From Candidatus Methanoplasma porotermitis (GTDB taxonomy: Archaea > Thermoplasmatota > Thermoplasmata > Methanomassiliicoccales > Methanomethylophilaceae), in contig JAITOF010000018.1 in NCBI GenBank assembly GCA_031290095.1, positions 1 to 43,595 of the forward strand: a stretch of 43,595 nucleotides of DNA, written 5' to 3'. The notes under the pieces were generated by a model. That model worked only from the letters and a program-made list of their open reading frames with translations. It was not told the DNA's origin and did no database searches. Position 1 is the stretch's first letter. Each line of letters opens with the position of its first letter. Both the position numbers and the translations under genes were made by a program. This document shows, one piece after another, positions 1 to 43,595 of this stretch.

Positions 1-167
1 TATGTGTCGGACCCTGCGTTGGCTTCCGGTCATGGCCGCGATGACACATCGCTGCTACCGCAAGGGCCCTAAGATTAGGGACAGGGTCGCTGTGCGCCGC
101 CCCGTGCATATGACGTTCACTAATCGCGTCCCTCTGCCGGTTCGGTGAACCCTCAACGTGCTTCGAT

Positions 168-178
168 TATAAATATGG
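168..178 (+). promoter_or_regulatory. Candidate archaeal TATA box (ttataaatatg) upstream of an unexplained ~220-nt non-coding stretch and arcS
   Basis: A/T-rich TATA-like octamer in GC-rich context; no convincing ORF between it and the CDS at 425. Confidence 0.4.
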
Positions 179-424
179 CCCCTTTGTAAGCCGAATTGTT
201 TGACAAGAAGCCGCTCCTTCACTCTAAGAAAGACAGACAGGCATGCGTCCGTCGCGTTCGGGAACCTTCGTCGTCGCGCCGGGTCATACGCCCTCTACGG
301 CGTGAGCTAGAACCGCGTCATAACCAAGGCGGGTCCGAGCCTTTCGTCCTGCGGTCGACGGTGTTTAGCCGCCCTATGGACTCTGTGTCCGGTCTCGCCC
401 CCTCGTGAAGCTCCGACCCGCGTC

Positions 425-2152
425 ATGAAACAAGGGTTAATTAACAGCCGTCGCTTAAGGCCGCGCATGCTGGATGTTGTCGCGAGGTCGCACCGCGGGA
501 GGATATGCGAATACAGGACGGGGGACGTCTCCGTCAGGACGCCTTATGTGATATCGTCCGATGGCGGTGTCCGCATATCGCACGACGGACGTGCCAGGAC
601 GCTCCACGTTGCAGACGCGGAGGTTCCGCTGGACCCCAAGCTCCTAACCACGCTGTCGTCGTACGACAACGGCGGCCCCGCGTCCTACGGCAACGTGTGC
701 GTGATAAGACTTCCGATCCCTGCGGAGCTTTCCGTTCCCGACGAGACGGAGATAGTGGTCGTCCCGAACGCCTTCGAGCTCAGGAACAACCCGAGGAAGC
801 TCGTCGACAGCGTCGTCAGGCTCAGAGAGTCCGTGGGCTACGGGCGTGCAGTATGCATGCTGGGCATAGCCGAGCCCTCCACCCTCGCGCTTATGACGTA
901 CATGGGGGTGGACATGTTCGACGACTCGCTTGCCAGAGCCGCCGGCGTGTCGCAGACGACGCTCATCCCAGAGGGAGAGGTCCGCGCCGAGAAGGACGTC
1001 TCCTCGGACAACGCGTCGGAGCTCGACAGGGAATGTTGGAAGGTCCGCACGTTCGCCGAGGCGGGACGCCTCAGGGAGCTGGTGGACCAGAGGGCGCCGT
1101 CGTCTCCCCGGGCAGTCGCCGCGTTGAGGATATTCGACCGCGTAGGCCACGCATATCAAGAAGAGGCCTGCCCCACAGCAGGGGACAAGTTCGCCTGCAA
1201 CACGACTCAGGCGCTCAGGCGCCCAGACCTCGCAAGGTACAGGGAGACGCTGTCCGAGCGATACTCCAAGCCGAAGCATAAGCGCATCCTCCTTCTCCTT
1301 CCATGCTCCGCAAGGAAGCCGTACCACACCTCCAAGACGCACAAGGCGTTCGCCTCCGCGATACACACCGCGCAACATGACACCCTCGTGCACGAGGTCA
1401 TCGTGACATCTCCGCTCGGGGCCGTGCCGAGAGAGCTGGACGTCTTCTATCCCGCGAACTCCTACGACATACCTGTGACAGGAGAATGGAAATGCGAGGA
1501 GAAGGCCATGATAGGGGAGATGATAGCCGAACGCGTCGCGGAAGGATACGACCGCGTGATATGCCACCTCGGAGAGGATGCCGAGCTCGTCAGAGGATTG
1601 GCGGACATGACCGAGACTGTGGTCGGAGACCCTACGTCTCCGGCGTCGCTGAAGAACTTGGATGTCGCGCTCAGAGAGGCCGCCAAGGGCCTGGCCCCCG
1701 TCGACGACTACACCGACAGAAGGGAGACCGTCCGCTCGATCCTCGCGTTCCAGTTCGGAAGGGAGGCCGCCGACGCGATAATGGACGACGACACCTATGC
1801 CACGGGGAAGTTCCCGTACTGGAAGATCATTCGTGAGGACCCCGCAGACAGGAAGAACAAGACGCAGCTGGGCATGCTCACCCCGGAAAGAGGGATGATA
1901 TCCCTCACTCTGGAAGGGGCGGAAGTCCTGGCCGGGAGGTTCAACACCGTCGAGATGACAGACTTCGAAATGAAAGGGAACCTGTTCGCCGTCGGCGTCA
2001 TGAAAGCGGACCAGAGCCTCCGCATAGGCGACGAGGCCGTCGTGACTCTGAACAGAAAGGTCAAAGCGGTCGGTGTCGCCGCCATGTCCGGGCGGGAGAT
2101 GCAGGACATGAGAAGAGGAATTGCCGTGCGCGTGCGCCACAAGAGCAAGTGA
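425..2152 (+). CDS. arcS: Archaeosine synthase (ArcS / TgtA2-type, C-terminal PUA domain)
   Basis: Motif PCSARKPYHTSKTHKAF typical of ArcS; C-terminal PUA-like segment (RIGDEAVVTLNRKVKAVGVAAMSGREM). Confidence 0.85.
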   Translation: MKQGLINSRRLRPRMLDVVARSHRGRICEYRTGDVSVRTPYVISSDGGVRISHDGRARTLHVADAEVPLDPKLLTTLSSYDNGGPASYGNVCVIRLPIPAELSVPDETEIVVVPNAFELRNNPRKLVDSVVRLRESVGYGRAVCMLGIAEPSTLALMTYMGVDMFDDSLARAAGVSQTTLIPEGEVRAEKDVSSDNASELDRECWKVRTFAEAGRLRELVDQRAPSSPRAVAALRIFDRVGHAYQEEACPTAGDKFACNTTQALRRPDLARYRETLSERYSKPKHKRILLLLPCSARKPYHTSKTHKAFASAIHTAQHDTLVHEVIVTSPLGAVPRELDVFYPANSYDIPVTGEWKCEEKAMIGEMIAERVAEGYDRVICHLGEDAELVRGLADMTETVVGDPTSPASLKNLDVALREAAKGLAPVDDYTDRRETVRSILAFQFGREAADAIMDDDTYATGKFPYWKIIREDPADRKNKTQLGMLTPERGMISLTLEGAEVLAGRFNTVEMTDFEMKGNLFAVGVMKADQSLRIGDEAVVTLNRKVKAVGVAAMSGREMQDMRRGIAVRVRHKSK

Positions 2153-2336
2153 CCACTTTCGGAATTCGGCCCACTTTCGGACACCCCCTGCCGTTTCGTT
2201 GATATAGGCGCCCCGCAATGATAATGTTAAGACGCAATGTGCATCCCCAAGATTGCATTCGTCCAAGGCGGTGCGGTTTTTCAACCACCCATCCAAACCT
2301 CCGCACGCCTTATTTTATTTTTCTCAATTCTGACGG

Positions 2337-3197
2337 TCAGCAACGGTCGCCGATCCTCACAAGCATGAGGCTTATTACGGTCCCTACGGCGAACGCCAAG
2401 GCCGCGACGAAAAGGTCCTGCGTCCACGAGCCTAGGGAGCACCCGTCGTAAAAGAGCACGAGCAGGGAGCCTGCCGTGAGCCCGACTATGAGCATGTACG
2501 TCGACCTGTGCCAATTGACCAGCGCATAGTTCACCGCCTTCGAGAAGGCCAGCACGCCTGCTACTAGCCCTGCCCCCACCGTCAGAAGGAGCGTCGGGTT
2601 CATCTCCGTCATCCCGCTGGTGAGGGGGTCCATCAGCCCTATCGCCAACAGCACCGTGGCGCCGCTGATCCCCGGTATGAGCTTGGAGACGGCCATTATC
2701 AGGCCGATGACGATCATATATCCGTATGACAGCATGCCTTTGGACATCAGCTCTTCCTCGGAAGTCCCGGACGCGTCCACGTTGCCGGTCACGGTCAGCG
2801 CGAATATCGCGACCATTATCCCCAATCCCACAGCCAACGCAATCGCGTTCCGGGACGTCATCTTAGAGAACGTGTCGGCATGCCCGTACAGCATGGGCAG
2901 CTGTCCGAGGATTAGCCCTGCAGACAGGAAGACGGCGACGAGCCTGTAGTTCTCCAGAAGGAAGTCAAGCGCGAAAGCGGCCAGGAACATGCCGAACAGC
3001 ACGCCCAAGGCCACGGCGGCCAGAAAGAAGAAGTCTCTTCTCCAGGCCTCTCTGAGATGGGCTATGTCGCCGATCAGCCTTTCATATATGCCGAAGCACA
3101 CCGCGAGCACTGCCCCGCTGATCCCCGGAAGCATGGACGTTACTCCGACCAGCGTGCCGACTATGAAATTCTTGGCAGAGGAAAGCCCTGTCTCCAT
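2337..3197 (-). CDS. DUF368-family membrane protein (polyprenyl-phosphate translocase-like)
   Basis: VGVTSMLPGISGAVLAVCFGIYERLI and SKLIPGISGATVLLAIGLMDPLTSGM, duplicated PGISGA motifs of DUF368; start chosen at METGLSSAKNF. Confidence 0.85.
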   Translation of the reverse strand: METGLSSAKNFIVGTLVGVTSMLPGISGAVLAVCFGIYERLIGDIAHLREAWRRDFFFLAAVALGVLFGMFLAAFALDFLLENYRLVAVFLSAGLILGQLPMLYGHADTFSKMTSRNAIALAVGLGIMVAIFALTVTGNVDASGTSEEELMSKGMLSYGYMIVIGLIMAVSKLIPGISGATVLLAIGLMDPLTSGMTEMNPTLLLTVGAGLVAGVLAFSKAVNYALVNWHRSTYMLIVGLTAGSLLVLFYDGCSLGSWTQDLFVAALAFAVGTVISLMLVRIGDRC

Positions 3198-3351
3198 GCC
3201 CGCAGATGAGCGTGGTGATATTAAAACAAACTTGGCGAAAGAAAGGCATCTCATGGAAAGGCCGCAGGGATGGCATATGCTGTTGTAATATGTATATAAA
3301 AATATTATTTTTGATTATTAATAATTATTTATATATTTAATTATTTAATAA

Positions 3352-3394
3352 ATGTACAAATGATTAAATAATTACCATTTTATGTACAAATGAT
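3352..3394 (+). promoter_or_regulatory. Direct repeats ATGTACAAATGAT x2, 30 bp apart, in AT-rich modA promoter
   Basis: Exact 13-mer at 3352-3364 and 3382-3394. Confidence 0.6.
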
Positions 3395-3472
3395 GGAACG
3401 TATCGAAACACGGGACGCGGATGTCACAGTACGCGACGCGACGCAGCGTTCTTTCACAACGGAGGACGAAGA

Positions 3473-4336
3473 ATGAACAAGAACGGCATAACGGCGGTCG
3501 TCGTGATCGCAGTGCTCATCGTTGCGGCGGTCGCAGGGTGGCAGGTACTCAAGGACGGCGGCGGCGAAGGCGACGACAGCTATCAGATCAAGGTGGGGGC
3601 CGCCTCCAGCCTCAGGTACGCGCTCGAGGACCTGAAACCTTACTACGAGGGGGAGACAGGCAACACGCTCGAGTTCAGCATGCTCAGCTCCGGGACGATC
3701 GTGAACAGCATCCTCGGCGACGAGGGCATGTACGACGTCTTTATCTCCGCTGACAAGGCGAACATGGACAAGGTCATAGGGGCTACGGAGAGCGGCGGCG
3801 GCAAATTCACAAACGGCTCCGTGGACATGCTTACCAACTCCCTGTCGATAGTGGTCAACAAGCAGGCGATGGGGAAGTATGGATGGACCGAAAGCACTTT
3901 CACCGACTTCTCGCACCTGACGGACACCGTGACTGGCGCGGACAAGGCGGTCATAGCGCTCGGCAACGCAAGCGTGCCTGCGGGGGAGTATGCACGCTAC
4001 TATCTCAAAGAGAGCAGCCTGTACGACACGCTCAGCAACAACGGCAAGATCGACCTTGTCGAGACGTATTCCAAGGTGTCCGACGTCACCGCGGCGGTGA
4101 GCGCTGGATCCGCTGACATAGCGTTCGTCTTCACCAGCGACGCGATGACGATCACGGACACGACGGAGATTGTGAGGGGACTCTCATGGGACGAGACCGG
4201 CAACATCATCTACCCTGGATGCGTCATAAACAACGGCAACGGGGTGCATGACGCGGCAGAGGGCTTCCTCGAGTGGCTCAGGACGAGCGCGAAGGCGAGG
4301 GAGGTCTTCGAGCAGTACGGCTTCGGCCAGGCCTGA
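3473..4336 (+). CDS. modA: Molybdate ABC transporter substrate-binding protein
   Basis: N-terminal signal/lipid anchor-like TM, KVGAASSLRYALEDLKPYYE..., VFISADKANMDKV; ggagg SD before ATG; followed by modB/modC. Confidence 0.88.
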   Translation: MNKNGITAVVVIAVLIVAAVAGWQVLKDGGGEGDDSYQIKVGAASSLRYALEDLKPYYEGETGNTLEFSMLSSGTIVNSILGDEGMYDVFISADKANMDKVIGATESGGGKFTNGSVDMLTNSLSIVVNKQAMGKYGWTESTFTDFSHLTDTVTGADKAVIALGNASVPAGEYARYYLKESSLYDTLSNNGKIDLVETYSKVSDVTAAVSAGSADIAFVFTSDAMTITDTTEIVRGLSWDETGNIIYPGCVINNGNGVHDAAEGFLEWLRTSAKAREVFEQYGFGQA

Positions 4337-4341
4337 CGGCC

Positions 4342-4374
4342 GACGGCGCCTCAGGGGCGCCGTCTTTTCTTATT
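4342..4374 (+). terminator. GC-rich hairpin with T-rich tail between modA and modB
   Basis: GACGGCGCC-TCAGG-GGCGCCGTC (perfect 9-bp stem 4342-4350/4356-4364) followed by TTTTCTTATT. Confidence 0.6.
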
Positions 4375-4387
4375 CACGGTGCCCCCC

Positions 4388-5071
4388 ATGGAGTTCTCGA
4401 TCGATGACTGGTCGCCTCTGGCGATCTCGCTGAAGACCGCAGTCCCGGCCACTGTCGTCGCCTTCTTCCTCGGGATAGCGGCGGCGTGCCTAGTGGTGAG
4501 GATGCGCAGAGGAAAGAACATCCTCGATGCGATGTTCATGCTTCCGCTGGTACTCCCCCCTACGGTCATAGGGTTCCTGTTGGTCATGGCGTTCAGCAAA
4601 TACACGGACCTGGGGACGTTTCTGCTGGACCACGGGATCCGGATAGTGAACTCTCAGATCGGGGTGACCATAGCGATAACCGTGGTGTCGTTCCCGTTGA
4701 TGTACAGGGCGGTCCGCGGATCTCTGGAGAGCTTCGACGAGAACATGACAGGCGTCGCAAGGACGCTCGGCATGTCCGAAGCGAAGGTGCTCAGGAAGGT
4801 AGTCCTGCCCAACATACTGCCCGGGCTGGTCTCTGGAGGGGTGCTGACTTTCGCAAGGGCCCTTGGAGAGTACGGGGCGGCGATGATGGTCGGAGGATGC
4901 ATAAGCGGCAAGACCGTGACGATGTCGATAGCCGTGGGAATAGAATACATATCCGACAGGGACCTGGCATACAGCTGGACGTTCATACTGATCGGCATAG
5001 CCGCCACAGTGGTGGTGATGATGAACTGGTTCAACCAAAGGCAGATGCGCATGACAGGGGGAGGGAGATGA
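4388..5071 (+). CDS. modB: Molybdate ABC transporter permease
   Basis: Permease EAA-like motif GVARTLGMSEAKVLRKVVLPNILPGLVSGGVLTFARALGEYGAAMMV; alternative GTG start at 4379. Confidence 0.88.
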   Translation: MEFSIDDWSPLAISLKTAVPATVVAFFLGIAAACLVVRMRRGKNILDAMFMLPLVLPPTVIGFLLVMAFSKYTDLGTFLLDHGIRIVNSQIGVTIAITVVSFPLMYRAVRGSLESFDENMTGVARTLGMSEAKVLRKVVLPNILPGLVSGGVLTFARALGEYGAAMMVGGCISGKTVTMSIAVGIEYISDRDLAYSWTFILIGIAATVVVMMNWFNQRQMRMTGGGR

Positions 5072-6117
5072 CTCTCAAAGCGGCTTTCACAAAGAAGATG
5101 GGGTCTTTCGAGCTAGACGCGAATATTGAGTTCGGCAATGAGACCGTCGCAATCCTGGGCGCGTCCGGAAGCGGGAAGAGCATGATGCTCAAGTGCATCG
5201 CGGGCATGTTGAAGCCGGACTCGGGCACGATCGAGGTCGACGGGAGGATGCTGTTCGACTCCGTTGCGGGGATAAACGTGCCTCCGAGGGAAAGAGGCGT
5301 CGGGATGCTGTTCCAAAGCTATGCATTGTTCCCGAACATGACGGTCGTGCAGAACATCACGGCGGGCATGAGGCCCGGAGGCGGGGACGCGTCGCGGCTG
5401 GTCGGGCTGTTCCGCCTCGAAGGCTTGGAGAAAAAGTACCCTCGCCAGCTGTCCGGAGGGCAGCAGCAGAGGGTGGCCACGGCGAGGATGCTCGCCTCCG
5501 AGCCCCGTTTGATACTCCTAGACGAGCCTTTCTCTGCATTGGACAGCCATCTGAAATGGAGCATAGAGAGGGAGATCGCAGAGCGTCTTTCGGACTTTGC
5601 AGGGACCACGGTGCTGGTGTCGCACAATAGGGACGAGGCGTACCGCATGAGCGACCGCATCGCAATCATGGATTCGGGGCGCTGTTCAGCGCCGACGGAC
5701 AAGCACGAGTTTTTTGAAAACCCCCGGACGGTGCCTGCGGCCGTGCTTTCGGGTTGCAAGAACATAATGAAAGCATCTAAGTCGGGCGAAAGAGAAGTGT
5801 TCGTAGAAGAATGGGGGCGTCATGTCGAAACAGCGTCCGACGTGCCGCGCGACACGGGATATCTGGGCGTGCGCTCTCACGCGGTGTCTCTGGGCGAGGG
5901 CGACAACACGATGCGCTGCACCGTCCGCGACGTGATCGAAGGCCCTTTCGAACATACGTTGATGCTCACGGTCGACGGGCCGCCGCCCTGCGAAGGACGT
6001 CTCGGGACGTCCGTGCTGTATGCGGACGTGGACAGGAGAGGATGCAAACACATGCCGGGCAAAGGCGACTCGATCGACGTGTCCATCCCGAAGGCCAGCA
6101 TCCTGTTGCTGGCCTGA
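5068..6117 (+). CDS. modC: Molybdate ABC transporter ATP-binding protein
   Basis: Walker A GASGSGKS, signature LSGGQQQR, Walker B LILLDEPFSALD; ATGA overlap with modB. Confidence 0.9.
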   Translation: MTLKAAFTKKMGSFELDANIEFGNETVAILGASGSGKSMMLKCIAGMLKPDSGTIEVDGRMLFDSVAGINVPPRERGVGMLFQSYALFPNMTVVQNITAGMRPGGGDASRLVGLFRLEGLEKKYPRQLSGGQQQRVATARMLASEPRLILLDEPFSALDSHLKWSIEREIAERLSDFAGTTVLVSHNRDEAYRMSDRIAIMDSGRCSAPTDKHEFFENPRTVPAAVLSGCKNIMKASKSGEREVFVEEWGRHVETASDVPRDTGYLGVRSHAVSLGEGDNTMRCTVRDVIEGPFEHTLMLTVDGPPPCEGRLGTSVLYADVDRRGCKHMPGKGDSIDVSIPKASILLLA

Positions 6118-7050
6118 TCAGTCGATCGTCGCCACGATCCTGCCCATCTCCCGGGTGTCGTAGCCGCCGACGCCCGCGAACTCCTCCTTGAACCTCCCCG
6201 ACCTGAGGATGTCGACGACTGCCTCTATCTTCGGCTGATGCATCATATCCTCTCTGACCACAAGCTCGTATCTTTCTTTCTGCAACGGGATGAAATCGAC
6301 GCCCTGCACCTGGCTCACAGCCTTCATGTCCCCCATGCCCACGTCTGCGTCGCCTCTTGCCACAGCGGCGGCGACGGTGAGGTGCGAGTGCGACTCAACG
6401 TCGTATCCTCTGACCTGCTTCTTAGATATGCCCAAAAGACGCAGATGCTCGTCGAGGAGCACGCGCGACCCGGCACCCTTCTCGCGGTTGATCATCTTTA
6501 CGTCCGGCCTTGAGGCGTCCGCCCAGGTCCGGACGTCCTTCGGGTTCCCCTCGGCTACGTACAGCCCCTGGGTCCTGCATGTGAGGTGGACGATAACAGA
6601 CGACACCCCTGGGACAAGACGTCTTACATAGGACGTGTTGTACTCCCCCGTGTCTCCGTCCCACAGATGAGACGACGCGACGTGCACCTTCCCATGGTAC
6701 AAGTTCACCAGGCTGTCGTAGCTCCCGGCATACGACCTCAGGCACATCCCTCCCTTCTCGTGCCTCGCGACATACGACGACAACACGTCCAACATGACGT
6801 CCTGCCCGGATATCACCAGGTCCGACGTCCTGTCGGCGGCGGGCTCGGGCGTCGTACGGAAGCCCGTAGGGGCGAGGTTCCGCGACGCTCTGATGTAGTC
6901 CTCGACGTCGTCCGCTGTGAAACGAAACTTCTTTCCCACCTTGTACGAGTTGATGTCTCTGCGTTTCACCAGCTTGTAGACAGTGTTCTTGGAGATTCCT
7001 AGGATTTCTGCTACGTCCTCCGCGCCCAGCGAGTTCTTGTTCTCCCTCAT
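6118..7050 (-). CDS. Transcriptional regulator: N-terminal excisionase/HTH_17 DNA-binding domain fused to periplasmic-binding-protein-like ligand domain
   Basis: LGAEDVAEILGISKNTVYKLVKRRDINSYKVGKKFRFTADDVEDYI HTH; C-terminal PBP-like domain; ATGA-type overlap with upstream ferredoxin gene. Confidence 0.85.
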   Translation of the reverse strand: MRENKNSLGAEDVAEILGISKNTVYKLVKRRDINSYKVGKKFRFTADDVEDYIRASRNLAPTGFRTTPEPAADRTSDLVISGQDVMLDVLSSYVARHEKGGMCLRSYAGSYDSLVNLYHGKVHVASSHLWDGDTGEYNTSYVRRLVPGVSSVIVHLTCRTQGLYVAEGNPKDVRTWADASRPDVKMINREKGAGSRVLLDEHLRLLGISKKQVRGYDVESHSHLTVAAAVARGDADVGMGDMKAVSQVQGVDFIPLQKERYELVVREDMMHQPKIEAVVDILRSGRFKEEFAGVGGYDTREMGRIVATID

Positions 7051-7355
7051 ATCATCAGGCTCTTCACCGGGCGCCCGTTTTCGAAATGCTCCTCCACGAT
7101 GTCGGCGACGTCGCTGTCTTTAACTTTGCCGTACCAGACTCCGTCAGGATACACGGCCACGACAGGCCCGTCGGCGCATATTCCGAAGCACCCGGTGTTG
7201 GTTATCATCACCTCGGAGGACAGCCCTTTGTCGTCCACCTCCTCGACGAACCTCTGCACGAGCCCTGGACTCCCTTGGCCGAAGCAGAAGCCTTTCTGCA
7301 CCCCGTTCGCCCTGCAGCTTGTGCATATCATAACGTGGTATCTTGGTTTGATCAT
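7047..7355 (-). CDS. Thioredoxin-like [2Fe-2S] ferredoxin
   Basis: CTSCRANGVQKGF...TGCFGICADGPVVAVYPDGVWYGKV cysteine pattern. Confidence 0.85.
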   Translation of the reverse strand: MIKPRYHVMICTSCRANGVQKGFCFGQGSPGLVQRFVEEVDDKGLSSEVMITNTGCFGICADGPVVAVYPDGVWYGKVKDSDVADIVEEHFENGRPVKSLMI

Positions 7356-9211
7356 CTGTGGTCCTCCATCTCTTTAGACATCTTCCTAACCTCGTCTTCG
7401 ATTCTTCCGCTGGCCGTTATGCATCTTATTCCCATGGCCCCAAGCTTCATCGTCGGGGACTCTCCCATGCGCATGGCCAGAACTGCGTCGCAGTCCTCCA
7501 CTGCACGCACTAGCGCGGCTATCCGCCCGGGCGGAAGCCTTTCTCGGCCCATGCCGCAGCATGACCCGTCGCCAGAGCCGACGCTGCGGTGTTCTTTGAA
7601 CCTCATGCCCCCCGGCCACACCTCGTATATGTACAGGTCGTCGGCGTGCCCGAAATGGGTGTCTATCAGCATCCCGCTCTTTGAAGCCGCCGCGACAAGC
7701 GATTTTTTGAGACATGCGCCTGCGGGCGCGGAGGAGGATGGAGGCCCAGACGAGACGCACGTGTTTCCGTCCCTGCAGGCCTCGTCGGGCGCTCCGACGG
7801 CTCCGAGCGCCATGTCCGGGCCGGAGGCAGGTCCGTCTTCCCACTGGTAGTACCTCCTGTACAGGTCTTTTCTGAACGTCGTCTCGACTTTTGCTATCAG
7901 GGAGTTGGTGATCCTGTCCAGAAGCGACAGGCATCCGTCGTATCCCAGCATCCTGACCCTCTGCCCGCCTATGCGGTCATGTATGGGGAACGCCGCCCTC
8001 ACAAGGGGGATGCCGTGCCTGTCCTCTATGCGACGGCCGTCCGAGCTGCCCACCATCACGTCCACGCCCGCATCCGCGATCGCTTCCTCGATAGCCAGGA
8101 AGTCCGCGTCGTCGAACACCAAGGGCTTCGTCCCGGCCTTCATGCTTCCTACGCCCTCGATCTCTGCGGACACAGTCCGCGTGAACGCCTTGGAACGAGA
8201 CCCCGTTGCGGATATCGCAGGAGTTATCCCGTTTTCCGTCATGAGCCTGACGACGGCATAAACGAAGTCCGGCTCGCCGAACACCGCCGCACGCCCGTCG
8301 GCGTTGTGCTTGTGCGAGTCCACCATGGCGTCTAGAAGCCTGGAGCGCTGTCCGGCGATCTCCTCGGTCATCCTGCCGCCGCATCCCTCCAGCTCCGACA
8401 CGAGCGCGTCGGCGTCCCTGAGTCCGGCGGGCAGGTTCAGTCTTACGAACGGCACTCCGTATCTTTCTTTCAGATAGGCGGCCGGAGACAGCTCTTCCGG
8501 GACGAACGTAGAGATTTCTATGGTCTTTGACGATCCTGCCATCTTCTTGACGTCATCTATGGAGGTGCCTTTCCGCGGCAGCCTGTCGTACTCGTCCTCG
8601 TGCCCTGCATCCAAGTTGTCGGATATGTCAGGCAGGAGTATGGCGTCCACCCCCATCTGCTTCATCAGAGACTTGAGGAACCTCACGTCGGCAGGCGATG
8701 CGGGCCCGACGACCACGTTGATGCGGCCGTTCGGGGCGCCGTCCATGGCCACGGCCTCCACCACGGACCTCAGCGCCTTGAAGTACCCTTCGAAGTGCGT
8801 GCCAGAGTACCCCGAGGAAGATATCGGTATCAAAGTCACGCCTAGGCCCGGACGCTCGGAAGCGTAATCGCGCAATATTCGCGGGACGTCCTCCCCGATG
8901 GTCTCGGCGAGGCACGTCGTCGCCACTGCGACCGCCTCTGGCCCGTAAAGGCGGATCATGTTGTCCAGTCCTTTGACGAGGTTGCCCTCGCCACCCATGA
9001 CCGTGCCGTGCTCCGTCAGCGATGACGAGCCTATGTCCACAGGCTCGTTGTAGTGCGTGGCCATGTGTCTTCTGATGTATGTGCTGCATCCCTGGGACCC
9101 GTGAAGGATGGTCATGCACCCTCTGATTCCGTACATCGCCGTGGAGCTGCCCATTGGCATGCACATCTTGCACGGGTTGACGGCAAGGCTCACGGCGTTC
9201 CTCCCCCTCAT
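7352..9211 (-). CDS. nifN: Nitrogenase cofactor biosynthesis protein NifN fused to C-terminal NifX/NafY/NifB-C-like domain
   Basis: NPCKMCMPMGSSTAMYGIRGCMTILHGSQGCSTYIRR; C-terminus SGMLIDTHFGHADDLYIYEV...CCGMG...MGESPTMKLGAMGI resembles the dinitrogenase FeMo-cofactor-binding domain; ATGA overlap with nifE. Confidence 0.88.
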   Translation of the reverse strand: MRGRNAVSLAVNPCKMCMPMGSSTAMYGIRGCMTILHGSQGCSTYIRRHMATHYNEPVDIGSSSLTEHGTVMGGEGNLVKGLDNMIRLYGPEAVAVATTCLAETIGEDVPRILRDYASERPGLGVTLIPISSSGYSGTHFEGYFKALRSVVEAVAMDGAPNGRINVVVGPASPADVRFLKSLMKQMGVDAILLPDISDNLDAGHEDEYDRLPRKGTSIDDVKKMAGSSKTIEISTFVPEELSPAAYLKERYGVPFVRLNLPAGLRDADALVSELEGCGGRMTEEIAGQRSRLLDAMVDSHKHNADGRAAVFGEPDFVYAVVRLMTENGITPAISATGSRSKAFTRTVSAEIEGVGSMKAGTKPLVFDDADFLAIEEAIADAGVDVMVGSSDGRRIEDRHGIPLVRAAFPIHDRIGGQRVRMLGYDGCLSLLDRITNSLIAKVETTFRKDLYRRYYQWEDGPASGPDMALGAVGAPDEACRDGNTCVSSGPPSSSAPAGACLKKSLVAAASKSGMLIDTHFGHADDLYIYEVWPGGMRFKEHRSVGSGDGSCCGMGRERLPPGRIAALVRAVEDCDAVLAMRMGESPTMKLGAMGIRCITASGRIEDEVRKMSKEMEDHR

Positions 9212-10557
9212 CGCCTCTTCCTCCTGACATGCTCCCATACGGGGCTGTGCATGGACGAGAATATCTCTTCCGTGAAGTTCAGGACCCCGTCGTATCCCGC
9301 GAGGGCGTGCCTCCTCTCGTGGTTGTGGTCGCAGAAGGCGACGTTCATCTTGTATGCCAAAGGCCGTTCTTTGACGCCGCCGACAAGGATGTCCGCACCC
9401 TTCTCTTTCATGAACTTCTCCAGTTCTGAAGGGTTGGCGTCGTCGAGGACCACGGCATCCGCGCCCACTAGGCGGCGTATCGCCTCATACTCGTCGGAGG
9501 AGCCGGTCTGCGTCCCCACCATGACCGTCTTCATCCCGAGGCTGTTGAACTGCCTTACGAGAGAAATCGCCTTGAACCCGCCGCCAACGTAGATTGCAGC
9601 GCGCTTGCCCGAGAGGGCGCGTCGGTACGGTTCCAGAAGGGGGCCTATGCGTGCCTCCTCCGTCGCGATGAACGCCTTCGCCCTCTCTGCGCATCCGTCG
9701 TCGCCGAGGGCCTCGGCGGTACGCAGGATAGATGCCGACGTGCCCTCCACGCCGAAGAAGCTGACCTTTGTGAACGGTATTCGGAACTCCTCCTCCATGC
9801 ACTTTGCCAAATATGTCATGGACCCGGCGCACTGCACGATGTTGAGGGTTGCAGACGGCGCCTTTATGAGGCTGTCGTGGCAGGAGTCCCCCGTGAACGT
9901 GGATATCACGGGCACGCCTATCTTTTCAAGATACGACCTGACTATCCACGCCTCTCCGGCCAGGTTGTAGTCCCCGAGGAAGTTCACGCCCTTCTTCCTC
10001 TCGACGTCGGAATGCGGGCGCATCAGCTCCATCAGCGCCTCGCAGGCAAGCCTGTAGCCGTGCGCCTTGTTACCGGAGAACCCGGGCGACTGCACAGGAA
10101 TGAACCTCGTGCCAGGATGTTTTTGCGACGCCCTTCTGCAAACAGCCCGTATATCGTCGCCTATCACCCCGGCGATGCATGTGGCATACACGAACACCAG
10201 CTTGGGGGAGTGTTCTGCGGCTATCTCGTCGATCGCCGCCTCTAGTTTGACCTCTCCGCCGAATATGATGTTCTTCTCCGTCATGTCGGTGGAGTAGCTG
10301 TTGCGGTAGCGTTCGCTCCCGCTCGTCAGGCTGCCGCGTATGTCCCAAGTGTAGCTGGCGCACCCTATGGGGCCGTGGACGACATGGAACGCGTCGGTTA
10401 TGGGGTTCAGGACCACCCTTGCACCGCAGTAGACGCATGCACGTTGGCTCACTGAGCCCGAGACGCTGTCCGCCCCGCATCTGACGTCCCCCTCCGTGCC
10501 GGTGCGCACGGAATCCATGCGCTCGTCGAGGACGGACCCCCTCTGGTCTTCGCGCAT
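9208..10557 (-). CDS. nifE: Nitrogenase iron-molybdenum cofactor biosynthesis protein NifE
   Basis: CVYCGARVVLNPITDAFHVVHGPIGCASYTWDIRG, YATCIAGVIGDDI; position between nifK and nifN. Confidence 0.9.
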   Translation of the reverse strand: MREDQRGSVLDERMDSVRTGTEGDVRCGADSVSGSVSQRACVYCGARVVLNPITDAFHVVHGPIGCASYTWDIRGSLTSGSERYRNSYSTDMTEKNIIFGGEVKLEAAIDEIAAEHSPKLVFVYATCIAGVIGDDIRAVCRRASQKHPGTRFIPVQSPGFSGNKAHGYRLACEALMELMRPHSDVERKKGVNFLGDYNLAGEAWIVRSYLEKIGVPVISTFTGDSCHDSLIKAPSATLNIVQCAGSMTYLAKCMEEEFRIPFTKVSFFGVEGTSASILRTAEALGDDGCAERAKAFIATEEARIGPLLEPYRRALSGKRAAIYVGGGFKAISLVRQFNSLGMKTVMVGTQTGSSDEYEAIRRLVGADAVVLDDANPSELEKFMKEKGADILVGGVKERPLAYKMNVAFCDHNHERRHALAGYDGVLNFTEEIFSSMHSPVWEHVRRKRR

Positions 10558-10565
10558 CCCTTGCG

Positions 10566-11933
10566 TCACATCACGATCTCCAAGTCTTCGTCCGCGCATG
10601 TGCGGTCGCGGTATTCCATCAGGGCGTTCGCTATCATCTCGACCAGGCGCATGGCTCCCTTGTACCCGACGATCGGCATGTAGGAGTGGACGTATCGATC
10701 GAGCACCGGGAACCCCGCCCTCACGAACGGGATGTCCTCGGCCTTCGCGATCTGCTTCCCGTACGTGGTCCCTATCAAGACGTCCACGCGTTCCCGCTTG
10801 ATCCACTGGTGAAGCTCGAAGAGGTCCGCGTTGCTCTTCGCCCTGCACCCCTCGGCCCCATGTTTTTTCAGAAGCTTCTCGGCTTCGGCCTCGAACTTCT
10901 CCGACGGGGTCCCCGTCACGGAGTATATAGGCGTCATGCCCAGCTCGAGGACGAAGCTCATCAGGCCCAGCACGGTGTCTGGATCTCCGAACACGGCGGC
11001 CGTCTTCCCTGCGTAGTTCTGGTGGGAGTCCACCATTATGTCGATCAGCTGCCCCCTCTCCCTTTCGACGCATGGAGGGATGCTCCCTATGCCGGACAGC
11101 GAAGCGGCCTCCATCACGAAGTCGTCGGTGTTCTCCACCCCTATGGGGTATGGCAAGACCCTGTGAGGGACTTTGCACTTGCGCTCAAGGGCGCGACATG
11201 GCTCCGTCGATATGACGTCGCCGAGGCCCAAGGCCGTCCTGCAGTCTCCGAGGGAGACGATTTCGGGTATCGTCGTCCCGCCGTCGGGATACATGTCGTA
11301 ATGCCCGAGAAGCGGCGAGTCCATGACTCCGCTCTGGTCGGGGAACATCACGAAGTCGAGGGACAGCGACTCCAGCAGGGATCTCAGCTCCCGCAGGTCC
11401 CCGGGGTTCATCCACCCCGGGAACACGGCGACCCTCCCGTTGCTCTGGCCTGTCGAGGCCGATAGATAGTTGATGAAGCCGCACATCATGTTGTAGTATC
11501 CCGTGACATGAGACCCGACGTAGCTCGGGGTGTTCGCATGCACGACGTGCTTGCCGTCGGGAACCGTCATCTCTTGGATGAACGAACGCACGTCGTCGCC
11601 GATGGTCTCGCTGAGGCAGGTGGTGTGCACTGCGATTATGTCGGGCTTGTAGATGTCGAAGACGTTTTTGACCCCGGTCTTTATGTTGCTGCCGCCTCCG
11701 AACACGGAGGCCCCCTCGGTGAAGGAGCTTGAGACGGCGATCGCCGGCTCCTTGAAATGCCTCGACAGCACGGTCCTGTGGTATGACGCGCAGCCCTGCG
11801 AGCCGTGGCTGAGCGGCATGCATCCGTGCACCCCTAGGGCGGCGTACATCGCGCCCACGGGCTGGCAGGTCTTGCAGGGGTTGATCCTGAGCGCGACCCG
11901 TTCGACAGAGCTTGGAGGAGTAAAGTCCAACAT
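10566..11933 (-). CDS. nifK: Nitrogenase molybdenum-iron protein beta chain
   Basis: RINPCKTCQPVGAMYAALGVHGCMPLSHGSQGCASYHR, HTTCLSETIGDD P-cluster cysteines. Confidence 0.93.
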   Translation of the reverse strand: MLDFTPPSSVERVALRINPCKTCQPVGAMYAALGVHGCMPLSHGSQGCASYHRTVLSRHFKEPAIAVSSSFTEGASVFGGGSNIKTGVKNVFDIYKPDIIAVHTTCLSETIGDDVRSFIQEMTVPDGKHVVHANTPSYVGSHVTGYYNMMCGFINYLSASTGQSNGRVAVFPGWMNPGDLRELRSLLESLSLDFVMFPDQSGVMDSPLLGHYDMYPDGGTTIPEIVSLGDCRTALGLGDVISTEPCRALERKCKVPHRVLPYPIGVENTDDFVMEAASLSGIGSIPPCVERERGQLIDIMVDSHQNYAGKTAAVFGDPDTVLGLMSFVLELGMTPIYSVTGTPSEKFEAEAEKLLKKHGAEGCRAKSNADLFELHQWIKRERVDVLIGTTYGKQIAKAEDIPFVRAGFPVLDRYVHSYMPIVGYKGAMRLVEMIANALMEYRDRTCADEDLEIVM

Positions 11934-13534
11934 CAGCCCTTGCCTCCATCGGAGACCGACCCCTCCAGCACGGACCCGGTCCTCCACTTTGGAGTTATCA
12001 GGCGCCATGCAGGTATGGTCATCCCCATAGCGAGGTCTCGTCCGAAGTTGTATGCCCCGGCGTACCCTGCGTAGGGGCCGCTGTAGTCGTAAGAGTGTAT
12101 CTGCCTAGAGTACACCCCGTGCTTCTCAATGATATACTTGTCCTTGATCCCGGAGAAGAACATGTCGGGCCTGAGGGTGCGTATTATCGTCTCCGCCTCG
12201 GCCTCGTTTAGATCGTCCACTATCAGGCCGCCGTCCATGTCCGGCATCATTCCGGCGTAGTCCTCGGGGACGACGCCCCCCGCGTTCAGCTCTGCCCGCC
12301 GCTCGTCGCCGAGGAAGTCGAGGTATCGATCCTTGTCGGCCTCCACCTCGATCGATCCTATGTTCTTGCTGTCGGCGTCGTCCTTGATCGTCGGTATGAC
12401 CTTCCTGCCTTCGTAGTCGTCCCTGTGCGCGAACTCGTACCCTGCCATCACCGTCTTGACCCCAAGCTCCTCCAGAAGCTTCTGGTAGTGGTGCGACCTG
12501 GAGCCGCCGCTGTATATCGCGGCGGTCTTCCCCTCCAGAATCGATCTGAAATGCGAGATGTCGTCCGCGATGGCAGCCGTCTCTTCTGCGACGACCTGCT
12601 CGACGCGCTCGGCCAGGCTCGGGTCTCCGAAGTAGCGTGCGATTTTGCGCAGCGAATCGGCGGTGGGTCCGAGCCCGATGAAGTTCACTTTCAGCCAGTC
12701 GATGCCGTAGCGGGCCTTCATCATTTCTGCGATGTAGTTTATGGACCTGTGGCATTGGACAAGGTTCAAAGTCGCAGTATGAGACTTGGCGATGTTCTCG
12801 TAGCTGCCGTCGCCGGTGAACACAGAGACGACCTCTATCCCGCATTTTCTCAAGATCCTCTCGGTCTCCCAGCCGTCCCCGCCGATGTTGTACTCCCCCA
12901 GCAGGTTCACGGAGATCCTCGAAGGGGCAGGGGAGCTGACGTCGGCCCCGATCACGCGCCGCATTAGCTGGTTGTTGGCGATGTGATGCCCTCCGCTCTG
13001 GCTCACGCCCTTGTAGCCTTCGCAGCTGAAGGCCATGCACGGTATGCCGTACTCGTTCTCGATCTGCGACGCCACCGCGTGTATGTCGTCCCCTATCAGC
13101 CCGATCGGGCAGGTGGAGCATATCATTATGGACTTGGGCTTCTTCTCGAAGGTCGCCATGGCCTCGGCGATCGCGGCCTTAAGCTTCTTGTCGCCGCCGA
13201 ACACGATGTCGGCCTCCTGCATGTCGGTCGAGAAGCAATACTGCGTCCAGGACCCTTCTGGGCCGCGCGCCTTGTTCCTCCTGGTCCCCCAAGAGTAGAA
13301 CCCGCACCCGATCGGCCCGTGCGTTATCACCAAAGTGTCCTTCAGCGGGCCAAGGACCACGCCTTTGCATCCGGCGTAGCAACATCCGCGGTGCGTCATT
13401 ATGCCCGGTATGGCCCGGGTGTTGGCGGATATCTGCTTCTCCGAGCCGTCATGGTCTATGGCTACCATGTGGTCCTTGCGGTTCTTGTAAACCTTGGGGT
13501 CGTATTTTCCCAATATGGTCTCCGTCCCTGTCAT
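11933..13534 (-). CDS. nifD: Nitrogenase molybdenum-iron protein alpha chain
   Basis: AGCKGVVLGPLKDTLVITHGPIGCGFYSWG, CSTCPIGLIGDDI, CEGYKGVSQSGGHHIAN, NLVQCHRSINYI, IHSYDYSGPYAGY; insertion between ~TIKDDADS and IIRTLRP as in methanogen/Clostridium-type NifD. Confidence 0.95.
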   Translation of the reverse strand: MTGTETILGKYDPKVYKNRKDHMVAIDHDGSEKQISANTRAIPGIMTHRGCCYAGCKGVVLGPLKDTLVITHGPIGCGFYSWGTRRNKARGPEGSWTQYCFSTDMQEADIVFGGDKKLKAAIAEAMATFEKKPKSIMICSTCPIGLIGDDIHAVASQIENEYGIPCMAFSCEGYKGVSQSGGHHIANNQLMRRVIGADVSSPAPSRISVNLLGEYNIGGDGWETERILRKCGIEVVSVFTGDGSYENIAKSHTATLNLVQCHRSINYIAEMMKARYGIDWLKVNFIGLGPTADSLRKIARYFGDPSLAERVEQVVAEETAAIADDISHFRSILEGKTAAIYSGGSRSHHYQKLLEELGVKTVMAGYEFAHRDDYEGRKVIPTIKDDADSKNIGSIEVEADKDRYLDFLGDERRAELNAGGVVPEDYAGMMPDMDGGLIVDDLNEAEAETIIRTLRPDMFFSGIKDKYIIEKHGVYSRQIHSYDYSGPYAGYAGAYNFGRDLAMGMTIPAWRLITPKWRTGSVLEGSVSDGGKG

Positions 13535-13536
13535 TG

Positions 13537-13911
13537 TCACACACCCGTCGACTCGCCGGTGCGGACGACGTACGACTCCGACACCGGCAGGACGAAGATC
13601 CTGCCGTCCCCCATGTTTCCCGTCTTGTTCGCGTTTATTATCACGTCGACGGCGCGTTCCGCTTCCCCGTCCTCTACGACCGTCATGAAAAACCTCTTTG
13701 CGATCAGGCGGGAGTTCCTGAGGAGTATCTCGTCGACGGGCGAGTTCAGAATCTCGTTCGGCACTCCTTCGATGACGGCAGGAAGCATCCCCCTCCCCCG
13801 TCCGAGGCATGCCTTGGCCGCGAATCCTGGGAACCCCGCCTCGGCAAGAGCGTCCCTTGTGGCGCCCATCTTGTTGGGCCTTATGAATGCCACGATCTCC
13901 TTCACGATCAC
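13537..13911 (-). CDS. nifI2: Nitrogenase-associated PII-like regulator NifI2
   Basis: GlnB-like fold motifs (MIVKEIVAFIRPNKMGATRDALAEAGFPG... GDGRIFVLPVSESYVVRTGE) between nifI1 and nifD. Confidence 0.9.
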   Translation of the reverse strand: MIVKEIVAFIRPNKMGATRDALAEAGFPGFAAKACLGRGRGMLPAVIEGVPNEILNSPVDEILLRNSRLIAKRFFMTVVEDGEAERAVDVIINANKTGNMGDGRIFVLPVSESYVVRTGESTGV

Positions 13912-14240
13912 ACCGCCCGGTCCATGTCGCCCGTGCTTATCGTGTATGACGCCGTGACGGGTATCACGAATATCCTCCCGTCGCCGAAATGGCCGTTCTC
14001 CCCAGTGCGCGCGCTATGGAGGATCGTGCGTATGACGTCGTCCTTGTTCTCGTCCTCGACCGCCACCATGAGCATCTCCTTTGGTATCTCGTCGTAGCGG
14101 ACGTCGCCGATCTTGATGCCGCGCTGCTTCCCGCGTCCGAAGACTTCCATCTTCGTCATTCCCGGGAACCCTGCGTCCAGAAGGTCGGACATGACTCCGG
14201 GCGCCTTCTCCGGCCTGACGATGGCTTGGATGAGGAACAA
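13908..14240 (-). CDS. nifI1: Nitrogenase-associated PII-like regulator NifI1
   Basis: GlnB-like; FLIQAIVRPEKAPGVMSDLLDAGFPGMTKMEVFGRGKQRGI...FGDGRIFVIPVTASYTISTGD; directly downstream of nifH. Confidence 0.92.
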   Translation of the reverse strand: MFLIQAIVRPEKAPGVMSDLLDAGFPGMTKMEVFGRGKQRGIKIGDVRYDEIPKEMLMVAVEDENKDDVIRTILHSARTGENGHFGDGRIFVIPVTASYTISTGDMDRAV

Positions 14241-14244
14241 CTCA

Positions 14245-15129
<885 letters not shown>

Positions 15130-15161
15130 TTACACAATTATATATAATATCTCGTATTTTT

Positions 15162-15177
15162 CTATACTAATGTATAG
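15162..15177. promoter_or_regulatory. Palindrome CTATAC-TAAT-GTATAG in AT-rich divergent promoter between nifH and anfO-like gene
   Basis: Perfect 6-4-6 dyad in ~240-bp AT-rich intergenic region. Confidence 0.5.
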
Positions 15178-15309
15178 TGTATAAAATAATTAATAGATAA
15201 ATGTCTAATAATTTATTTGATGTTCAATACAAAACAATGTACGACAAACAAGACTCCTATGTGATGTTTAGTCATATTCGGCGTCGTTTGAAAACGGAAC
15301 GTGGAGACG

Positions 15310-15927
15310 ATGTGTGACAGGACGAAGATAGCGGTGATCGTCGGGCCAAGCGGCTCGGTCTGCTCCGCCGACGCAGGAACGGGGATAGCGAAGTACGGGA
15401 AGAAGGACGGAATATGGGAAGAAGGACGCGGCATCCCGTACTCGGCAGACCTCGGCGGAGGGCTGTCCGCCGCAAGAGCGTCCGCAGAGGAGCTTTGCAG
15501 AGGGCTTGCGGACTGCAGAGCGATAGTCGGGACGTCGGTAGCTGGGGCGCTATACAGGGCGTTCGACCGGAACGGCCTTGCAGTATTGGAGACAACGTCC
15601 TTCGACCCTTCCGATCTGCCTTGTTTGGAGAGGCTTCTCGACGAACGTCCGCAAAACGCAGACAGCATCGGGCCGGAAGCCGTCGACGACGAAGGAAACT
15701 ATTTTATCGACATGACCTCAGTGCAGAAGGCGCATCCGGAGTTCTCGTCCAAGATGATCCTGAAGGGCTTTCTGGAGGATGCGCCCTTCCTCTCGCTCGA
15801 GGTCGTGTGCGAGCACGTGCCGCCGTGGATAGAGGAGAGGGAAGACCTCGAACTGTCGTCCGTGAGCAGGCCTGACGGGGCGCTCCTCACTATAAGGCGG
15901 AAAGCATGCCGGAGGAGTTTGGATTGA
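15310..15927 (+). CDS. AnfO-family nitrogenase accessory protein
   Basis: KIAVIVGPSGSVCSADAGTGIAKYGKKDGIWEEGRGIPY...CRAIVGTSVAGALYRAFDRNGLAVLE and SSKMILKGFLEDAPFLSLEVVCEHVPPWIEE match my recollection of AnfO architecture; adjacent to nifH. Confidence 0.75.
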   Translation: MCDRTKIAVIVGPSGSVCSADAGTGIAKYGKKDGIWEEGRGIPYSADLGGGLSAARASAEELCRGLADCRAIVGTSVAGALYRAFDRNGLAVLETTSFDPSDLPCLERLLDERPQNADSIGPEAVDDEGNYFIDMTSVQKAHPEFSSKMILKGFLEDAPFLSLEVVCEHVPPWIEEREDLELSSVSRPDGALLTIRRKACRRSLD

Positions 15928-16928
15928 GAGGCCTGAAAGGGATAACCGCAACGACCCGCGACAGGGGATCCACCCTCCTGACGCTGAACAGGAAGAATGT
16001 CATATCCACAGAAGCAGGCAAGCTCGTCCCGCAATACACAGAGTCTGACGTAAGGAAAAAGTACAACGGGTCGGCGGCGATATACGACAGCGGCTCCGTA
16101 AAGTCGATATCTATGGAGGAAAGGTCGCCCGTCCGGACGCCCTTGGGCATGATCGAGGCGGAGCTGGTCACGTTTTACGAGTCCGGGGCGCTGAAACGGG
16201 TGTTCCCGGTCAACGGGAAGATCGGCGGCTTCTGGACGGAAGCGGACGAGACGGCGCTGTGCCCTGTCCTCAGCATGCCGCTCCCGTGCGGAACCGTGAC
16301 CGCTAGGTTCGTGAACATATCGTTCCGCGAGGACGGGGGAATCAGGTCGGTCACGCTGTGGCCCGGGGAGACTCCGGAGATAGACACGCCGACGGGGGCG
16401 ATGAGGATAAGGATCGGGGCCTCGTTCCACCCTAACGGGAGGTTGAGGACTACCGAGCCTGCGCGCCCCACGGACATATGCACGCCAATCGGGACGATAT
16501 CTGCGTTCGACACCGACGCCGTGGGAGTCAATGCGGACACCGGGTCGTTGGAGTTCTCCTGCGACGGAGAGGTCAGGCGGCTCAGGACAGTGAACAGCGG
16601 CGTGACGGCATGCGTCGGCGATAAACAGCACAGTTTCTCTCCAGGCGTCCGCCCGAGCCTCCTGTCCGCGTCAGGGTGGGAAGTCGCTCCGCTGACAGTG
16701 TGCTTCGACGACGACGGCTCAGTCGCCTTCGACGGGGTGCGGAGCGAGTTTAGGACAGGAGACGCCCGTTTCAGGATTTGGAGGCACGCAGTCCCGATGC
16801 CTGTGGACATAAGCGGCATGAACGGGGATGGAACAGATGCGACGGAAGAACAATCCTGCACCGCCGTTGCTGAACAGACGGCCATGCCGACCAGGGGCCG
16901 CGATCCTCACTCCCTTGTCAGGCTCTGA
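15906..16928 (+). CDS. Uncharacterised nif-linked protein (repetitive, likely beta-rich)
   Basis: Overlaps the AnfO-like gene by 22 nt; recurrent segments such as TPLGMIEAELVTFYESGALKRVFPVNGKIGGFW / TPTGAMRIRIGASFHPNGRLRTTEPARP / TPIGTISAFDTDAVGV. Confidence 0.75.
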   Translation: MPEEFGLRGLKGITATTRDRGSTLLTLNRKNVISTEAGKLVPQYTESDVRKKYNGSAAIYDSGSVKSISMEERSPVRTPLGMIEAELVTFYESGALKRVFPVNGKIGGFWTEADETALCPVLSMPLPCGTVTARFVNISFREDGGIRSVTLWPGETPEIDTPTGAMRIRIGASFHPNGRLRTTEPARPTDICTPIGTISAFDTDAVGVNADTGSLEFSCDGEVRRLRTVNSGVTACVGDKQHSFSPGVRPSLLSASGWEVAPLTVCFDDDGSVAFDGVRSEFRTGDARFRIWRHAVPMPVDISGMNGDGTDATEEQSCTAVAEQTAMPTRGRDPHSLVRL

Positions 16929-17386
16929 GATTGCGCCAAAGAACGTCCGCACTCGGGGCAGAACTTGCGGACTTCTCCGATAGACGCGCCGCATGCGGGA
17001 CACTCGGCATCCTCGTTCAAGATTGCAACATACGTCTGGCCGCGCGCTCCTCCGCGCATGCCGACGACCGAAACGACCTTCCTGTCTCCCGGCCCGTAGT
17101 CCTTGGCACTGACAGATTTGCTCATGATCAGATACGTCACGCCCACGTAGATCAGCAATGCAGTTATGATCCAACAACCGAACATGACTATGAAATGGGT
17201 GAACGGGTCAATGGCAAACGTATATTCGTCCGGATATCCCCACAGCCTGCCGCCGTCGAACGCGCCGAATATGTGATAGGATACGAACAGCGACGCAATC
17301 CCGGCGACAACAATCGTTGCGCCCGTTCGAAGTATCGCGTGGGACGATATAAACACCCCCGTCGTCGCTCCATCTTCCTTTGCCAA
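16907..17386 (-). CDS. Small membrane protein with C-terminal zinc ribbon
   Basis: Two TM-like segments, then CPACGASIGEVRKFCPECG (two CxxC). Confidence 0.7.
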   Translation of the reverse strand: MAKEDGATTGVFISSHAILRTGATIVVAGIASLFVSYHIFGAFDGGRLWGYPDEYTFAIDPFTHFIVMFGCWIITALLIYVGVTYLIMSKSVSAKDYGPGDRKVVSVVGMRGGARGQTYVAILNEDAECPACGASIGEVRKFCPECGRSLAQSQSLTRE

Positions 17387-17456
17387 AACTCATCCCTCCG
17401 CCGACCCGTCGAATATCGGCGCAAATCGGCAAATGCGCCCGATGGAATGTAGTGAG

Positions 17457-17529
17457 TGCAACCGCCGGGATTCGAACCCGGGTAGCAAGCTTGGAAGGCT
17501 TGAATCCTGACCAGCTAGATTACAGTTGC
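17457..17529 (-). tRNA. tRNA-Gly (TCC)
   Basis: Acceptor GCAACTG/CGGTTGC, anticodon stem CAAGC-CTTCCAA-GCTTG, T-arm CCGGGTTCGAATCCCGG. Confidence 0.93.
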
Positions 17530-17696
17530 ATTTGTCGCTCCCTAATTTCTAAATGATATATAACACTGATGTGTTCGCATTCAGGCGTTCTGTCGTCCCT
17601 TCGGATGGACGGGGCGATTGGATGCCTGCATGGAGCGCCCCTTAGCTCGTGCTGAAAGGCGCCTGCACAAAAACGACCCCGGATGATAGAAGTGAG

Positions 17697-17769
17697 TGGA
17701 CTGGGCGAGATTTGAACTCGCGACTTCTTGCTTGCAAAGCAAGCGATCTTCCAGCTGATCTACCAGCCC
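17697..17769 (-). tRNA. tRNA-Ala (TGC)
   Basis: GGGCTGG/CCAGTCC with G3:U70, anticodon loop TTTGCAA, T-loop TTCAAAT. Confidence 0.95.
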
Positions 17770-17869
17770 GTGGGTCTCACGAACGGAGAACCATTATTAA
17801 AGCCTATCTTACATCGAAGATTCCGATAATATAATACCGAGGTCTTTGATACCTTTTTGAGGTAAGCTC

Positions 17870-18439
17870 ATGAGTCTCGTATCAAAGAACAGGAACAACA
17901 AGGTCATGCTTTTCATCGACCTCAGAAACGTCGTCAAAAGCGTTGAAACGGTTGAATCAGTGTATTTTAAATTGGATTTCTATACTTTGGCAAGGCAGCT
18001 CACAGGCCAACGCGAGCTGGTGGCCGCTTATGTTTTCGACACCCGCAAACCATATGGAGACGACGACCCGTCGAAGAAATTTCATGACAAGTTGCGCTAC
18101 AACGGCTTCCGCGTCATTGCCCGGGAGTCTTACGACCCTAACCGCAAGGAGCAAAAGGAAGTGGACGTGGCGATGGCATGCGAGCTTGTAGTCCATGCGC
18201 TCAGGGACCATTACGACGTCGCCATCGTCGTCAGCGGCGACCGCGACTTCATACCTGCTATACAGCATGTCCAAGCGGCCGGCAAACGAGTCGAGGTGGC
18301 GGCGTTCAGCAACTCCATCGGAGGAGAGCTGATCCGCACGGCCGACGAGTTCCATGAGCTTGGACACATGCCCCTTCTGTCCATGAACAACCTGAGCGAG
18401 GCCTCTTTCGACATGCCTGCGGATGCCGAGGGGGCCTGA
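17870..18439 (+). CDS. NYN-domain (LabA/DUF88-like PIN-fold) protein
   Basis: MLFIDLRNV..., KEVDVAMACELVVHALRDHYDVAIVVSGDRDFIPAIQHVQAAGKRVEVAAF. Confidence 0.9.
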   Translation: MSLVSKNRNNKVMLFIDLRNVVKSVETVESVYFKLDFYTLARQLTGQRELVAAYVFDTRKPYGDDDPSKKFHDKLRYNGFRVIARESYDPNRKEQKEVDVAMACELVVHALRDHYDVAIVVSGDRDFIPAIQHVQAAGKRVEVAAFSNSIGGELIRTADEFHELGHMPLLSMNNLSEASFDMPADAEGA

Positions 18440-18441
18440 AG

Positions 18442-19305
18442 ATGGCAGGCAAAGTGGATTTCAGAGATTTCATAGCTCAACTGAACAATCAGTTCGGGAC
18501 TACCGAAGGCGACTGGAACCAGCTGGCCAAAACAGCGATAGTCACATTCGAATATGACGACAAAAGGGACAACATATCCGGTAAATACAAGGGAGTCCCG
18601 GTGTTCCGCCACCGCGAGTACGAGAACACGATTCTCGCAGGGGAGACATGGATATGCAAACTCGACGGCAGTCATGACAACTATCACTTCGCCACCCCTG
18701 TTCAGAAGGTGGACGCGTCGTTCCTGTTCGAACTCAAAAAGGACCAGATTGACGAGATAGCCGAGACGGTATGGAAAAATCACGAGGGTGCGATCCGCCC
18801 CTCGCTTGAGGAGAGGTATCACGATATGATGATAGAGAACGTCTCCAAAGCGGTAGAGGACGCCAAATCAGGATTCAAAGCTGAGGTGGACGACCTCAAT
18901 GCCAAGATACGCACCTTGGAGCAACGTGACGCGGAGAGCAAGCAGATAATCGCCTCTCTCGAAGAGAAGGCGAAGGCCGTGCCCGTCTATCCTGTTAAGA
19001 TTACGCCAGGAGGGATGCCTCAGATGCTCCCTTCCGTTCAGACTTTGGCCCCCGTGTCGTCGGTGAGGCGCACAAGCCCCGACGCGATGCAGTCGGAGTT
19101 CTTCACCCAGTCGCGGTACTTCATACACGTGAGCGCCGACCACCGCATAATAGTGATACGCCCGCATGCCGAAGGGAACGTGGTGTGCATGGACAACACG
19201 ATCACGCTGGAAGGCCTGAGCATAATATCGTCGTTCAACGAGCCGTACGACATGGTGTCCGAGTACAGCTCCGAGTACGGAGGCCTGCTCGTCCATCTGA
19301 AATGA
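18442..19305 (+). CDS. Hypothetical protein, central coiled coil, co-directional with NYN gene
   Basis: ORF starts 2 nt after the NYN gene stop; coiled-coil region VSKAVEDAKSGFKAEVDDLNAKIRTLEQRDAESKQIIASLEEKAK. Confidence 0.8.
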   Translation: MAGKVDFRDFIAQLNNQFGTTEGDWNQLAKTAIVTFEYDDKRDNISGKYKGVPVFRHREYENTILAGETWICKLDGSHDNYHFATPVQKVDASFLFELKKDQIDEIAETVWKNHEGAIRPSLEERYHDMMIENVSKAVEDAKSGFKAEVDDLNAKIRTLEQRDAESKQIIASLEEKAKAVPVYPVKITPGGMPQMLPSVQTLAPVSSVRRTSPDAMQSEFFTQSRYFIHVSADHRIIVIRPHAEGNVVCMDNTITLEGLSIISSFNEPYDMVSEYSSEYGGLLVHLK

Positions 19306-19326
19306 AGCCGACCGGGAGACGGCACG

Positions 19327-19968
19327 TCATCCGTGCGGCCCCAACAGCCTCGCGTCCGCGAATCCGCCCTCGATGGAGAATATGGCGCAGTAGCCGTCCT
19401 TCGCCGGTCCGGGGTTGAGGTACAGCACGCCGTCTTTCCTCACCGCTCCGCGATCCTCATGGATATGACCGGAGAGCGCGGCCATCGGCTTGAACTCGTC
19501 TATTATCCTTTTAATCGCGGGGCTGCCGACGCTCGCCCCGTTAGGGATGTGGTCCAACGTCCCGAACGAGGGCGCATGCGTCACCAGGACCATGCCGGCC
19601 TTGGATATGGGTTTCAACGCGTTATAGATGTCGTCCTCGCTTAATTCGAAGGGAGTGTCGAATATCGTGATGTTCGAACCTCCCAAAAAGGCAAAGTCGC
19701 AGCCTCCGATGTTGTCCGCCTTCCCGTGGACGCTCTTAGCCGCCGCCGATATCTTATCCGGAAGGTCCAAAGGGTCGCAGTTGCCTGGTATGGCATATAC
19801 GTCGCCGTTTATCGAGCGGATTATGTCAGCAGCCTCCTCTCCTGTTCCGAACTCAGTTATGTCTCCGAGGAAAAGGACATGGTCGGGCTTCTCTTCAGAA
19901 ATCACGTCATTTATCCACTTCAGGGCGGAGACCTTCTGGTGGAGGTCGGAGATCACGAGGAACTTCAT
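19327..19968 (-). CDS. Calcineurin-like metallophosphoesterase (YfcE/MJ0936-like)
   Basis: MKFLVISDLHQ, FLGDITEFG, GNCD, THAPSFG, SGHIHEDRG. Confidence 0.9.
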   Translation of the reverse strand: MKFLVISDLHQKVSALKWINDVISEEKPDHVLFLGDITEFGTGEEAADIIRSINGDVYAIPGNCDPLDLPDKISAAAKSVHGKADNIGGCDFAFLGGSNITIFDTPFELSEDDIYNALKPISKAGMVLVTHAPSFGTLDHIPNGASVGSPAIKRIIDEFKPMAALSGHIHEDRGAVRKDGVLYLNPGPAKDGYCAIFSIEGGFADARLLGPHG

Positions 19969-20119
19969 GACTCTTAATCGGCAAGACGGATTATTATTGT
20001 TATGCATCGGCATGAACGGCTCGACAGCTCCCGTTGCGCCTCGGAGGGAGAGACGGAAAAGCGGAAGGAGGCGGCGATACGAATCTCGAAAAACAGACTG
20101 CTGGACGGGATAAAGGTGG

Positions 20120-20203
20120 CGTGGAGGGAGGGATTCGAACCCCCGGGTCATTGCTGACATTGGATTAGCAATCCAACGCCTTGCCAGGCTGGGCCACCCC
20201 CAC
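20120..20203 (-). tRNA. tRNA-Ser (GCT)
   Basis: Class II tRNA; acceptor GTGGGGG/CCTCCAC, anticodon loop TTGCTAA, discriminator G. Confidence 0.93.
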
Positions 20204-20386
20204 ACGCTGTCCAACCTTAACATAATAATCATTTTAAAGGTTTGGACGAGGAGAGGCCCTTGTCGGTGGAAGACGGCGGGACGGCACATGCAGGAACAGC
20301 GCTGCGAAAGTTCGATCACTCTACACTCGGCGCCTCTTCTGCGGAGCCTTTGGCGTGGGCGCGTGCCTCTTGCAGGCTGAACATCG

Positions 20387-21039
20387 TTATGCTATGTAGG
20401 GCGTCAGCCTTCCGAACGTCTGCATATTCACAAGGTCGTTCATCACGATATTGGAATAAATGTCCCTGATCCGAGCGTATGAACCTTCGTCGCTAGTCTC
20501 GTTCGCCCGGACTTTAGGAAATCCGCCAAAGCGAAGGAACCGGTCGAACACGTCGTCAGCATCGATGTCAGGCGTTCTGACGCGCCCGAAAGTCGATGCG
20601 CTTGCCGAACGACAGCGGCTGAACCCGCATCGAGACATAATGGCTAGTCATGCACGCGTTGCACCACCGAAGACAGAAGGGAAGAGTTCGAGCCCGTCAG
20701 AGACATGTCGCAGCATCACTCGGCTACAAGAGAGCGTATGGCGTCTCCCATCCGTCGACCTCCAGCATATCGTCCACGAACACGCAATTCTTCACGCCCG
20801 GCAGAATCCGCTCCTCGACGTGGGTGTAGGGGCCGATATCGTTATTCATGTATGGGGACGGCAGCGGCTACATGTTAACATAGACGATGTGCATCACAGA
20901 TTCGCCTTGCAAATCTCGTCCGCGTTTAGCTGCATCAGCGTGCTCTTGCCCCCACGTCTGATGTCGATGAGGACTTTCGCATCCTCGTCGTCTATGGACT
21001 CCCTGACCTTTTCGAGATACCTTTCGCGAGGCGTCATAT
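20387..21039 (-). pseudogene. Relic of AAA ATPase with DUF4143 domain
   Basis: Fragments MTPRERYLEKVRESIDDEDAKVLIDIRRGGKSTLMQLNADEICKANL (from 21039) and DVFDRFLRFGGFPKVRANETSDEGSYARIRDIYSNIVMNDLV, interrupted by stops/frameshifts. Confidence 0.7.
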
Positions 21040-21341
21040 TGAAAAATATTCATGTATCATGCCACGCTCGTGCGGCATCTGCGGACGGGCCGTCATCCCG
21101 ATCCTCGTCACACTGCTGTAGAAAGGAGAGCATGCGGGTTCCGATAACGGCGGATCGTGCGAAAAAATCCAAAATCACATGAATAAAACGGGATATTCGC
21201 GCATTCAGGGTTTTCAACATCGGAACCGTTATATACAGAACCCACATCAAGGGGAATACGAGGTTCAACCACTCCGCTCTGGCAACAGGGCGATTTTGAC
21301 ACTGTACCTGTCGCCTGGGAGAAAAAAATCTTCTGGGTGAA

Positions 21342-21353
21342 AAGGCTTAAATA
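21342..21353 (+). promoter_or_regulatory. Candidate rRNA promoter BRE/TATA (aaaaggcttaaatattc)
   Basis: TATA-like motif ~240 nt upstream of the 16S gene. Confidence 0.55.
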
Positions 21354-21450
21354 TTCCCCCGAAATACAGGGAATACCGGGTCCGTCAAAGGACCCAAAGA
21401 CATGGAGAATCAAGATCTCCGCCGGTATCCGGCGTGCCCTCTTGAATTCT

Positions 21451-21466
21451 GACGTTCGATGCTACG
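21451..21466 (+). other. Upstream half of pre-16S processing stem GACGTTCGATGCTACG
   Basis: Exact reverse complement of 23162-23177. Confidence 0.85.
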
Positions 21467-21584
21467 AATGTTCCGTTAGACGGACATTCGATTGAGTGAG
21501 CCGTCCGACGGAACAGCGGTGAAATATGGTAAACTGCCAGTTTCTTAGAAAATCATCCAAAGACGTGATAAAGTCAAGGATTTG

Positions 21585-23054
<1,470 letters not shown>

Positions 23055-23058
23055 ACGC

Positions 23059-23081
23059 AGGGTGGGGCTCACGCCCCACCC
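23059..23081 (+). terminator. Strong hairpin directly 3' of 16S
   Basis: GGGTGGGGC-TCAC-GCCCCACCC followed by TCAAAAA. Confidence 0.6.
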
Positions 23082-23161
23082 TCAAAAACACGCGTAACTT
23101 ATTGCAAGGAAATTCCTAGTGGATTTCCCGCAATTCCTTTGGCAGCTTACCATACACTAAA

Positions 23162-23177
23162 CGTAGCATCGAACGTC
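23162..23177 (+). other. Downstream half of pre-16S processing stem CGTAGCATCGAACGTC
   Basis: Exact 16-nt complement of 21451-21466. Confidence 0.85.
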
Positions 23178-23260
23178 CATTGTCATCATTTTTCATTCCT
23201 TCATCCGACGGCGGAGACGCTTTTTCGGTCGCCTCGCGAAGGTTGCACTCGAATGCGGAC

Positions 23261-24661
23261 ATGGTCCGCCCACGGATTCGAAATGCAGCCTGCACAAGTT
23301 ATATCACCGCAGAGCGCATCCCCGTCAGCGAAGGTGAGTCCTTGGCCTATGAAGACGAAAGCGAAGAATGGAAAGAGTCCTTGGGAGAAAAAGGATGGCG
23401 GACCATTGCGGCATTCGCAAATTCTGACGGCGGGAGGCTCATAATTGGAAAATCTGACGACGGCGCGGTTTTGGGCGTGAGCAATCCTGAAAAGCTCATG
23501 GAGGACATCCCGAACCGGTCCAAGAGCATGCTGGGGTTCCTTCCCCGCGTCAGAAGAGTCCCTGGCGACGACGGCAGGGAATGCATCGAGGTCGTGGTTG
23601 CCCCGCAACCGTTCCCCGTGCTCTATAACGGCAAGTTCTATGTCCGTTCTGGAAGCACTACGCAGGAACTCACCGGGCCCGACCTCACAAAGCTCCTCCT
23701 GAAAAGAGAAAGCAAAACATGGACCGACCTCCCCGCAGAGAACGTCATGGCGAATGACCTTTCAGCTGAGGCGATACGCCTGTTTGTGAGCCAGGGAAAG
23801 GAAAAAGGACGCATGTCGAGATATGCCTCCGCCGACGACGTCAAAGCGCTTCTGGACAATTACGATCTGATAGACAGCGGAGGGCTCCGCATAGCTGGGG
23901 CGTTGCTGTTCCACCCTAGGCCGAATCGCGTGGTTTTGGGCGCGTACATAGAAATCGGCGTCTTCGACGGCGACGGGAGGTTGTTGAGGAGCGACATCGT
24001 CGACGGGCCAGTACTTATGCAAGCCGAGGACGCGATCGACATACTTTACGGCAAACACATCCGAGGCACATACAAACTGAACGGAATCGTGCGCGAAACC
24101 GATTATGAGTACCCTCGCTCCGCGCTCCGCGAGTCCCTCATGAACGCAGTGGTGCACAAAGATTATTCGCGTTTCAACACGACCACAGTCAGCGTCTTCC
24201 CCGACAGGATCGAAGTGTTCAACTGCGGAGGCCTGCCCGACGGATGGACCATTGCGGATTTGAAATCCAAGCACCGCTCTTCGCCCAGAAACCAGAGGAT
24301 GGCCAGAGTGTTCTTCGATATGGGGCTCATTGAAAAATGGGGCACCGGGATCAGGAACATGGCGACTGCATGCAGGGAGGCGGGTTTGGCAGATCCGGAA
24401 TTCTCGGTGGACCGCGACGGCGTCACCGTCACGTTCCATCCTGTTGCAAGCGGAAGAAACGTCGCAGACCGCCTCAGTGCCAACGAGCAGAGGCTGCTGG
24501 AGGCCATACGCGCTTCCGAGGGGTCGACCACAAAAGACCTGATATCGTCTGCGGGCCTCAGCGAAGGTCAGACCAAATATGCTTTGGCAGCTCTGGCAGA
24601 GAAGAGGCTCATAGAAAAAGAGGGCACCCGCCGGGGCGTGTGGAAGGCCAGATCCAATTGA
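23261..24661 (+). CDS. AlbA_2/Schlafen-type ATP-binding transcriptional regulator (RecG-like C-terminal), winged helix at C-terminus
   Basis: ESEEWKESLGEKGWRTIAAFANSDGGRLIIGKSDDGAVLGV, RESLMNAVVHKDYS, EVFNCGGLPDG, GLIEKWGTGIRNM; start uncertain (ORF open from 23180). Confidence 0.85.
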   Translation: MVRPRIRNAACTSYITAERIPVSEGESLAYEDESEEWKESLGEKGWRTIAAFANSDGGRLIIGKSDDGAVLGVSNPEKLMEDIPNRSKSMLGFLPRVRRVPGDDGRECIEVVVAPQPFPVLYNGKFYVRSGSTTQELTGPDLTKLLLKRESKTWTDLPAENVMANDLSAEAIRLFVSQGKEKGRMSRYASADDVKALLDNYDLIDSGGLRIAGALLFHPRPNRVVLGAYIEIGVFDGDGRLLRSDIVDGPVLMQAEDAIDILYGKHIRGTYKLNGIVRETDYEYPRSALRESLMNAVVHKDYSRFNTTTVSVFPDRIEVFNCGGLPDGWTIADLKSKHRSSPRNQRMARVFFDMGLIEKWGTGIRNMATACREAGLADPEFSVDRDGVTVTFHPVASGRNVADRLSANEQRLLEAIRASEGSTTKDLISSAGLSEGQTKYALAALAEKRLIEKEGTRRGVWKARSN

Positions 24662-25079
24662 TTGCGAATTTATCCGAACGACACATGTACGGATGATTTC
24701 ATCCGAATCTTCATCCGAACATCGCCTCACAATGCCGTCATAGTTTCTCAGCCAGCTCTCTGCGAGCATGAATTCTGGCTTAGGGCTACGGTTTTATGAG
24801 CCTTCCCTGTAAAACCTTCAAGCATAGTTCAAGCGCTCAGGACGGGCATCGCATCGTTGCGGTTGCGCCGGATTGCGAGGTCGGGCTGTCGTCGTTTAGT
24901 AGCGACAGATCGGTCATCAACGGTTGGAGATGATCGCCTCAGTCGCGATTTTCAGATTGTGCAGCATCCCCCCCTGTATGGTTCAATTGGTCGCACGACA
25001 CTCTGCTTTTGGATAAGACAAGAACGCTCGCCGAACATATGTGTTATGCTGACAGGGTAATTCAGAGGAAGGCTTGCCG

Positions 25080-25680
25080 ATGTCGGTCCTGGAAAATAAA
25101 ATCGAACTCAAAAACTACAAGCGTCAGTCGACTTCCGAAAAAGCGACGAACTATGAACGCCTGCTTCCTGCCGTTCAACAACGGTTGGCACAGGGGGCCT
25201 TAAAGAGTCCATATGCTTTTGATTTTATCAAAAAACGCGAGGATGTCATTTAGCGCGAGATCGAAAACGAACTTGTGGCGAACATCGCCAAAACCCTGCT
25301 CTAGCTTGGCATGGGATTTGCTTTTATCGGCAACCAGTATCATCTGGCCGTCAGCAACGAGGACCACTACATCGACCTTTTGTTTTACAACACGAAATTG
25401 CGTCGCCATGTCGTGATAGGGCCGAAATCCAGGAAGTTCAGGCAGAGTACGCAGGAAAACTGAATTTCTACCTTCGGTGGTGGACGATGTTCTCAAACAC
25501 GGGACTGACAATCCGTCCATTGGCATCCTGCTTTGCAAGAGAAGGACAAGCTGACCGCCAAATACGCCTTGAAGGACATAAACAAGCCCATCGGCGTTAG
25601 CGAATACAAGCGTCTGATTTCGTGCCAACAGAGCTGGCCGACACATTGCCCCTGCCGAGGGCGTTGAGAATAGCATCAAG
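25080..25680 (+). pseudogene. Decayed YhcG/DUF1016-type PDDEXK nuclease gene
   Basis: Pieces in several frames: SPYAFDFIKKREDVI*REIENELVANIAKTLL*LGMGFAFIGNQYHLAVSNEDHYIDLLFYNTKLRRHVVIG / AEYAGKLNFYL / VVDDVLKHGTDNPSIGILLCK / KLTAKYALKDINKPIGVSEYK. Confidence 0.8.
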
Positions 25681-25809
25681 GCCGATAAGAAATCTAGGAA
25701 TAAGCCGCAGGGGATGGAAGGAGGGATAGTCCAAGCAATATTCTGGATTCATATAGCGTGGGCGAGCGAGTGGGGATAGACTATTACATATAACGACATA
25801 CGAGACGGC

Positions 25810-25998
25810 GTGGAGAACATGGAAAACAGTTCTGCAGGATGGAAGTCGTGTTGTAAGGGCGAACATCCGGAGTCCATCTGTATGCTTGCCGACTCCAAGA
25901 GGGGAGATATCCTGAACATGGGAGTCGACAGTGACGGCGACGCGGCCCTGATTCACGGACTCGAAGACGCGGCGATATGCCTGCATGAAAAGTCATGA
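25810..25998 (+). CDS. Small hypothetical protein upstream of HTH_10 regulator
   Basis: 62-aa ORF ending 19 nt before the next CDS; SCCKGEHPESICM cysteine-containing segment. Confidence 0.4.
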   Translation: MENMENSSAGWKSCCKGEHPESICMLADSKRGDILNMGVDSDGDAALIHGLEDAAICLHEKS

Positions 25999-26016
25999 CG
26001 GCCTGGCGGTGTTCCG

Positions 26017-26700
26017 ATGCATTTCATCAAACTTGTGATCAACGAGTCCGAGGGGGGAGACTCATGTTTCAATCTGCTTCCCAAACAGATTTGCAAGGAC
26101 GGCTCGGGCGCCAGAGTTGAAGTCCTGCAGTGTACCTGCCTGGCCAACGACGGAGGATGCGCCATGATCCGCATAACCGATCCCAAAGGGGTCCTCTCTG
26201 ACGAGGTCGCAGAATCCTCCACGTATTCGAACAGCAAAGGCGAGTGCGCGATAGACCGCATATCTCCCCATCAGTTGGTTGCAATGGTCATGAACAACAA
26301 CTGCCGAGTGTCGCGGATACTGTCGGAGTCCGGATGTCTGATCACCTCGGCCGTCATGGAGGACGGCGGCAACATATGTTGGACGATGGCAAGCCCTGGC
26401 GCAGCCTACACTCGAAACCTGTTGCATCGGCTGGCAGAGATAGGGATAGCGGTGAAGAGGAAGTCCACGATGAACGCCGACGTATCCACATTGCTCTCGG
26501 ACAAGCAGGAAGAGGCGGTCCTGACGGCTTTTGCAAACGGGTATTACGACATACCGCGAAAGATGAACATGACCGAACTTTCAGAGATAATGGAATGCTC
26601 CAAGTCCACCCTCGACGTCACGCTGAGAAATGCCGAGAGGAAGATAATATGCCGGCATTTCCTTCAAAGCCGAAACAGCATCGCCGACCGAAATAAATAA
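26017..26700 (+). CDS. HTH_10 (bacterio-opsin activator-like) transcriptional regulator
   Basis: LSDKQEEAVLTAFANGYYDIPRKMNMTELSEIMECSKSTLDVTLRNAERKI. Confidence 0.88.
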   Translation: MHFIKLVINESEGGDSCFNLLPKQICKDGSGARVEVLQCTCLANDGGCAMIRITDPKGVLSDEVAESSTYSNSKGECAIDRISPHQLVAMVMNNNCRVSRILSESGCLITSAVMEDGGNICWTMASPGAAYTRNLLHRLAEIGIAVKRKSTMNADVSTLLSDKQEEAVLTAFANGYYDIPRKMNMTELSEIMECSKSTLDVTLRNAERKIICRHFLQSRNSIADRNK

Positions 26701-26703
26701 TCC

Positions 26704-26727
26704 GGCGCCGCCAGCGGACGGCGCCGT
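26704..26727 (+). terminator. GC-rich hairpin between convergent genes
   Basis: CGGCGCCG-CCAGCGGA-CGGCGCCG followed by TTAAA. Confidence 0.5.
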
Positions 26728-26748
26728 TAAACGGTTTGCAGGAGGAAA

Positions 26749-27765
26749 TCAGAAGTTCAAAAAGACGTCCGACATCGCGAGGACGTTGTCGTACTTCGCA
26801 CCCACGGGTATGTCGCATCCTGAACCGAGGAGGTATCCTTTTTTCCCGCCCTTCTCAAGGCGTATGCGGGTCTCCCTCCTTACGTCGTCGGGGGTGCCGC
26901 TGAACAGCGTGCCGGCAGGATCGACGTTCCCGATGATGGCCATGCGGCCCTTCATACTCGACACTGCGTCTCCTACATCGACCTGCTTGTCGACTGAGAA
27001 CGCAACGCAGCCTGTGTCCGCGACAATGTCGAGGCGGTCGCTCGTGTCTCCGCAGATGTGGTTGATGTGCATCTTTCCGCACTTCCTTATCACGGCCCCC
27101 AGATCGCTCATCGGCCCCTTCGAGAACCTTACGTAGTCTGCGGCAGAGATGAGGTCTCCCGATGCCGTAGGGTCGCATATGATGACCGCGTCAATGTCCC
27201 AAGACGCTATCTCCTCGGTGAAGGCTTTCGTGATCTCAAGGCATTTTCCGATGAGCGCCTGGACGAAATCCTCGTCCATGAAACTGTCGACCATCAGGTT
27301 GTCCACGCCTCTGACCTCTCCCGCAAGAGTGAACGGAGACAATATCGAAGCCATGAGGAAATGGTCTTTGCCAAGCCTCTCGGACATATGCCTCGCAGTC
27401 TCCTTCGCGGCCTTGAAGCGATAGAACCCGTCGACGTCCGGAAGCTCCAGCTTGTCCAGGTCTTCCGGCCCGTTTATAATATGCGAAACCGTAGGTATCG
27501 TTCCGTGCTCCGGTATCTTCACCTTGCATCCCAAGGCTTCGGCGGGCAACAGCCAGTCCCACATCACTTCGACGCCGTCGATGTGGCATTCCTCCACTGC
27601 CCTGTATTGCGCCTCGGCGGCGACCTTGGGGTTTTTGATGGAGTCCATAACCGTCACGTTTTCAAGGCCCAGCGCCCAATATCCTTGGAAGGGCGCGCAG
27701 AACGGCACCCGGTCCACCTCCTCCCTCCTTAGAGCTTTCTCCACCAGTTCTTTGGATGTTGTCAT
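26749..27765 (-). CDS. Uroporphyrinogen decarboxylase-family protein; methylcobamide:CoM methyltransferase (MtaA/MtbA)-like
   Basis: LVEKALRREEVDRVPF; zinc-ligand pattern HINHICGDT ... GSGCDIP. Confidence 0.85.
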   Translation of the reverse strand: MTTSKELVEKALRREEVDRVPFCAPFQGYWALGLENVTVMDSIKNPKVAAEAQYRAVEECHIDGVEVMWDWLLPAEALGCKVKIPEHGTIPTVSHIINGPEDLDKLELPDVDGFYRFKAAKETARHMSERLGKDHFLMASILSPFTLAGEVRGVDNLMVDSFMDEDFVQALIGKCLEITKAFTEEIASWDIDAVIICDPTASGDLISAADYVRFSKGPMSDLGAVIRKCGKMHINHICGDTSDRLDIVADTGCVAFSVDKQVDVGDAVSSMKGRMAIIGNVDPAGTLFSGTPDDVRRETRIRLEKGGKKGYLLGSGCDIPVGAKYDNVLAMSDVFLNF

Positions 27766-27778
27766 CTGCTTTCCTCCT

Positions 27779-29215
27779 TTATTCGACCCCTGTCACACCG
27801 AAAATCGTTTCTGCGGCGGGTTCGGATGCGCCCTCAAGCTCCACGACGTCCTCCACATACCTGTCAGGGTTGCAGGCCATGTCACGTTTCATCAGATACC
27901 TTATAACGCCGATTATCCCGAAGAACACCAGAGACATCGCGGCCATGGTGTAGTCTCCAGAGGCCGCAGAGCTGACGACGGTGTAAACCATCATCAGTAT
28001 CATGAACAGGGACGCGCCCGCCGCTATGTATCCGACGGCATTACCTCCCGGGGCCTTCCACGGCCTCGCGGCGCGAGGCTTGGCTTTTTTCATTTTAAGG
28101 AAGGCCATCGACACCCCGAAATATGTGAACCCGACGCCGAGCGCCATAAGGCTGAACGTGGCATTGATCCATGCGGGCCCGGACAGCGCGATCATCACCA
28201 GGACGAACACCATGGCCAACACGAAGTAGTTCCCTGTCGATGGCATCCCGTGCTTGTTCGCTTTCCCGAACATCTTGGGCAGCGATCCTGAGCTGCCCAT
28301 CGAATGCAGTATGCGCGACGCGCCCATCCAGAATCCTATCAGGCCGCAACCCATCGCGCAGAAGTTGGCGACGACGACGGCATATTGGAGCCAAGGCCCC
28401 ACATAGGCCTCGGCAAACACTGCGCTGACCATCCCGTTGCCGGCATACAGGCTAGATATGTATTCAAAGGATGTCATCGACGAGTCAATAGATCGCATCC
28501 CTATCTCGGCGAAGCATATCAGGGCGTCGAACGCTATCACGAAGACGATGCCTCCCAGCATGAGCTTCCAGTGTTTGTTCGCAGGGTAGTTGGCCTCGCC
28601 TGCGAACTGAGGTATAAGCTCGAATCCGAAGAACATGGTTACCAGAGCCGCCACCGCGAGGACGAACCCGGCGTCCATGCCAATTATGTCGTTGCGCCCC
28701 ATTATCCCGTTCTGGAAAAACGGGCCTATGTTCTCCAGCCCGAACACGCTGCTTCCGACGAAGCATATCATGGTCACGACGCCGGCGGCTACAAGAACGA
28801 AGAACATGACCACCTGGAGAGTCGTCGCAACCGACAGGTTCCGAGTGTTCAGCACCGTCATCAGAATCATAAGGGACACAGCGATGCCTATCACGACGAT
28901 CTTGGCGAAATCCTCGCCCGCAATGTACTGGATGAGCATCGTCACGCAGATTATCTGGAAGCAGATGAGCACGATGTAAGTGAACATCGTGGTCCACGAA
29001 ACCCAATATCCCGCTTCCCGGTTGTAGGCGGCGCGCACATATTCGTACGAACCTCCCCTGGTCTTGAACATGCTCGCAAGCTCGCCGTAGCACAACGCGA
29101 TCGGAATGCATAGAATTCCGCACAGCAGGAAAGCCAGACTTACCGACACCCCTGTGTATCCTATCCATTGGGACGTCAGGATCAGCCAAGGACCCATGAT
29201 GGACGATGTTCCCAA
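27779..29215 (-). CDS. APC superfamily amino acid/amine permease
   Basis: 12-TM-like hydrophobic profile; MGPWLILTSQWIGYTG...GELASMFKTRGGSYEYVRAAYNREAGYWVSW; true start may be upstream. Confidence 0.88.
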   Translation of the reverse strand: MGTSSIMGPWLILTSQWIGYTGVSVSLAFLLCGILCIPIALCYGELASMFKTRGGSYEYVRAAYNREAGYWVSWTTMFTYIVLICFQIICVTMLIQYIAGEDFAKIVVIGIAVSLMILMTVLNTRNLSVATTLQVVMFFVLVAAGVVTMICFVGSSVFGLENIGPFFQNGIMGRNDIIGMDAGFVLAVAALVTMFFGFELIPQFAGEANYPANKHWKLMLGGIVFVIAFDALICFAEIGMRSIDSSMTSFEYISSLYAGNGMVSAVFAEAYVGPWLQYAVVVANFCAMGCGLIGFWMGASRILHSMGSSGSLPKMFGKANKHGMPSTGNYFVLAMVFVLVMIALSGPAWINATFSLMALGVGFTYFGVSMAFLKMKKAKPRAARPWKAPGGNAVGYIAAGASLFMILMMVYTVVSSAASGDYTMAAMSLVFFGIIGVIRYLMKRDMACNPDRYVEDVVELEGASEPAAETIFGVTGVE

Positions 29216-29376
29216 TATGAAGAGTTTCTTCCCCCCGACCCTTCCCGTAAGGCTATTTTCGCTGATCGTTTCACTTCCTGCGTCCGCCCCTCGGCGAATC
29301 GCATAAAATAGAATTGGAGGAACGTTCTAAACCCTTTATGCGAACATGTCCATCGCGAGGGCGGCCATGCCCGGAA

Positions 29377-29856
29377 TCAGTCGTCGCATCCGTCGGCCAG
29401 GTCCTTCATGGCCTTCCCAGAGATGCGATACGGAATCCAATCCTTGGTCTTCCTGGCCCCTATCGAGTCATAGAACGATATGCTGGAGACGTTCCAGTCT
29501 AGCACGGACCAGTCCATCCTCATGCATCCGCCGTCCAACGCGATCTTTGCGAGATGGGACATGATGGACTTCCCAACGCCTTTGCCGCGGTGCTCCGGCC
29601 TGACGTAGAGGTCCTCGATGTAGAGGCCGGGCCTTCCGGCAAAGGTAGACAAGTTGAAAAAGTATGTGGCAAAGCCGATGGCCCCTCCCGACGCTTCGCA
29701 TATGACGGCGTTGCCCTTCTTTTCCACGAAGAACATTCGTCTGAGGTCCTCCGCGTCGGCGGTGACATGCTCGGACAGGCGCTCATACTCCGCAAGCTCC
29801 ATGATAAGGGCCAGAAGAACGCCCTCGTCGCCCTCCGACGCCACTCTTATCGACAT
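29377..29856 (-). CDS. GNAT-family N-acetyltransferase
   Basis: LYIEDLYVRPEHRGKGVGKSIMSHLAKIAL; WNVSSISFYDSIGA. Confidence 0.92.
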   Translation of the reverse strand: MSIRVASEGDEGVLLALIMELAEYERLSEHVTADAEDLRRMFFVEKKGNAVICEASGGAIGFATYFFNLSTFAGRPGLYIEDLYVRPEHRGKGVGKSIMSHLAKIALDGGCMRMDWSVLDWNVSSISFYDSIGARKTKDWIPYRISGKAMKDLADGCDD

Positions 29857-29869
29857 GTCTGTTGCAACC

Positions 29870-30193
29870 TCACTGCGGCACTATCACTTTCGGACTGCAT
29901 CTGCACGTCCGCACAGGCCCGGGAGGCTCCACATGCGCGTAAGGGAACGTGCCGCCGTTCTTTTCGTAAGCCCTGAGCCCGCTCTCTCTGAGGGAGGCGG
30001 CCTTCTCTGCGGCCATGCCGTATTTGTAGCCCATCCATTTCACAGGGTCCCTGTTCACGCAATGGACATAGTTCACGAGAGCCTCCTCTTCGGTCATCCC
30101 GTGCCTCACGTAGTCCCCGACGATCTTGTCTTTCAATTCCAGCTTCTCACGAGGCGTCAACGTGTCGTATCTCACAGGCAGTCCCTCCGACAT
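29870..30193 (-). CDS. Hypothetical protein
   Basis: 107-aa ORF with helical N-terminus (LTPREKLELKDKIVGDYVRHGMTEEEALVNYV), same strand as GNAT gene. Confidence 0.6.
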   Translation of the reverse strand: MSEGLPVRYDTLTPREKLELKDKIVGDYVRHGMTEEEALVNYVHCVNRDPVKWMGYKYGMAAEKAASLRESGLRAYEKNGGTFPYAHVEPPGPVRTCRCSPKVIVPQ

Positions 30194-30271
30194 GGATGTG
30201 TTCGGCAGAACGCGTATGAGCGAGCATCATTTTAAACTAACCCATGCGGGCGACGTCATCCTCGGGTTCTA

Positions 30272-31790
30272 TCGCACTTTGTGTGGATTTGTGGGAAGCA
30301 TGAGAGAATACACGTGTTTCGACGCGGCGGAATGCGGACGATCGGAATAACCTGCGAGAAGCGGCGACGCCGTGCATGGAATCCGCAGGTGGGGCGGGGC
30401 GGGACGGCGGAGGTTTGAAATAGGGATGGGCGCTCCGGCCCTGCCGGCGCGCGCCGGACGCGCAGCTCCGCCGCGCTGCGGGACGCCCGCGCACCAAGGC
30501 CGGCTCAGACGCGGATGCCGGCGGACCGGAGGTACAGGATCGTGATCATGCTCTCCGCCCTCCTGTACCCCCGCGCCATCCTCCTGACCGCCTGTATGAC
30601 GCTGTTCAGCCCCTCCAGGACGGCGTTCGTGACCTTGGAGTCGTGCCACTGGACTATGCCTTCGAGGTGGGCCCGGACGGTCTCCGCCAGCCTTTTGATC
30701 GGCCCGGTGCAGGACTCCGACATGCCCAGCCACGTGTACATGTGGACGCGGGCGGCGTCCTTGCAGCTGAGCCTGTACATCGTGGCCAGCGCCTCCTTGA
30801 CGCCGTACGCGGCCATGATCCTCACGTTGTCCTTGAAGAGGAGCCTCACCCGGGCCTTCTGGCCTTCGCTCAGGTCCCTCCTGTTCCTCGCGAGAAGGTA
30901 CCTCGCGTCGGCGAGGTCGGCGGTCTTCGCGCTCTCCTCCTTGCGGACCTCGTCCACGGCGTCGTTGGCCAGCTTCATCACGTGAAACCGGTCGAACGTT
31001 ATCGCCGCCTTGGGGAGCGACTCCCTCACGCCGCATATGAACGCCGCGCTCATGTCGCTGCTGACGGACGCGACCTTGTTGCGGTCGCCGCCGTGGGCCT
31101 CCAGGAAGTCCGCGAACCTCTCTACCGCGGACGAGTCCTTGCCCTCGGTGGCGAAGAGGGTGCGCCTCGTGTCCATGTCGACGAATATGGTGATGTAGTC
31201 GTGCCCCCGCTTGGACGAGGTCTCGTCCACGCCGACGTTCGTCACGCAGGACATGTCCACGCCGCCCATGGCCGCGTCGACGTAGTGCTTGGCGATCAGC
31301 CACAGGGCGTCGTCGCTGACCCCCATGTGCCTGGCGACGGACGCCACGGGCATGTCGGCGACGAGGCCCATGCACCTCCTCTCGAACGGGATCGAGTACC
31401 GGGAGTACTCCCGCGCCCAGCCGGGGACGACCTGCCTCACCCCGCACTCGGGGCAGTCCGTGCGGGGGAGCCTGGCGCGGACGACGCACCTGTACGCCCC
31501 CACGTCCAGGCTCCTCCACTCCCTCTCGATGAAGTCGTGGGCGGGGCATGCCTTCCCGCAGCCGGGGCAGGGGAACCTCTGCCCCCTGTCCGAGCCCACG
31601 CGCACGACGACCGTCTCGGAGGCGTGGTCCGTCTCCGCTGACAGGACCTTCCACTCCTCGCCGAGCCTCAGGACCGCCCTGAAGTCATCCTCTTTGAACG
31701 ACATGGCGGCGTATCCGCAGGGGGGTACATATCATGTCGGGTCCGAGGCCGTTTTTCGATTATTCCGATAAGAATCCACACAAAGTGCGA
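30272..31790 (-). mobile_element. ISL3-like insertion sequence bounded by 18-bp inverted repeats
   Basis: TCGCACTTTGTGTGGATT at 30272-30289, exact inverted copy AATCCACACAAAGTGCGA at 31773-31790, flanking the transposase. Confidence 0.9.
30505..31704 (-). CDS. ISL3-family-like transposase
   Basis: N-terminal zinc ribbon CPGCGKAC..CPECG; VGVDETSSKRGHDYITIFVDMDT; SSDMSAAFICGVRESLPKAAITFDRFHVMKLANDAVDEVR; LEGLNSVIQAVRRMARGYRR. Confidence 0.93.
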   Translation of the reverse strand: MSFKEDDFRAVLRLGEEWKVLSAETDHASETVVVRVGSDRGQRFPCPGCGKACPAHDFIEREWRSLDVGAYRCVVRARLPRTDCPECGVRQVVPGWAREYSRYSIPFERRCMGLVADMPVASVARHMGVSDDALWLIAKHYVDAAMGGVDMSCVTNVGVDETSSKRGHDYITIFVDMDTRRTLFATEGKDSSAVERFADFLEAHGGDRNKVASVSSDMSAAFICGVRESLPKAAITFDRFHVMKLANDAVDEVRKEESAKTADLADARYLLARNRRDLSEGQKARVRLLFKDNVRIMAAYGVKEALATMYRLSCKDAARVHMYTWLGMSESCTGPIKRLAETVRAHLEGIVQWHDSKVTNAVLEGLNSVIQAVRRMARGYRRAESMITILYLRSAGIRV

Positions 31791-31882
31791 AGGAGCCCAT
31801 CCTCGCCGTTCTCGGCTCCCTCGTCAGCCGCGGCGGCGGAACAAAAATCAGCCCGTTTGAAACATGGGCGCGAAATGTATGT

Positions 31883-33253
31883 TCAATCTTTTCCGTCCCA
31901 AGCGGTTATCCCCTTGACGTCGAGCCCTTCGAACGAACCTACTTTGAACACAGGCTCCTCGATGCCGGACTTCCTCTGCGCCCGATAGTCGGCGCATGCC
32001 GCAAAGGCGTACTTGGACAGCATCGCGACAGCGGCCATGTTGAACACTCCCATGCAGGCCATGAACACGTCGCAAAGGTTCCACATCAGGTTCAGCGGTA
32101 TCAGGCAGGATACGAACACTACGGCGACTATGACCGTCCTTATGCAGAACACTGCCGTCTTGTTGTTCTTGCAGGCGAAGTTGACGTTCGACTCGCTGAT
32201 GGAGTGATATCCGATAAGGCTGCTGAAGGCGAAAACCATCATGAACACAGAAAGCACGACCGGGGCGGACGCCCCTAGAAAACTATCGCCTAGGATGTGC
32301 TGTACAAGCGGGGCTTTGTCCAGGCCGAGCCCTGCGACGGACTGCCAGTCCCCCCACGTCAGAATGACGAACGCCGTGCCGGAACATACGACAAGCGTGT
32401 CTATGAGGACCCCGAGAGACTGGACGAACCCCTGTTTGGCCGGATGCGAGACGTCTGCCGCGCCAGCCACGTTAGGCATCGAGCCGATACCTGCCTCGTT
32501 GGAGAACACGCCTCTTCTCAGCCCCCACATGATCGCCGTTCCGACTCCTCCTCCGATGGCCGCTTCGGGAGAGAACGCCCCCTTGAAGATTGCAACCACG
32601 GCGTCAGGCATCGCGACGAAGTTCAACGAGACGGTGACGATCGCCACCACGATCCACAGGAACGCCATGACGGGCACCATGTAATACGAAACCCGGGCTA
32701 TGCGCCTGATACCGCCGAATATCGCAATCGCCGCAAGGCCGGTGATCAAGAGGGTGAACACCCACTTGGAATATGGGAAGTCGAACGCGCCCAAGAAGGC
32801 GTCGCTTGCGTTGCCCGCTTGGACGCCTACGAACCCTATGCCGTAAGTCACAATCGTGAGCATGGCCATGAATATGGCGAACCGAGGACGCTTGAGGCCG
32901 TTCCTTATGTAGTAAGCGGGACCGCCGCGATACATGCCGTCTTCATGCTTCTCTTTGAAGATTTGCGCCAAGGTGCACTCCATGAAGCTGCTCGCCGCGC
33001 CTATGACGGCAAAAATCCACATCCAGAACACCGCGCCGGCGCCGCCCGCCACTATCGCGGCGGCCACTCCGGCGATATTGCCCACGCCTATGCGCGCGCC
33101 CATGCCGACGCAAAGCGCCTCGAATGACGAGATGGCGCGGCCTTCTGCGCTCTTCTCCGTCTTTACAGCCAGCCTGACATGCTCTCTCACACGGGCTATC
33201 TGGACGCCGTGCAACCTGAACGTGAAGTAAAGCCCCAACCCGACCAAGAACAC
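31883..33253 (-). CDS. Alanine/glycine:cation symporter (AGCS) family protein
   Basis: ALCVGMGARIGVGNIAGVAAAI, GGPAYYI, MWGLRRGVFSNEAGIGSMPN; N-terminus likely extends upstream (IEEIDQFVLDYPDTYLWYVAFVFLVG). Confidence 0.9.
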   Translation of the reverse strand: MFLVGLGLYFTFRLHGVQIARVREHVRLAVKTEKSAEGRAISSFEALCVGMGARIGVGNIAGVAAAIVAGGAGAVFWMWIFAVIGAASSFMECTLAQIFKEKHEDGMYRGGPAYYIRNGLKRPRFAIFMAMLTIVTYGIGFVGVQAGNASDAFLGAFDFPYSKWVFTLLITGLAAIAIFGGIRRIARVSYYMVPVMAFLWIVVAIVTVSLNFVAMPDAVVAIFKGAFSPEAAIGGGVGTAIMWGLRRGVFSNEAGIGSMPNVAGAADVSHPAKQGFVQSLGVLIDTLVVCSGTAFVILTWGDWQSVAGLGLDKAPLVQHILGDSFLGASAPVVLSVFMMVFAFSSLIGYHSISESNVNFACKNNKTAVFCIRTVIVAVVFVSCLIPLNLMWNLCDVFMACMGVFNMAAVAMLSKYAFAACADYRAQRKSGIEEPVFKVGSFEGLDVKGITAWDGKD

Positions 33254-33515
33254 GAACGCGACATACCATAAGTAGGTGTCCGGGTAGTCAAGAACGAATT
33301 GATCGATTTCCTCTATGACGCTGATTGTAGCACATCCTGCCGTCTTTGCAATGCCGTATCATAAAAAGCAGTTAAATGTTACGGTCAGAATCGCTGAGCT
33401 GGGACGCCGCTGCGACATGAGAGGCGAATCGGCCATAGCCGCTGACAGGAGCCATATTCGGGGGAAGGTCGCAAATATGACGGGGAGAAGAATCAATCCA
33501 CGGGAGTGGATGTGG

Positions 33516-33588
33516 TAGTCCCGTGCGGATTCGAACCGCAGTCGCCGGCTCCAAAGGCCAGCATGATTGACCACTACACCACGGGACT
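33516..33588 (-). tRNA. tRNA-Gln (TTG)
   Basis: AGTCCCG/CGGGACT acceptor, anticodon loop CTTTGGA, T-arm TGCGGTTCGAATCCGCA. Confidence 0.93.
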
Positions 33589-33611
33589 GCAGGACCCTCA
33601 AAGAAGTTCGG

Positions 33612-34838
33612 TTATAACATCCTTCCTATCAGATACGTGGGAGCGCATCCGGTGATCTCCGCTTCCGCAAACGTGCCTATCGGCAGTCCAGATTCTATCG
33701 CGACTGGGCGATAGTTCGACGTCCTGGCTATCACGGTGCCGTTCTTTCCTATCTCGGTCACAAGCACCCGGGCCGTTTTGCCCACGCAGGCTTTGTTAAC
33801 GTCCATCTCAATCCTGTTTTTCACGTCCGTCAGGCGTGCAGAGCGGTCTTTCACGATGCGTCCATGGACCTGTTCCATCTCGGCCGCCTCTGTTCCGGGG
33901 CGTGCAGAGAACCGAGTGATGTTGACCGTGTCTGCCCTCAGCTTCTCGATCAGGCGCATGCTCAGCTCATGGTCGCCGTCCGTCTCTCCAGGGAACCCCG
34001 AGATGAGGTCGGTGGATATGCTTATATCGGGATGCGACGACCGCATCCTTTCCACAACGGCCATGAACTCTTCCACCGTGTACCTCCTGTTCATGGCCTT
34101 GAGAACGGAATCGCTGCCGCTCTGCACAGGTATGTGCAGAAACCGATACACGCGCGGGTCGTCAAGAACGTCCGATATGCCGTCCAACATGGGTTCCAGC
34201 AGGTTGGGGTTCATCATGCCGATCCTTATCCTGTAGTCCCCCTTCTTCTCCAGCATCCTTCGGAGGAGACGTACCAGATCTGTTCCGCTGTCTGCGCCGT
34301 AGCATGCCGTGTCCTGCGCGGTCACGAGTATTTCTCTCACGCCCGAGTCCACCATGCGGCCGAACCTGTCGAGTATGTCTTGTTCAGGGTAGCTTGTCAG
34401 CCTCCCCCTTGCGAACTTGGTTATGCAGTATGTGCAGTCGCCGAGGCACCCCTGTGCAATAGGTATTATGTTGCCCGCTACGGCTTCCGGCAAGGAGCAC
34501 CCGCATCCGTAGCGCCTTTCGACGGACGACGAGAAGCCTCTATACGCGTCCGGTGGGATTATAAGGCATCCGGGAAGCCGTATGGCGATGCGGCTGCTCT
34601 GGACCTTCGCCATGCACCCGGTCACGATGACCTCCTTGCCCATCCTCCGCAGGTCGGACATGCGGCGGATCATCTTCTTCTCGGTCGTGTCCACCACCGT
34701 GCAGGTGTTGAGGACGACGACATCCGCCTCCTCGGCGGTGCCGACTGGCTCATGCCCCATCGCGCCCATCCGCTCGGAGAGCTGGTCGCCCTCCCCGTAG
34801 TTCATCGTGCAACCGTACGATTCGACGTAATACTTCAT
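33612..34838 (-). CDS. tRNA (N6-threonylcarbamoyladenosine37-C2)-methylthiotransferase, archaeal MtaB type
   Basis: MKYYVESYGCTMNYGEGDQL, AQGCLGDCTYCITKFARG radical-SAM motif, C-terminal TRAM-like segment. Confidence 0.92.
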   Translation of the reverse strand: MKYYVESYGCTMNYGEGDQLSERMGAMGHEPVGTAEEADVVVLNTCTVVDTTEKKMIRRMSDLRRMGKEVIVTGCMAKVQSSRIAIRLPGCLIIPPDAYRGFSSSVERRYGCGCSLPEAVAGNIIPIAQGCLGDCTYCITKFARGRLTSYPEQDILDRFGRMVDSGVREILVTAQDTACYGADSGTDLVRLLRRMLEKKGDYRIRIGMMNPNLLEPMLDGISDVLDDPRVYRFLHIPVQSGSDSVLKAMNRRYTVEEFMAVVERMRSSHPDISISTDLISGFPGETDGDHELSMRLIEKLRADTVNITRFSARPGTEAAEMEQVHGRIVKDRSARLTDVKNRIEMDVNKACVGKTARVLVTEIGKNGTVIARTSNYRPVAIESGLPIGTFAEAEITGCAPTYLIGRML

Positions 34839-34839
34839 C

Positions 34840-35487
34840 TTAACGCGTGGCGGCTTCCGTGGTGGCCTGTCCGAAGGCAGTCTTGGCCGATATGTTGGTG
34901 ATCTTTGCGCGGACGGACGTCCCCTTCGACGTTCCCGGGACGATAACCAGGTACTCGAGGTATTTTCCTACCCCGTCGCCCTTCTTTCCAATGTCGGAGA
35001 CGAAGAGGTCGATGATGTCGCCTACCCTCAGGACGTTCACAGAATCAGATTTAGCAGACTTCCTGACGTTGATGGACCTGCGCGCCCCGCAGGCCTCGCA
35101 CTCGAGGATGAGCGTGCGGTCCTCTCTGATCATCTTGGTGTCTGGAAGGCCGCATTCGGAGCAGATGACGTACGTCTCCGTATATGTCTCGACCTTTTCC
35201 TTGATGTTCTGAGGTGCGACCTTGGCTTTGAACACCGCCCTGCGTCCGTCTATGTTGCCGGGCGTCCCGAGCTCCTTGAGAAGGAACTGCAGGAGGTGCT
35301 GCGGGTCGCGTCTGACCTTGTCCGTGACGTCGATGAAGTTCCTGAGGACGGTTATCTTGCCTTCCTGCAGGATGTCCAGCTCAGGGAGTTCGAACCTCTC
35401 GTGGTTCTCTATCGTCTCCGGGAGCACGTCCTTCGCCCTGTCGAGCAATCTAAAGTAATCGTCATCTGCCATGTTTGCACCTGCCAC
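34840..35487 (-). CDS. Translation initiation factor aIF2 subunit beta with C-terminal TRAM domain
   Basis: LLQFLLKELGTPGNIDGRRAVFK, CSECGLPDT...CEACGA zinc ribbon, GDIIDLFVSDIGKKGDGVGKYLEYLVIVPGTSKGTSVRAKITNISAKTAFGQ. Confidence 0.92.
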   Translation of the reverse strand: MAGANMADDDYFRLLDRAKDVLPETIENHERFELPELDILQEGKITVLRNFIDVTDKVRRDPQHLLQFLLKELGTPGNIDGRRAVFKAKVAPQNIKEKVETYTETYVICSECGLPDTKMIREDRTLILECEACGARRSINVRKSAKSDSVNVLRVGDIIDLFVSDIGKKGDGVGKYLEYLVIVPGTSKGTSVRAKITNISAKTAFGQATTEAATR

Positions 35488-35820
35488 GACTAATCGCGCA
35501 CTGATTATAAAGGTTTGTCAGGGCAGGCTGTTCTTAGACACGTTCAAGGTAATGTCATGATGTCTTCAAAGCCGGTGCAGGCAAGGTCTTTATCTTCAAA
35601 CAATCGTCTTCGACGCGTGAGACTCGCCCTCATATGCCCAGACGAAGACTTGTGAAGCGTCGCAACTCCAGTCTCTCGCAAGACAGGCATGGTTCAGTAT
35701 CGAAACCGCATAACAAGAGGGTCTTCCTCCATGTTCAAAAAACCGTTCCAGCGACATCCGATCCACACAAACTACATGCATCTTGTGTGCAACATGACGG
35801 ACGCGACGGAGGTTGGATAA

Positions 35821-36812
35821 TGTCAAAAAGCAACGAAAACAACGTCATTCTCTACCAAGACGAAAACGGCATTACAAGCGTGTCCGTCAGGTTCGACGAC
35901 GATGACCTATGGCTGACACAAAATCAACTTGCCGAGATTTATGACACCACGAAGCAGAACGTAAGCTTGCATATTCAAAACATACTTGATGACCGCGAGC
36001 TCCCAGAGAATTCAGTCGTCAAGGAATTCTTGACAACTGCCGCCGATGGGAAGAACTACAAGATAAATCACTATAATCTGGACATGGTCATCGCTATTGG
36101 CTATCGGGTGCATTCGCAGGTCGCCACGCGCTTTCGCCGTTGGGCGACACAACTCTGTACGAGTACATCCAGAAAGGGTTTGCCTTGGACGACGAGCGGC
36201 TGAAGCAGGGCGGCTCGCGCTATTTTCGCGAGCTGTTACAACGTATCCGCGACATTCGCTCCAGCGAGCGCAACTTCTATCAGCAAGTGACGGACATTTA
36301 TGCCACGGCGACCGACTACGACCCGCGAGCCGACCTCACGAGGGAGTTTTTCGCCACCGTGCAGAACAAACTCCATTTTGCCGTCCATTAACACACTGCC
36401 GCCGAGGCAATCCACGACCGCGTGGACAACGAAAAGCCGCTTGTGGGCATGACGACTTCAAAAGCGGCTACATCACGAAAGACGATGTTAAAATCGCCAA
36501 AACTACCTGTCCGAGCAGGAGTTGCGGCGGTTGAACCTGCTCGTGTCGCAGTTCCTAGACTTTGCAGAGTTTCAGGCGCTGGAGCAAAACTCTATGACGA
36601 TGCAGGATTGGATATCTGCTTTGGACGGGCAGATACTGGCGTTGAAGCGGAAAGCCCTGCAAGGCGCTATGGCGGGTCTCCCATAAGCAGGCGGTGGAAA
36701 AAGCCGAGCGAGAGTTCGAGCTGTACCGCGCCCGCGAGATGAGGCGTCTAGAAAGCGACTTCGACCAGGCTGTGAAGCGGCTTGGAAAAGACGAAAGCTC
36801 AAAGGACGAATG
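35821..36812 (+). pseudogene. Decayed RhuM-family gene
   Basis: ILYQDENGITSVSVRFDDDDLWLTQNQLAEIYDTTKQNVSLHIQNILDD... continuing in other frames LYEYIQKGFALDDERLKQGGSRYFRELLQRIRDIRSSERNFYQQVTDIYATATDYDP... / FKSGYITKDDVKIAK; at least two frameshifts and one stop. Confidence 0.88.
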
Positions 36813-36901
36813 AGGCACGGCCGTTGATCGTGGCTGTTCACATCGACGGTGGCTTCGTGCTTGCCCGAGACAGGCCGAGTACGTCGTTGCCACGGGGTTC
36901 T

Positions 36902-36995
36902 TCGTACTTTGTGCAGATTTGTGGAAACACGAGAAAACACGTGCGTCCCGTCTCGGTGAGACGCGGACGACGGGAACGAGTTGCGAGCGATGGCG
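36902..36995 (+). mobile_element. Relic left end of the same ISL3-like element family
   Basis: TCGTACTTTGTGCAGATTTGTGGAAACACGAGAAAACACGTG aligns with 30272 TCGCACTTTGTGTGGATTTGTGGGAAGCATGAGAGAATACACGTG and beyond. Confidence 0.75.
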
Positions 36996-37141
36996 GCGTG
37001 ACCGGCGGCGGCCTGGGAGAACAGGAGGCTTTGAGAAAATCATAACGTCGCCTTCAGCACGTCGAACAACAGGCTGACATCGTTCGGCGACATGCGCACG
37101 ATCGTATGATTTTCCCAAAGCCACAGGGCCGCCTCGCGACT

Positions 37142-38746
37142 TCAAATGCGGCCTATGGCCGCGTCCACCAGGCCCTGATGCAGGGGAGACGGCCTCTCGG
37201 GACGGGACTTGAACTCCGGGTGGAACTGCGACGCCACGAAGTAGGGGTGGCCCTCCAGCTCCCCGATCTCCATCCTGGAGCCGTCGTCGGACCGCCCGGT
37301 GAAACGCCATCCGGCCTTCTCCAGCCTCTCGATGTACGCCTGGTTGACCTCAAACCTGTGCCTGTGCCTTTCGGACACGTCCTTGGAGCCGTAGAGGGCG
37401 GCCGCCTTCGACCCGTCCGCGATCTTGACCGCCTGCGCGCCGAGACGCATGGTGGCCCCCATGTCCTCCATCCCCTTCTGCTCGTTCATCAGGCATATGA
37501 CGGGGTCGCACGTCTCCGGGGCGAACTCCGTGCTGTTCGCGTCCTTCAAGCCCAGCACGTGCCTGCAGATCTCGATCGTGGCTATCTGGAACCCTAGGCA
37601 TACTCCTAGGAACGGTATGCGGTTCTCGCGGGCGTGCCTGGCGGCGACGATCTTCCCTTCCACGCCCCTCATGCCGAACCCGCCGGGGATGACGATCCCG
37701 TGCGCCCCGTCGAGGACTGACGACGGGTCCTTCAGCAGAAGGTCGTCGCTGTCGACGAACTTCACTTTGACTCTGCACCCTCTCTTCGCGCCCGCATGGG
37801 CGAACGCTTCGAGGTGGCTGAGGTACGAGTCGGCCAGCGAGGTGTACTTCCCCACAAGCGCGATGCAAACCTCTTTTTTGGGGTTCAGGACGTTGTTAAG
37901 GAACGTCTCCCACTCCTTCATGTTCCTCTTGGTGGTCAGGGGGCGCAACTTCATCTTGTCGATCACGCGGTCCGCCACGCCCTGTCTCTCGAGCGTCAGC
38001 GGCACCTCGTATATGCTCTTGGCGTCAGGGAGCGATATGACGTAGTCCTCGTCGACGTCGCAGAACATGGCGATCTTCCTGCGGGCGGCGTCCACTATAG
38101 GCTCCGAGCTTCTCGCTATGATCATGTCGGGCTTGATGCCGAGGCCCATGAGGTCCTTCACGGAGCGCTGCGTCGGCTTGGTCTTCTCCTCTCCGACCGA
38201 GCCCATTATCGGGACGAGCGTCGTGTGTATGTACATCACGTTCTCCTCCTTCCCGAGGTCCCTGCCCAGCTGCCGGGCGGCTTCGAGGAACGGCATGGAC
38301 TCGATGTCCCCCACGGTGCCTCCCAGCTCCACGATCGTCACGTCGGAGCCGGATTCTCTGGCGACCTTCATGATGCGCCTCTTGATCTCGTCGGTGATGT
38401 GAGGTATGATCTGCACGGTCTTCCCCAGATAGTCTCCGCGCCTCTCGTTCTCTATAACAGTCTTGTAAATCTTCCCAGTGGTGATGTTATGGTCCCTTCC
38501 CAGCTGAAGGTCTATGAATCTCTCGTAGTTGCCGAGGTCCAAGTCGACCTCTCCGCCGTCGTCGAGCACGTATACCTCGCCGTGCTCGAAAGGGTTCATC
38601 GTCCCTGCGTCTATGTTCAGGTACGGGTCGATCTTAATCGCAGAGACGACGAGGCCCCTAGCCTTGAGAAGCCGTCCGATGGACGACGCCGTTATCCCTT
38701 TTCCAAGCCCCGATATAACTCCGCCGCTGACGAAAACCAACTTCAT
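37142..38746 (-). CDS. pyrG: CTP synthase
   Basis: [31 protein letters not shown]...[42 protein letters not shown]-terminal GATase FLGVCLGFQ. Confidence 0.98.
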
Positions 38747-38954
38747 ATCTTATCAACGGGAACCTTCGTATGCAAAGAATATAGATAAAACCTCGGTGAG
38801 GCGCAACTGGGATTCGCGGCCTGCGGGCGCGTCCCCGATCGCATCACGAGACGACCGGCTTGAAACGGCAAACACCGACGGACCGTCTCGCGCCATGTCG
38901 CAATCGACGCTTTTGGCGATTTTCCGGATGCGGTAAAAACCTTGTCGTGCCGTT

Positions 38955-39207
38955 TTGTTCCTGGAAGACAGCGTCGACCGCGAGGAGGCCATGGGCGCCA
39001 TGTCGAGCTTCGCCAACGAGCGGCAGCGGCTCATCGGCGAGCATTCCGACGAAAACTCCCTCCCTGCCTACGATGCCATCGGTGCGGTGGCAGAATGGAT
39101 TGAGACAGGGCGGGCCCGCCCGAATGCGAGGAGGAGCTGAAGGATTACGAGGTCGGCGGGGACTCCATGAACTGGGAAGACGTCAAAAAGAGCTGGGGCC
39201 TGCCTTG
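38955..39207 (+). pseudogene. Fragment of small unidentified ORF (frameshifted)
   Basis: MFLEDSVDREEAMGAMSSFANERQRLIGEHSDENSLPAYDAIGAVAEWIETGRARP, then in another frame ECEEELKDYEVGGDSMNWEDVKKSWGLP*. Confidence 0.45.
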
Positions 39208-39223
39208 AAGTCTCGGCGGGTCC

Positions 39224-40555
39224 TCATGAGGCTTCCTCTCCGACGATGTCGCACACGTCCGCGTCGAGGCAGAACGCCGCATAGAGCGGGACGTTGAATA
39301 TCTTGTTCTCGAAACCGAAGTTCTTCGTGGACACCCTGATCGAGAACGGGACGCCGTATTCTTCCGCAAATACGGAAAGGCTCCTCGATCTCACGTGCGA
39401 AGAGCTCTTCACCTCCACGGGCACCGCGTTGCCGTCCGAGCCTTGGAACACGAAATCCACTTCCCTGCCCGGCGACGGCGCCCAGTAGTACGGCTTCACG
39501 CCGTTCGCCCTGAGGGCTTGCATGACGAAGTTCTCCGATAGGGCGCCCTTGTACCCGTCAAGGCTCTCGCTGTCGGAGAGGATCGTCTTCGCTGGAATCC
39601 CGAGCTTCGACGCGAGAAGCCCGGAGTCTACCATGTACAGCTTGAAGAACGGCTCTTCGGAGTGAGCGCTCAGCGGCATCGTCCCGGTGCTTATCCTGCC
39701 GCATCTGTTCACCAGCCCGGACACGCGCAACCAGTTGAGCGGCGAACCCGCCTCCCTTGTGCGGGTGCCTTCCGCCACGTCCCTGAGGACGAACCTCTTG
39801 TTCTCCTTGACCAGCTGGTCGGAGATTGAGGACCAGATTGCGCGGATCATCACAGTCTCCGTCTTCGTGGTGTACTTGGACATGTCCCCCATGTACGTGG
39901 CGTCCATCTCGGCGTGGATGGCGGTTATGTCGGGCGCGGACGCGCCTTCGGAGTATCTCTTCACGGCTTCTGGAAGCCCTCCGACCGTCAAATACGTCCT
40001 GTAGACGTCCATCGCCCTGTCGTGGAGGTCGTATTTCCGTTGCGACGAGAACGACCTTCTGACGCCTTCCGCGACCTTTTTGTCGCCAGTGGCCCACATG
40101 AACTCCTCGATGTCCATCGGATGCATCCTCATGATGTTGACGTTCCCTACGGGGAATGAGAAGCCGTCCCTGTCGAGGGCGATGCCTAGAAGGCTCCCAG
40201 TGGCCATCACGTGGTAGCCCGGGTCGTTCTCCCGGAAGTATTTCAGGGACGTGAGGGCGCGGTTGCATGCTTGGATCTCGTCGAGCACGATCAGCGTGTC
40301 TCCTTCCTTGATGTCGACTCCGCTCAGAACAGACAGGGAATCGACGATGCGTCCAGTGTCGAGGTCGCCCTCGAATATCTTGGAGGCCCGGCCTGTGAAC
40401 TCGAAGTTGAAGTACGCCACGTTCCTGTAATGGGTGTGGCCGAAGTCCAAAGCCGTGTACGTCTTCCCGACCTGCCTAGCCCCGCACAGCAACAACGGCT
40501 TGCGGTCGGGGTCGCTCTTCCATTTCAATAGCTTTGCAGCGATCTTCCTCTCCAT
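39224..40555 (-). CDS. AAA ATPase with DUF4143 domain
   Basis: LLLCGARQVGKTYTALDFG Walker A, LIVLDEIQACNRALTSLKYF, YLTVGGLPEAVKRY, DSGLLASKLGI, EVDFVFQGSDGNAVPVEVKSSS. Confidence 0.93.
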   Translation of the reverse strand: MERKIAAKLLKWKSDPDRKPLLLCGARQVGKTYTALDFGHTHYRNVAYFNFEFTGRASKIFEGDLDTGRIVDSLSVLSGVDIKEGDTLIVLDEIQACNRALTSLKYFRENDPGYHVMATGSLLGIALDRDGFSFPVGNVNIMRMHPMDIEEFMWATGDKKVAEGVRRSFSSQRKYDLHDRAMDVYRTYLTVGGLPEAVKRYSEGASAPDITAIHAEMDATYMGDMSKYTTKTETVMIRAIWSSISDQLVKENKRFVLRDVAEGTRTREAGSPLNWLRVSGLVNRCGRISTGTMPLSAHSEEPFFKLYMVDSGLLASKLGIPAKTILSDSESLDGYKGALSENFVMQALRANGVKPYYWAPSPGREVDFVFQGSDGNAVPVEVKSSSHVRSRSLSVFAEEYGVPFSIRVSTKNFGFENKIFNVPLYAAFCLDADVCDIVGEEAS

Positions 40556-40591
40556 AATGTGTAAGAAATACACTAAATATTTATGTTTTTT

Positions 40592-40606
40592 GTGTAAATA
40601 TTACAC
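40592..40606. promoter_or_regulatory. Palindrome GTGTAA-ATA-TTACAC upstream of the DUF4143 ATPase
   Basis: Perfect 6-3-6 dyad ~40 bp upstream of the start codon, in an AT-rich spacer. Confidence 0.5.
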
Positions 40607-40879
40607 ATTATTAAACAATGCGCTGTCGAATCCGAGAGGAGCCGATGCGATTTCTGCGGCTTTGACCCGTTTCGCAACCCCCAGCAGGCGGAACGCTTTC
40701 GACTTCACAGCCCGCGAGCGATGCGCCCGTCTATGTCGAAGGCCCTGCGGGCGCTGTGTCCGGGGATCGGCATGAGGTCTCGTTCTTCTGTCTCTAGCAT
40801 ATAGAAACGTCCTTCATGCATGTCGTACACGCGTCCTCCGGCGTAGCTCGAGTACTGTCAGAGGGGGTACGCGGCCATG

Positions 40880-40891
40880 CCCCCCCCCCCC
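40880..40891 (+). repeat. Homopolymer tract (C)12
   Basis: Read directly: atg-cccccccccccc-ataagc. Confidence 0.95.
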
Positions 40892-40991
40892 ATAAGCCGT
40901 CTGGACGCCCTCGAAGCAGCTCAAAAAATGGTCGCACTTGGCCGAAAACCGCGAGTGCCCCAAAGCCGCAGTTGAGGTTTCATTAAATAAG

Positions 40992-43595
40992 ATGTATGCG
41001 TTGAACAGCTCACAGCTGCGGTGGACGGATTTGGGCAACGCGTTGCAAGACTGCGACGCAATTCCTGTCTTGAGAAGTGCAGAGGGGGGAGAGTTAGATG
41101 ACATTATATGCAAGAGGGGGGGGGGGAAGGCGCATGCACGCAGGCGCCTTGCTCTGTTCCTCACGGTCGCGTTGTTGCTCGCGGGCGCAACGCTGTTCCT
41201 GACGGAGAGTCAGGAAGAGACAAAGTTTTACGACAGCTCTGACGGCGCGACGGGGTTGTATGTTTATGCCGCCACGGTGGCTTATGACGAGAACCTCGTC
41301 CTCTCCGGTGGAAGTTTGTACTTCTTGGGAGGGCATGTGGAGTACGACGACGGAATCGCGCTTGGCTGGACGCAGTACGGCACCGGCAACATTGCGGGAG
41401 TGGAATACGATTCGCAGTTCAAGCTGAAGGCCGTGCCGGATCCGGGATACAGCTTCCTGTTCTGGGTGGAGGCTGAAGCCTCCGCCGTCGGAAGCCTGGC
41501 AGGCTCTGTTCTTACAATCGATGTCGCCACCGACTACAGCAACGGCTACATGGCGGACCCGGTGCTGTCTGAAGGCGACTCCTATTGGCATTTCGAGACA
41601 GAGGTCGACGTTCCGACGCCCGGTTCCGACATGTTCTATCTGGCGGTGTTCGCCCCCAGCGACAAGGTCAAGGAAGTGACGCTGTACAACGACGGCCTCG
41701 ACGGCACGGACGAAGGATTCTGGATGGTGAGTCAGGAAGTTATATTCAAAAAAGAATACAATGACCTTGGATACGTGTTCGGCATCTATGGCGCGGCAGT
41801 CCACAACATCTCGTCGGCAGACAAGTACAGGACCATCAACATCTTCGACGGAGAAGACGCCGTCGGAGATTCTAACGGCAGCGGGGGCATCCGTGCCGTC
41901 GGCAAGACTAACGGCTCGGGAGCGGAGTACAAGCCCTCGTACATATCGGGGACTCACAACATAGTGACGTATGAATGGATATGGTATCTCGAAGCGGAGA
42001 GATGGCAGGGCTATGACAATATATGGCTCCCGTCCGACCTCGAGCTGCATGCGTACTTCGCGCCTGCGTCCTTCGACTACGGAGGGAATCCTACTTACGG
42101 CGACGAGGGCTTCAGCGGGAGGACCTTGGTTGTTGTGAACGACCACTCGGTTATAATCCGTGCCAGCGACGGGCAATACATTGGCATTTACCAAGTTCCG
42201 GAACTGGAGATAACATTCGGCAACAACTACCCGTTTCTCATGGGGGAATCCCATATCTCCATCAGATATCCGGGTACAGATTATGAATGGCATGAGGGCC
42301 AGTTGCGCATACCTTACGACCCCGAATGGGGCCAAGTGACGATAACCGCCGTCGGAAACGCCGACAACGAGTTCATGCAGCTATGGGAGTGGCATGACTC
42401 GAACGACGCCAACGCGCCTGTCAACAGGGACGCCGACACAAGCGCGTTCGACCCCTTGGTGACTATCCCGCTGAGCTTGGGCAACAAAGCGAACGACGAC
42501 TTTTTCAACAACACCATACCTGGTGAAATATACGTGCTAGGCAGGTTTGCCGCCGTGCAGGATTACATAGACATCAGCATCACTGTGAACGACCCGACCT
42601 ACGGGAAGCCGATGGTGAGCGAGGAGTTGGATATCCAGTTTGACGACAGCTATGGTGTAGTTTTCCGTATACCTTATGGTGAGCCGCATTATTTCGAGCT
42701 GCCCTACAACGGCTCGGAGTACGTGATGAAGCATCCTGTCCGAACCAGCGTTGCCAGCAACGGCTTCTGGAACCTCATGGCCCAGCCCGAGCCGGGCAAG
42801 ATGCTCGGCTGGTGGACCGACGAGTCGTACAAGGTCGGGGACACTAGGCAGTGGTACGCCTACGGCGACCTGTACTACGGGGACTACTCGTGGGTGTACG
42901 AATGGGACGCCGTGGACGGATGGGGCACATGGCAGTCAGGGCAATACGAAGGTCATCTGATCGAGCTGAACCTCCAGGCGTACTTCGTCGACGACGACGC
43001 GAACCCGCTCATACTGACCGTCGGCAAAGGCGGGATGTCCCATGTAGACATCGACGGCATAGAGGGCGGCTACGTCCTCAAAGTGGGTACAGACCTCGAC
43101 CTGAACAGTGACGACTACGGCGACTTCTTCGCGACGTACGCTTCAAGGAACTACGGCTCCTACGAAGACTCTCTCGTATATTTGAGCTGGGGCTCGGAGT
43201 GGACCCCTTACGCAGGGACGGCGCTGATGTACGTCAACAGGGACGCAGTGCTCGACGTCGAGACCATACTCGACTTCGCGGGCGACAAGTTTTCATACTG
43301 GTATGGCGCGCTCAGCGGGACGGACCCTTCCGGGGGGACTGTCGAGATGTCCGGTCCGCAGTACCTCGTGTCGTGGACCGTAAGGGACTACACGACGTTC
43401 GAGTTCGACTTCCTCGAAGACATTTACGGAGAGGTTGTTTGGGAGTATGACACGAGCGACTTCATGTTGGGATATGGCCGCGGCGCGTTCACGGACCAAG
43501 ACTACGACGGCATGCCCGACTGGTGGGAGTGGCTGCACGGCTTGGACCCGATGGACGCGAGCGACAAGGATGCGGACATAGACGGCGACGGCCTG
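40992..43595 (+). CDS. Large secreted/surface protein with N-terminal hydrophobic signal region and Ca-binding-like D-x-D-x-D-G motifs; truncated by window edge
   Basis: Frame open from ATG 40992 to the end of the window; RRLALFLTVALLLAGATLFLTESQEE, long acidic/aromatic ectodomain, ending DQDYDGMPDWWEWLHGLDPMDASDKDADIDGDGL. Absent from the ORF track presumably because there is no stop inside the window. Confidence 0.85.
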   Translation, partial: MYALNSSQLRWTDLGNALQDCDAIPVLRSAEGGELDDIICKRGGGKAHARRRLALFLTVALLLAGATLFLTESQEETKFYDSSDGATGLYVYAATVAYDENLVLSGGSLYFLGGHVEYDDGIALGWTQYGTGNIAGVEYDSQFKLKAVPDPGYSFLFWVEAEASAVGSLAGSVLTIDVATDYSNGYMADPVLSEGDSYWHFETEVDVPTPGSDMFYLAVFAPSDKVKEVTLYNDGLDGTDEGFWMVSQEVIFKKEYNDLGYVFGIYGAAVHNISSADKYRTINIFDGEDAVGDSNGSGGIRAVGKTNGSGAEYKPSYISGTHNIVTYEWIWYLEAERWQGYDNIWLPSDLELHAYFAPASFDYGGNPTYGDEGFSGRTLVVVNDHSVIIRASDGQYIGIYQVPELEITFGNNYPFLMGESHISIRYPGTDYEWHEGQLRIPYDPEWGQVTITAVGNADNEFMQLWEWHDSNDANAPVNRDADTSAFDPLVTIPLSLGNKANDDFFNNTIPGEIYVLGRFAAVQDYIDISITVNDPTYGKPMVSEELDIQFDDSYGVVFRIPYGEPHYFELPYNGSEYVMKHPVRTSVASNGFWNLMAQPEPGKMLGWWTDESYKVGDTRQWYAYGDLYYGDYSWVYEWDAVDGWGTWQSGQYEGHLIELNLQAYFVDDDANPLILTVGKGGMSHVDIDGIEGGYVLKVGTDLDLNSDDYGDFFATYASRNYGSYEDSLVYLSWGSEWTPYAGTALMYVNRDAVLDVETILDFAGDKFSYWYGALSGTDPSGGTVEMSGPQYLVSWTVRDYTTFEFDFLEDIYGEVVWEYDTSDFMLGYGRGAFTDQDYDGMPDWWEWLHGLDPMDASDKDADIDGDGL
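41116..41126 (+). repeat. Homopolymer tract (G)11 inside the 5' coding region of the surface-protein gene
   Basis: Read directly: gcaaga-ggggggggggg-aaggcg. Confidence 0.95.

Follow-up and report, generated by a model that had tools for sequence, protein, structure and literature searches.

Results

The tract gene in the window

The window, that is, the whole stretch of DNA analysed (43,595 nucleotides), is the entire contig C78 of the 1.62 Mb genome, 93.6% complete, of a Methanoplasma (Methanomassiliicoccales), a methanogen of termite-gut type. On its forward strand, which carries all the features of the locus given here, a Shine-Dalgarno (SD) sequence (GGGGGGAG, 41084-41091, with GGAG at 41088-41091) stands 6 nt 5' of ATG 41098. 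The start codon and the n-region codons M T L Y A R (41098-41115) run into a tract of 11 G (41116-41126), whose 3' end adjoins a predicted signal peptide (KAHARRRLALFLTVALLLAGATLFL, 41127-41201); the latter opens a putative surface-protein frame of 823 codons (41127-43595, GC3 0.75) that is truncated by the contig end. With the 11 G present, ATG 41098 reads MTLYARGGGGRRMHAGALLC... and the product ends after 34 aa at TGA 41200-41202, whereas with 12 G the same codon reads MTLYARGGGGKAHARRRLALFLTVALLLAGATLFLTESQEE... and continues for 833 aa with no stop before the contig end at 43595. The tract is thus located within the gene itself, as a direct fusion of start to signal peptide, and a change of one G is enough to connect the start codon with the gene or to separate the two, the surface-protein frame being obtained with 12 (9, 15) G. 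Recomputation of the tract, GGAG and TGA bore out an earlier sequence-only reading of this locus, according to which 11 G leave the SD-preceded ATG one base out of frame and a twelfth G brings it into the frame of the signal helix and ectodomain. The peptide given in that reading behind the tract had lost one R, the correct form being KAHARRRLALFL.

No Pfam match was obtained for the window protein at E 0.01, hence none to LRR_5 (PF13306), and a match to Flg_new_2 was weak (E 0.5). Relatives of this protein were not found among the 16 other genomes of the genus.

A TATA-like box (ATTAAATA, 40982-40989) with a putative promoter role lies at -116 from the leader ATG 41098. Most tract genes of the leucine-rich repeat (LRR) family described below present TTTAAATA, NTTAAATA or a near variant at about 104-116 nt 5' of their leader ATG. 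Further upstream, 90 nt 5' of the box, a C12 homopolymer (40880-40891) that is absent from the sequence-only reading directly follows an ATG; its flank is similar to those of a G12 tract at C13:15183 (76% over 66 nt) and of a G13 tract at C74:7514. An operator-like repeated inverted GTGTAA...TTACAC (40558-40605) precedes a divergent ATPase-like gene (39224-40573).

Poly-G/C tracts across the genome

G/C runs of at least nine nucleotides numbered 65 in the 1.62 Mb genome in contrast with 11.9, 2.8 and 0.75 expected per 1.62 Mb under Markov models of orders 3, 5 and 6, respectively, trained on 433 kb of the same genome; this and the following tract counts are approximate because several contig ends (C65:1-83 and the ends of C46 and C66) consist of long or impure poly-G/C that is probably an artefact of assembly or sequencing. 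It is at one such tract that contigs C97 and C65 adjoin. In the 434 kb around tracts, runs of 6, 7, 8, 9, 10, 11, 12, 13 and 14 nucleotides occurred 122, 16, 2, 1, 7, 16, 17, 13 and 5 times, respectively. This distribution is bimodal, with a separate peak at 10-14, whereas A/T runs displayed no comparable second peak. Pure tracts therefore exceed what chance would give, and they form a genome-wide set of loci in predicted surface genes; some others are intergenic, or are located inside non-surface genes or close to them. Tract length ranges from 10 to 13 among paralogs whose flanks are nearly identical. Runs of at least 11 G amounted to 57 in the genome of the window and 76 in that of Ca. M. 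glyptotermitis, among 197 Thermoplasmatota genomes of which 148 had none and the third highest count was 15.

A leader ORF precedes the LRR genes

At least 12 tract loci (family A) share one architecture, in which an SD and an ATG (mostly ATGACA) are followed by 12-21 nt, a tract of G10-14, about 115 nt and then the surface gene. The products are BspA-type LRR proteins (PF13306, LRR_5; E 1e-62 to 1e-107 in the three members scanned) with signal peptides resembling MKARSYAAVLAVLALAAAGAFL. Archaeal LRR proteins (L139 among them) share about 30-49% identity with LRR proteins from Bacteroidales and Clostridia, many of which come from animal guts, a resemblance for which gene transfer is a possible explanation.

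In exactly one tract phase the leader is open for 46-52 residues and closes at a TGA sharing bases with the start codon of the gene, an ATG or GTG (A/GTGA), whereas in the other phases it nearly always ends about 50 nt earlier, where two TGAs lie about 8 nt apart. The overlap is present in 12 complete LRR loci and in three tract-free paralogs. No stop appeared in 460 ON-frame codons vs. 15.4 expected at the off-frame rate, a comparison to which no probability is attached as the loci are related. A further locus with a longer leader, at C87:735, is ON with the G12 that it now has; altogether, 4 of 13 loci are now ON. The tract-free paralogs (L316 at C18:16644, L317 at C10:7490 and L312 at C87:3061) have a leader of 48-50 residues fixed in the coupling frame, thus acting as an internal control that identifies this frame as the working one. 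In these three paralogs the leader ATG is preceded, at a distance of about 30 nt, by a TATA-like box.

Selection on the leader peptide was considered and rejected, since there was no purifying selection on it (pN/pS 0.78, the same as in the other frames); our claim is therefore restricted to the frame and does not extend to the peptide. Z-scores for an RNA hairpin at the main start were negative in 12 of 12 cases (mean about -1.7) with a pairing register that is not fixed, and are taken as a hint only. The overlap of leader stop and gene start in a single tract phase suggests a translational coupling that is switched by the tract. The window gene, being a direct fusion, has no leader ORF stop overlapping its main start codon. 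Exact leader patterns gave no match in genome_contigs, in viral_contigs (searches from which records near the window's genome may have been excluded) or among the other Methanoplasma genomes.

Direct fusions and other tract loci

Two more loci, C91:5977 and C24:2847, resemble the window gene in that the tract directly joins start codon and signal helix (family B). All three are at present one base off frame, and the products of the two additional loci are GLUG/InlB-repeat proteins. At C18:1703 the signal peptide lies upstream of the tract and in a different frame. A C10 tract at C73:28249 (L092) separates frames of 840 and 1294 codons that apparently constitute one large repeat-adhesin gene. 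The adhesin-like domains among products of tract genes were LRR_5, GLUG and InlB repeats.

Two tracts occupy the SD position about 10 nt 5' of a gene start: a G12 before an InlB-repeat gene (L088, C65:23016) and a G14 before a ribonucleotide reductase gene (L105, C93:53721). Tract length could tune initiation at both. Phase-variable restriction-modification was considered at C85:17302, where a methylase motif (FDFITSNPPYVRS) adjoins the tract, but it was rejected as the short fragment is broken in all frames.

Tracts in other Methanoplasma genomes

In Ca. M. glyptotermitis (G013) the signal segment SRLNITVLFAAALFLAAAFFVTYSE is encoded at 50 places, some of which represent one gene split by a contig end. 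A tract of G11-G13 stood immediately 5' of this segment in 29 of 29 judgeable copies among the best 30 of the 50, and an SD-ATG leader of 16-23 codons was found in 27 of the 28 copies examined, the tract lying between start codon and signal helix. In the copies read, the signal frame contained no ATG, GTG or TTG in the stretch that separates tract from helix. A promoter-like box (TTATATAT) precedes the SD (AAGGAG) by a constant distance, both being uniform in most copies. The protein of this family is LRR_5.

Only 2 of 27 copies are in frame now. Over the 36 codons that follow the tract, read in the ON frame, the 26 out-of-frame copies displayed a pN/pS of 0.14, and their signal segments contained no stops in the ON frame vs. 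62-79 in the other frames. The OFF copies are thus under strong purifying selection and kept functional, which indicates switched genes rather than dead ones.

In a closed genome of the genus (G007; 1,488,669 bp), probably that of Ca. M. termitum, two genes have a tract of 10-11 G at the end of their signal peptide (C1:401013 and C1:452003), in frame in one case and out of frame in the other. Similar cases appeared in two other genomes (G003 and G005). Tracts of this kind ordinarily change in length when the replicating strand slips. MutS (PF00488) was detected in none of 31 Methanomassiliicoccales genomes, with the same search positive in 11 of 14 controls; in its absence the tracts may be especially unstable.

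Discussion

We consider it probable that a gene of the window for a secreted or surface-anchored protein carries, in the G11 tract at its 5' end, a slipped-strand contingency switch, one of several dozen in this genome, with most LRR copies being switched through leader-ORF coupling. The tract and its frames, the excess of tracts, the architecture of the paralogs and the selection acting on the OFF copies of Ca. M. glyptotermitis are read from sequence. Translation of the window gene would begin at the SD-preceded ATG 41098, and replication slippage in living cells would add or remove a G in the tract, so that the signal peptide and ectodomain would be in frame with the start codon and its n-region only at 9, 12 or 15 G; the assembled 11-G state would yield the 34-residue peptide and leave the gene OFF. 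In most LRR copies, one tract phase would let the leader ORF bring ribosomes to the ATGA, and the surface protein would be made by translational coupling. The tract of the window most likely sets the ON (12, 9 or 15 G) or the OFF (10, 11 or 13 G) state. The proposal of the sequence-only reading, a candidate slippage phase variation in an archaeal surface gene, is well supported as judged from the sequences compared, and would apply to many loci beyond the window.

An unlikely alternative is that RNA polymerase or the ribosome slips on a G run of fixed length, so that each cell would always contain a mixture of frames and the tract would act as a dampener of expression rather than as a genetic switch. 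Some bacterial genes make use of transcriptional slippage at stretches of nine A or T (PMC1088944), and the copies of Ca. M. glyptotermitis, mostly out of frame yet under selection, would fit slippage of polymerase or ribosome as well. However, the cases documented in that work are A/T runs, tract lengths vary freely among paralogs, and the tract-free paralogs fix the ON frame, as expected if the frame matters.

It is very unlikely that the count of 11 is an error of assembly or sequencing, with a tract that always has 12 G, a gene that is constitutively ON and tracts that are poly-G artefacts. Evident poly-G junk does occur at some contig ends and homopolymer counts from short reads can err by one, but most tracts are internal and flanked by plausible sequence, both of the other phases are represented among the out-of-frame lengths, and the same picture is obtained in a second assembly, that of Ca. 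M. glyptotermitis, and, with fewer tracts, in the one-contig genome of 1.49 Mb.

The sequence-only reading had also suggested that tract length picks between two functional N-termini, one starting at ATG 41098 and the other at ATG 40992 (40992-40994), an option to which we now give very little credence. The long frame of the window is open upstream to 40896, so that ATG 40992 is indeed in frame at G11, as that reading stated; the weaker SD context ascribed to this codon was not confirmed, as no SD was found there. ATG 40992 lies 3 nt past the TATA-like box, which stands at the usual distance of the LRR family, and a start there would put 50 extra residues ahead of the signal helix. Archaeal transcription starts about 25 nt downstream of the TATA box, a point that would here fall beyond ATG 40992. 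Given its place next to the box, this codon is probably outside the mRNA, upstream of the transcription start, and unused. The assembled G11 state is thus most likely OFF instead of encoding a longer protein.

Finally, decaying pseudogenes with tracts as neutral mutational runs would account for surface-gene copies being mostly out of frame in the assemblies, but this is hardly tenable when the OFF copies retain long open frames with a pN/pS of 0.14 in the signal segment and the tract position is constant within each family rather than random.

Beyond the single locus, we favour, with some reserve, a broader view: Methanoplasma of arthropod guts would run a large poly-G phasome comprising tens of surface genes, mostly OFF, one class of which would be a genetically switched translational coupling via leader ORF and ATGA, a mechanism absent from the literature searched. 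If true, these gut archaea would diversify their surface by mutation of the kind that also serves commensal and pathogenic bacteria, and would do so with no mismatch repair of the MutS type, and the benefit of such archaeal surface diversity might be linked to viruses, protists or the host as possible drivers. Ca. Methanoplasma termitum, probably the source of the closed genome with tracts at signal peptides, would provide a ready test system. It has been described as a highly enriched culture and its genome has been sequenced; the genus is known only from arthropod guts (PMC10684969).

The remark of the sequence-only reading that contingency loci of this kind are little documented in archaea agrees with the literature, in which a search covering few subscription papers and no preprints, where absence is not proof, returned no report of phase variation in Methanomassiliicoccales or of an archaeal poly-G phasome. 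In a 2018 search for invertible DNA, six archaea yielded no case, and a 2025 review on phase variation (PMC11868660) leaves the distribution of such loci in archaea to future work. A survey of homopolymers at gene 5' ends that included 18 archaea (Orsi et al., 2010; PMC2831843) found short A/T tracts there, with poly-C/G tracts not significantly closer to 5' ends, whereas the Methanoplasma tracts are long poly-G/C runs near gene starts. A large SSR phasome in archaea would accordingly be a new form of a switch that is well known in bacteria and hardly reported in archaea. Translational coupling from a short upstream ORF that controls the gene behind it is described in the accessible part of the account of iraD (PMC5574718); compared with iraD as presented there, the coupling frame in Methanoplasma depends on homopolymer length in the leader.

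The poly-G/C loci of Campylobacter, Neisseria and Helicobacter share with those of Methanoplasma pure G tracts of about 8-14 nucleotides at the 5' end of surface genes, the flip from ON to OFF by one base, and the presence of many loci per genome. In contrast with these bacteria, Methanoplasma is an archaeon, its promoters are of the archaeal type, it lacks MutS, its targets are BspA-type LRR and InlB-repeat proteins, and many of its switches seem to use a leader ORF whose stop overlaps the start of the gene.
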